A stretch of DNA of 57,739 nucleotides from Candidatus Zixiibacteriota bacterium (GTDB lineage: Bacteria; Zixibacteria; MSB-5A5; WJJR01): the NCBI GenBank assembly GCA_040752595.1, contig JBFMGX010000045.1, positions 1-57,739 of the forward strand, given 5' to 3'. Of this stretch, positions 1-57,739 are shown piece by piece. The notes beneath the pieces were generated by a model, which was not told the origin of the DNA, ran no database searches, and worked only from the letters and a program-made list of their open reading frames with translations. Numbering within the stretch: position 1 is the first letter of the stretch; each line of letters opens with the position of its first letter. Position numbers and translations under genes: made by a program.

Positions 1-66
1 CCACGCAGAGACCGGCGCCACGATCAGGGCAGAGACAGCAATGATGGTATGCGTGTGTAGCCTCAT
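1..66 (-). CDS. N-terminus of a secreted protein, cut by the left window edge
   Basis: Reading leftward from an ATG at 66-64, 22 codons run to the edge without a stop. They encode a typical signal-peptide start: MRLHT, a hydrophobic stretch rich in I, A, V and L, then a PVSA-W end resembling a signal peptidase I site. No strong ribosome binding site precedes the ATG. The gene would lie downstream of the envelope genes to its right but is separated from them by a terminator at 224-262, so it would need its own promoter. Function is unknown. This could be chance, because only 22 codons are visible. Confidence 0.45.
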   Translation of the reverse strand, partial: MRLHTHTIIAVSALIVAPVSAW

Positions 67-115
67 CGGTCGTGCGGACACTCCGAACAACGACGTCTTG
101 GCTTTCCGCCTGAGG

Positions 116-137
116 ACAAGGGGCTTAAGCCCCTTGT
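116..137. repeat. 22-bp perfect palindrome, copy 1
   Basis: The sequence is ACAAGGGGCTT followed directly by its exact reverse complement, with no spacer. The same 22 bp recurs at 50687-50708, and in both copies TT follows. It lies in the gene-free stretch 67-223, outside any supported gene. Two identical copies 50 kb apart indicate a dispersed intergenic repeat rather than a chance operator. Confidence 0.8.
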
Positions 138-223
138 TTGCCGGTGGGCTCGGTCGTGTCCGTCCCCCTCGCGACGGCACACGCCCGCCCGTAGACCATC
201 CTTGCGATTGCCCGGCTTTCTGT

Positions 224-262
224 CCACAAGAAAAACGGCCCCGGGAGCGATTCCCGGGGCCG
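224..262 (-). terminator. Rho-independent terminator for the PorV-like gene
   Basis: A perfect 11-bp GC-rich stem (236-246 pairing with 252-262, 5-nt loop) lies 21 bp past the stop codon of the gene at 284-1297. On the minus strand it is followed by a T-run (TTTTTCTTG). This marks the 3' end of the three-gene minus-strand unit that begins at 7679. Confidence 0.85.
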
Positions 263-283
263 CCTGATCCAAGTTGTCGGTTT

Positions 284-1297
284 TCAGAACCCGATTTGGA
301 ACGTGAAGTAGTGGTTGTCGTCGAAGAACTCGCTCTGCGACCAGGCATAATCGAAGTACAGTGTCGTCTCACCCAGCGTCAGCGCGGCGCCGCCGCCCAG
401 CGTCAGGCCGTAGATGTAGTCCTTCTGATCGGCGGCGGTGTACCCGCCGCGCAGGAAGAACTTGTGGTCGTAGCCGTACTCGGCGCCGACCTTGTATTCG
501 TCCTGGGCGAAGTTGTTGGACTGGAATGCGCCGGTCACATTGCACTCCGAGCGGTTGCCGGCGACGAACTTGTACGCCGCTCCGAGCTGCACATATGACG
601 GAATTTCGAAGCTGGCGGGTTGCGTGCGCGTCGTATGCGGCAGCGAGTTCGGGTCGTCGCCGACCTGCGTATTCTCGTCAAACCCCGGACCATCGAAGCG
701 CATGTCCGGCCCCAGATTCTTGATCACGGCGCCGAAGGTCAGGTTGTTCCACCCCGGATCATAGCGGAACCCGATGTCGAACGCCGCCCCGGTGGCCGTC
801 TGTTCGGCGATCTTCTCGTAAACGAGATTGCCGCTGATCCCGAGGGAAACGCGGTCGGTCAGCGTGCGTGCATAGGACAGCCCGATGACCGAGAACGACG
901 ACGAGAACATCTCTCCCGTGCCGTCGGGGGCGTCCACCGTGGTGACGAGCTCGTCATTCATTGAGAGGATCTTGGCGGTCAGGGCCAGCACGCCGGCGTC
1001 GCCCAGACGACGGGCCGCGGCGACGTAGTCCACGTCGATGTCGGCGATGTACTTCCGCCGCGACAACATCAGGTCGGTCCCCTGCACGGTCGCGGCGCCG
1101 GCGGGATTCCAGAACAAGGCGTCAATTCCGGTGGCGTACGCCACCGAGGATCCCCCCATGGCGGTGCCACGTGATCCGACCGGGATGCGCAACTCCTGCC
1201 CTCCGGCCGAACCGATCTTCAGGTCGCTGCCGGCCACGGCACTTCCCACGATGAGGAGCACCACCGCCCCGGCCATCGCCCATTCACGATATCGCAT
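284..1297 (-). CDS. PorV/PorQ family outer-membrane beta-barrel protein
   Basis: A 337-aa protein with a signal peptide (hydrophobic residues about 6-20, cleavage near VAGS). The mature N-terminus carries the family hallmark: LRIPVGSRGTAMGG, then a DALFWNPAG segment. Many alternating beta-strands follow, and the protein ends in an aromatic outer-membrane insertion signal (FQIGF). In Bacteroidetes, PorV is the outer-membrane shuttle of the type IX secretion system and PorQ a related barrel; homologues in other FCB phyla are mostly uncharacterised. The start at 1297 has GGAGG seven bases upstream; an in-frame start at 1342 would place 15 unrelated residues before the signal peptide. It is the last gene of the minus-strand unit, 54 bp after its neighbour. 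Confidence 0.85.
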   Translation of the reverse strand: MRYREWAMAGAVVLLIVGSAVAGSDLKIGSAGGQELRIPVGSRGTAMGGSSVAYATGIDALFWNPAGAATVQGTDLMLSRRKYIADIDVDYVAAARRLGDAGVLALTAKILSMNDELVTTVDAPDGTGEMFSSSFSVIGLSYARTLTDRVSLGISGNLVYEKIAEQTATGAAFDIGFRYDPGWNNLTFGAVIKNLGPDMRFDGPGFDENTQVGDDPNSLPHTTRTQPASFEIPSYVQLGAAYKFVAGNRSECNVTGAFQSNNFAQDEYKVGAEYGYDHKFFLRGGYTAADQKDYIYGLTLGGGAALTLGETTLYFDYAWSQSEFFDDNHYFTFQIGF

Positions 1298-1351
1298 CTT
1301 CTGCCTCCATCTCACTTGGTCCCGCGGTGCGGGACCCGGCAACGAATCCGG

Positions 1352-4300
1352 TTAGTAGGTGTTGAGCTGCTCCACCTCGGTGAAGACCGCCACCTTGCCG
1401 ATCTTGGTGCCAAGTCCCTCCGCCTCGACGTGATAGATGTAGAGCCCCGAGGCGACCGGCAGGCCGGTCTCGGTCAGCACATCCCAGACGATCTCCGCAC
1501 TCCCCGGATCGTCCTTCACCAGCGTCCGTACCAGGTCGCCGGCAAGGTTGAAGATGCGGATCGTTGTCTTTGCCGCCGGCACGTTCACAAACTTGAGCAC
1601 GCGGTTGAACTGGTCTACCTCCAGCGCGGTGACGTTGTAGTAGGGGTTCGGGACCGCGTGGACCGCGTCCACCGCGTTGGCAATGACCGTGCCCTCGACC
1701 GTGCCGGGCTTTGATGTCGTGAACTCATAGACGTCGTTCGGCGAGATGACGTGATTGGCGAGAATCTCGAATTGGTCCTCGCCCGTTCCCCCCGGCGAAT
1801 AGGGGACACTGCCCCGGCGGGCCACCGTGAGGAAATACATCACCGGCAGCGGATTCAACAGGGCGTTAATCTGGTAGTCCGCCACGGGCGTCTCGCTGTA
1901 GTCCGCCAGGAAGATCCACAGCCACTCGCGCGGGCCGCTGCCGCTCGTGTTGCTGGCAGCGCTGTAGTCGGGTGGCCAGTACTTGCCGTCGACCATTCCG
2001 CCATCGGCATTGTTCTCCATGAAGCCGACCGCCAGCCGTCGTGGGGGATCGACATCGATGTCCCAGGCCGACAACGGCACGCTCGTCGTGAAGTCCTGGT
2101 AGTCGTAGGTCTCGCCCGTGTTCTTGATGTAGGGCTCGAACTCGGGGCGCGCCGGCGGCGACGAGGCCCCACGCAGGTACCGGTAGCCATACGAGACGTT
2201 GGGATCGCTGGGATCGTAGTTGCCGTTCTCGTCCACTTGGGCGAACTTCAGGAGCACATTGTGGATCCCATACGCGGGCACGCCCGGCTCCTCACAGTAT
2301 CCGAACAGGTAGCAGGGTGACATCCACCCGATCGCTCCATGGAATCCCTCGAACTCGAAATCACCCGCTCCCCCGGCCCATGTCCAGCGACGCGTGCCAG
2401 CGGGGATGCTCCAACCGGCGTCCGGATCACCGTCATCGCCGGTCTTGACGCCCTCGGGGGGATTGACCACCCGCAGGACCATGCCGTCGGCACCCTGGCT
2501 GGCAATCCCGGGGGCTTGGTTTGCCAGCAGCACTGTGTCATGGGGTGTCTGCCGACGGATCAGGTTCCAGGTGATGTCGGGATTGAAGTTGACGCGATAC
2601 GTTGCGCCCGTGATCGCGCCCTGATCGTAGTAGTCAATGAGCACGATCCCATCCGATCCGCCGGCGATGTGCCGCACGGTGTCGCTGCCGGGAATCGTGT
2701 CCGCCAGTACCCCGGTCATCGACCGCGGCGTCACGCCATCGGGCGGACTGGAGGGGAGATTCTCGAACGACTCGGCGATGATCCCGAACGTATTCGGACC
2801 GATCGCAAAGTCGGTCTTGTTCTGATCATCGTAGTTGTAGGTCGTGACCGCGAAATAGTAAGGTCGGTTGTTCACCAGTGTCCCGCCACGGATGCGGTCC
2901 TGCGTGACCCAGAGCTCGTGTTTCAGGTCGGTGTTCTTGCCCCATTGCACGACGACCCGCTCCTTGCCGCTGGGATTGTCGAGGTCCATGTAGATGCGCT
3001 CGACGTCGTTCTTGACGTCAAAGGTCGCGATCTTGGTCCACGGGCCGGAGCTGGACGCCCCTTGGTAGATATTGAACCCCTCCATCACAAATGTCTGGAG
3101 GATCGTCGGTTGACCCGTAGAATCGGGGGGACCGTATCCGTATTGCACATTGCCATCGGCCTCCGGACCCCACAGGAGTTGCACAGCGCCGTCGTTGGGA
3201 ATCTGCCACACCGTCGGCGCCGGCGGCGGTCCGGGGATGTTGAAGTTGACATCGAACACCGACTGCGCCGTCGCGTCCAGCCGCTTCAACTCCGTTATGG
3301 AGCTGAGGCGATCGGCCCCCTGTCCGACGATGACGGCGGCGACGACTTCCTGAGTGTCGCCCGGCTCCATGGTGAACGGCCCGGAGGTCATCATCCAGCG
3401 ACGGTCGGCGGGGTCGGAATCCAGCCATCCGGTTCCGGCCACCGGGTCACCGGACATCATGTAGGTGGTCGGTTCGCCCGTCTCGGGGCTGATCTGCACA
3501 TTGCCATCTTTGTCCAGCCCCAGCATGTAGTTGTATGTCTCGATGTTATTCGACGGGTCGGTGGCATTGATGTACTTATTGAATGAGGTCATCGGCAGAT
3601 TGCGATACCCCTGGATGTACCGCCCCTTGCTGGAGATCCAGGCGGAATCGCCCGCCGAGGCAACGATCGGGCCTTGGAAGAAGTCGAACCCGACCGCCGG
3701 CGCGGCCGCACCATATGTCGCGTCGTCTCCCGAGTTGTAGCAGTACCCCAGGCCGAGCAGCGAGTCGCAGCCGACCAGGTCATCACTGGCGTCGCCCAGA
3801 TCGGGATCGGCCCACAGAGAGACAAAGGCGCTGTCGAGCCGGTTGCTCCCTTTGTTGATGAGCGTGTAGCGCATGAAGATCGTTTGTCCGAGCGCTCCCT
3901 GACGGGCATATCCCCAGACATAGTTCTGGACTTCGATGCCCATGGGACCCTCGGAGCCGCTTCCGGGATCGCTCAAGCGCCCGGCAGGGTCTGCGTCGTT
4001 GTAGACCGCCCAGAGTGACTGGTCACCGACGAGGCTCGGGATGCGGTTCCCCTCGGCGTCAAGCGAATCGCCGCCCGACGCGTTCTTCAGCGCCGGGGCG
4101 CCGTCGTCGAAGGGCCAGTCACTATAGTCGATGCTTGTTTCCCGGGTGTCCCCCTGCTTGATCTTATAGACGTGAAACCCGCCCTGATCGGGCTGGGCGG
4201 CACCGTCCACCATCGGTCCGGGTACAAAGTCGTTGGCGTACTCGGCCGTGGACGTGCGCACCTTGCCGTTGACCTTCGCTCCCAGCCATATACCGGCGGC

Positions 4301-4552
4301 GAAGATCACCGACTTGTTGGTCCCTTTGGGGAAATACAGGCCGTCGTTCTTTCCCAGAAAGCTCGACTTGTCGTAGGCAAACGACCCGGTATTGGTGACG
4401 AACATGAGCAGCGAGTTCGCGTCGAAGTACGTGGTGTTGTCGATAACGGCAATGCCGGCGGATCGCGGCGACGGACGCGGCCCGGCCGCGATCAGCAGCA
4501 ATGCCGCGGCCGGCATCAGCAACGCTGCGACCAGCCATCTGTGGCGTTTCAT
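1352..4552 (-). CDS. Large secreted protein with fibronectin-III-like and FlgD/T9SS-like C-terminal domains
   Basis: A 1066-aa protein. A signal peptide (residues 1-24) precedes a Gly/Asp/Tyr-rich extracellular region. A fibronectin-III-like segment lies around residues 440-575 (PAPTVWQI ... VQLLWGPEADG ... FNIYQGASSSGPW). The last ~100 residues form a FlgD-Ig/type-A sorting-like module: AVPNPYYN, then TTIRIFNLAGDLVRTL, WDVLTETGLPVASGLYIYHVEA and GKVAVF. Such C-terminal domains direct type IX export in Bacteroidetes; here the role is inferred. AGGAGG lies just upstream of the ATG at 4552. The gene lies between a TonB-dependent receptor and a PorV-like barrel, which suggests surface display linked to uptake or export. 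The substrate is unknown. Confidence 0.75.
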   Translation of the reverse strand: MKRHRWLVAALLMPAAALLLIAAGPRPSPRSAGIAVIDNTTYFDANSLLMFVTNTGSFAYDKSSFLGKNDGLYFPKGTNKSVIFAAGIWLGAKVNGKVRTSTAEYANDFVPGPMVDGAAQPDQGGFHVYKIKQGDTRETSIDYSDWPFDDGAPALKNASGGDSLDAEGNRIPSLVGDQSLWAVYNDADPAGRLSDPGSGSEGPMGIEVQNYVWGYARQGALGQTIFMRYTLINKGSNRLDSAFVSLWADPDLGDASDDLVGCDSLLGLGYCYNSGDDATYGAAAPAVGFDFFQGPIVASAGDSAWISSKGRYIQGYRNLPMTSFNKYINATDPSNNIETYNYMLGLDKDGNVQISPETGEPTTYMMSGDPVAGTGWLDSDPADRRWMMTSGPFTMEPGDTQEVVAAVIVGQGADRLSSITELKRLDATAQSVFDVNFNIPGPPPAPTVWQIPNDGAVQLLWGPEADGNVQYGYGPPDSTGQPTILQTFVMEGFNIYQGASSSGPWTKIATFDVKNDVERIYMDLDNPSGKERVVVQWGKNTDLKHELWVTQDRIRGGTLVNNRPYYFAVTTYNYDDQNKTDFAIGPNTFGIIAESFENLPSSPPDGVTPRSMTGVLADTIPGSDTVRHIAGGSDGIVLIDYYDQGAITGATYRVNFNPDITWNLIRRQTPHDTVLLANQAPGIASQGADGMVLRVVNPPEGVKTGDDGDPDAGWSIPAGTRRWTWAGGAGDFEFEGFHGAIGWMSPCYLFGYCEEPGVPAYGIHNVLLKFAQVDENGNYDPSDPNVSYGYRYLRGASSPPARPEFEPYIKNTGETYDYQDFTTSVPLSAWDIDVDPPRRLAVGFMENNADGGMVDGKYWPPDYSAASNTSGSGPREWLWIFLADYSETPVADYQINALLNPLPVMYFLTVARRGSVPYSPGGTGEDQFEILANHVISPNDVYEFTTSKPGTVEGTVIANAVDAVHAVPNPYYNVTALEVDQFNRVLKFVNVPAAKTTIRIFNLAGDLVRTLVKDDPGSAEIVWDVLTETGLPVASGLYIYHVEAEGLGTKIGKVAVFTEVEQLNTY

Positions 4553-4622
4553 CCATGACCTCCTTGCACCGATCCGCCCTGCGCGGATCCTGACCGTGCG
4601 CTCTCTTCCCTGTGACGCCGCC

Positions 4623-7600
4623 TCAGAATGTCCACCGCACGCCGAAGCGAATCTGGCGCGGTGTGTCGAAATTCAGCGGATCGTTTTGTCGTAGTTCATA
4701 CTTCTCCGTGGCCGTCAGGCCCGATTGATCATGCGGCACGGACAGGTCCGGATTCGTCGCGAACGACTGCCCCTCCGGAGTCTCCAGCCACCCGGTCTGA
4801 TCCGCAAGACCGGTTCCTTCGTACACGTCGACGACGTTTTCCCGATCAAAGACGTTGATAACCCAGAGGTACACGTCCAGAGTCAGACGCCCGAGCGGAA
4901 TCTCGCGGTTGGCCTTCAGGTCGAGACGATATGTCCACGGGGTGCGACGCGAGTTGATCGGCCCGGCGGGATTCGTCGAGAGATTCGCCAGCGAGACTTC
5001 GTTGTACACCTCGGCCGGCGAGTAGGGGAAACCGCTCCCTGCGGTGAACACAAAGTTGACACCGGTGCGCTCCAGGGGGTAGGTTTCTCCGAGCCGCGGT
5101 CCCTCTTTGGCGCCGGCCCGGATGTCCAAAATCCCGGTCAACTTGTGGCGTTGGTCGAATTCCAGCGCGCTGGTGTGCTTGGGGGGCTCGGAGTTGACCC
5201 AGGCGATGTTCGACTGGGTGTTGGCGAATGAGCCCGTGCCGTTGGCATATTGCAGCGTATAGTTCAGTTGCGTCGAGATGCCGTGGTTGCGCCGCATATC
5301 GAGCTGAATCTCGATTCCCTTGACGGTGCCGTAGTCGCGGTTCCGGAACGTCGAGAAGCTGTTGGGCGCGGCCGGCTGCGTGACAACTTCCGTCAGGTTC
5401 TTGATGTCTTTGAAGAACGCGGTGACGTCGACGGCGGCGAAGTCCGACACCCGTTTGCGCCAGCCGGCCTCATAGGCGGTTGTCTCCTCCGGCTCGAGGT
5501 TGGGATTGCCGAAGGCGAAGTAGTACCCGCCGCTCTTGATCTTGAACTCCAGATAGTCGTAGTTCACATACAGGTTCTGCAGATCGGGCCTTTGGAAGAA
5601 TTTCCCATAGGAGAAGTGGAACACCGACCCGTCGGCCACCGGGAAGGCAACCCCCAGCCGGGGCGACACCCGTGACACGGACTCGGATTCCGTCAGGTCA
5701 CTCTCGGTCAGGCGTCCCGCCTCCAGCGCCAGACTGTCGCGCTCGCTCTTGGGGCGCGTCGGATCCTTGGAGGCTTCGGCATCGCGCCCGAACGGGTCCA
5801 GCGGGTTTTCGGGGTCCAGCAGACGCTCCGTCCGATAATCGAAGTAATCGAACCGAAGGCCGGCGTTGACGACCAGTCCCTCCCATTCGAATTTGTCCTG
5901 CAGATACCCGGCCAGGTTGACCGGGTGCTTGACGCCATTGGGGCCGCCGTCGTCGACCTCATTGGCGGCCACATCATAGCCGAAGAAGTCGATGTCTTGG
6001 AACCCCTTGGGCTCTCCCTGATAGATGTTCGTCGGCCACAGATGCTGGTAGCGGCGCAACGTGTGGCGCTGGAACTCGGCCCCGAACTTCACCTCGTGGT
6101 TCGGGTGCACCTGGCTGACGAAATCGAAATCCCCGCCTATATATGAGGAATAGCGCTGCAGGTAATTGCGCCAGACGCGTCCTTCATCACCCCGCCACAT
6201 GAAGGTGTGCTCCTCAAAGACGGAGTCTGGTACGCCGTCACCCGTGATGTCGCGCATTCCCATGAACACATCCAGGGTCGTGTCGAATACGACACTCCCG
6301 ACCAGACTGTCGGGATACAGACTCTTGGTGGCATCCTCAGGGTCTGGGAACAGCGGCCGCGGTTGGTTGATGCTGTCGGGGACCAGTTCATAGTCGTCCC
6401 AGGAGTAGAACAGCCGCGTGTCGTCGAACTGCGGGTTCACATTCGGGCGCCCGTATCCCCAGATGTTGTCAAAATAGACGCCGTCCCCCCGCTTGCGGGC
6501 GGTGGAGAACCAACTGAGGGACGCCGTATAGAAGGTCTTCGGATTCAGCGTGTGGGTCATTTCCCCCCACAGCGAGTAGTTCTTGTCCTCGTAGCGCGGC
6601 GTGTGGTCGATGTCGAAGTTGTAGTCGCGCCGGTACTCGCGCCAGTTTTCCTGGGAGCCAATGGAACCCAGGCGGGCCACGATGTTCCCCGACGGGCGCC
6701 AGTTCAGTTTCCCCTGCCAGTTCCACAGACCGGAGAAGTCGTTGGGGAGAATACCGCCGGCGCGGGAATGGGGATTGCGGTCCCCGGCCCAGCGCCGTTC
6801 ACCGGCGGCGTAGAAGGTCAGCTTGTCCGAGCCCTTGAGGACAGGTCCGTTCAGGACGGCGGAGTAGACGTTGTAGTCGTACTTCTCGCCGTGGAAGTTG
6901 TCGGTGATCGCCTCCACCGTCCCATGGTAGGCGGCCTCACCCTCTTTGGTCGTGACGTTGACCGCTCCCGACATGATCAGCCCATACTCGGCATTGAAGC
7001 CGCCGGAGACGACCGAGACCTCTTCGATCGAGTTGTTGTTGATCTGGGTCGTCGACAATCCCGTCAGCGGGTCCTGCTGGGAGAAGCCGTCGACGTAATA
7101 GGCGACCTCGGAGGCGCGTCCGCCGCGCAGGTTCAGCACGCCGGTCGTCGAGTTCTCACGGGCGCCGCGCTGACGGGCCGCCGTGTTGTCGTTGTACCGC
7201 ACCGCCCCGGTCTGCAGACCGACAATGTCCTGATAGCCGCGTGTCGGCAGGTTCTGCACGTCGTCGGTGGTCACGATGCGCAGCGTCGATGTCTGGTCCT
7301 GCTTGACCAGCGGCCGCTCGGCGGTCACCGTAACCGCTCCCATCTCCACGGCCTGCGTCGACAATTGGAAGTCTTGGGTCGTGGTCAGGTCGACGGAGAC
7401 CGCGATGTTCTTCACTTCCATGGGCGTGTAGCCCACGATGGAGGCCTTGAGAGTGTAGTACCCCACCGGGATGTTCAGCAGGACGAATCGCCCGTCCTGG
7501 TCGGTCAGTGCCCCCCACTGTGTCCCCTCGACCGAGACGGCAGCCCCCGGGATTGGTTGCCCGGTGCTTTGGTCTGTTACCACGCCGGAGAGCTTTCCGG

Positions 7601-7679
7601 TCGTGCCGGCCCACGCGGCGGTGACCGCGATCAGGACCGCGAGAGGAACAACCCATTGGGTTTTGATTGAGTAGCGCAA
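4623..7679 (-). CDS. TonB-dependent outer-membrane receptor with carboxypeptidase-regulatory-like N-terminal domain
   Basis: A 1018-aa protein with a signal peptide (1-25). A CarboxypepD_reg-like beta-sandwich lies at about 28-112 (GKLSGVVTDQSTGQPIPGAAVSV ... GYYTLKASIVGY). A plug domain follows at about 120-240 (NLPTRGYQDIVGLQTG, EEVSVVSGGFNAEYG, SGAVNVTTKEG), then a 22-strand-type barrel ending in the aromatic signature RFGVRWTF. This architecture resembles SusC-like and peptide or siderophore receptors that import substrates using TonB energy. The start is TTG at 7679 with AAGGAGGG five bases upstream; no nearby in-frame ATG fits. It is the first gene of the minus-strand unit, 70 bp ahead of the secreted protein. 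The substrate cannot be told from sequence. Confidence 0.88.
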   Translation of the reverse strand: MRYSIKTQWVVPLAVLIAVTAAWAGTTGKLSGVVTDQSTGQPIPGAAVSVEGTQWGALTDQDGRFVLLNIPVGYYTLKASIVGYTPMEVKNIAVSVDLTTTQDFQLSTQAVEMGAVTVTAERPLVKQDQTSTLRIVTTDDVQNLPTRGYQDIVGLQTGAVRYNDNTAARQRGARENSTTGVLNLRGGRASEVAYYVDGFSQQDPLTGLSTTQINNNSIEEVSVVSGGFNAEYGLIMSGAVNVTTKEGEAAYHGTVEAITDNFHGEKYDYNVYSAVLNGPVLKGSDKLTFYAAGERRWAGDRNPHSRAGGILPNDFSGLWNWQGKLNWRPSGNIVARLGSIGSQENWREYRRDYNFDIDHTPRYEDKNYSLWGEMTHTLNPKTFYTASLSWFSTARKRGDGVYFDNIWGYGRPNVNPQFDDTRLFYSWDDYELVPDSINQPRPLFPDPEDATKSLYPDSLVGSVVFDTTLDVFMGMRDITGDGVPDSVFEEHTFMWRGDEGRVWRNYLQRYSSYIGGDFDFVSQVHPNHEVKFGAEFQRHTLRRYQHLWPTNIYQGEPKGFQDIDFFGYDVAANEVDDGGPNGVKHPVNLAGYLQDKFEWEGLVVNAGLRFDYFDYRTERLLDPENPLDPFGRDAEASKDPTRPKSERDSLALEAGRLTESDLTESESVSRVSPRLGVAFPVADGSVFHFSYGKFFQRPDLQNLYVNYDYLEFKIKSGGYYFAFGNPNLEPEETTAYEAGWRKRVSDFAAVDVTAFFKDIKNLTEVVTQPAAPNSFSTFRNRDYGTVKGIEIQLDMRRNHGISTQLNYTLQYANGTGSFANTQSNIAWVNSEPPKHTSALEFDQRHKLTGILDIRAGAKEGPRLGETYPLERTGVNFVFTAGSGFPYSPAEVYNEVSLANLSTNPAGPINSRRTPWTYRLDLKANREIPLGRLTLDVYLWVINVFDRENVVDVYEGTGLADQTGWLETPEGQSFATNPDLSVPHDQSGLTATEKYELRQNDPLNFDTPRQIRFGVRWTF

Positions 7680-8228
7680 GGGTCCCTCCTTGGTTTCGCG
7701 TCAATGCCTATTGACAACTTCCTATATCGACCGAATCAGCCAAACGATAACCCCCCGAACGCAAACAGGATGCAGGACGCACTATCGGCATCCACCCACC
7801 ACCCCGGGGACGGGAAGCGGACACAGCTCCGCCGCATACCGTTTCATGCTGCGCAGAGCGCCGTCCAACGACTCTTGATGCGATTGCTTGGGATCGTCTG
7901 TAGCTCACGACAGCCCGTCACCTCCGATCGGGCAATGGTAAGCCGGCAATTATCCGACGCGAGATTGCTCGGGGCGTCGACGCTTGTGGGGTTCCGCCGT
8001 TGCGAGGTCTGGCGAGAAGCGTCTGTTGCGGTCCTGTGCGACCGACACCCCCCGATGGTCGGTCTCGACTAAGATACCGCCATCACAAACAACGAATTTC
8101 GTGTAGATTAGTTCCCTGTCAAGTGCAAATCGGCTGCTCAGTGGAATCGTTTGGAGGGTATCGGAGCAGCCCTGTTGCCGACGGGCCGCCCATCTCAAAC
8201 CAAGTAGACGGTTCCCTGTGCGGCAGCA
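7680..8228. other. Gene-free region upstream of the receptor unit
   Basis: About 550 bases between the receptor start and the ligA stop. Short reading frames occur on both strands, but none has a ribosome binding site with believable protein composition. The promoter for the receptor unit should lie here on the minus strand; no convincing -35/-10 pair was seen. A TTGACA hexamer at 7711 on the plus strand has no matching -10. No terminator was found for ligA. Confidence 0.6.
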
Positions 8229-10370
<2,142 letters not shown>

Positions 10371-10466
10371 TCAAGTGGGGTCTGTGTACCGGATGGCCGA
10401 ACGATGTGCTCTCATGGCATTCCCAAGTGCGCCCGCCATCCCTGCCGGCCCGTGGCCGAAAATGCC

Positions 10467-10497
10467 TTGACTGATCTGGTCCGGGCTGGAATATACC
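10467..10497 (+). promoter_or_regulatory. Candidate sigma-70-type promoter for the Tol-Pal cluster
   Basis: TTGACT at 10467-10472 is followed by an AT-rich block, AATATACC, at 10490-10497. This gives a -10 of AATATA at 17 bp spacing or TATACC at 19 bp. It lies about 65-90 bp before the TTG start of tolQ in the ligA/tolQ divergent gap. It is the only AT-rich hexamer pair in that gap. Confidence 0.45.
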
Positions 10498-10558
10498 CCA
10501 GCGGCCCGTTTTGAGGGGCGGGCAGGCGCTGCCGAAATCGCGGCGCGGAGGAGTGTGT

Positions 10559-11329
10559 TTGAACATGTATGTCTGGCCAAGTCCGTCGTTGGCAATCCCT
10601 CCCGCAGTGATCGGCGGGAACTTCTGGGAGTTGGTGACCCAGTCGACGTTCTTCGCACTCCTGATCATCACCATCCTGTTCGGCCTGTCGATCGTCAGTT
10701 GGGCCGTGATCATCTGGAAATGGCGCCTCTATCGGCGCATTCTCGCCGACAGCCGGCGATTCCGCGCCCTCTTCCGCCGGGGTCGGCGGCTGGCCGATCG
10801 ACTGACCGCCTTGGAAATGCTGCGTCACCTGCCCCACTGGCGTCTGCTGGAGTCGGGTCTCCGCGAGGCCGCGGCGTTCACCGATCAGAATCGGGGTGGC
10901 GGTTCAGGATCCGCATTCGGTTTCGATCTCACCTCGGAGCAGAAGCATGCGATTGCGGACACCCTGGAGCGGGTGGAGCAGGAGGAAATGGGCAAGCTGG
11001 AGGAGTGGACGATTCTCCTGGCCACGACGGCGAACGCTTCGCCGTTTCTCGGCCTGTTGGGAACCTGCTGGGGGATCATGGACGCCTTTGTCGGGATCGG
11101 CGCCACCGGCTCGGCCTCGTTGGCGGTCGTGGCGCCGGGGATCGCCGAGGCCCTGATGGCGACTGTGGTCGGGCTGGCAGCGGCGATTCCGGCGGTGATC
11201 GCCTATAACTGGTGCGTGCGCAAACTCCGCCAGATCCACGATGAGCTGTCCGGCCTGGCGCTGGAGATTCTGACCGAGTTGACCCGCGAGAATGCCCGTG
11301 AAGCCGCGGACCTATCACGCGCTCTCTGA
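10559..11329 (+). CDS. tolQ: TolQ/ExbB/MotA-family proton channel protein
   Basis: A 256-aa inner-membrane subunit with three membrane segments: about 22-52 (FALLIITILFGLSIVSWAVI), one after the cytoplasmic loop (NASPFLGLLGTCWGIMDAF), and one near the C-terminus (EALMATVVGLAAAIPAVIAY). The GLLGT and Gly/Ala-rich third helix are MotA/TolQ/ExbB hallmarks. Together with TolR it converts proton motive force to movement of the TonB/TolA partner. The start is TTG at 10559, seven bases after GGAGG; the ATG two codons later is too far from it. It overlaps tolR by 38 bp. Assignment as TolQ rather than ExbB rests on the downstream tolB-pal-cpoB. Confidence 0.88.
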   Translation: MNMYVWPSPSLAIPPAVIGGNFWELVTQSTFFALLIITILFGLSIVSWAVIIWKWRLYRRILADSRRFRALFRRGRRLADRLTALEMLRHLPHWRLLESGLREAAAFTDQNRGGGSGSAFGFDLTSEQKHAIADTLERVEQEEMGKLEEWTILLATTANASPFLGLLGTCWGIMDAFVGIGATGSASLAVVAPGIAEALMATVVGLAAAIPAVIAYNWCVRKLRQIHDELSGLALEILTELTRENAREAADLSRAL

Positions 11330-11729
11330 GATCAACGTCACCAATCTGGTCGACGTGGTGCTCGTGCTGCTGATCATTTTCATGGTCACGGCGCCGCTGT
11401 TGCAAAGCGGAATCGACGTCCGGCTCCCGGAGACGATCGCCTCGGCCGAGCAGCCCTCCGAGGGGATCATTGTCACCATCACCAAAGAGGGCGGTGTGTT
11501 CATCAACGACGTCTACCGTACGGCGGACCAGTGGGAGGACGAACTGCGGCGCGTGATCTCAAGCAAACCGGGACAAAAGGCGTTTCTCCGGGCCGATGAA
11601 GCAGTGGGATATGGGCAGGTGATCGCCGTGCTCAGCACCATGAAACGTCTGGGTTTGGACCAGGTGGGACTGGTGACCCAGCCGGTGAAGGAAGAGAAGA
11701 AGACCGGACCGAAGATCAAATGGGGGTAG
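11292..11729 (+). CDS. tolR: TolR/ExbD-family protein
   Basis: A 145-aa single-pass protein. The N-terminal motif EINVTNLVDVVLVLLIIFMV contains the conserved membrane aspartate (Asp21) that takes part in proton translocation with TolQ. The periplasmic domain has the usual EGIIVTI ... GGVFIN and KAFLRAD strands. Its start lies inside the end of tolQ, which implies translational coupling; there is no strong ribosome binding site. The stop codon overlaps the Shine-Dalgarno sequence of the next gene. Confidence 0.9.
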   Translation: MPVKPRTYHALSEINVTNLVDVVLVLLIIFMVTAPLLQSGIDVRLPETIASAEQPSEGIIVTITKEGGVFINDVYRTADQWEDELRRVISSKPGQKAFLRADEAVGYGQVIAVLSTMKRLGLDQVGLVTQPVKEEKKTGPKIKWG

Positions 11730-11738
11730 GAGGCCGGC

Positions 11739-12425
11739 GTGAAGCGATACCTGGTCTGGTCGCTGGCGCTCCACTGCGGGGTGTTCGTCGGTGGCGCCAT
11801 GCTGGCGCCGCTCCATGGATTCATGGGCTCCGTCCGCCCCGATCTGGTAATTACAGTGGGTCTTGTGGACTACGCTGGCGCCGGGAAGCCGAAGGCCCCT
11901 CCCGCAAAGGTGCCCCCTCCGCCAGCCGCTTCCGATCAGATAATAGCCACCAGACCGTCTCAGGATCAGACTCCCGAGAAGCTCAAGGACCAGAAGCCCG
12001 AAGCCAAAGAGACCCGTAAGGCCAAGCAGGACTCGACACGCACGAAGCCGCCGTCAGCGCTGGCCCAAGCCGATACGCTGGCTGGTTTGAAGGGAACCCT
12101 GACCGAGGGGACGGGAGAGGGGGATGTTTGGGGAGTGGAGACCGGGGCGGGCGTGAACCCATACCACCGGGCCGGCTTCGCGACCATCCGGTCGAACTGG
12201 CGCAACCCGGTGGTCGGCCCGATCCCCCGCAAGTGCGTTGTCAAGTTCCGGATCAAGCGATCGGGAGAGATCGTAGACGTCGAGTTGGAACGACACTCGG
12301 GATCCGACCTGTTCGACCGGGCCGCGCTGCGGGCGGTGAATCTGACCCACGCCTGGCCGCCGTTCCCGGCCACCTGGGAGGAGAAGGAACAGATCATCCA
12401 CCTCGAATTCGAGTACCGCCCCTAG
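11739..12425 (+). CDS. TonB/TolA-type energy transducer
   Basis: A 228-aa protein with one N-terminal membrane helix (about 4-25), then a Pro/Lys/Glu-rich periplasm-spanning linker (about 48-105). The C-terminal ~85 residues form a TonB-C/TolA-C fold with an IRSNWRNPV start and the strands CVVKFRIKRSGEIVDVELERHSG and FDRAALRAVNLTHAWPPFP. It takes the tolA position in a tolQ-R-A-B-pal order, yet the C-terminal domain reads as TonB-family. It may therefore serve the Tol system, the TonB-dependent receptor at 4623-7679, or both. GTG start at 11739 with GGAGG five bases upstream. Confidence 0.85.
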   Translation: MKRYLVWSLALHCGVFVGGAMLAPLHGFMGSVRPDLVITVGLVDYAGAGKPKAPPAKVPPPPAASDQIIATRPSQDQTPEKLKDQKPEAKETRKAKQDSTRTKPPSALAQADTLAGLKGTLTEGTGEGDVWGVETGAGVNPYHRAGFATIRSNWRNPVVGPIPRKCVVKFRIKRSGEIVDVELERHSGSDLFDRAALRAVNLTHAWPPFPATWEEKEQIIHLEFEYRP

Positions 12426-12550
12426 ACCTTCGCTGAAAAAGGCCGTGAACACATGATGCACATAGACAGAGACATACCAGTGAACAAACTCCCTCACCCG
12501 AGTATAGACTTGCGCCGACCCGCTCTGCGGGGCGTCCTGAAGAAGTCTTG

Positions 12551-12610
12551 GTGGGGCAGACATTCCTGTCTGCCCATGATCATGCGCAGGCAGGAATGCC
12601 TGCGCGACCA
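12551..12610. repeat. Dumbbell (two-hairpin) intergenic repeat, copy A
   Basis: Two perfect hairpins sit in tandem. Unit 1 is GGGCAGACA-TTCC-TGTCTGCCC (12555-12576). Unit 2 is GCGCAGGCA-GGAA-TGCCTGCGC (12585-12606), after 8 bases that are themselves palindromic (ATGATCAT). The loops TTCC and GGAA are complementary. A close relative lies at 57573-57622, and a repeat with the same architecture but different sequence at 55533-55595. Confidence 0.8.
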
Positions 12611-12710
12611 TCAGTTGTGCCGATCACTCGCGGATAGCTTTCCATGTTCACCAGGCAGGGAAACAACCTCTTCCCCCGGCAGGGTCCCGAACGGAGTAAG
12701 GGAGACAGAT

Positions 12711-12733
12711 CGATCCGACCAGAGGTCGGATCG
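12711..12733. repeat. Hairpin directly upstream of the tolB start
   Basis: CGATCCGAC and its exact reverse complement GTCGGATCG are separated by 5 bases, and the structure ends one base before the GTG chosen for tolB. It could fold in the mRNA over the initiation region, or it could be another short dispersed palindrome. No second copy was seen in the window. Confidence 0.55.
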
Positions 12734-12734
12734 G

Positions 12735-14084
12735 GTGAGGGAGGCGCGGCCGCTCCGGGCACGACCGCCGCGTTACCGAGGTCGTCTGGGGTGTGCCCTG
12801 CTCGTTGTCACTTCAATCCTGATGAGCGTCGATGCCGGGGCACGCGGTATTCCGGAAATCTACGGCCGGGTCGTGAAATCCGCCGGCGAGTTCGAACCGT
12901 TCCGGGTCGGCGTGGATCAGTTTCGACTGCGCGATCCCGAGGGGGCGACGGTCGCGGATCGCGAGCTGGCCCAAATGATCACCGACATCGTCTTCGCCGA
13001 CCTCGATTACTCGTACCTGTTTGAGTCGGTCCGTCCCGATTCGGTCTATCTGCGGATCATGGGGTTGACGCGGATCGACCGCCGCGGGTGGCACCATCTG
13101 GGGGCCGACTATCTGATTGAAGGTGAGGCGGCGTTCGAGGGCGACAACGTGACGGTGCGTTACACGCTGTCGGATGTCGCGACCGACCGCGAGTACTTCA
13201 GTCGTCAACTCAGAGCGCGGAACACCTCGGTCCGGCTCTTAGCCCATGCGCTGGCCGACGAAGTCTATCGCGAGTTGGCCCGCGCGGAGGGGATCTTCCA
13301 ATCGCGCCTGGTCTACCTGCACGAGAGCGGCGGGTTCAAGGAAGTGCATGTCTGCGATTACGACGGGGCCGATGACATGCGCATGACCGCCGACCGGACC
13401 ATTGTCCTGTCGCCCCGCTGGTGTGGTCCCGAAGCGATCTCGTACACCTCATTTCGCGACGGGAATCCGGATGTCTGGTTGTACGATTTGTTGAAAGACC
13501 GCGCCTCCAAGTTCTCCTCGTTCCCCGGTCTGAACACCGGGTGTTCCTGGACCCGCGATGGTCACTCCTATGTGCTCTCGCTGTCCGCCGAGGGGGACCC
13601 GGAGATCTATGTGGGCGAACGGGCGTCCAAGGGGGCGCCGCGACGGGTTACCTTTGCGCCGGGGATCGATACATCGCCGTCGTTTTCTCCGGATGGCAAG
13701 AAGATCGTCTTCACCTCCGACCGGGCGGGGACGCCGCAGGTCTATATCATGGATGTGGACGGGACCAATGTCGAACGGCTGACCAGCGAAGGGTACTACA
13801 ATGACTCGCCCGATTGGTCGCCGACGCTCGACATGATCGCCTTTGTGTCCCGCGGCGAGGGGGTCTTCCAGATCTGCACCATGCGGCCGGATGGCGCCAA
13901 CGTGAGGCAATTGACCGAGGTCGGATCCAATGAAAACCCGCACTGGTCGCCCGACGGTCTGCACATTGTTTTCGCGTCCAACCGAACCGGGGTGTACGAG
14001 ATCTATACGATGAATTTCGACGGCTCCGGTGTGCGCCGCATCACGACGGACGGAGGCAACACGAATCCGTCCTGGTCGCCCTGA
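12735..14084 (+). CDS. tolB: Tol-Pal system protein TolB
   Basis: A 449-aa periplasmic protein that binds Pal and links the inner- and outer-membrane parts of the Tol system. It has a signal peptide (hydrophobic core GCALLVVTSILMSV, then DAGARG). The N-terminal domain (about 45-200) contains FRVGVDQFRL and a FADLDYSYLFESV helix. A six-bladed propeller follows with recurring WSPDG / IVFxSxRxGxxEIYxMxxDG blades, three of them very clear after 13670. E. coli TolB is 430 aa. The start is uncertain: GTG at 12735 gives a proper signal peptide, whereas the longer in-frame opening to 12453 runs through repeats. Confidence 0.88.
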   Translation: MREARPLRARPPRYRGRLGCALLVVTSILMSVDAGARGIPEIYGRVVKSAGEFEPFRVGVDQFRLRDPEGATVADRELAQMITDIVFADLDYSYLFESVRPDSVYLRIMGLTRIDRRGWHHLGADYLIEGEAAFEGDNVTVRYTLSDVATDREYFSRQLRARNTSVRLLAHALADEVYRELARAEGIFQSRLVYLHESGGFKEVHVCDYDGADDMRMTADRTIVLSPRWCGPEAISYTSFRDGNPDVWLYDLLKDRASKFSSFPGLNTGCSWTRDGHSYVLSLSAEGDPEIYVGERASKGAPRRVTFAPGIDTSPSFSPDGKKIVFTSDRAGTPQVYIMDVDGTNVERLTSEGYYNDSPDWSPTLDMIAFVSRGEGVFQICTMRPDGANVRQLTEVGSNENPHWSPDGLHIVFASNRTGVYEIYTMNFDGSGVRRITTDGGNTNPSWSP

Positions 14085-14236
14085 TCCCGGCGACTTGGGG
14101 GGTTGAAGATCCGTCTGATTCCCGTGTGTGCCCCCGGCGTAGGGTTTCCCAGCCATGCAGAGGGTGGCGCTTTGGCCTCGTGTCAAAAGGCAGGGGTCCC
14201 AGCCATTTTATGCCGGGGAATTCCGGCCGATTAGTA

Positions 14237-14265
14237 TTGACGGGGCCTGCGTTTGATCGTATATG
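14237..14265 (+). promoter_or_regulatory. Candidate promoter for pal
   Basis: TTGACG (14237-14242), a 17-bp spacer and TATATG (14260-14265) make a good sigma-70-type promoter 55 bp upstream of the pal start. It lies in the 235-bp gap after tolB, so pal and cpoB can probably be transcribed independently of the upstream tol genes. Confidence 0.55.
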
Positions 14266-14319
14266 GCGGTGGGAAGTCGTTGGGACGGTTCACATAGGGT
14301 TGACAAAAGGGAGGGGAAT

Positions 14320-14841
14320 GTGAAGAAGCCTGCGATTCTGGCGATGCTCGCCGTGAGTCTGCTTGTGATCGGCGGATGTGGAGGTGGCGGACCCAAAGGG
14401 GAACTCGGGGAAGGCCGGCAGGCCGGTGGTCCTGGCACAGGGACGCAGGAAGGGACCGGTGAGGGCGGTGCCGGTGACCGCGGCGACGTCACGTCACTCG
14501 GCGCGAACTATGGCCTGAAACCGGTGTATTTTGATTTCGACAAGTACAATCTGCGTGAAGACGCCAGGGTAACTCTGGACGCCGACGCCGACATCCTGCG
14601 CACAAACGGTGACCTGCGCATCGTGATCGAGGGGCACTGCGATGAGCGCGGGACGGACGAATACAATATCGCTCTGGGCGATCGCCGCGCCAAAGCTGTG
14701 CAGGATTATCTGGTCCGTCTCGGCATCGATGCGGCGCGGATCTCGACGATTTCTTACGGTGAAGAGCGGCCGGTGTCGCTGGGGCACGACGAAGATTCCT
14801 GGCGTCTTAACCGGCGTGGCGAATTCGTCGTCAAGAAATAG
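14320..14841 (+). CDS. pal: Peptidoglycan-associated lipoprotein Pal
   Basis: A 173-aa outer-membrane lipoprotein. The signal sequence ends in a lipobox (LVIGGC, lipidated Cys20) with Gly rather than Asp at +2, consistent with outer-membrane sorting. A Gly-rich linker (21-65) leads to an OmpA-like domain: VYFDFDKYNLRED, then IEGHCDERGTDEYNIALGDRRA, the peptidoglycan-binding core with the diaminopimelate-contacting Asp and Arg. Pal anchors the outer membrane to peptidoglycan and is cycled by TolB. The start is GTG at 14320 after AGGGAGGGG; an in-frame ATG at 14263 lacks a ribosome binding site and would bury the signal peptide. Confidence 0.95.
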   Translation: MKKPAILAMLAVSLLVIGGCGGGGPKGELGEGRQAGGPGTGTQEGTGEGGAGDRGDVTSLGANYGLKPVYFDFDKYNLREDARVTLDADADILRTNGDLRIVIEGHCDERGTDEYNIALGDRRAKAVQDYLVRLGIDAARISTISYGEERPVSLGHDEDSWRLNRRGEFVVKK

Positions 14842-14979
14842 CGACGTGCGCCGCAACTCAGAGAGTGCCGGGGAAACAGGACGGGAGCCCTGCTCTTGAA
14901 GTTCTCACGCGCACGGGCCGCAGGGATGGCGCCAGCTAGGGTCAAAGTAAGGGGCTCTTCCTTACGGAAAGGGGACCCG

Positions 14980-15774
14980 ATGAGCAGGAGCGCGGCCGCA
15001 TGGTTGGTGCGGCTGGCGGGAGTCGTCGTATGCGCGATCACGCTCGCCGGTTGTGTGTCACGCGCCGCGATGCGTCGGATGCAGGATCAACTGGACTACC
15101 TCGAGGCATCCCACAAGCGCATGGAAGCCGACTTGATCCATATCGACTCATTAGTGGTACTCTCGACGTCCGAGTCGCGACGGACGCGCGCGGAGGTGGC
15201 AACCACGCTGGAGGAATTCCGGGGCGACGTCGGCACGGTGCGCGAGACGATCGATGAGCTCCGGCAGACGGTGGAGCGGCGTCCCACAACGTACGTGTAC
15301 GCGCCGCCTTCAACGATGCCGGACACCGGCACGGCCGGAGGTGCCGTCACATCGGCGCCGCCGGATGCCGATCCGGGTAAGATGTATGAGGATGCGTTCC
15401 TCGACGTTCGCAAGGGCAACTACGAACTCGCCATCGACCAGTTCCGCGACATCCTCCAGTACTTCGGCAACTCGGCGTATGCGCCCAATTCACGCTACTG
15501 GATCGGCGAGTGCTGGTACTCGTTGGGAGGTGGGACGGAGAATCAAAACGACACCGTCAGCTACTACGATTCTGCGGTGGTCGAATTCCAGAGGTTGATC
15601 GAGGATTACCCGCAATCAGAGCGCGTTCCCACCGCGCTCTACAAGTTGGGGCGCTGTTCAGAGGAACTGAATCACCCCCGTCAGGCGCGCCAGTACTACG
15701 AGCGCGTCATCGGCGAGTTCCCCAAATCGCTGGAAGCCAAGCCGGCCAAGAGTCGCTTGGACGAGCTAAGGTAG
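14980..15774 (+). CDS. cpoB: CpoB/YbgF-type cell-division coordinator lipoprotein
   Basis: A 264-aa protein. The signal sequence has a lipobox (TLAGC, Cys25). A coiled coil of about 90 residues (28-115) follows, then a Pro/Thr-rich linker and three TPR repeats (YEDAFLDVRKGNYELAIDQFRDIL; AVVEFQRLIEDYPQS; ALYKLGRCSEELNHPRQARQYYERVI). In E. coli CpoB is a soluble periplasmic protein linking Tol to PBP1B; a lipid anchor is a variation seen in some phyla. Start at 14980 after AAAGGGGA; 28 more in-frame codons exist upstream but lack signal character. It closes the tol-pal cluster. Confidence 0.85.
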   Translation: MSRSAAAWLVRLAGVVVCAITLAGCVSRAAMRRMQDQLDYLEASHKRMEADLIHIDSLVVLSTSESRRTRAEVATTLEEFRGDVGTVRETIDELRQTVERRPTTYVYAPPSTMPDTGTAGGAVTSAPPDADPGKMYEDAFLDVRKGNYELAIDQFRDILQYFGNSAYAPNSRYWIGECWYSLGGGTENQNDTVSYYDSAVVEFQRLIEDYPQSERVPTALYKLGRCSEELNHPRQARQYYERVIGEFPKSLEAKPAKSRLDELR

Positions 15775-15782
15775 GCTCTCTC

Positions 15783-16490
15783 ATGGCGCTTCGGACTTCC
15801 ACGCCCGCACTTTCTGCTGGAGCGCCCCGCCGACCCGAGGCCCCGTCCTCCGAGCCGTCCCCTCTCAGGCGAGATTCCTTCGTCCCGCAGGTAACCACGC
15901 GTTCGAGACTGCGCGTCAAGACATTAGATAGCAGGCGGTTAGCGTCTGGTAGAGCGTTCTGGGATCCGCGCGAAGGGCATGTCGAGTACCATATCATTCC
16001 ACACAGCCCCTTTCATTCATACATAGAGTCTCCTGAGCTTCGGATCGACTTGGATGCGTGTGGCCATCCCGTATTCATCGAGGCCGCTTGGGGTTACGGG
16101 CCATCCTGCCGTGACGAAACCATGACTTGCCCCACCGATTTCGCGCTGCTCGGTCAGCGGTTCCTCGACTTCCCGATCCTCACCGGACCGTTCCACATGA
16201 GAGCCAACCACGACAACTCGCTGTTTCATGTTGTGTTATCCGATTGTCCCGCAACGTGTAGATGGATTTCGTCCCCAGGTGCGATCTGGGAAGCGGATGC
16301 CCGTTTCTGTCTCACCGGCCTCTGGTTCTATGACGTCGAGCCAGATCCCTCGGGGTGTCGCCGGGTACTGTGGCGGACCCAAGCCTGGGAGATGGCGCGA
16401 AGACGTCCGGCCCGTCAGCGTTCCATCCTGGGGATCGCCTCGCCGATCTCGTCGGGCCACCGGACCGTGACCGGCTCCTTTTTTTCTTGA
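15783..16490 (+). CDS. Hypothetical protein after cpoB
   Basis: A 235-aa reading frame that I do not recognise. It begins 9 bp after the cpoB stop. The first ~70 residues are Pro/Ser/Arg-rich and may not be translated. The rest is rich in aromatic residues, Cys and His with alternating strand-like patterns (VEYHIIPHSPFHSY; LRIDLDACGHPVFIEAAWGYG; DNSLFHVVLSDCPATCRW; ARFCLTGLWFYDVEP). Third-position GC is lower than in the flanking genes, so it may be acquired or decaying. There is no signal peptide or membrane helix. Its last codons run through a T-run and its stop overlaps the -35 of the next promoter. A chance open frame cannot be excluded. Confidence 0.45.
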   Translation: MALRTSTPALSAGAPRRPEAPSSEPSPLRRDSFVPQVTTRSRLRVKTLDSRRLASGRAFWDPREGHVEYHIIPHSPFHSYIESPELRIDLDACGHPVFIEAAWGYGPSCRDETMTCPTDFALLGQRFLDFPILTGPFHMRANHDNSLFHVVLSDCPATCRWISSPGAIWEADARFCLTGLWFYDVEPDPSGCRRVLWRTQAWEMARRRPARQRSILGIASPISSGHRTVTGSFFS

Positions 16491-16514
16491 CTGCGGCAGA
16501 ATAGTAGGTAAAAT
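16487..16514 (+). promoter_or_regulatory. Strong promoter for the tRNA-Thr/tuf operon
   Basis: TTGACT (16487-16492), a 16-bp spacer and TAAAAT (16509-16514) are near consensus for a housekeeping sigma factor. The predicted transcript starts about 80 bp before tRNA-Thr. A small hairpin (TGGGCA-GGCA-TGCCCA, 16529-16544) lies in the leader. This probably drives tRNA-Thr, tuf and possibly the secE-nusG genes. Confidence 0.65.
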
Positions 16515-16602
16515 ACGGGTCTATAACTTGGGCAGGCATGCCCAAAGCCAGGGTGGTTTTGGGTGTGAGTGCCTGAGTTTGGCTTTTGTGCTTGTGCATT
16601 CT

Positions 16603-16675
16603 GCCCATGTAGCTCAGGAGGTAGAGCACATCCTTGGTAAGGATGAGGTCACCGGTTCGAATCCGGTCGTGGGCT
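16603..16675 (+). tRNA. tRNA-Thr (anticodon GGT)
   Basis: A complete cloverleaf. The acceptor GCCCATG pairs with CGTGGGC (one T-G wobble). The D arm is GCTC/GAGC. The anticodon stem CATCC/GGATG holds the loop TTGGTAA with anticodon GGT. The T arm is ACCGG-TTCGAAT-CCGGT, with discriminator T. The 3' CCA is not encoded. The position before tuf matches the thrT-tufB arrangement of many bacteria. Confidence 0.95.
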
Positions 16676-16821
16676 GAGGGCGAGAATCCCGGAGAATTCC
16701 GGGTGCTTGTTGAGTGAGGAGATTCAGTCGGTGGTGATCGACCAGCGAACCCGGAGCGCATCCGGCCCGGGGCCAGCGCAGTCGGTCGCGTGACAACATT
16801 CGAGGAGGGAGACCTTCGGCC

Positions 16822-18024
16822 ATGGCGAAGGCGAAATTTGAACGCAAGAAGCCCCACGTGAACGTGGGCACGATCGGGCACGTTGATCACGGCAAGACGA
16901 CGCTGACGGCGGCGGTCACGATGGTGCTGTCTCGCAAGGGGCTGGCGTCGGTGCGCACGTTCGATTCGATCGACAATGCACCCGAGGAACGCGAGCGCGG
17001 CATCACCATTGCGACGGCGCACATCGAGTATGAGACCGACAAGCGGCACTATGCGCACGTGGACTGTCCGGGTCACGCCGACTATGTCAAGAACATGATC
17101 ACCGGGGCGGCGCAGATGGACGGCGCCATTCTGGTGGTGTCGGCGGCGGACGGTCCGATGCCGCAGACCCGCGAGCACATTCTCCTGGCGCGCCAAGTCG
17201 GGGTCCCCTGCATCGTGGTCTTCCTCAACAAGGTCGACATGGTCGACGATCCCGAGCTTCTCGACTTGGTCGAGCTGGAGGTCCGCGATCTGTTGACGAC
17301 CTACGAGTTTCCCGGCGACCAAATCCCGGTCATCCGCGGCTCGGCGCTGAAAGCGATGGAAGTGGCGATCACGCCGGTGAAGGACGATCCGGCCTTCAAG
17401 TGCATCTATGAACTGATGGATGCCGTGGACAGCTATGTCCCTCTGCCCCAGCGTGAGGTCGACAAGCCCTTCCTGATGCCGATTGAGGACGTCTTCTCGA
17501 TCACCGGGCGCGGCACCGTGGGCACCGGGCGTGTCGAGCGCGGTCGCATCAAGATGGGCGACGAGTTGGAGCGGGTCGGGATCAAAGAGACACGCAAGGT
17601 CGTTGTCACCGGGGTGGAGATGTTCCGCAAGACGCTCGATGAGGCGCAGGCGGGCGACAACGTGGGTCTGCTGTTGCGCGGCGTGGACAAGGAGGAACTG
17701 GAGCGCGGCATGGTGTTGGCCGCCCCCGGATCGATCACGCCCCACACCAAGTTCGTGGGTGAGGTCTACATTCTGACGAAGGAAGAGGGCGGGCGGCACA
17801 CGCCGTTCTTCGACGGCTACCGACCGCAGTTCTACTTCCGGACCACGGATGTGACCGGCGTGGCGCATCTGCCGCAAGGCACCGAGATGGTGATGCCCGG
17901 CGACAAGGTCACGATTCGCGGTGAGTTGATCAGTCCGATCGCGATGGAAAAGGGGTTGCGGTTCGCGATCCGCGAGGGCGGCCGCACGGTCGGTTCGGGC
18001 GTGGTCGCGGACGTGGTGGAATAG
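16822..18024 (+). CDS. tuf: Elongation factor Tu
   Basis: A 400-aa GTPase that delivers aminoacyl-tRNA to the ribosome. The P-loop GHVDHGKT is at 19-26, with switch I (ERERGITI), DCPGH, and NKVDMV for guanine specificity. Domains II and III are complete ([38 protein letters not shown]). GGAGGGAG lies upstream of the ATG. It is the only tuf in the window: the str operon further right (rpsL-rpsG-fusA) has no tuf after fusA. Confidence 0.98.
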
Positions 18025-18096
18025 GGAACGCGCGGAGCTTCACGGGTTTCGGTGTCGCGGCGGTCTTTCGCGGCGTTGGCATCAGAGTGGGGGCGT

Positions 18097-18249
18097 ATGC
18101 CGCGGGAGTCGATTGTGCTGGCGTGTGAGTCATGTCGCCGCCGCAACTACACGGTGAGCAAGAACCGGCGACTGCAGCCCGACCGGCTGACCTATCGGAA
18201 GTACTGCGCGTTCTGCCGGCGGCATACCGCGCACCGGGAAACGCGTTGA
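18097..18249 (+). CDS. rpmG: 50S ribosomal protein L33 (bL33)
   Basis: A 50-aa protein. It carries two CxxC pairs (CESC and CAFC), making it the zinc-binding form. The motifs YTVSKNRR and [16 protein letters not shown] are typical of bL33. The ATG at 18097 follows a G-rich tract (GTGGGGG); the frame is open upstream but those residues are not part of the family. It lies between tuf and tRNA-Trp, the usual place next to secE-nusG. Confidence 0.92.
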
Positions 18250-18309
18250 TGGCGCAGCAGGCGATCAGGATGGACGGCGGTTGCAGCGGGCGCTGGGCGT
18301 GGGGATCAC

Positions 18310-18386
18310 AGGCCTGTAGCTCAACCGGCTAGAGCACCGGTCTCCAAAACCGGGGGCTGGGGGTTCGAGTCCCTCCAGGCCTGCCA
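18310..18386 (+). tRNA. tRNA-Trp (anticodon CCA)
   Basis: A complete cloverleaf. The acceptor AGGCCTG pairs perfectly with CAGGCCT, with discriminator G. The anticodon stem CCGGT/ACCGG encloses the loop CTCCAAA with anticodon CCA. The T arm contains GGTTCGAGTCC. Unlike the tRNA-Thr gene, the 3' CCA is encoded (18384-18386). The position between rpmG and secE is common in many bacterial phyla. Confidence 0.95.
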
Positions 18387-18405
18387 AAACAAAGGAAGAG
18401 CGATC

Positions 18406-18603
18406 GTGTCGGTTATCGAGAAGACCAAAACCTACTGGAACGAGACGGTTGCCGAGCTCGGCAAGGTGACCTGGCCGAGCAAGGATGAGGTCATCGGCTC
18501 GACGATCGTGACCATCTTTGTGTCGCTGATTCTGGGTCTCTTTGTGTTTGGCGTCGACCTGCTGTTGGCGCGCGGCGTGTCGACACTTCTGGGCATCGGA
18601 TGA
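18406..18603 (+). CDS. secE: Preprotein translocase subunit SecE
   Basis: A 65-aa single-membrane-pass SecE of the short bacterial type. An amphipathic helix carries [13 protein letters not shown], the family signature. One membrane segment follows at about 32-54 ([21 protein letters not shown]). GTG start after AAAGGAAGAG. It stabilises SecY in the translocon; secY is at 42839. The stop codon overlaps the nusG start (ATGA). Confidence 0.95.
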
Positions 18604-19136
18604 GCGTCGAGATGCAGTGGTATGTGGCCCACACCTATTCGGGCCACGAGAAGAAGGCGGCGAAGTACTTGAGCAGCGCCTTTGCCAATGCCGGTCTGGA
18701 GGACCATCTGGGGCGGGTGGTGATGCCAACCCAGGAAGTCGTCGAGATGCGCCAGGGCAAGCGCTCGTCCTCGATGAAGAAGTTCCTTCCCGGATACATC
18801 TTGATCGAGATGCACCTGACCAAGGAGACGCAGCATCTGGTGACCAACACGCCGGGCATCACGAACTTCGTTGGTGCCGCCGGGCGTCCGGTGCCGCTCC
18901 GGCAGGAGGAAGTCGCGCACGTTCTCGGGCAGATGGACACCAGCCGTGAGAAAGAGGTCACCGAGATTCCCTACAAAGTCGGCGATCCGGTCAAGGTCGT
19001 GGACGGGCCGTTCTCAGACTTTTCCGGGTTTGTTTCGGAAGTGAACATGGAGCGCAGGAAGCTCAAAGTGATGGTCTCGATCTTCGGTCGGCCGACGCCG
19101 GTCGAGCTGGATTTCCTGCAGGTGCTGCCGGCATGA
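18600..19136 (+). CDS. nusG: Transcription termination/antitermination protein NusG
   Basis: A 178-aa protein. The NGN domain ([20 protein letters not shown] ... [11 protein letters not shown] ... [13 protein letters not shown]) binds the RNA polymerase clamp. The C-terminal KOW domain ([24 protein letters not shown]) contacts S10 or Rho. No insert is present between them. The start overlaps the secE stop, giving translational coupling. Confidence 0.97.
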
Positions 19137-19179
19137 CAATCCGGGCCGGACAACACGACCCGGTCCTGACGAGGTACGG

Positions 19180-19605
19180 ATGGCGACAAAGCCAATCACA
19201 GGTTACGTGAAGCTGCAGATTCCCGCCGGAAATGCGACCCCGGCGCCGCCGGTCGGTCCGGCATTGGGGCAGCAGGGCGTCAACATCATGGAGTTCTGCA
19301 AGGCGTTCAACGCCCGCACGCAGAAGGACGCGGGGTTGATCATCCCCGTGGTGATCACAGTCTATAAGGACAAGTCGTTCACGTTCGTCACCAAGACGCC
19401 GCCGGCGGCGATTCTGCTCAAGCGCGCGGCGAAGATCGAGAAAGCATCGGGAGAGCCGAATCGCGTCAAGGTGGCGCGTGTGACCGCCGATCAGGTTCGG
19501 GAGATCGCGCGTCTCAAGCGCCCCGATCTGAATGCTGCCAGCGAGGCGGCGGCGATGAGCATGGTGGCGGGGACGGCGCGCAGCATGGGGATCGACGTCG
19601 TCTGA
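19180..19605 (+). CDS. rplK: 50S ribosomal protein L11 (uL11)
   Basis: A 141-aa protein of normal length. The N-terminal domain has [29 protein letters not shown] and the C-terminal rRNA-binding domain ends [12 protein letters not shown]. It forms the GTPase-associated centre with 23S rRNA and is first in the L11-L1-L10-L12 cluster. GAGGTACGG precedes the ATG. Confidence 0.97.
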
Positions 19606-19633
19606 TGTCCTCCGCCGGAGAGCAAGGGGAGTC

Positions 19634-20338
19634 ATGAAGGAGAGCAAGAAGCAGCGGGTGGCCAACGCCAAAGTCGAGCGGCAGACGCTCTATGCCTTGG
19701 AGCAGGCGATCACTCTGGCGTGCGAGGTGAAGCACGCCCAATTTGATGAATCGCTGGATGTGGTCATGCGGCTGGGGGTCGATCCCAAGCATGCCGACCA
19801 GATGGTGCGCGGCTCGGTCGTTCTCCCGCACGGTACCGGCAAGACGACGCGCGTGTTGGCACTGACCAAGGGTGACAAAGAGGCCGAGGCCAAGGCCGCC
19901 GGCGCCGATTATGTCGGCGGCGAAGAGTATGTTCAGAAGATTCAGGAAGGATGGTTGGAGTTTGACGCGCTGGTGGCGACCCCCGACGTGATGGGTATGG
20001 TGGGGCGGCTGGGGAAGATCCTCGGCCCCCGGGGTTTGATGCCCTCACCGAAGACCGGCAGCGTCACCATGGACATTGGGAAAGCGGTCACCGATCTGAA
20101 GGCCGGCAAGGTGGAATACCGCGTCGATCGTGCCGGGAACGTGCATTGCGCCGTCGGCAAGTCATCCTTCGGCGTTGACAAACTGGTCGACAACGCGCGG
20201 ACCTTTATCGATGCCGTGATTCGGGCCAAGCCGGCTGCCGCCAAAGGGCAATATGTGAAGCGTGTGGCCATCTCGACGACGATGGGACCGGGGATCAGGA
20301 TCGATCATAATCCGCTGGTGAGCGAGTCTAAAGCATAG
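19634..20338 (+). CDS. rplA: 50S ribosomal protein L1 (uL1)
   Basis: A 234-aa protein forming the L1 stalk, which contacts the E-site tRNA. Signatures: [31 protein letters not shown] and [17 protein letters not shown]. In other bacteria L1 also represses its own operon. An AAGGGGAG ribosome binding site lies four bases upstream. Start and length fit the family. Confidence 0.97.
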
Positions 20339-20347
20339 GATAACCGG

Positions 20348-20420
20348 CCCGGCGGGGTTTCGCATCGCGCGGAACATTCCCGTCGGGTCCTTGTTGAAAT
20401 CCTGCACCCTGTGGTTCAGG
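20348..20420 (+). promoter_or_regulatory. Candidate L10-type leader RNA before rplJ
   Basis: The 102-bp rplA-rplJ gap can fold two hairpins. The first is long (20348-20387): CCGGCGGG/CCCGTCGG with one G-U pair, extended by GTTTC/GGAAC around a 9-nt loop. The second is CCTGCACC-CTGT-GGTTCAGG (20401-20420, one mismatch), ending 20 bases before the rplJ ATG. L10-L12 autoregulatory leaders occupy exactly this place in many bacteria. The assignment rests on position and foldability, not on a matched consensus. Confidence 0.5.
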
Positions 20421-20440
20421 CGAGATTCGAGATAGAGCAT

Positions 20441-20971
20441 ATGCCGCGTCCGGAGAAAGTGCAATTGGTGGCGGAAGTCACGGAGCAATTCCGTTCCGCC
20501 GGATCCGTTTATGTGACCGACTACGCCGGACTGACGGTCGGCGACATCACCGAGCTGCGCAAGCAGTTGCGGGCCGCCGGCGTGAAGTACCGCGTCGTGA
20601 AGAACACCCTGCTCCGCCGGGCCGCCGGTGACGCCGGCTTGGCCGATCTGGTCGAGCAGTTCAAGGGGCCGACGGCGGTTGCCTTCGGACCGGCGGATCC
20701 CGTGGCGGCGGCCAAGATCTTCGGCGAGTTCGCCGCACGACTCGAAAAGCCGAAAGTGCGGCGTTTCCTTGTCGACAAGAAGCCGTACGCCGCCACGGAC
20801 CTGAGGGCGCTGGCCTCGCTCCCCTCGCGGGGGGTCCTGCTGGCGCAGGTGGTCGGGGCGGTGGAGGGGCCGATTGCCGGTTTCATCGGGACGTTGGATG
20901 CCATCATCCGCGAGCTTGTCGGCACTGTTGACGCGATGGCCAAGATGAAGGGCGAGGCCGCCGAGGTGTAG
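20441..20971 (+). CDS. rplJ: 50S ribosomal protein L10 (uL10)
   Basis: A 176-aa protein. It has [24 protein letters not shown] and [12 protein letters not shown], and the C-terminal helix [11 protein letters not shown], which binds L12 dimers at the stalk base. I chose the ATG at 20441; an in-frame GTG at 20411 would extend into the leader hairpin and adds residues not typical of L10. Confidence 0.95.
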
Positions 20972-21063
20972 CCGCGCGACAGGCGCCAAGGGGATATTGG
21001 GAGAAGAAGATACTTCATCATCCACCCGGCCTGCGAATGCGGCCGGCAGAAAGGACGAACGTC

Positions 21064-21444
21064 GTGTCCAGTACCATTGATCAGGTCGTCGGCATTATCG
21101 AGAATATGTCGGTGATCGAACTGTCGCAACTGTCCAAGACCCTGCAGGAGAAATTCGGTGTCTCCGCGGCCGCCCCGGTGGCCGTGGCCGTCGCCGCGGC
21201 CCCCGGTGGCGCCGCTGCGGTGGAGGAGGAAAAGACCGAGTTCACTCCTCATCTCGTCACCGTGGGCGAAAAGAAGATCCAGGTGATCAAGGTCATCCGC
21301 GAGATCACGGGTCTCGGTTTGAAGGAAGCGAAGGATTTGGTCGACAACGCACCCAATCCGGTCAAGGAGAACGTCTCCAAGGAAGAGGCGCAGTCGATCC
21401 AGACGAAGTTGCGCGAGGTCGGCGCGACCGTGGAAATCAAGTAG
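21064..21444 (+). CDS. rplL: 50S ribosomal protein L7/L12 (bL12)
   Basis: A 126-aa stalk protein. The N-terminal dimerisation helices are at 1-35, the Ala/Pro/Val-rich hinge at about 38-60, and the C-terminal factor-binding domain has [28 protein letters not shown] start at 21064 with AAGGACG upstream; the in-frame ATG at 21037 gives nine extra residues outside the family. Confidence 0.97.
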
Positions 21445-21490
21445 CGACGTTTGCCACGTCTCCATCCTGATAGTCTATGGGGGTCTGGCA

Positions 21491-21526
21491 GGCCCGGGCG
21501 ACGGTATGCACCCTCGTGGCCGGGCC
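21491..21526 (+). promoter_or_regulatory. Hairpin in the rplL-rpoB gap
   Basis: GGCCCGG (21491-21497) pairs with CCGGGCC (21520-21526), and ACG/CGT pairs further in. It lies 30 bases before the rpoB start and has no T-run. Many bacteria have an attenuator or RNase processing stem in this gap; this is a candidate for the same role. Confidence 0.35.
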
Positions 21527-21555
21527 GGTGTGTCGTGACCTAGCGGAGGTTCGCC

Positions 21556-24500
21556 GTGAGTGAGAGTGGAAACGGGTCGAACGGCCGGCGTTCGTACGCG
21601 CGCGTGCAACGCGGCGGCGAAATGCCCAATCTGCTCGATGTCCAGTTGGAGTCGTACGCGGCCTTCCTCCAGCCCGATGTCCCCCCGGAGAAACGCAAGA
21701 AGGAGGGTCTGCAGGAGATCTTCCTGTCGGTGTTTCCCATCACCGACGTGCACGAGAACTTCCAGCTGGAGTTCGTTCAATACAGCGTGGGGCGGCCGCG
21801 CTACTCGCTCTCCGAGTGCAAAGAGCGCAACATGACGTATGCCGCGCCGCTGAAGGCGACCTTGCGGCTCATCAGCAAGGAGGCCGACGCGGTCACCGGG
21901 GCGAAGAAGGTCAAGGACGTCCTCGAACAGGACGTGTTTCTCGGCGAGCTGCCGCTGATCGCGCCGCGCGGGACCTTCATCATCCACGGTGCCGAGCGCG
22001 TGATCGTCAGCCAGTTGCACCGTTCCCCCGGCGTCTTCTTCGACGAAGCGATCCACGCCAATGGCAAGCGGTTGTACCAGGCACGCATCATTCCCTTCCG
22101 CGGCTCCTGGGTCGAGTTCAATCTCGACATCAACGACGTGCTGTACGTGCACATCGACTCCCGGCGCAAGATCCCGGTGACGACGCTGCTGCGGGCCCTG
22201 GGGATCTCCACCGACGAAGAGCTGTTGGCCAAGTTCTACCCGTTGGAAACGATCGAGGGGATCAATCGCAAGTGGGCCAAGGCCACCGGGAAGGTCTCCG
22301 CGGAGAGTATCGTCGATGAATCGACCGGTGAAGTGCTTCTGGCGGCGGGGGATCTGATCACGGAGGAACACGTGACCCGCCTGAAACAGTATGAGCTCGG
22401 CAACCTCCGAGTTCTGGCGGTCGACGCCACCAGCGACGCCCTGGTCATCCCGAACACGTTGAAGAAGGACCCGACCCGGTCGCGGGAAGAGGCGCTGTTC
22501 AAGATCTACAGTCTGCTGCGTCCGGGCGAGCCGCCCTCGATGGAGACCGCCGAGGGCCTGTTGGAGCGTTTGTTCTTCAACACGAAGCGCTACGACCTCG
22601 GTGAGGTCGGTCGCTACATGATCAACCAGCGGCTCGGGCGCGATGTGCCTCTGTCCCGGACGGTGCTGGCTCCGGAGGACTTCGAAGCCATTGTGGCCTA
22701 TCTGATCCGGCTGCGCAACGGCGATGGGTTTGTCGATGACATCGACCATCTGGGGAACCGACGGGCGCGGTCGGTCGGCGAGCTTCTGTCGAATCTCTTT
22801 TCCGTGGGGCTCTCGCGCATTGCGCGGACGATCCGTGAGCGCCTGTCTCTCAAGGATACCGAGGCGATCACGCCGCACGATCTGGTCAATGCCCGCACCG
22901 TCTCGGCGGTGATCGATACATTCTTCGGTTCCTCGCAACTGTCGCAGTTCATGGACCAGACCAACCCATTGGCTGAACTGACGCACAAGCGTCGCCTGTC
23001 GGCGCTGGGTCCGGGCGGTCTGACCCGCGAGCGGGCGGCCTTTGAAGTGCGCGACGTGCACCATACCCACTATGGCCGCATGTGTCCCATCGAGACGCCG
23101 GAGGGGCCGAACATCGGTCTGATTGCCTCCCTGGCGACTTTTGCCCGGATCAACCGCTATGGGTTCTTGGAAACGCCATACCGCCGCGTGAAGAATGGGA
23201 TCGTCACCGACGAAATCGTCTTCCTGACCGCCGATGAGGAGGACAAGTATCACATTGCCCAGGCCAATGAAGTGATCGACGAGAAGGGGCGGTTCCAGAG
23301 CGACCTGGTGCGGGCACGGCAACGCAGTGATTTTCCGATGGTGTCTCCCGCCGACGTCGACTTCATGGACGTGGCGCCGGAGCAACTGGTGTCCGTCGCC
23401 GCCTCGCTCATTCCGTTCCTCGAGCACGACGACGCGAACCGGGCCTTGATGGGATCGAACATGCAACGGCAGGCGGTCCCGCTGCTGAGGGCCGAGGCGC
23501 CGATCGTGGGCACCGGGATTGAAGGACGCGTCGCCCGTGATGCCGGCGTGGCGGTCATCGCCAAACACAGCGGGGTGGTGGAGGAGGTCGATGCCGAACA
23601 GATCGTGATCCGTCCCAAGGGGCGGGTGGGCGCCGGTGAACTCGGGTTTGAGGGGCCGGAAACCTATCTGCTGGCGAAGTACGAACGCTCCAATCAGGAC
23701 ACCTGCATCCATTTCAAGCCGCGCGTCCATCTGGGCCAGAAGATCGAGGCCGGCGACGTGATCGCCGACGGTCCGGCCGTCGAGAATGGCGAGTTGGCGC
23801 TGGGGTCCAACGTGCTGGTGGCGTTCATGCCCTGGCGCGGTTTCAACTTCGAGGATGCCATCATCGTCTCCGAGCGCCTGATCCATACCGACGTCTTCAC
23901 CTCGATCCACATCGAGCAGTTCGAGCTGCAGGTGCGGGACACCAAGCGCGGCAGTGAGGAGATCACGCGCGAGATCCCCAATGTCTCCGAGGAAGTCCTG
24001 ATGAACCTCGATGAGCAGGGGGTCGTGCGGATCGGCGCCGAGGTGGAGGCCGGCGATATCCTCGTCGGTAAGGTGACGCCCAAAGGGGAGACCGAGCTGT
24101 CACCCGAGGAGCGACTTCTGCGCGCGATCTTCGGCGAGAAGGCGGGGGATGTCAAGGATGCCTCGCTGAAAGCGCCGCCGGGGATGAAGGGTGTGGTGAT
24201 CAATACACGCGTCTTCTCGCGCAAGGAACGCACCGAGCAGGCCAAGAAGCGCGAAAAACAGGAGATCACCGGTTTGAAACGCCGCTTCGGGAAGGAGATT
24301 GATGCCATCCGGCGGCTGCGCAATCAGCGGTTGGCCGAGCTGTTGGAAGGGCAGACCGCGCTGACGATCCGCTCGTTGGAAGACGACTCGGTTCTGATCA
24401 AGGCAGGCACGCGTTACCGGGACGAGACCTTCAATCAGGTCGACGTCGCCAACGCCGTCGCCCCCGAGGGATGGACCGACGATGCCCGGTTGAACCGGCG

Positions 24501-25341
24501 CGTGGACAAGATCATCTCCGAGGCCGCGGAGCTGTTGAACCGACTACAAGAGCTGCTGAATATCGAGATCGAGAAAGTCATCCGCGGCGCCGAGCTGCCC
24601 CCCGGAGTCAAGCAATTGGTCAAGGTCGCCGTGGCGGTCAAGCGCAAGCTGGCGGTCGGCGACAAGATGGCCGGACGCCACGGCAACAAGGGCGTGGTCG
24701 CGCGCATCGTTCCGATCGAGGAGATGCCCTACATGGAGGATGGGACCTCGATCGATCTGATCCTCAACCCGCTCGGTGTGCCGTCGCGCATGAACGTCGG
24801 CCAGATTCTGGAGACGCATATCGGCTGGGGGGCGTGGAAGCTGGGATTCAAAGTCGCCTGCCCGGTGTTTGACGGCGCCAAGCACGAGGAGATCCGCGAG
24901 CTCCTGAAAGAGGCCAAGCTGCCGACGTCGGGTAAGACCAAGCTCTATGACGGTGCGACCGGGGAACTGTTCTCCGAAGAGATCACGGTCGGGATCATCT
25001 ACATGATGAAGCTCTCCCATCTCGTCGACGACAAGATCCACGCCCGGTCGATCGGTCCGTACTCACTGGTGACGCAACAGCCGTTGGGCGGCAAGGCGCA
25101 GTTCGGTGGTCAGCGCTTTGGGGAAATGGAAGTGTGGGCGCTGGAGGCCTATGGCGCCGCCTACACGTTGCAGGAGATGCTGACCGTCAAGTCGGACGAT
25201 GTCGCCGGCCGCTCGCGGATTTACGAGGCCATCGTCAAAGGCGAAAATCCACCGGAGCCGGGGATCCCCGAATCGTTCAATGTTCTGGTCAAGGAACTCC
25301 AGGCGTTGGGGTTGGACATCGACCTGGTGGAGAAAGTCTAA
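21556..25341 (+). CDS. rpoB: DNA-directed RNA polymerase beta subunit
   Basis: A 1261-aa protein. The rifampicin-site cluster begins near residue 456 ([17 protein letters not shown], then [14 protein letters not shown]) and matches the sensitive consensus. Also visible: [18 protein letters not shown], the active-site [12 protein letters not shown], and the C-terminal clamp segment [27 protein letters not shown] start with GGAGG six bases upstream. It is transcribed with rpoC 111 bp downstream. Confidence 0.98.
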
Positions 25342-25452
25342 GGTACGGCGCGTGTCGCTGCCTGTGGTGTGCGCTTTGGAAGTGCAGGGGTTGCGGGTGA
25401 CAACCGCTGCCGCTGATTGACCGCCGCGGAGGCGGGGCCCAGGGAGGAAAAC

Positions 25453-29544
<4,092 letters not shown>

Positions 29545-29571
29545 CGCGGCGTGTGCAGTGGAATTGGGAGA

Positions 29572-29600
29572 TTGACTTTCGGGCTCAAGAGATGCATATT
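29572..29600 (+). promoter_or_regulatory. Candidate promoter for rpsL-rpsG
   Basis: TTGACT (29572-29577), a 17-bp spacer and CATATT (29595-29600) lie in the rpoC-rpsL gap, followed by AT-rich sequence. A GGCCGC-TGAACG-GCGGCC hairpin (29611-29628) lies in the predicted leader. Confidence 0.5.
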
Positions 29601-29610
29601 ACAAGTTTGT

Positions 29611-29628
29611 GGCCGCTGAACGGCGGCC
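29611..29628 (+). promoter_or_regulatory. Leader hairpin before rpsL
   Basis: A perfect 6-bp GC-only stem with a 6-nt loop ends 12 bases before the rpsL ribosome binding site. It could modulate rpsL translation; no known protein-binding consensus was matched. Confidence 0.35.
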
Positions 29629-29649
29629 TACCGGAAACGTGAGGAGTCG

Positions 29650-30024
29650 TTGCCGACCATCAACCAGTTGATCCGTAAGGGGCGCCGCCGAATCGTGGTG
29701 AAGTCGGGGACGCCGGCGTTGAAGCGGAGTCCGCAGAAGCGCGGGGTCTGCACGCGCGTGTACACGTCGACGCCCAAGAAGCCGAATTCCGCCTTGCGCA
29801 AGGTCGCCCGCGTGCGGCTGACCAACCGTATCGACGTGACCGCGTACATTCCCGGCGAGGGACACAACTTGCAGGAGCACTCGATTGTCCTGATCCGTGG
29901 GGGGCGTGTCAAGGACCTGCCCGGCGTGCGCTACCACATCGTCCGCGGCACGCTCGACTCCGCCGGGGTGAATGATCGCAAGCGCAGTCGGTCCAAGTAC
30001 GGCACCAAGCGGCCGAAGAAGTAA
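29650..30024 (+). CDS. rpsL: 30S ribosomal protein S12 (uS12)
   Basis: A 124-aa decoding-centre protein. It has [23 protein letters not shown] (streptomycin-site lysine present as in sensitive strains) and [14 protein letters not shown] start at 29650, three bases after GAGGAG, the only position giving the canonical PTINQL N-terminus. Confidence 0.97.
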
Positions 30025-30066
30025 CGGTGGTGACTTCGGCCGGAAGTCTTTGAGTGAGGAGAGTGT

Positions 30067-30537
30067 ATGCCGCGACGCAAGTCGGTCGCCAAACGCGAAG
30101 TGCTCCCGGACCCGAAGTTTCACGAGGTCACGGTGACCCAGTTCGTCAATGGGTTGATGCAACGGGGCAAGAAGTCCCTGGCGGAGCGTGTGCTTTATGA
30201 CGCTTTTGCGCTCATCGAAAAGGACACGCAGCAGCCGGGATTGGACGTGTTCAAGAAGGCGATGGAGAATGTCCGGCCGATTCTGGAAGTGAAGTCCCGA
30301 CGGGTCGGAGGCGCCACCTATCAGGTTCCGGTGGAAGTGCGTCCGGCACGACGCACGGCTTTGGCGATACGCTGGTTGATCGGCTACTCCCGGGAACGGA
30401 AGGAGCACTCGATGGCCGAGAAGCTCGCGGCGGAGTTGGTGGCGGCATCCAAGAAGGAAGGCGCCTCGATCAAGAAGCGCGAGGACACGCATCGCATGGC
30501 AGAGGCCAACAAGGCCTTTGCCCACTTCCGTTGGTAG
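30067..30537 (+). CDS. rpsG: 30S ribosomal protein S7 (uS7)
   Basis: A 156-aa 16S rRNA-binding assembly protein. Signatures: [35 protein letters not shown], and [29 protein letters not shown] precedes the ATG. It is 42 bp after rpsL. Confidence 0.97.
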
Positions 30538-30816
30538 GGAACTGGGCGCCGCTGGAGGTTGGGAGGCGGCTGGCGATAGACAGAATACCACAGTATTCGG
30601 AGGAGCAGGTTTCGGAGTGGTCGGTTGGGGCTGCGGCGCCCGTGAATCCGGGGCCGATGAAGATTCGACAGAAACGAGTTTGGACCGTCACGCGCTGAAT
30701 CGCATGCCATACCGTCACAATCGCGCACCTTAGGACCGGGGACGATCGGGCCGGTGGTCCCTCCACCGACCGAGCCGCTCCCCGCACGGTGATCAGACAA
30801 TCCGGCGGGATTTTTT
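30538..30816 (+). other. Long gap between rpsG and fusA
   Basis: A 279-base non-coding stretch inside an otherwise tight operon. It contains a perfect hairpin, GAATAC-CACA-GTATTC (30583-30598), and a G/C-rich region near 30731-30760 that could fold imperfectly. No gene and no clear promoter were seen. It may hold a processing or regulatory signal for fusA. Confidence 0.5.
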
Positions 30817-32904
<2,088 letters not shown>

Positions 32905-32959
32905 GAGGGGCCCTGCGGACGAAAAATTGTGTTGCGGCGATGGGAATTGGTGATATCTT

Positions 32960-32965
32960 TATACT
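32960..32965 (+). promoter_or_regulatory. Possible -10 element for the S10 operon
   Basis: TATACT lies in an AT-rich island within the 127-bp fusA-rpsJ gap, 67 bases before rpsJ. No good -35 was found at 16-18 bp, so this is a weak call. A transcription start here would fit the operon boundary. Confidence 0.3.
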
Positions 32966-33031
32966 TCTTTTTCGCTTTCGCGAGGAAAAGAGCAACAGGG
33001 ACGGATTTGAGAATGTGACAGGGGAGTGGGC

Positions 33032-33343
33032 TTGGAGATTGGTCAGAAAATCCGCATCCGCCTGAAGGCGTACGATCACTGGGCGCTGGACAAGTCGACG
33101 CAGGAGATTGCGCGCACGGCGATGCGCACTGGTGCCCGGATCGTGGGACCGATCCCCCTGCCGACCAAGCGCACCATTTACACCGTGCTGCGGTCACCCC
33201 ATGTCGACAAGAAGTCGCGGGAACAATTCGAGACCCGGATCCACAAGCGGCTGATCGATATTCTGGATTCGAGTCCGCAGACGGTCGATGCCCTGATGAA
33301 GCTGGATTTGCCCGCGGGCGTCGACGTGGAGATCAAGGTTTGA
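33032..33343 (+). CDS. rpsJ: 30S ribosomal protein S10 (uS10)
   Basis: A 103-aa protein. It has [46 protein letters not shown] and [14 protein letters not shown] start at 33032, five bases after GGGGAG; the GTG at 33026 overlaps that ribosome binding site. It also partners NusB and NusG in antitermination. First gene of the S10 operon. Confidence 0.96.
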
Positions 33344-33376
33344 TCGGCGCCTGAGCGGCGATTCGCGGGACCGACG

Positions 33377-34003
33377 ATGCGTCAAGTACTGGGAGTCAAG
33401 CGCGGCATGACCCGCCTGTTTTTGGAGAACGGTGACGCTGTCGGCGTCACGGTCATCGAGGCGGGGCCGTGCCCGGTTGTTCAAGTCAAGACCCAGGTCA
33501 AGGACGGATACGACGCGTTGCAGGTCGGGATGGGTTCGGTGCGCAAGTCGCGCGTCTCCAAGCCGATGCTGGGCCATCTGAAATCGGTGGATCCGCCCCG
33601 ATGGCTGCGCGAAATCCGTCTGTCGGCCCCGGCCCAGCAGGCGGTGGGTGACTTGGTTCGGGTCGACCAGTTCAAGGCCGGTGAGCGTGTCGACATCATC
33701 GGCACATCGAAAGGGTTGGGTTTCCAGGGGGCGGTGCGGCGCCACAAGTTCGCGGGCGGACCCAAGACGCACGGGCAATCGGATCGCTGGCGCGCTCCGG
33801 GCTCGGTCGGCGCCAGTTCCTATCCCTCCCGGACCTTCCGCGGTCAGCGGATGGCCGGGCGGATGGGGAATGTCCGGGTCACGGTCTCCAACCTCGTCGT
33901 GGCCGCCACCCGTCCCGAAGAGAATTTGATCCTGGTGCGCGGCGCGGTGCCGGGTAAGCGCAATGCGCTGGTGATCGTGCGCGAGGCCAAGAAGCGAAAG
34001 TAG
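33377..34003 (+). CDS. rplC: 50S ribosomal protein L3 (uL3)
   Basis: A 208-aa early-assembly protein. It begins with [11 protein letters not shown]. The central loop reaching the peptidyl transferase centre ([16 protein letters not shown]), the [14 protein letters not shown] motif and [14 protein letters not shown] are all present. 34 bp after rpsJ. Confidence 0.97.
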
Positions 34004-34028
34004 TGGTTCCTTTTCGAGATTGCGTGTG

Positions 34029-34661
34029 ATGGAGATTACGGTTCCCCAGTATGACGCGCAGGGCGCGCTGGCCGGTTCGGTGAGTCTGCCGGATGCGCTG
34101 TTCGGTCAAGCGCCGCATGCCGGGGCGATGCACGCCTATGTGAAACGGTACCTGACCAACCAACGGCAGGGGACGGCCAAGACCAAGCAGCGGCATGAGG
34201 TCTCCGGCGGCGGCATCAAGCCGTGGCGTCAGAAGGGGACCGGGCGCGCCCGCTCCGGATCCAACACCTCACCGGTCTGGGTCGGCGGCGGCCGCGTGTT
34301 CGGACCGCGCGTTCGTCACCATCACGAGGAAATCCCTCGCAAGGTTCGCAAGCTGGCGTTGGTCTCCGCACTGTCCCTCAAGGCCCAGGGGGGCGCAGTT
34401 CGTGTCTGGGCGCGCCAGGAGATGGAGCAACCCAAGACCAAAGCCGTGGCCACGACACTCAGCAAGATGGGTGTCTCGGGACGGAAGACGCTGTTCCTCG
34501 ATCAGGGGCTGCTTCCCAATCTGGACAAGTCGTGCCGCAACATCGATGGTCTGGTGCGGGTGCGGGCGGATCTGGCCAATGCCTATGAGATCATGCGGGC
34601 GCAGGAGCTGGTGATTTCGCCCGAGGCCCTGGCGCGCATGCGGGAGGTGTGGGTGTCATGA
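34029..34661 (+). CDS. rplD: 50S ribosomal protein L4 (uL4)
   Basis: A 210-aa protein. The extended exit-tunnel loop is clear: [20 protein letters not shown], then [18 protein letters not shown]. Start taken as ATG 34029 by family alignment; TTG 34020 and GTG 34026 are also in frame and the ribosome binding site is weak. The stop overlaps the rplW start (ATGA). Confidence 0.95.
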
Positions 34662-34951
34662 GGTACGATCCACGCCGCATCATCCGCCGGGCGCTGACGA
34701 CCGAGAAGAGCGTCATCCTGCGTGAAGGGCGCCATTGCTTCGCTTTCGAGGTCGATCCCGATGCCAACAAGCTGGAGATCGGCCAGGCGGTCGAGGACCT
34801 GTTCAAAGTGAAAGTCGTCGACGTGCGCACCATCAATGTCCGGGGCAAGCTGAAACGTCTCGGGCGGTTTGCGGGTCGTCGTCCGGCGCGCAAGAAGGCG
34901 TACGTCACGATTCATTCCGAGGGGCACATCGAGCTGTTTGAGAAGACTTGA
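34658..34951 (+). CDS. rplW: 50S ribosomal protein L23 (uL23)
   Basis: A 97-aa tunnel-exit protein that docks SRP and trigger factor. It has [11 protein letters not shown], then [36 protein letters not shown] 34658 overlaps the rplD stop, with GGGAGG ten bases upstream. Confidence 0.95.
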
Positions 34952-34998
34952 CGGGTGTGGCGACCGCACCGCGTGCGGAGCCGTCACCGGCAACGGAT

Positions 34999-35829
34999 AT
35001 GGGCATCAAATCGTACAAGCCGACCTCGGCGGGGATTCGTCACCGGACGGTGCCGACCTTTGAGGAGATCACCAAAGATCGGCCGGAGAAGTCCCTGATC
35101 GTCGCGTTGCGGAAGTCGGGCGGCCGGAACAACAAGGGACGCGTGACGGCGTTCTGCCGCGGCGGCGGGCACAAGCGGTTCTATCGTCTGATCGACTTCC
35201 GGCGCGACAAGCGGAACATCCCGGCCAAGGTCACGGCCATCGAATATGATCCCAACCGCTCCGCGCGCATTGCGCTGTTGAACTATGCCGACGGGGAGAA
35301 GCGTTACATCCTGGCTCCGGACGGTCTGGCGGTCGGCGAAACGCTGATGGCGGGAGACGGCGTTGAGGTGAAGGTCGGCAATGCGATGCCGTTGTCGGTG
35401 ATCCCTCTGGGTCTGTCGGTGCACAACGTCGAGATGCGCGAGGGCAAGGGGGGTCAGATGGCCCGCGCCGCCGGCGCGCAGGTGATCCTCGCCGCCAAAG
35501 AGAGTGGCATGGCGCACCTCAAGCTCCCCTCCGGCGAAGTTCGCCTGGTCCGTGAGCGGTGCTATGCCACGATCGGACAAGTCGGAAACCTCGACCATGA
35601 GAACCTGAGTTTGGGAAAGGCGGGTGCCAGTCGCTGGCGCGGACGTCGGCCCAGTGTGCGCGGCGTGGCGATGAACCCGGTCGATCATCCGATGGGCGGC
35701 GGCGAAGGACGTTCCTCCGGTGGCCGTCATCCCTGCTCCCCATGGGGGAAGAAGTCCAAAGGGTTGAAAACGCGAAAGAAGAAGAACCTGTCGAACAAGT
35801 ACATCGTCAAGCGTCGCGGCAAGGCGTAG
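34999..35829 (+). CDS. rplB: 50S ribosomal protein L2 (uL2)
   Basis: A 276-aa protein. It has [39 protein letters not shown], and [24 protein letters not shown] with the conserved histidine near the peptidyl transferase centre. Family length supports ATG 34999. An in-frame TTG at 34948 would overlap the rplW stop and add 17 residues, so a coupled longer start is possible. Confidence 0.95.
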
Positions 35830-35885
35830 CCGGCGCCGAAGCGAAGGGTATGGAGATTGTGTTCGGCTGTTGAGGAGAGGGGTTC

Positions 35886-36182
35886 GTGGCGCGATCGTTG
35901 AAAAAGGGACCGTTTGTTGAGGAGAGCGTCCTCAGGGTCGTCAAGCGTCTCAATGAAGACGGGGAGAAGCGCGTCATCAAGACCTGGGCGCGGCGCTCGA
36001 CCATCCCCCCGGAGTTCGTCGGGCACACGATCGCGATCCACAACGGGAACAAGTTCATCCCGGTCTATGTGACGGAGAACATGGTGGGTCACAAGCTCGG
36101 TGAGTTTGCGCCGACCCGCACATTCCGCGGTCATGGTGAGAAGAAGACGGAGAAGACAACGGGCCCGATCCACCGAAAGTAG
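35886..36182 (+). CDS. rpsS: 30S ribosomal protein S19 (uS19)
   Basis: A 98-aa protein. It has [31 protein letters not shown] and [17 protein letters not shown] start after TGAGGAGAGG. Confidence 0.97.
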
Positions 36183-36213
36183 GATTTCGGCGCAGCGGCT
36201 TGGTGGGTGAGCG

Positions 36214-36654
36214 ATGGAAGGGATGGCCCAGTCACGGTTTTGTCGCGGTTCGGCGCGGAAGATGCGTCAGGTCGCGGCGTTGGTGCGCGGTCTGTCGGTC
36301 GACCGGGCGACGGCGATGCTGAAGCTGATGCCGAAGCAGGCGGCGGTGCCGCTGGCGAAAGTGATCGCCTCGGCCCGTGCCAATGCGCAGGCCGTGGAGG
36401 GTACAGCCCATCACAAGGCCGGGGATTTCGTGGTGACCGATGTCCGCGTCGACGGTGGTCCGCTGGCGCGGCGATTCCGAGCCGTCGGCATGGGCCGGGC
36501 CTATCGCATACGCAAACGGTTCTGCCACGTCCGGGTCGAGGTGTCGGATGAGGTGTCGGGGCACAAGCCCGCCGCCGTGGTGAAGGCGAAGGCAGAGGCA
36601 GCGTCGGCGAAGGATGGCAGGGGCGGCGCCAGGAAGAGCGCCGAAAAGTCATGA
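36214..36654 (+). CDS. rplV: 50S ribosomal protein L22 (uL22)
   Basis: A 146-aa protein. The globular part has SARKMRQVAALVRG, and the tunnel hairpin has GRAYRIRKRFCHVRVEV. A Lys/Ala/Ser-rich tail of about 30 residues extends past the usual end. An internal ATG at 36223 is possible, but the better-spaced GGTGAG favours 36214. Confidence 0.94.
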   Translation: MEGMAQSRFCRGSARKMRQVAALVRGLSVDRATAMLKLMPKQAAVPLAKVIASARANAQAVEGTAHHKAGDFVVTDVRVDGGPLARRFRAVGMGRAYRIRKRFCHVRVEVSDEVSGHKPAAVVKAKAEAASAKDGRGGARKSAEKS

Positions 36655-36711
36655 TGATCGTGGGCATTGCCGCGCCGGAATAGGTCGGCGGGTGGTGCGA
36701 CGGAGGCAGGT

Positions 36712-37500
36712 TTGGGACAGAAGACGAACCCCGTAGGTTTTCGTGTCGGCGTGATTCGCGGCTGGTCGTCGCGGTGGTTTGCGCAGCGCAATTTCGCAGA
36801 TCTCCTGATCGAGGACCTGACGATCAAGAAGTACATCAGTCGCCGCCTGGAGAACGCGGGGATCGCGCGCATTGAGATCGTGCGCGCGCCCAAGCGCATC
36901 ACGGTCGACATCCACACGTCCCGCCCGGGGATCGTCATCGGCCGCAAGGGCGCCGAAGTGGACAAGCTGCGTGAGGAGCTGCAACTGTTGACCAAGAAAG
37001 AGATCACGCTCAACATCATCGAGGTCAAGCGTCCCGAGTTGCGCGCCCAACTGGTGGCGGAGTCGATCGCGCGGCAACTGGAGGGGCGCATCTCCTTCCG
37101 TCGGGCGATGAAGAAGGCCCTGGCCGCCAGCATGAAGATGGGCGCGCTCGGCATGCGCGTTCAGTGCGGCGGTCGATTGGGCGGCGCCGAGATCGCGCGT
37201 TCGGAGAAATACATGGAAGGCCGGGTGCCGTTGCACACGCTGCGTGCCGACATCGATTTTGCGCGGGCGACGGCGAACACGACCTTCGGCACGATCGGCG
37301 TGAAGGTGTGGCTGTTTAAGGGTGAGGTCCTCGGCCCGGCCGATCGGACGGAGCGGGAAGAGGAGCCACCGGCCTTTGGGCGTGAGCGGGACCGCAAGGG
37401 TGCGCGGACCAGAAAACCGGGGGCGCGTTCGCGCCGTAAGCGTCCTGAAGAACGCGACAGCGAAGTGATGGAGGGGTCCGACACCTCGGCGGGTGCCTGA
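36712..37500 (+). CDS. rpsC: 30S ribosomal protein S3 (uS3)
   Basis: A 262-aa protein. It has [17 protein letters not shown], the KH-domain loop [12 protein letters not shown], and [12 protein letters not shown]. About 45 extra C-terminal residues are highly charged ([23 protein letters not shown]). TTG start at 36712 with GGAGGCAGGT upstream; it gives the family-typical GQKTNP start, while an ATG at 36667 does not. Confidence 0.95.
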
Positions 37501-37523
37501 GGCGGTCCGGGTCATAAGGACAC

Positions 37524-37943
37524 GTGCTTTCACCGAAACGCGTCAAACATCGCAAGCAGCAACGGGGCTCACGCCGGGGCAAGGCCTACCGCGGGGGCAC
37601 AGTGGCCTTTGGCCAGTATGGGCTGAAGGCGATGGAGCCGGCTTGGATCACGAACAAGCAGATCGAGGCGGCGCGCGTGGCGCTGACCCGGCACATCAAG
37701 CGCGGCGGGAAGGTCTGGATCCGCATCTTCCCGGACAAGCCGGTGACGATCAAGCCGGCCGAGACACGCATGGGGAAGGGCAAAGGAAATCCGGAATACT
37801 GGGTCGCGGTCGTCAAGCCGGGGCGCGTTCTCTTTGAGCTCGAGGGGATTACCGAGGAGCTGGCGGCGACGGCCTTGGGTCTGGCGGCGGACAAGCTCCC
37901 CCTGAAGACCAAGTTTGTGAAGACGAAGGCGCTGGAGGCGTAG
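37524..37943 (+). CDS. rplP: 50S ribosomal protein L16 (uL16)
   Basis: A 139-aa protein near the A-site. It has [14 protein letters not shown], the motif [22 protein letters not shown] and [24 protein letters not shown] start at 37524, four bases after AAGGA. Confidence 0.96.
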
Positions 37944-37960
37944 GTCCTCCTGAAATCCAT

Positions 37961-38203
37961 ATGGAGAAACTGGGTACCGATCGACTGCGAGAGATGTCGC
38001 ACGCGGAGTTGTCGCGCGAATTGCGTGACTTGGAGGAGGAGTTGTTCAATCTGCGCGTGCGGAGATCCCTGCAACCGCCGGACAACCCGCTGTTGTTGCG
38101 GCAGCTGCGTCGCCAAGTGGCGCGGGTAAAGACGGTCATGACTCAACAGGCGTCGGGCGCCCGCGGCACCGTGTCTGGGTCCGGTGCCGGCGACCGGTCG
38201 TAG
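37961..38203 (+). CDS. rpmC: 50S ribosomal protein L29 (uL29)
   Basis: An 80-aa two-helix protein at the tunnel exit. It has [28 protein letters not shown]. It is slightly longer than usual because of a Gly/Ser-rich tail. There is no normal ribosome binding site: upstream, GGAGG (37934-37938) can pair with CCTCC (37946-37950), so expression probably relies on coupling to rplP. Confidence 0.93.
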
Positions 38204-38215
38204 AGGAAGTCACCG

Positions 38216-38479
38216 ATGGACGAAGCCAAACGCGCTGCGCGCAAGACCCGGGTCGGGATCGTTGTCTCCGACAAGATGGACAAGACGATCACCGTGAAGA
38301 TCGACCGCACGCTGGCGCATCCGGGATACGGACGGGTCGTCCGCAGCAGCGCGAAACTCATGGCCCACGACCCCGATGGGCAGGCCGGCGTCGGCGACCG
38401 TGTCCTGGTTATGGAGACGCGCCCGTTGTCGAAGAACAAACGCTGGCGCCTGGTTGAGATCCTGGAGAAGGCGAAGTAG
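38216..38479 (+). CDS. rpsQ: 30S ribosomal protein S17 (uS17)
   Basis: An 87-aa OB-fold protein. It has [43 protein letters not shown]. Start 13 bp after the rpmC stop. Confidence 0.96.
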
Positions 38480-38497
38480 GCACGGCGGGACGCGACG

Positions 38498-38866
38498 ATG
38501 ATTCAGGAATACAGCCGACTGGTCGTGGCCGACAACTCCGGGGCCAAGGTGATCATGTGCTTCCGCGTTCTCGGGGGAACACGGCGGCGGTATGCGCGCG
38601 TCGGCGACCTCGTCATCTGTTCGGTGAAGGAGGCGGTGCCGGGTGGGACGGTCAAGCGCAAGGAGAAATGCCGGGCGGTGATCGTGCGCACGACGCGGCC
38701 GGTGCGGCGCAAGGACGGGACGTACATTCGGTTTTCCGACAACGCCGCCGTAATCGTGAATGAAGCCGGTGAGCCACGGGGCACGCGCATTTTCGGCCCG
38801 GTGGCGCGTGAGTTGCGCGAGCGGAACTTCATGAAGATCGTCTCGCTGGCGCCGGAAGTGCTCTGA
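38498..38866 (+). CDS. rplN: 50S ribosomal protein L14 (uL14)
   Basis: A 122-aa protein of exactly the usual length. It has [32 protein letters not shown], and [19 protein letters not shown]. It begins the spc operon segment, with no promoter seen before it. Confidence 0.97.
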
Positions 38867-38908
38867 TGGTCGCGGATTGAACGAGACGGGATTGCGGGAA
38901 GTTGACCG

Positions 38909-39133
38909 ATGGCGAAACGGATCAAAAAGGGCGACGTCGTCTCAGTCCTGGCGGGCAGCGACAAGGGCAAGACGGGGCGCGTGCTGCGGGTCTTCCCCGA
39001 CAAGGGTCGGTTGGTGGTGGAGGGCGTGAATATGATCAAGCGCCATACACGACCGACTCAGCGGAATCCCAAGGGCGGGATCGTCGAAAAAGAGGCACCG
39101 ATTCACATTTCCAATGTGAGGTTGCATCAGTAG
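38909..39133 (+). CDS. rplX: 50S ribosomal protein L24 (uL24), short form
   Basis: A 74-aa protein with the KOW core ([25 protein letters not shown]) and [22 protein letters not shown]. It ends at HISNVRLHQ, about 25-30 residues shorter than E. coli uL24; the missing part is the variable C-terminal extension. The stop is followed by a normal gap to rplE, so this looks natural rather than broken. Confidence 0.93.
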
Positions 39134-39179
39134 ATGCAGCGGTTGATGGTCGCGTGAGCGCGCGGTAACGAGTATTCTG

Positions 39180-39818
39180 ATGGCGAAAGAGAAGAAGGCG
39201 GCGACGGAGAAGCCGGGCAAAGCGGACAAGCCGGCGAAGACGGAGAAGGTGGCCAAGGCGGCGCCGACTCCGGTGATTCCCCGTCTGCGCGAGAAGTACC
39301 GCCAAGAGGTCGCTCCCAAGTTGATGGAGCAGTTCGGCTTCACCAGCATCATGCGGGCGCCGCGGCTGGAGAAGATCGTCGTTAATCAGGGGCTGGGGGA
39401 GGCATTGGCCAATCCCAAGGTGATTGAGACGGCGGCCGGTGAGCTGGGACAGATCACGGGTCAGAAGCCGGTGGTGCGCAAGGCGCGCAAATCGATCTCG
39501 AATTTCAAACTGCGTGAGGGCGTGGCGATCGGGTGCTCGGTGACACTACGCGGTGCCCGGATGTATGAGTTCTTCGATCGGTTGACCAACGTGGCGCTGC
39601 CCCGCGTGCGCGACTTCCGTGGCGTACCGACGAAGTCGTTCGACGGCCGGGGTAACTACACCCTGGGGATCAAAGAGCAGATCATCTTTCCTGAGATCGA
39701 CTACGACAAGATCGACAAGATCCGGGGGATGAATATTACGATTTGTACCACCGCCCGCACGGACGAAGAAGGTATGGAACTGTTACGGCTGATGGGGATG
39801 CCGTTCCGCCGGCGTTAG
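39180..39818 (+). CDS. rplE: 50S ribosomal protein L5 (uL5) with Lys/Ala-rich N-terminal extension
   Basis: A 212-aa protein. The usual fold starts near residue 33 ([20 protein letters not shown]) and includes [31 protein letters not shown] and [15 protein letters not shown]. The first ~30 residues are an unusual [16 protein letters not shown]-type tail. L5 binds 5S rRNA. Confidence 0.95.
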
Positions 39819-39858
39819 GGTACGTCTTCCCGAAGACGCCAGTCCGGACTGTGATGTT

Positions 39859-40044
39859 ATGGCCAAGAAGTGTCTGATCGTCAAACAGAGGCGCAAACCG
39901 AAATTCGCGGTGCGCGCCTACACCCGCTGCCGCATTTGCGGTCGCCCGCGCGGCTATCTGCGTCGCTTTGGCGTCTGCCGCATCTGCTTCCGCAATCTGG
40001 CGCTGTCGGGCGAGATCCCGGGCGTCACCAAGGCGAGCTGGTAG
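39859..40044 (+). CDS. rpsZ: 30S ribosomal protein S14, zinc-binding type (uS14, type Z)
   Basis: A 61-aa short S14 with a complete CxxC-x12-CxxC zinc knuckle ([10 protein letters not shown] ... FGVCRICFR) and the C-terminal [11 protein letters not shown]. This is the zinc-dependent form; the longer zinc-free paralogue is not in the window. Confidence 0.97.
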
Positions 40045-40073
40045 GGCAGCGGTCTGGGAAAGAGTTGCAGATC

Positions 40074-40472
40074 ATGTCGATGACCGATCCGATTGCGGAC
40101 TTGCTGACACGCATTCGCAATGCGTCGCGGGCCGGGCACAAACGCGTCACCGTCCCCTCGTCGCGGATGCGGCGCGAGATCGTGCGCATTCTGCAGGAGA
40201 ATCATTATGTCCGCGGATTCACCGAGCAGGCCGCCGGTCCGCAGGGCGAGTTGGTGATCCGTCTGCGCTACACGCCGGAGCAGGAACCGGTGATCAGCGG
40301 CCTGCGGCGGCTGTCGCGGCCGGGGTTGCGTCGCTATGCGTCCCGGGAGCAACTGCAGAAGAAGGCCCGGCAATTGGGTGTCACCGTCGTGACCACGTCG
40401 CGAGGCGTCATGACCAGCCAGCAGGCGCTGGCGCAAGGGGTCGGCGGGGAATTGCTACTGCACGTTTGGTGA
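40074..40472 (+). CDS. rpsH: 30S ribosomal protein S8 (uS8)
   Basis: A 132-aa protein. It has MSMTDPIADLLTRIRNASRA, VTVPSSRMRREIVRILQE and TTSRGVMTSQQALAQGVGGELL. The start was chosen by the family-typical N-terminus; the frame is open upstream through rpsZ. S8 binds 16S helix 21 and in E. coli represses the spc operon. Confidence 0.96.
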   Translation: MSMTDPIADLLTRIRNASRAGHKRVTVPSSRMRREIVRILQENHYVRGFTEQAAGPQGELVIRLRYTPEQEPVISGLRRLSRPGLRRYASREQLQKKARQLGVTVVTTSRGVMTSQQALAQGVGGELLLHVW

Positions 40473-40497
40473 GAATGGGGAATCCTGGGAGTCTGTC

Positions 40498-41034
40498 ATG
40501 TCCCGAGTCGGCAAAAATCCCATCGCGATTCCAACCGGTGTAACCGTGACTGTTGATGGCGCGGCAGTGACCGTCAAGGGTCCCAAAGGAACATTGAGCC
40601 AGTCCTTTGATCCGGAGATGACGATCGCGGTCGAGTCCGGATGCGTGGTCGTACAGCGCCCGTCGGATCATCGACGGCATCGCGCGCTTCACGGTCTGAC
40701 CCGGGCCCTGATCGCCAACATGGTGTCCGGTGTGTCGCAGGGGTTCCGCAAGGCGCTGGAAATCGTGGGCGTCGGTTTCAAAGCGGAGATGATGGGCAAG
40801 AAGCTGAACCTCACGGTGGGGTTTTCGCATCCGATTCTCGTGACGCCGCCGGATGGGATTCGTTTTGTGGTGGAGAATCCGACCCGGTTCGCCGTCGAGG
40901 GCGTCTCCAAGGAACTGGTGGGCGAAGTCGCGGCGCGCGTGCGTCGTTTCCGTCCGCCGGAACCCTACAAGGGGAAGGGAATCCGCTACGTAGGTGAGTA
41001 TGTCCGTCGGAAGGCGGGCAAGACCGCCGCGTAG
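40498..41034 (+). CDS. rplF: 50S ribosomal protein L6 (uL6)
   Basis: A 178-aa two-domain protein. It has MSRVGKNPIAIPTGVTV, ALIANMVSGVSQGFRKALEIVGVGF and the C-terminal PPEPYKGKGIRYVGE. It lies at the factor-binding site. Confidence 0.97.
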   Translation: MSRVGKNPIAIPTGVTVTVDGAAVTVKGPKGTLSQSFDPEMTIAVESGCVVVQRPSDHRRHRALHGLTRALIANMVSGVSQGFRKALEIVGVGFKAEMMGKKLNLTVGFSHPILVTPPDGIRFVVENPTRFAVEGVSKELVGEVAARVRRFRPPEPYKGKGIRYVGEYVRRKAGKTAA

Positions 41035-41094
41035 CCGGACGATGGGTGATGACCCGGCGCCGATTCCGGGGCCGGGCAGGACAGTGACAAGCAC

Positions 41095-41466
41095 ATGCCA
41101 GATCGCGTCGAGCTCAAGAAGATCCGCGGACGGCGTCGTCGGCTGCACGTGCGGCAACGCATAACAGGAACAACGGATCGTCCGCGCCTGACCGTGACGA
41201 AGTCGTTGCGTCACGTCACCGCGCAATTGGTGGACGACTCGACGCGACGGACTTTGGTCTTCTGGTCCACGATGTCACCGGGGGCCGTTCCGGCGGGTAC
41301 GAAGCTGACGAAGACGGAAGCGGCCCGCCAGGTTGGGAAGAAGGTCGCCGAGTTGGCGATCGCCGCCGGGATCAAGTCCGCCGTGTTTGATCGCAACAAG
41401 AACCGGTACCATGGACGCATCCGGGCGGTCGCCGAGGCGGCGCGTGAGGCGGGGCTCGTGATTTGA
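41095..41466 (+). CDS. rplR: 50S ribosomal protein L18 (uL18)
   Basis: A 123-aa 5S rRNA-binding protein. It has [21 protein letters not shown] and [32 protein letters not shown]. Length fits the family. Confidence 0.96.
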
Positions 41467-41546
41467 TGGGGCCGTGCGGTGTGTCACACAAAGTCACGAT
41501 CTTGGAGCTGATGGCAATTGTCGCCTGACGACTGAGGAGAGATCGA

Positions 41547-42095
41547 TTGTATCGCGGCACTCCTGATACCGGCGAGTTCTTGGAGAAGGTGGTCTACGTC
41601 AACCGTGTGGCCAAGGTGGTCAAAGGGGGACGGCGTTTCTCCTTCACGGCCCTGGTCGCGACCGGGGATCGCAAGGGAAAAGTGGGGATCGGACTCGGCA
41701 AGGCCGGTGAAGTCGCCGAGGCGATCCGCAAGGGACTGGAGTCGGCCAAGAAATCGATGGAATCGGTGGTGTTGCGCGAGGGGACGATTCCCCATCCCGT
41801 CGTGGGACGCGCCGGTGCCGCGCGGGTGGTGCTGCGTCCGGCTTCTCCCGGGACCGGTGTGATCGCCGGTGGTGCCGTACGCGCGGTGCTGGAATCGGCC
41901 GGGGTCCAGGACATTCTGTCCAAGTCGCTCGGCTCTTCCAATCCTCAAAACGTCGTTAAGGCGACCATGGATGGCCTGCGGCAATTGCGCCATGCGGACA
42001 TCATCGGCAGATTCCGTGGCAAGTTGGCGGCAGAGGCGGGAGACGGCCAACGGGCCGCCGCAGCGCCGGCGCCGGTGCAGCCGACGGTCAACTGA
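41547..42095 (+). CDS. rpsE: 30S ribosomal protein S5 (uS5)
   Basis: A 182-aa protein. It has [44 protein letters not shown] and [23 protein letters not shown] start at 41547 after GAGGAGA; no ATG lies near. An Ala/Pro-rich tail closes the protein. Confidence 0.96.
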
Positions 42096-42107
42096 TCGGT
42101 GAGAACG

Positions 42108-42296
42108 ATGGCAGCGAAACTGAGAATCACCTATGTACGCTCGGTCGCGCGCGGCATCCAGAAGCACCGTCGCACGATCCGTGCGCTGGGGTTCCGCCGT
42201 CTCTATCAGACGGTCGAGCATGGCGACACGCCGGTCATCCGTGGGATGATCGCCGCTGTGGCGCATCTGGTGAAGGTGGAAAGAGCAGACGGCTGA
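42108..42296 (+). CDS. rpmD: 50S ribosomal protein L30 (uL30)
   Basis: A 62-aa protein. It has LRITYVRSVARGIQKHRRTIRALGF and TPVIRGMIAAVAHLVKVE. ATG 42108 with GGTGAGAAC upstream is preferred to the GTG three codons earlier. This gene is lost in some phyla but intact here. Confidence 0.94.
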   Translation: MAAKLRITYVRSVARGIQKHRRTIRALGFRRLYQTVEHGDTPVIRGMIAAVAHLVKVERADG

Positions 42297-42300
42297 CGGG

Positions 42301-42795
42301 ATGAGCGAGAAGGCAGCGATGGATTTGTCGAATCTGCGGCCGCCGGCCGGTTCCACGCGTCGACGCAAACGCGTCGGTCGGGGGCCGGGATCGGGACATG
42401 GCAAGACTTCCACGCGGGGTCACAAAGGCCAGTTCTCCCGCTCGGGTGCCAAGCGTCGTTATGCCCGTGAAGGCGGGCAGATGCCGTTGCACCGGCGCCT
42501 GCCGAAGCGGGGTTTTTGGAATCCCTTCCGGGTGGAGTATCAGGTCGTGAATCTGTCCGACTTGGCGGAATCGGGCCTGACCGAACGGATTGATATCGAC
42601 GGCATGCGGCGGCTGCGGCTCGTCCGGTCCAAGACCAAGCCGGTCAAGGTGCTGGGCAACGGAGAGATTGGCCGGGCCGTCGTCGTACAAGCGCACGCCT
42701 TTTCCCAGGCCGCCGAGGAGAAAATCGCCGCCGCCGGTGGGCGCTGTGAGAAGCTGATGCTCGAAGCCCCTGCGACGGGTCCAGCCAAGTCGTGA
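42301..42795 (+). CDS. rplO: 50S ribosomal protein L15 (uL15)
   Basis: A 164-aa protein. It has LRPPAGSTRRRKRVGRGPGSGHGKTSTRGHKGQ in its basic N-terminal extension and PLHRRLPKRGFWNPF. Four bases separate it from rpmD. A second in-frame ATG lies at 42319. Confidence 0.96.
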   Translation: MSEKAAMDLSNLRPPAGSTRRRKRVGRGPGSGHGKTSTRGHKGQFSRSGAKRRYAREGGQMPLHRRLPKRGFWNPFRVEYQVVNLSDLAESGLTERIDIDGMRRLRLVRSKTKPVKVLGNGEIGRAVVVQAHAFSQAAEEKIAAAGGRCEKLMLEAPATGPAKS

Positions 42796-42838
42796 TGGCC
42801 CACTCCCCCGCATCAACCATGAAGGATGACAGTCGGCC

Positions 42839-44152
42839 GTGCTGAACGCATTTCAAAACATATTCAAGGTTGAGGAACTGCGACGGCGGGTGCTCTTCAC
42901 GTTGGGCATCCTCGTCGTCTACCGCGTCGGCGGGCACATACCGACCCCCGGGGTCGATGCGCAGGCGCTGGGAGCCTTCTTCGCCGGCGCCGGGAGCACG
43001 TGGTTCGGTCTCTACGACATGTTCGTGGGCGGCGCCTTTTATAAGGCGACGATCTTTGCGCTCGGCATCATGCCCTACATCTCCGCCTCGATCATCATTC
43101 AACTTCTCGGTACGGTGATTCCCCACTTTCAGCGCCTTCAGAAAGAAGGGGAAGAAGGACGCCGTAAGATCACGCAGTACACGCGCTACGGTACCGTGCT
43201 TCTGGCCGCGCTGCAGGCGTTGGGCACGGCCGTCTTCCTGGAATCGATCAATGCCGGTCAGGGTGTTCCCGTTGTTCCCAATCCCGGGTGGGGATTCAAG
43301 TTCCTCACCGTGGTGACCTTCACCTCCGGGACGATTTTCATCATGTGGCTGGGGGAACAGATCACGGAGCGCGGGATCGGCAATGGGATTTCCCTGATCA
43401 TCTTCATCGGGATCATTGCCCGGTTCCCGCAGGCCATCTTCGACGAAGCCCGCGAGATGTGGTTCGGGCGGCGCGGCCTGTTCACCGAGTTGTTCCTGGT
43501 GGCATTGATGGTCGCGGTGGTGGCCGCCGTGGTGCTGGTCACCCGGGCGCAACGTCGCATCCCGGTGCAGTATCCCAAGCGGGTCGTCGGGCGCAAGGTC
43601 TACGGCGGCCAGGCGACGCACATACCTCTGTCGGTCAACACGGCGGGCGTGATTCCGATCATCTTCGCGCAATCGATCATGTTCGCGCCGCAGACCTTGA
43701 TCTCGTTCTTCCCCAACGTCCAATGGGTGCAGGACCTCGGGTCGTACTTCAATCCCGGCGCGGTCGTCTACTCGGTCGTGTATGGGATCATCATCGTGTT
43801 CTTTGCATTCTTCTATACGGCGATCGTGTTCAATCCGGTCGACCTGGCGGACAACATGAAGAAGTACGGGGGATACATCCCGGGGATCCGTCCGGGCAAG
43901 CGGACCTCCGACTACATCGACAGGGTGTTGACGCGGATCACGCTCCCCGGTGCGATCTTCTTCGCCCTCGTGGCGATTCTGCCCTATATCATGATCCGCC
44001 AGGTCAATGTGCAGTATTACTTCGGCGGCACCGGGCTTCTGATCGTCGTCGGTGTGGCGCTGGACACGTTGCAGCAGGTGGAGTCGCATCTGATCATGCG
44101 GCACTATGAAGGTTTCATGAAACGCGGGAGGATACGAGGCCGCTCCATGTAG
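42839..44152 (+). CDS. secY: Preprotein translocase subunit SecY
   Basis: A 437-aa inner-membrane channel with ten hydrophobic segments. It begins LNAFQNIFKVEELRRRVLFT. The plug/TM2 region contains GIMPYISASIIIQLL. The cytosolic loops have RYGTV, GNGISLIIFIGI and TYIDRVLTRITLPG-like segments, and the end is VESHLIMRHYEGFMKRGRIRGR. GTG start. It works with SecE at 18406; secG is not in the window. Confidence 0.97.
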   Translation: MLNAFQNIFKVEELRRRVLFTLGILVVYRVGGHIPTPGVDAQALGAFFAGAGSTWFGLYDMFVGGAFYKATIFALGIMPYISASIIIQLLGTVIPHFQRLQKEGEEGRRKITQYTRYGTVLLAALQALGTAVFLESINAGQGVPVVPNPGWGFKFLTVVTFTSGTIFIMWLGEQITERGIGNGISLIIFIGIIARFPQAIFDEAREMWFGRRGLFTELFLVALMVAVVAAVVLVTRAQRRIPVQYPKRVVGRKVYGGQATHIPLSVNTAGVIPIIFAQSIMFAPQTLISFFPNVQWVQDLGSYFNPGAVVYSVVYGIIIVFFAFFYTAIVFNPVDLADNMKKYGGYIPGIRPGKRTSDYIDRVLTRITLPGAIFFALVAILPYIMIRQVNVQYYFGGTGLLIVVGVALDTLQQVESHLIMRHYEGFMKRGRIRGRSM

Positions 44153-44186
44153 TGGATGTGGGGGTGCCTCAAGCGGGACTGGCGAC

Positions 44187-44750
44187 ATGCGATGGATTCT
44201 ATTGGGACCGCCTGGATCGGGCAAGGGGACGCAGGCGAAGAAGCTGGCGGAGGCGTTCGGGGCCATGCATCTGTCGACCGGCGATTTGCTGCGCCAGGAG
44301 GTGTCGGCCGGATCGGACGTCGGTCGGCAGGCCCAAGCGTATATGGAGCGCGGCGATCTTGTCCCCGACCAACTGATCCTGATGATGATTCGCGGTCGGC
44401 TGGCCGCGCTGTCGAGTGGCCAGGGCTTCATCCTGGATGGTTTTCCGCGGACGGAGTCACAGGCGGTCGAGTTGGACCGGATGCTGGAAGGTCTCAACCT
44501 GGCGGTCGATCATGCCGTCCTGGTGGACGTCGGCGACCCGGAGGTCAAGAAGAGATTGGCGGGGCGGGCGCGGCTTGAGGGTCGCAGTGATGACAACGAG
44601 GCGGTGATTGAACGACGGTTGGACGTGTACCGGCGTCAAACCGCCCCCCTGATCGCCTACTATGACCAACGTGGGCTCCTGCTGCGGATTGACGGGGAAC
44701 AACCGATCGAGTCGGTGTTTGCCGCTCTGGAGCGCGCCGGCCGGAGTTGA
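44187..44750 (+). CDS. adk: Adenylate kinase, short-lid form
   Basis: A 187-aa enzyme converting ATP + AMP to 2 ADP. It has the P-loop GPPGSGKGT (residues 7-15), LSTGDLLR and DGFPRT for AMP binding. The LID is a short loop (ARLEGRSDDNEAVIERRL) instead of the ~38-residue domain of E. coli Adk, so this is the short variant. Between secY and map, as in many phyla. Confidence 0.96.
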   Translation: MRWILLGPPGSGKGTQAKKLAEAFGAMHLSTGDLLRQEVSAGSDVGRQAQAYMERGDLVPDQLILMMIRGRLAALSSGQGFILDGFPRTESQAVELDRMLEGLNLAVDHAVLVDVGDPEVKKRLAGRARLEGRSDDNEAVIERRLDVYRRQTAPLIAYYDQRGLLLRIDGEQPIESVFAALERAGRS

Positions 44751-44787
44751 GAAGCGAACGACCCGGTGGCGGCGAGTTGAGGGATGA

Positions 44788-45546
44788 GTGATTTCGGTCA
44801 AGACGCGCGATCAGATCGAGCAGATGCGTCTGGCGGGTCGGCTGGTGGCCGAGACCCTCGACTTGGTCGAACGGATGATCCGACCGGGGATGAAGACGGC
44901 GGAACTGGACAAAATGGCTGAGGAATTCATACGCGCGCACGGTGCCGAGCCGGCCTTCAAGGGATACCTGGATTACCCGGCGACGCTGTGCATTTCCGTC
45001 GACGATGTGGTCGTCCATGGAATTCCGGGCGAGCGGGAATTGCGCGAAGGGCAGATTGTCTCCGTCGACGTCGGCGTGTGCCGGGACGGGTGGTACGGTG
45101 ACGCGGCGCGTACGCTCAAGATCGGCGAGGTTCCGAGCGCGGCGGAACGATTGATGTCGGTGACGCAGGAGGCATTGCGGCGCGGCATCGCACAGGCACG
45201 CAGCGGACATCGCCTCGGCGACATTTCCGCCGCCGTGCAAACATATGCCGAGGAAAACGGGTATTCCGTTGTGCGTGATCTGGTGGGGCACGGAATCGGC
45301 CGGAAGATGCACGAGGAGCCGCAGGTGCCGAACTTCGGACGTCCCCACACCGGTCCGACGCTGAAGCCGGGGATAGTGCTGGCGATCGAGCCGATGATCA
45401 ACGCGGGCGGCCCGAGGATTCAATTCGATGCCGACAAGTGGACGGTACGGACGGCGGATGGATCCCTGTCGGCACACTTTGAACATACGGTTGCCATCAC
45501 GGAGAACGGCCCGGATGTGCTGACGGTGGTTGCCGGAGGCGTGTAG
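44788..45546 (+). CDS. map: Methionine aminopeptidase, type I
   Basis: A 252-aa enzyme removing N-terminal Met from new proteins. The full metal-ligand set is visible: Asp94, Asp105, His168, Glu201 and Glu232, plus substrate His77 (VVVHGIP). There is no N-terminal zinc-finger extension. GTG start after GAGGGATGA. The start of infA follows one base after the stop. Confidence 0.97.
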
Positions 45547-45547
45547 C

Positions 45548-45766
45548 GTGGCGAAAGAGCAGGCCATCACCGTCGAAGGAAAGGTCATCGAGCCGTTGCC
45601 GAATGCGATGTTTCAGGTTGAATTGGAGAATGGGCACAAGGTGCTGGCGCACGTGTCGGGCAAGATGCGCATGCACTTCATCAAGATCCTGCCGGGGGAC
45701 CGGGTGACGCTCGAGTTGTCGCCCTACGACCTGACCCGGGGGCGGATCGTGTACCGCTACAAGTGA
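45548..45766 (+). CDS. infA: Translation initiation factor IF-1
   Basis: A 72-aa OB-fold protein of exactly the standard length. It has [29 protein letters not shown] and [21 protein letters not shown] start at 45548, seven bases after a GGAGG located in the 3' end of map, indicating coupling. An in-frame ATG at 45530 is too early. Confidence 0.97.
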
Positions 45767-45779
45767 TGGGACAACCGAT

Positions 45780-45893
45780 ATGAAAGTCCGTTCATCGATC
45801 AAGCCGCGCTGCGAGAAATGCAAGATCATCCGTCGCAAGGGCGTGATGCGGATCATCTGTACGAACCCGCGTCACAAGCAGCGTCAGGGGTAG
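45780..45893 (+). CDS. rpmJ: 50S ribosomal protein L36 (bL36), zinc type
   Basis: A 37-aa protein, [17 protein letters not shown] and so on to [11 protein letters not shown]. Cys11, Cys14, Cys27 and His32 give the zinc-binding C-C-C-H set. It lies between infA and rpsM, the conserved place. Confidence 0.96.
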
Positions 45894-45935
45894 GGTCCGT
45901 ACGACCATTCAGTGTCGGGATAATCGGGAGGAACA

Positions 45936-46301
45936 TTGGCACGTATCGCGGGCATCGACCTGCCCAAGGAAAAACGGATCGAGGTGGGTCTCCAGTACAT
46001 CTTCGGCATCGGGCCGACGTCGGCCCGGAAGATCCTGGCCGCCACCGGCGTGAACCCGGACACGCGGGTTCACAAGCTGACCGACGAAGAAGTCGTGAAG
46101 CTGCGCGATGAGATTGAGGCGAACCACCGGGTGGAAGGCGCCCTGCGCGGCGAGGTGCAGATGAACATCAAGCGGCTGATCGACATCGGCTGCTACCGGG
46201 GCCTGCGGCACCGGCGGAACCTGCCGGTGCGGGGTCAACGCACGCGCACCAATGCGCGCACCCGGAAAGGTCCCCGGCGGGCGATCGGGCGTGGCAAGTA
46301 G
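45936..46301 (+). CDS. rpsM: 30S ribosomal protein S13 (uS13)
   Basis: A 121-aa protein. It has [25 protein letters not shown], and the C-terminal tail [25 protein letters not shown] that touches P-site tRNA. TTG start at 45936 with GGAGGAACA upstream. First gene of the alpha segment. Confidence 0.96.
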
Positions 46302-46356
46302 ATTCGGTATCGTTTCCATAGCGTAGTCGTTAGTGCTCTTGGAGCAGAGGTAGAGA

Positions 46357-46749
46357 GTGGCGGAGCCAAAAAAGAAGAAAGGCCGTCGCAAACGCGGACG
46401 GGTGGAACCCTTGGGGCGAGCGTTCATCCAGGCGACGTTCAACAACACCATCGTCACGCTGACGGACGCCAACGGGGAGGTGCTCGCCTGGTCCTCGGCG
46501 GGTCGTCAGGGGTTCAAGGGCTCGAAGAAGAGCACGCCATTTGCCGCTCAACAGGCGGCGAGCACGGCGGCGCGCGAAGCGATGGACATGGGGTTGCGCA
46601 AGGTGGAGATCTGCGTGAAGGGTCCCGGTTCGGGGCGCGAGGCGGCGATCCGCTCGCTGTCGGCCGCCGGGCTGGAAGTCTTGGCGATCCGGGACGTGAC
46701 GCCTTTGCCCCACAACGGGTGTCGGGCGCCCAAGCGTCGGCGTGTGTAG
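46357..46749 (+). CDS. rpsK: 30S ribosomal protein S11 (uS11)
   Basis: A 130-aa platform protein. It has [45 protein letters not shown] and the C-terminal [18 protein letters not shown] start. The N-terminus is a short basic tail typical of the family. Confidence 0.97.
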
Positions 46750-46799
46750 CCGTCAAGCCGGCGGGAACATAGTCAAACGGGTTGGAGTAGGAAGGGTAC

Positions 46800-47429
46800 A
46801 TGGCGCGTTATCGGGATGCCAACTGCCGCTTGTGTCGGCGGGAAGGCGAGAAGTTGTTCCTGAAGGGGTCGCGGTGCATGTCGGACAAGTGCCCGATTGA
46901 GCGCGGTGCGGGCGCCCCCGGGCAGCACGGGACTTCGACCCGACGGAAAGGGTCGGACTACGGGCTGCAGTTGCGGGAGAAGCAAAAAGTGCGTCGGATC
47001 TATGGCGTTCTGGAGCGGCAGTTCCGCCAGTACTATGAGCGGGCGGCGCGGACGCGGGGCGTGACAGGCGAGAATTTGCTGGTGCTGTTGGAGCGTCGGC
47101 TGGACAACGTCGTGTATCGCCTCGGCTTTGCTCCCTCGCGCAAGGCGGCGCGGCAACTGGTCCGTCACCGTCATTTCACGGTCAACGATCGCATCGTCGA
47201 CGTGCCGTCGTTTCTGGTGTCTCCGGGGGACGTGATGCGGGTGCGCGACAAGTCCAAGCGTCTGGAGCTCATCCACATGGCGCTGCGGGACACGGGGCGC
47301 ACGACCGACCTGCCGTGGTTCCGCCTCGATAAGGCGCACCTCGAAGGTGAGATGCTCGCGTTGCCGTCGCGCGTGGAGATTCCCACGCCCACCCAGGAGC
47401 AGTTGATCGTCGAGTTGTATTCACGCTGA
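46800..47429 (+). CDS. rpsD: 30S ribosomal protein S4 (uS4), zinc-binding type
   Basis: A 209-aa 16S primary binder. A C+ zinc site is visible (Cys9, Cys12, Cys26, Cys31: CRLC and CMSDKC). The S4 RNA-binding domain includes [30 protein letters not shown]. It lies before rpoA as usual and in E. coli represses the alpha operon. Confidence 0.97.
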
Positions 47430-47454
47430 TCGCGCCGGTGGAGGTCTGAAGATC

Positions 47455-48462
47455 ATGAAGTGGAGAGCACTGACCATGCCGAGGGAGATCGTGGTCGACG
47501 AGACCACGCGGACGCCGACCTACGGCCGCTTCTACATCGAACCTCTCGAGCGTGGCTTTGGAAACACCATCGGCCATGCCCTCCGGCGGACATTGATCTC
47601 GTCGATTCAGGGCGCCGCCGTCACGGCGGTCCGCGTCGAGGGGGTCGTCCACGAGTTCTCCACGATCCCGGGCGTGTTCGAGGACGTGACCGACATCATT
47701 CTGAATATCAAGCAGATTCGCGCGCAGCTCTTCTCCGACGGGCCGGAGATGCTCGTCCTCGAGGTCGACCAGGTCGGGCGGTACAACGCGGGTCAGATCG
47801 AGGAGAACCCCAACGTCAAGATCGCCAATCCCGATCTGCATCTGTTGGAGTTGACCAAGGATGCGCGCGTGCGCATCGAGATGGATGTCATGCCCGGCCG
47901 CGGCTATACCATAGCGGAGCAGAACAAGCGGCCCGAGCAACCGGTCGGAACGATCCCGGTCGATTCGCTGTTCTCGCCGGTGATCAAGGTCAACTACACC
48001 GTCGAGAATACCCGCGTCGGCCAGCGGACCGATTACGATCGGCTGATCATCGACGTCTGGACCGACGGCACGCTTGTTCCTTTGGACGCCGTCTCCTACG
48101 CCGCCAAGATTCTCAAGGATCACTTCCAGTTGTTCGTGACTGTCGAAGAGGAGTTCGTCGAGGAGTCCTCCAGTGAGGTCGACGAGGAGACGTTGCGCAT
48201 CCGCCAGCTTCTCAACATGCGGGTCGATGAGATGGAGTTGTCGGTACGGTCGTCGAACTGCCTGCGGGCCGCCAATATCATGACCTTGGAGGATCTGGTC
48301 AAGCGCACCGAGTCGGAGATGCTGAAGTACCGCAATTTCGGGCGCAAGTCCCTGACGGAGTTGAACGGCATCCTGGCGGAATTGGGGTTGCACTTCGGGA
48401 TGGACGTCGAGAAGTACAAAGAACCCGCCTCGGAGGCGGTGATGGCCGAGCCCCTGGCATAG
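47455..48462 (+). CDS. rpoA: DNA-directed RNA polymerase alpha subunit
   Basis: A 335-aa protein. The N-terminal dimerisation/assembly domain has TYGRFYIEPLERGFGNTIGHALRRTLISSIQG. An acidic linker is near residues 228-245. The C-terminal domain has ELSVRSSNCLRAANIMTLEDLVKRTE and FGRKSLTELNGILAELGL. Full length. The first residues (KWRALTMPREI) are compatible with either ATG 47455 or the internal ATG at 47476. Confidence 0.97.
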   Translation: MKWRALTMPREIVVDETTRTPTYGRFYIEPLERGFGNTIGHALRRTLISSIQGAAVTAVRVEGVVHEFSTIPGVFEDVTDIILNIKQIRAQLFSDGPEMLVLEVDQVGRYNAGQIEENPNVKIANPDLHLLELTKDARVRIEMDVMPGRGYTIAEQNKRPEQPVGTIPVDSLFSPVIKVNYTVENTRVGQRTDYDRLIIDVWTDGTLVPLDAVSYAAKILKDHFQLFVTVEEEFVEESSSEVDEETLRIRQLLNMRVDEMELSVRSSNCLRAANIMTLEDLVKRTESEMLKYRNFGRKSLTELNGILAELGLHFGMDVEKYKEPASEAVMAEPLA

Positions 48463-48499
48463 CCGGCCGCCCGGAGTCCACAATCAGAATCGAGTCACG

Positions 48500-48994
48500 A
48501 TGAGACACCAACGCACAGTCCGCAAGCTGGGTCGGACCGCCGCACACCGGCGCGCTTTACTGGGGAACATGGCGACAGCGCTGTTTCGCGCCCACGCGGT
48601 CACCACGACCGTGCCCAAGGCCCGCGTAGTGCGCTCGGTCGCGGAACGGTTGATCACACTCGGCAAGCGCGGCGATCTGCACGCGCGTCGCCTGGCCGCT
48701 CGCCGCGTCAAGGATCGCTCGGTGCTGAAGAAGCTCTTCGAGGAGATCGCGCCGCAGTTCTCCGCACGTGCGGGCGGATACACCCGCATCATCAAGCTCG
48801 GCAGCCGCCGCGGTGACGGCGCCTCTCTGGCCCGGTTGGAGCTGCTTGTTCCCAAGGCGACCGTCCAGACCGACGAGAAGGACAAGAAGGAAAAGAAAGG
48901 CAAGAAGGCATCGGCCCCGCAGGGGAAGGACGGCGGAGAAACACCGGCGGCAAAAGGCAAGGGCCGTCGACAGAAGGCCGCCGCCGAGGAGTAG
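48500..48994 (+). CDS. rplQ: 50S ribosomal protein L17 (bL17) with Lys-rich C-terminal tail
   Basis: A 164-aa protein. The core (1-118) has MRHQRTVRKLGRTAAHRRALL, TTVPKARVVRSVAERLITLGK and RRGDGASLARLELL. About 45 extra residues follow, mostly Lys, Ala and Gly (KDKKEKKGKK ... KGKGRRQKAA). It is the last gene before the strong terminator that closes the ribosomal block. Confidence 0.96.
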   Translation: MRHQRTVRKLGRTAAHRRALLGNMATALFRAHAVTTTVPKARVVRSVAERLITLGKRGDLHARRLAARRVKDRSVLKKLFEEIAPQFSARAGGYTRIIKLGSRRGDGASLARLELLVPKATVQTDEKDKKEKKGKKASAPQGKDGGETPAAKGKGRRQKAAAEE

Positions 48995-49017
48995 TGGCGA
49001 CCGGCCATCGACTTCTG

Positions 49018-49050
49018 CGGGCAATCCGGAATGGATTGCCCGTTTCGTTT
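49018..49050 (+). terminator. Rho-independent terminator closing the ribosomal protein block
   Basis: CGGGCAATCC (49018-49027) pairs perfectly with GGATTGCCCG (49033-49042) around a 5-nt loop, followed by TTTCGTTT. It lies 24 bases after the rplQ stop and 31 bases before the next gene. It is the only clear intrinsic terminator seen on the plus strand. Confidence 0.85.
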
Positions 49051-49073
49051 CTGGTTCTGCGTGGAATCGCGTG

Positions 49074-49460
49074 ATGAAGACGCCTGGTCGCGATGCCCGA
49101 TCGACCATCGCCGTGGTTGTAATCGCTGTGGCGATCGTGATTGGCGGCTCGATCGGCCTGGTTCGCTGGCGCAACGGTGGCCGCCAGCTGACTCCTGCGA
49201 TTACGTGGGCCGCCGAATCGCTCCTGCAGATCCCCGATTCCGTCGCGGCGGCAGTCTTCCCCCTCGATGCATTTGCCGTGGCGCGGCAGCGATTCTGTAC
49301 GCAGCTACGGGGGGGGACGCTGCCCGTCGATTCCGTGCGATCGTTCTATCAGGCGTATGCCTTGTGGGTTCGGGACGGCGTCATGAGCGCAGAGGACGTG
49401 GTGCAGTTGGGGCGGTTCTTGGGGCTGTCGCCGGACTTAGAGCAGACATTGCCCCGCTGA
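49074..49460 (+). CDS. Small membrane-anchored hypothetical protein before deoB
   Basis: A 128-aa protein. A basic start (MKTPGRDAR) and a membrane helix at about 11-28 ([19 protein letters not shown]) are followed by about 95 residues that should lie outside the inner membrane. That part is helical ([67 protein letters not shown]). I do not recognise a family. It has a weak ribosome binding site. Its stop is 4 bp before deoB, so they are probably co-transcribed. The composition and downstream spacing support a real gene. Confidence 0.65.
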
Positions 49461-49464
49461 TTTC

Positions 49465-50664
49465 ATGAATATCCGTCGAGCCATCGTCATCGTCCTCGAT
49501 GGGTGCGGCATCGGTGATGCGCCGGATGCGACAGCATTCGGCGATGAGGGCTCGAATACGCTGGCGAACACCGCGCGTGCGGTCGGCGGACTCGATTGTC
49601 CGAATCTGGCGCGATTGGGACTGGGACACCTGCACGACATCGCCGGTGTGCCGCCAGTGCCGTCACCGATCGGCTCATACGGGAGAATGAAACAACGCGC
49701 CGCCGGCAAGGACTCGACCTCCGGACATTGGGAGTTGATGGGGGTCACGCTGACGGAACCGTTCCCACTGTATCCGCACGGATTTGGGCGCCAGATCCTC
49801 GACCCATTTGTCGCGCGTACCGGGCGCGGGGTGATCGGCAACTGCCCCGCCTCCGGCACGCAGATCATCGCCGATCTCGGTGAGCGTCACTGCCGGACCG
49901 GCGAGTGGATCGTTTACACATCCGCGGATTCGGTGTTCCAGATCGCGGCGCATGAGGATGTCGTGCCGATCGAACAACTGTACTCGGCCTGCCGCATCGC
50001 GCGCGAGATTCTCCGGGGGCCGGATGCCGTTGGACGCGTGATCGCCCGACCGTTCGTCGGCACGCCCGGCGCGTTTGTACGTACACACAGACGCCGCGAT
50101 TTCTCACTGGAGCCGCCGGAGCCCACGGTTCTCGACCGGTTGATGTCCGCGGGAATCCCCACCGTGGGAATCGGCAAAATCGACGATCTCTTCGCCGGAC
50201 GCGGATTATCCGTGAAGATCCATACCCATGATAATATCGATGGTATGGAACAGACGATCACGGCCATGGCGGAGGTCCCGGACGGTCTGATCTTCGTCAA
50301 CCTGGTCGAGTTCGACATGGTCTGGGGGCACCGCAACGACCCGCGGGGATTCGCCGACGGGTTGGCGCAGTTCGACCGCCAGTTGGGTGTGCTCTTGCCG
50401 CGATTGACCCCGGCCGACGTGTTGTTTCTCGTCGCCGACCATGGCGTCGACCCGACGACCCCGTCCACCGACCACTCCCGCGAGATGATTCCACTTCTGG
50501 CCTATGGTCCATCGCTGCGGGCCGGTGTGAATCTCGGCGTGCGGGAGACCTTTGCCGACCTGGCGGTGACCTTGCTCGATATATTCCCGCGGGCGGCGAC
50601 CGCACCGGTGACGGGGGCGTCGAGTTTCTGGGGGGAGTTGGTCAACGTGAATCCTCCCATGTGA
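49465..50664 (+). CDS. deoB: Phosphopentomutase DeoB
   Basis: A 399-aa alkaline-phosphatase-superfamily enzyme interconverting (deoxy)ribose 1- and 5-phosphate. Metal-site motifs: [14 protein letters not shown] with Asp12 at the N-terminus, the phospho-acceptor region [13 protein letters not shown] (Thr in DSTSGHWE), and [17 protein letters not shown] at the C-terminus. Also [15 protein letters not shown]-type and [13 protein letters not shown] segments. Family length is normal. It is immediately followed by the Cdd-DeoC fusion, so the two make consecutive steps possible. Confidence 0.96.
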
Positions 50665-50686
50665 GGTGCGGATTCAGGATTGGCGA

Positions 50687-50708
50687 ACAAGGGGCTTAAG
50701 CCCCTTGT
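50687..50708. repeat. 22-bp perfect palindrome, copy 2
   Basis: Identical to the palindrome at 116-137 (ACAAGGGGCTT plus its reverse complement), again followed by TT. It lies in the 81-bp gap between deoB and the Cdd-DeoC gene, overlapping the open frame upstream of the chosen start, where it would encode KGLKPL. Confidence 0.8.
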
Positions 50709-50745
50709 TTACCCTCACATCCATGTGATTGATCGATACGTGGGA

Positions 50746-51849
50746 ATGAGCGAGACAGTGACACCGACCGATTCCGAGCGACGCGCGCTCGACTTGGCCC
50801 GCGCCGCGCAGCAACATGCGCATGCGCCCTTCTCGGGGAAGCATGTCGGCGCGGCCGTGATCACACAAGACGGGGCGATATTCGCCGGGTGCAACGTTGA
50901 GAATGGTACCCACGAACTCGACATTTGCGCCGAGCACAATGCCATCACGACCGCCGTGGCGGCCGGTCACACCGAGTTCGTCACGGTCGTTGTGATCGCG
51001 CCCGATGAGCGGTTCTGGCCGCCGTGTGCCTCGTGCCGAGAGGTGATCATGGCGTTTGGCCCCGATCCCCTCGTGCTGATGTCGACCCGCGACGGACGTT
51101 CATGCCGCGCCCGGCTGTCGCAGTTGCCGACTCGGCCATTTGCAGACGAGAAGGACGGAATCACGCGCGAAGCCCCGATCCCGGTCCCACGTCTGACAGC
51201 GAAGGAGTTGGCGCGACATATCGATCACACCAATCTGGCGCCTGACGTCACAACGGTCCAGATCGTAACCTTGTGCGCCGAAGCACGTCAGCACGGATTC
51301 GCTGCCGTCTGTGTCAACCCCGCACATGTCGCGACCGCCGCCGCCGAGCTAAGGGCTACGAGTGTGGCCGTCTGCGGCGTTGTCGGTTTTCCCACCGGCG
51401 CCCACGAGACCCAGATCAAGGTCGCGGAGGCGGTGTCATCTGTCCGCAACGGCGCCCGCGAGATCGACATGGTCGCCCATGCGGGTTGGTTGAAAGACGG
51501 GGATGTCCGTCGCTACGTCGAGGACATCCGTGCGGTGCGTTACGCCATCGGGGACGTTCTGATCCTCAAGGTGATCATCGAAGCCAGTCTCCTTGAACCG
51601 GCACAAATCGAACGAGCCGCGCTGCTCGCCGTTGAAGGCGGCGCGAACTTCGTGAAGACCTCCACCGGCGTCTACGGCCGGGCGCGATTGGAAGATGTCC
51701 GTCTGCTGCGTCGCATCCTCCCGCCCCACATCAAAATCAAAGCCGCCGGCGGCATCCGCACGTACGAGACCGCCTGCGCCTTCATCGCCGCCGGAGCGGA
51801 GCGGATCGGGACGTCGTGCTCGATGTCAATCGTCCGCTCAGTGTCGTGA
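50746..51849 (+). CDS. Cytidine deaminase / deoxyribose-phosphate aldolase fusion protein
   Basis: One uninterrupted 367-aa frame. Residues 8-125 are a cytidine deaminase: zinc ligands Cys61, Cys94, Cys97 and the proton-shuttling Glu63 in CAE and PCASCRE. After a linker (125-147), residues 148-367 are deoxyribose-phosphate aldolase: IDHTNLAPD, VCGVVGFPTGAH, EIDMV (Asp241), LKVIIE (Lys275), FVKTSTG with Schiff-base Lys304, and IKAAGGIRT (Lys332). Cdd deaminates (deoxy)cytidine; DeoC cleaves deoxyribose 5-phosphate to acetaldehyde and glyceraldehyde 3-phosphate. DeoB next door makes the aldolase substrate. Start at ATG 50746, after the palindrome; the ribosome binding site is poor. Confidence 0.92.
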   Translation: MSETVTPTDSERRALDLARAAQQHAHAPFSGKHVGAAVITQDGAIFAGCNVENGTHELDICAEHNAITTAVAAGHTEFVTVVVIAPDERFWPPCASCREVIMAFGPDPLVLMSTRDGRSCRARLSQLPTRPFADEKDGITREAPIPVPRLTAKELARHIDHTNLAPDVTTVQIVTLCAEARQHGFAAVCVNPAHVATAAAELRATSVAVCGVVGFPTGAHETQIKVAEAVSSVRNGAREIDMVAHAGWLKDGDVRRYVEDIRAVRYAIGDVLILKVIIEASLLEPAQIERAALLAVEGGANFVKTSTGVYGRARLEDVRLLRRILPPHIKIKAAGGIRTYETACAFIAAGAERIGTSCSMSIVRSVS

Positions 51850-51896
51850 TCGAGTTTTGCAAGTCCCGGATGCCCTGCCCATACGGTGTGCTGAAG

Positions 51897-51925
51897 AGGC
51901 GGGCGGCCCATGTGGCCGCCCCTAC
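51897..51925. repeat. Palindromic hairpin between convergent genes
   Basis: GGGCGGCC-CATGT-GGCCGCCC (51901-51921) is a perfect 8-bp stem flanked by CCTAC. It lies in the 91-bp gap between the convergent Cdd-DeoC and PBP genes and could act as a bidirectional terminator, although there is no T-run. The CCTAC flank also ends the dumbbell repeat at 55533-55595, and a degenerate GTAGGGGC occurs after prfB at 56754. Confidence 0.6.
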
Positions 51926-51940
51926 GAACACGTTGCGATC

Positions 51941-54031
51941 CTACAGCCGCAACCGTCGCGGTCTGTGCCGTCGCCAGCGATCGTGGATGGGGCAGGTGTC
52001 GAGCGTGTCGGCGGGATTGGTGAAGACTTCCTCGCGGTTGGCGGGGCAGTCCTCGACCGCGCGTTTGTTGGAGTCCTGGCAGACCATGATCGTGTAAACG
52101 CCCTCGGGCGCGACGAAGTCACCCGCGGGCAGATCGCGGGTGGCGTACTTCATCACTTCGGTCCAGATCGGCAGTGCCGTGGCGGCGCCGGTGCCTGTGT
52201 GATACCCACCGATCGGCGTTTTCAGATCATACCCCACCCAGACGCCGCAGGTGATCTGCGGCGTGAAGCCGACGAACCAGTTGTCCATATACTCGTTCGA
52301 CGTGCCGGTCTTCCCGGCCGCGGAACGCCAGAATCCACGCGAACGGGCGCTGGCGGCGGTGCCGGAGTCGATGACCGACTTCATCGTGTGCAAGACGACA
52401 TAGGCGGTCTGCGCCGACAGAACCTCTTCGCGCCGGGGCGCGCTGCGTTCCTCGATCACGCGGCCGAATTGATCGGTGATGCGACGAATCTGCGTCGGGT
52501 CGGTGCGGATGCCGCCGTTGGGAAAGACCGAATACGCCTCCACCATGTCAGAGAGCGTCACCTCGGAGCTGCCGATCGCCAGCGACGGCACCGGGAGCAA
52601 CGGCGTGGAGATCCCCATCTTCTCGGCGTAGAAGACCGCGCGCTGGACATCGATCTTTTGCAGGAGACGGACAAAGACGAGGTTGCGCGACTCGCGCAGC
52701 CCGTAGTGAATCGTCACCGGCCCCTCGAACTTGTTGTCGAAGTTCCCGGGGTTGTAATCCGGCGCCCCGGGGATCTTGATCAGCACCGGCGCATCGAGGA
52801 TCGTGTCCGAGGGCCTGAATCCCGCCTCGACGGCGGCGGTCAGGATGAACGGCTTGAACGCCGACCCCGGTTGGCGCAGCGCCTGGGTGACCCGGTTGAA
52901 CTGGCTTTCGCCGTAATCGTACCCGCCGACCATGGCGAGAATCGCGCCGGTCTCGTTGTCCATGACCATGATCGCCGCCTGCATCTTCTTGCGCACGCGT
53001 ACACGTCGGCCGGACGTGGAATCGTAGACCAGATAAGTATAAACGGGATCGTTGGGACCATGACGCGCCGCGGCGACACCGCGCAGTGAGTCCAGGCGGT
53101 ATTGAACCGTCCGCTCCGCCACGCGTTGGATGCCGGGATCGAAGGTGGTGTAGATCGACCACCCCTCGGTGTACAGCGCATCTTCGCCGTAGGTCCTCTC
53201 GATGTAGCGACGGATCTCCTCGGCGAAGTAATCGCCGATCTGGGTCGGCGCCTCGGCGGTATGCAGCTCGATCGGCAGCGCGCTCAGGGAGTCGCACGCG
53301 GTCTGGTCGAGGTCGCCGACTGTGGCCAACGAGCGGAGGACGACATTGCGACGCGCCCGCGCGCGTTCCCGATTGCGCAATGGTGAGTAGGCCGACGGTG
53401 CCGGCAAGAGACCGACCAGGACGGCTCCCTCCAGCAGCGACAGTTCCTCGGTGTGTTTGCCGAAATAGGTCTGCGCCGCCGCCTCGATGCCATAGGCCCC
53501 CGAGCCGTAGTAGCTGTGGTTGAGGTACATCTCGAGGATCTCATCCTTGGCATAGACGCGCTCGAGCTTGATCGCCACCATCCACTCTTTGATCTTCCGC
53601 TCGATGGTCCGCTCCGGCGTGAGGAAGAGCTGACGCGCCAACTGCTGCGTGATGGTTGAGCCCCCCTGCGGGCGCCGACCGATCAGAGGACGGATGACGA
53701 CGCCGCGGAGGATCGCAGTCCAGCGCACGCCCCAGTGATCGTAGAACTCGCGGTCCTCCGTGGCGATGAGCGCGCGCACGACGTGCGGCGGCAGTTTGCT
53801 CAATGGCGTGAGGACGCGACGCTCGGTGTAGAACTCATAGAAGGGTTGGTCATTGCGATCAAACAGCCGCGTCGACAGGCGGGGTTTGAAGCTGTAGACC
53901 TGCTCGATGGACGGGAGTTCTTGGCCGTACCGCCATAGAGTGGCAACCACCCAGGCGCTCAGGGCCGCGCCGATCGGCACGACAACCAGCAGGGTTATGA
54001 GAATGAGTCGTCGGGAACTGCTCTTGGCCAT
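51941..54031 (-). CDS. Class A penicillin-binding protein, PBP1A-like
   Basis: A 696-aa bifunctional peptidoglycan synthase. A membrane anchor is at about 8-32. The glycosyltransferase-51 domain (60-235) has ATEDREFYDHWGV with the catalytic Glu and GGSTITQQLARQLFL. The transpeptidase domain has Ser390-x-x-Lys393 (SAFK), the SRN motif (RESRNLVF) and KTGTS at 574-578. The C-terminal ~50 residues are basic with several Cys. The ATG at 54031 follows a weak AGGTCCG; a TTG one codon earlier is also in frame. It faces the deo genes convergently and diverges from tyrS. Confidence 0.93.
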   Translation of the reverse strand: MAKSSSRRLILITLLVVVPIGAALSAWVVATLWRYGQELPSIEQVYSFKPRLSTRLFDRNDQPFYEFYTERRVLTPLSKLPPHVVRALIATEDREFYDHWGVRWTAILRGVVIRPLIGRRPQGGSTITQQLARQLFLTPERTIERKIKEWMVAIKLERVYAKDEILEMYLNHSYYGSGAYGIEAAAQTYFGKHTEELSLLEGAVLVGLLPAPSAYSPLRNRERARARRNVVLRSLATVGDLDQTACDSLSALPIELHTAEAPTQIGDYFAEEIRRYIERTYGEDALYTEGWSIYTTFDPGIQRVAERTVQYRLDSLRGVAAARHGPNDPVYTYLVYDSTSGRRVRVRKKMQAAIMVMDNETGAILAMVGGYDYGESQFNRVTQALRQPGSAFKPFILTAAVEAGFRPSDTILDAPVLIKIPGAPDYNPGNFDNKFEGPVTIHYGLRESRNLVFVRLLQKIDVQRAVFYAEKMGISTPLLPVPSLAIGSSEVTLSDMVEAYSVFPNGGIRTDPTQIRRITDQFGRVIEERSAPRREEVLSAQTAYVVLHTMKSVIDSGTAASARSRGFWRSAAGKTGTSNEYMDNWFVGFTPQITCGVWVGYDLKTPIGGYHTGTGAATALPIWTEVMKYATRDLPAGDFVAPEGVYTIMVCQDSNKRAVEDCPANREEVFTNPADTLDTCPIHDRWRRHRPRRLRL

Positions 54032-54229
54032 CAATGTGTCGGACCTGCGCCACGCACAGTGAATCGTTGGATGACATTGCCCGCCCCAGCAGAGCAGACC
54101 GTGATTGGTCGGGCGGGATTTGGGTTGGCTTGCATGCTGGTTTCTACGCGTAATGCAGCCGCACGATCACCGCCGGCCGCAAATGGCTCAACCTTGTCGC
54201 CGTGATCATCAGGGTCAAGGAAAAAGCCC

Positions 54230-54259
54230 TTGTGACTCTCCGCAGCATGACCGTATCAT
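54230..54259 (+). promoter_or_regulatory. Candidate promoter for tyrS
   Basis: TTGTGA (54230-54235), an 18-bp spacer and TATCAT (54254-54259) lie 35 bp before the chosen tyrS start. The 262-bp gap between the divergent PBP gene and tyrS holds no gene. No T-box leader was seen. Confidence 0.4.
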
Positions 54260-54293
54260 GGCCAAACCCGTTAGAACAGCGGGAGTTGACACC

Positions 54294-55529
54294 ATGGCAT
54301 TGCCCCCGTTGCCGGTCCAATTGGAGATCATCCGCTCAGGTACTGTTGAAGTCCTGCCCGAGGGTGAACTCGAGAAGAAGGTCGCCCGCAGCATCGCCGA
54401 GAATCGACCTCTGCGGGTCAAACAGGGTTTTGATCCCACCGCCCCAGACATCCACCTCGGACACACAGTCGGACTGCGTAAGTTGAAGCAATTTCAGGAC
54501 TTGGGGCACCAGATCGTGCTGATCGTCGGCGATTACACGGGGATGGTCGGAGACCCCTCCGGACGTTCGGCGACCCGTCCGCGACTGCAAGAGGACGAAG
54601 TGCGCGCCAATGCCGAGACCTACCAGCGGCAGTTCTTCAAGGTCCTCGACCGGACCAAGACCGAGGTACGCTATAACGGTGAGTGGTTCGCCAAGATGTC
54701 GTTCAGCGAGATCATGCATCTGGCCTCGCGGATCACGGTGGCCCGGATGCTGGAGCGCGATGATTTCGAAACGCGGTTCCGGGCCGGGGCGCCGATCTCC
54801 ATCCACGAGATGTTCTACCCCTTGATGCAGGCGTACGACTCGGTGGCGATCCATGCCGATATCGAAATCGGCGGCACCGATCAGAAGTTCAACCTGCTGA
54901 CGGGGCGGCAGATTCAGGAGGACTACGGTGTCGAACCGCAAGCGATCCTCACGTTGCCGATTCTGCCCGGCACCGACGGCGTGCAGCGGATGAGCAAGTC
55001 GACCGGTAACTACATCGGGATCGACGAGTCACCCGGCGAGATGTTTGGCAAGACGATGTCGGTCCCCGATGCGCTGATTGCTTCGTATTTTGAGTTGGTG
55101 ACCGATGTTCCGGTCGCGCGGGTGGCGGAAGTGAAGCGACTCCTGTCGGATGGTCAGGCCAATCCGCGCGACTTGAAGCTGGAACTGGCGGAGACACTGG
55201 TGCGTATGTATCACGGGCCCGATGCGGGCAGGAAGGCGCGCGACGAATTCGTGCACCAATTCTCAGAGCGCCGCGCGCCGACGGAGATCGAAACGCATCA
55301 GATCACCACGAGCGCGCCGAGCCTGCGTCTGGCCGAGATCGTCGTCGACTCGGCCCTCGCCGGGTCGCTGAGTGAAGCCAAGCGCAAGATCCAGCAGGGC
55401 GGCGTGCGCATCGACGATGTCCCCCACGCCGACCCGCAGGAGATGGTGTCCACCGCGCAGCCGTTTGTGCTGAATGTGGGCAAGCGCTTCTACAAGCGGA
55501 TTGAATTCGTCCGCGAGGCATCGAAGTGA
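54294..55529 (+). CDS. tyrS: Tyrosyl-tRNA synthetase
   Basis: A 411-aa class I synthetase. It has the HIGH variant HLGH (in DIHLGHTVGL), GDYTGMVGDPSGR, the KMSKS loop RMSKSTGN, and a C-terminal S4 RNA-binding domain (GSLSEAKRKIQQGGVRID). The start at 54294 has GCGGGAG upstream; an in-frame opening to 54105 adds 63 residues with no resemblance to TyrRS. A dumbbell repeat and prfB follow. Confidence 0.96.
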   Translation: MALPPLPVQLEIIRSGTVEVLPEGELEKKVARSIAENRPLRVKQGFDPTAPDIHLGHTVGLRKLKQFQDLGHQIVLIVGDYTGMVGDPSGRSATRPRLQEDEVRANAETYQRQFFKVLDRTKTEVRYNGEWFAKMSFSEIMHLASRITVARMLERDDFETRFRAGAPISIHEMFYPLMQAYDSVAIHADIEIGGTDQKFNLLTGRQIQEDYGVEPQAILTLPILPGTDGVQRMSKSTGNYIGIDESPGEMFGKTMSVPDALIASYFELVTDVPVARVAEVKRLLSDGQANPRDLKLELAETLVRMYHGPDAGRKARDEFVHQFSERRAPTEIETHQITTSAPSLRLAEIVVDSALAGSLSEAKRKIQQGGVRIDDVPHADPQEMVSTAQPFVLNVGKRFYKRIEFVREASK

Positions 55530-55532
55530 TCA

Positions 55533-55595
55533 GTAGGGCAAGAGCCCTGTGCTCTTGCCGCGTCACTTGTCAGGAGCACAGGGCTCCTGACCTAC
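55533..55595. repeat. Dumbbell (two-hairpin) intergenic repeat, variant B
   Basis: GCAAGAGC-CCTGT-GCTCTTGC (55538-55558) and GTCAGGAG-CACAGGG-CTCCTGAC (55569-55591) sit in tandem, bracketed by GTAGG and CCTAC. In addition AGCCCTGTGCTC in the first unit is the exact complement of GAGCACAGGGCT in the second, so the pair can also form one long stem. It fills the tyrS-prfB gap. Confidence 0.8.
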
Positions 55596-55639
55596 GCGAC
55601 TGAATTCACCCGCAAAGAATCGAAGGGAACCCGATAAGC

Positions 55640-56756
<1,117 letters not shown>

Positions 56757-56835
56757 GGGCGCGGCGTGCTTGTCCGCCTCTGGCGGGCCGTGCCCATCCC
56801 TTCGGCGAACCCTTATCAGATCGCCTGCACGACTC

Positions 56836-57549
56836 ATGTCCATCCTCATCATCCAGAATTGCCCGGTCGAAGATCTCGGTCGCTATGCCGCCTGTCTCGA
56901 CGAGTGGCGGCTTGAAACGCAGGTCATCCATCCGTACGCCGGTGACCCTCTGCCGGCATCGACGGACTACGATGCCATCCTGATCGGCGGCACGCCGGCA
57001 TCGGCGTATGAGTTGCACCGGCATGATGAACTCCGCCGGGAATCGGAGTATCTGGCGCGCGCGATCGCTCTACGTGTCCCCTGTCTGGGAATCTGCTTCG
57101 GAGCGCAACTGCTCGCCCAGCTCCTTGGCGCGACTGTCAGTCGCTCACCGGTGAAGGAGATCGGTGGATATGTAGTGACACTGACTACCGCGGGACGCAA
57201 CGATCCTCTTCTGGCCGGCTTCCCGCCGCGCTTCCCGGTCTTCCATTGGCACGGCGATACATTCGCAGCACCCGTAGGTGCGCAGTTGTTAGTCGAAGGA
57301 GTCGACTGTCGCAACCAGATGTTTCGCCGCGACTCCGTCGTCGGGGTGCAATTCCATCTGGAAGCGCGTCCGGAGGATGCCGCCGCCTGGGCGGACGCCT
57401 ACGCGGCGGAGCTGGCCGCTTTCGGAAAGACCAAGTCGCAGGTCGTGGATGAATGTCGCGCCAAGGACGCGGAGATGGCCCAGCTCACGCGGTTGTTACT
57501 GGCAAACTTCCTACAAGGCGTCGCGGGTCTGTCGTTGCCCCACGCGTAG
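56836..57549 (+). CDS. Class I glutamine amidotransferase (GMP-synthase-like domain protein)
   Basis: A 237-aa protein. The catalytic triad is visible: Cys87 (LGICFGAQL), His174 and Glu176 (GVQFHLEARPE). HWHGDTF is the characteristic loop of the GuaA-like YfeJ/YLR126c-type group. There is no attached synthase domain and guaA is absent here, so it probably releases ammonia from glutamine, or cleaves gamma-glutamyl compounds, for an unknown partner. The start was chosen at the first Met giving a normal N-terminal strand (MSILIIQNCP). The ribosome binding site is not clear. Confidence 0.85.
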   Translation: MSILIIQNCPVEDLGRYAACLDEWRLETQVIHPYAGDPLPASTDYDAILIGGTPASAYELHRHDELRRESEYLARAIALRVPCLGICFGAQLLAQLLGATVSRSPVKEIGGYVVTLTTAGRNDPLLAGFPPRFPVFHWHGDTFAAPVGAQLLVEGVDCRNQMFRRDSVVGVQFHLEARPEDAAAWADAYAAELAAFGKTKSQVVDECRAKDAEMAQLTRLLLANFLQGVAGLSLPHA

Positions 57550-57572
57550 CAGGTGTCGAAAACCCCACGCCC

Positions 57573-57622
57573 AGGAGGACAGACATTCTTGTCTGTCCAG
57601 GACAGGCAGGAATGGGCCTGTT
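57573..57622. repeat. Dumbbell repeat, copy C, apparently interrupted
   Basis: Unit 1 is intact: GGACAGACA-TTCT-TGTCTGTCC (57577-57598), close to copy A. Unit 2 starts GACAGGCAGGAATG as in copy A but then runs into GGCCTGTTGAAAAACC instead of the expected mirror arm. The break coincides with a likely insertion-sequence end. Confidence 0.65.
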
Positions 57623-57739
57623 GAAAAACCCTTGCCGTCTGGGGGCGGATGTTGTTGTTGGGTTCATGCAGACGAAGCGTGAGAAACTGGGCTATGAGAT
57701 GATGCTGTTGCCGTCGCTGGAGGAGTTTGTGCCGGCGAA
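57614..57739 (+). mobile_element. Probable left end of an insertion sequence, cut by the window edge
   Basis: From about 57614 the sequence GGCCTGTTGAAAAACCC resembles terminal repeats of the IS5/IS1182 type. It is followed within 55 bases by a reading frame like a transposase N-terminus. It interrupts a dumbbell repeat. The right end and target duplication are outside the window, so the boundary is approximate. Confidence 0.45.
57666..57739 (+). CDS. N-terminus of an IS1182/IS5-like transposase (partial)
   Basis: From ATG 57666 the frame reads MQTKREKLGYEMMLL then PSLEEFVPA and stays open to the edge. An FVPxNH-type motif after an EEFV segment is typical of IS1182-family transposases, and the last two visible bases (AA) are consistent with Asn. 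Only 24 codons are visible, so the family call is tentative. Other starts (TTG/GTG upstream) are possible. Confidence 0.45.
   Translation, partial: MQTKREKLGYEMMLLPSLEEFVPA

Follow-up and report, generated by a model that had tools for sequence, protein, structure and literature searches.

Sugar-phosphate microcompartments are known to carry the deoxyribose-phosphate aldolase DeoC (gene deoC) as cargo. An aldolase-isomerase fusion, RpiB-DeoC, has been described from the microcompartment loci of Marinimicrobia (PMC4207490). In Escherichia coli deoxyribose-phosphate aldolase (DERA), the C-terminal Tyr participates in catalysis (PMC8403123). For a related cytidine deaminase (CDA), the reported substrate contacts are Tyr24, Asn42, Glu44, Ala46, and Tyr48, and substitution of Leu for Arg56 in CDA_F14 lowers kcat/KM by approximately 50-fold, while CDA_E5, a natural enzyme in the same study, carries His at the equivalent position (PMC9897663). 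Here, we have analyzed a window of 57,739 nucleotides from a Candidatus Zixiibacteriota bacterium (contig JBFMGX010000045.1), in which a cytidine deaminase (Cdd) and DeoC share one reading frame. As in RpiB-DeoC, the aldolase forms the C-terminal half and lies in-frame with an enzyme of sugar or nucleoside metabolism, whereas the partner there is an isomerase; a link to microcompartments was rejected, as a search of the window's own genome for the shell gene PF00936 gave no match. RpiB-DeoC proteins were also seen in other members of the phylum (G010, G046, and G057) and, outside Marinimicrobia, at Woeseiaceae loci (L024, L028, L049, and others), including those of many gammaproteobacterial metagenome-assembled genomes.

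The fused gene is a single uninterrupted frame of 367 aa on the plus strand, running from ATG at 50746 to TGA ending at 51849 (Table 1), and one coding phase, judged by GC content by codon position, is maintained across the linker. Codons 127-155 contain no in-frame ATG, GTG, or TTG, so that a separate start for DeoC would necessarily be CTG at 51193 or TTG at 51208; both border the DeoC domain and might serve as weak starts, which would count against the single-protein reading. Directly upstream lies deoB, as the initial annotation had noted. The palindrome in the intervening gap, AACAAGGGGCTTAAGCCCCTTGTT, occurs again in the window at 115-138 and is a dispersed REP-like element, with 99 sites in the genome (two or fewer mismatches in a 22-bp core) and none for the reversed control.

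Table 1. Features of the fused gene and its surroundings, in window coordinates
Feature	Coordinates	Strand	Details
deoB phosphopentomutase, upstream neighbour	49465..50664	+	PRK05362, 491.6 bits; neighbour conserved in relatives
24-bp palindrome between deoB and fused gene	50686..50709	+	one of 99 dispersed genome copies
Cytidine-deaminase domain, tetramer type	50746..51141	+	residues 1-132; Zn ligands C61, C94, C97; catalytic E63; C-terminal F132
Linker	51142..51192	+	residues 133-149, ADEKDGITREAPIPVPR, ~17 aa / ~51 nt; stop-free and ATG/GTG/TTG-free in frame
DeoC domain, short type, with stop	51193..51849	+	residues 150-367; D241, Schiff-base K304, K332
mrcA-like penicillin-binding protein, convergent neighbour, synteny anchor	51941..54034	-	

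The proposal that two enzymes reside in this frame was borne out by the open frame together with family matches to both halves. PF00383 (residues 11-111) and PF01791 (159-358) both exceeded the Pfam gathering thresholds, and among NCBIfam models the second half matched DeoC TIGR00126 at 154-362 with 227.5 bits (cut-off 117.3), while the first half passed PRK05578 (90.3 bits, cut-off 74) and missed TIGR01354 (91.4 bits, cut-off 113.65). Sequence matches in the PDB reached 1.8e-55 for DeoC and 5.6e-23 for CDA, and each of the matches listed covers one half, none spanning both. In the host genome, a draft of 2.94 Mb in 50 contigs with an estimated completeness of 100%, searches with each half returned the fused gene as the sole cdd and the sole deoC match. 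The earlier statement that all catalytic residues are present holds for those named, namely C61, E63, C94, C97, D241, K304, and K332, but it passes over two departures: His64 replaces the usual Arg in the deaminase half, and the C-terminal Tyr of the aldolase is absent. The DeoC half is a full TIGR00126 domain with its Asp/Lys/Lys set and differs from stand-alone members in the added N-terminal Cdd and in its tail (...MSIVRSVS), which lacks the E. coli-type Tyr; that residue is not required by the TIGR00126 model and is missing from the DeoC proteins of the same family of organisms as well.

The deaminase half is more divergent. In common with tetrameric Cdd proteins (TIGR01354/PRK05578), it retains N50/E52, the C-terminal Phe, and the CAE...PCxxC residues for zinc binding and catalysis, but it is fused to DeoC and departs from them in the conserved aromatic contacts and in the Arg following the catalytic Glu (a common, not strictly universal feature). 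With the fused-protein residue numbers offset by 8 from those of Bacillus subtilis CDA, K32 and H56 occupy the positions of F24 and Y48, and H64 that of R56 (CAEH instead of CAER). The Tyr at the Y48-equivalent position is lost in all five family members, at the F24-equivalent position the family has Lys or Arg and a sister family Lys or Met, and His at the R56-equivalent position was found only in the window protein among those compared. All four same-family CDAs tested likewise fell below the TIGR01354 cut-off, which the CDA of a sister-family member (G007) passed. Because Arg has given way to His beside the catalytic Glu and the score is below that cut-off, the deaminase half may be weakened or altered. 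These features, and the activity loss reported for R56L, could indicate that the N-terminal half has ceased to be a true cytidine deaminase, through either a family-wide shift of substrate or species-level decay into an appendage of DeoC; such a change would be compatible with a fusion of operon genes. Considering that none of the zinc ligands, the catalytic Glu, N50/E52, or the C-terminal Phe has been lost, that the PRK05578 cut-off is passed, and that CDA_E5 naturally has the same His, we regard it as somewhat unlikely, and deaminase activity is plausible, although not assured.

Comparison with relatives places the fusion in a conserved neighbourhood. The order rplQ-deoB-cdd-deoC, with convergent mrcA beside deoC, recurs in two same-genus genomes (G001 and G002) and one of the same family (G004), and rpoA, tyrS, and prfB are also at the locus in G002 and G004, matching the window. 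The nearest sequences of both halves belong to family members (55-59% for cdd and 53-63% for deoC). Among the 109 matching genomes of 132 examined in the phylum, only in that of the window does a single uninterrupted frame hold both halves. In G001 and G002, as well as in G003 and G004 of the same family, cdd and deoC are separate genes; in two further family members, G005 and G006, no cdd match was obtained and deoB directly abuts deoC. The cdd stop codon precedes the DeoC domain by 668 nt in G002, 464 nt in G001, and 480 nt in G004, compared to a linker of approximately 51 nt in the window, and the deoC genes of the sister species possess an extra N-terminus of 63-75 aa, for which a Pfam search gave no match. 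This extension (L002:1468-2328, L122:4278-5222, and L121:3530-4369) contains an IITPxAxD motif, which we take to resemble the N-terminus of EutQ. In 11 of 21 relatives, deoC lies in the same reading frame as cdd, but chance together with relatedness could produce such a count, and it is not usable as evidence.

It had been suggested beforehand that separate genes in close relatives would refute a fusion. Such a gene structure does exist in these four genomes, yet the fusion still stands, because the frame is open here and the joint is shorter by approximately 400-600 bp than that of the sister species. Since same-genus species have the two genes apart, the event is probably local and recent, and it was seen in one species. 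We put at roughly 0.78 the probability that the gene arose by recent in-frame fusion of adjacent genes of a deoB-cdd-deoC operon and that its product is most likely two independent enzymes in a 1:1 ratio. Judging from the arrangement in the sister species, the event would have removed the stop codon of cdd together with the spacer and the greater part of the N-terminal extension of deoC, leaving a short linker between the deaminase and the beginning of the aldolase barrel. The deaminase half would accept cytidine, deoxycytidine, or a related nucleoside, and the aldolase half would cleave deoxyribose-5-phosphate supplied by DeoB. We infer that the frame is expressed as a single protein, that it has both activities, and that its oligomers assemble, the expected form being a CDA tetramer with four DeoC domains attached.

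Alternatively, the draft assembly might contain a local deletion or indel that joins two genes which the organism keeps apart, given that the fusion appears in a single draft genome of 50 contigs and that the cdd stop and the deoC ATG are 275-473 bp apart in same-genus relatives. However, synteny on both flanks agrees with the sister species and so rules out the misjoining of distant sequence, the coding phase is unbroken across the joint, and a random deletion would be expected to preserve the frame in only about one-third of cases. An assembly artefact is unlikely, but a local deletion of this kind is the chief risk to the fusion reading.

The search for the two-domain architecture across genomes, proposed in the initial annotation, was run and yielded no second intact Cdd-DeoC fusion in the 132 genomes of the phylum, in approximately 800 genomes sampled from two other phyla, or among 80 named loci, which were the best from a scan of 84,980 species genomes. 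The sample from other phyla comprised 400 genomes from the phylum to which an Anaerolineae locus belongs and 398 from that of a Miniphocaeibacter locus, and rare fusions may be missed there because the cut-offs were strict (1e-40 and 1e-55) and at most five candidates were scored per genome. In plasmid records, the best match across both halves was a pair of adjacent annotated genes, and viral contigs scanned with the fused protein gave no match. Apparent further fusions in G016, G030, and G024, with lengths of 416 and 430 aa, were rejected because each consists of two frames split by one stop, and large Chloroflexota frames upstream of DeoC were rejected because they contain no Cdd. The fusion is undescribed in the literature searched, a body that leaves out most subscription journals. 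That Cdd-DeoC is not a standard family was confirmed, and it is an ordinary operon fusion, apparently unreported before.

Other fusions among the same three operon genes, with other partner pairs and other joints, are present in the phylum. A DeoB-DeoC protein of 624 aa (G061, L139:1058-2938) joins two consecutive pathway steps in one chain, and a DeoB-Cdd protein of 512 aa (G018, L140:1148-2683, minus strand) is nearly linker-less; both halves of each exceed their family cut-offs. Such repeated pairwise fusion of deoB, cdd, and deoC might reflect selection for co-assembly, with the window protein being a novel two-activity enzyme that tethers a deaminase of altered substrate range to DeoC, an idea that we consider quite improbable. 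Since fusion among neighbours of the deo cluster recurs, its occurrence alone implies no new pathway.

Conversion of deoxycytidine into a substrate of the aldolase requires phosphorolysis or hydrolysis of deoxyuridine. The two activities are indeed non-consecutive steps, as first described, but the accompanying idea of a compact deoxycytidine module with only a phosphorylase missing was unsupported: a purine nucleoside phosphorylase is present, and searches of the genome with PF00591, PF01048, PF01156, and PF06865 revealed no pyrimidine nucleoside phosphorylase or hydrolase. PF00591 matched TrpD only, within a trp operon; PF01048 matched the purine enzyme (PRK08202, 369.4 bits) and a nucleosidase-like lipoprotein; and PF01156 and PF06865 had zero matches in this genome scored as 100% complete. 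Deoxyuridine is therefore left without a visible route to deoxyribose-1-phosphate. A working module for deoxycytidine breakdown, in which the deaminase and the aldolase are coupled or linked by channelling, would fit the role of both enzymes in deoxynucleoside catabolism and the adjoining deoB, yet the missing families, the non-consecutive steps, and the separate enzymes of relatives make it extremely doubtful, and no channelling is expected because the two halves have no common intermediate. It is more likely that DeoB and DeoC serve purine deoxynucleosides via purine nucleoside phosphorylase, and the deaminase likely functions in pyrimidine salvage, apart from the aldolase.

The fused gene looks like a real, local operon fusion; it is of modest interest and seems to bring no new pathway, and the picture of nucleoside catabolism is unchanged by it. 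If made and active, the protein would be a natural single-chain DERA fusion and a two-enzyme architecture absent from the libraries, papers, and genomes searched. That deoB, cdd, and deoC have fused in three different pairs within a single phylum offers a small natural experiment on how neighbouring operon genes merge without a common intermediate.
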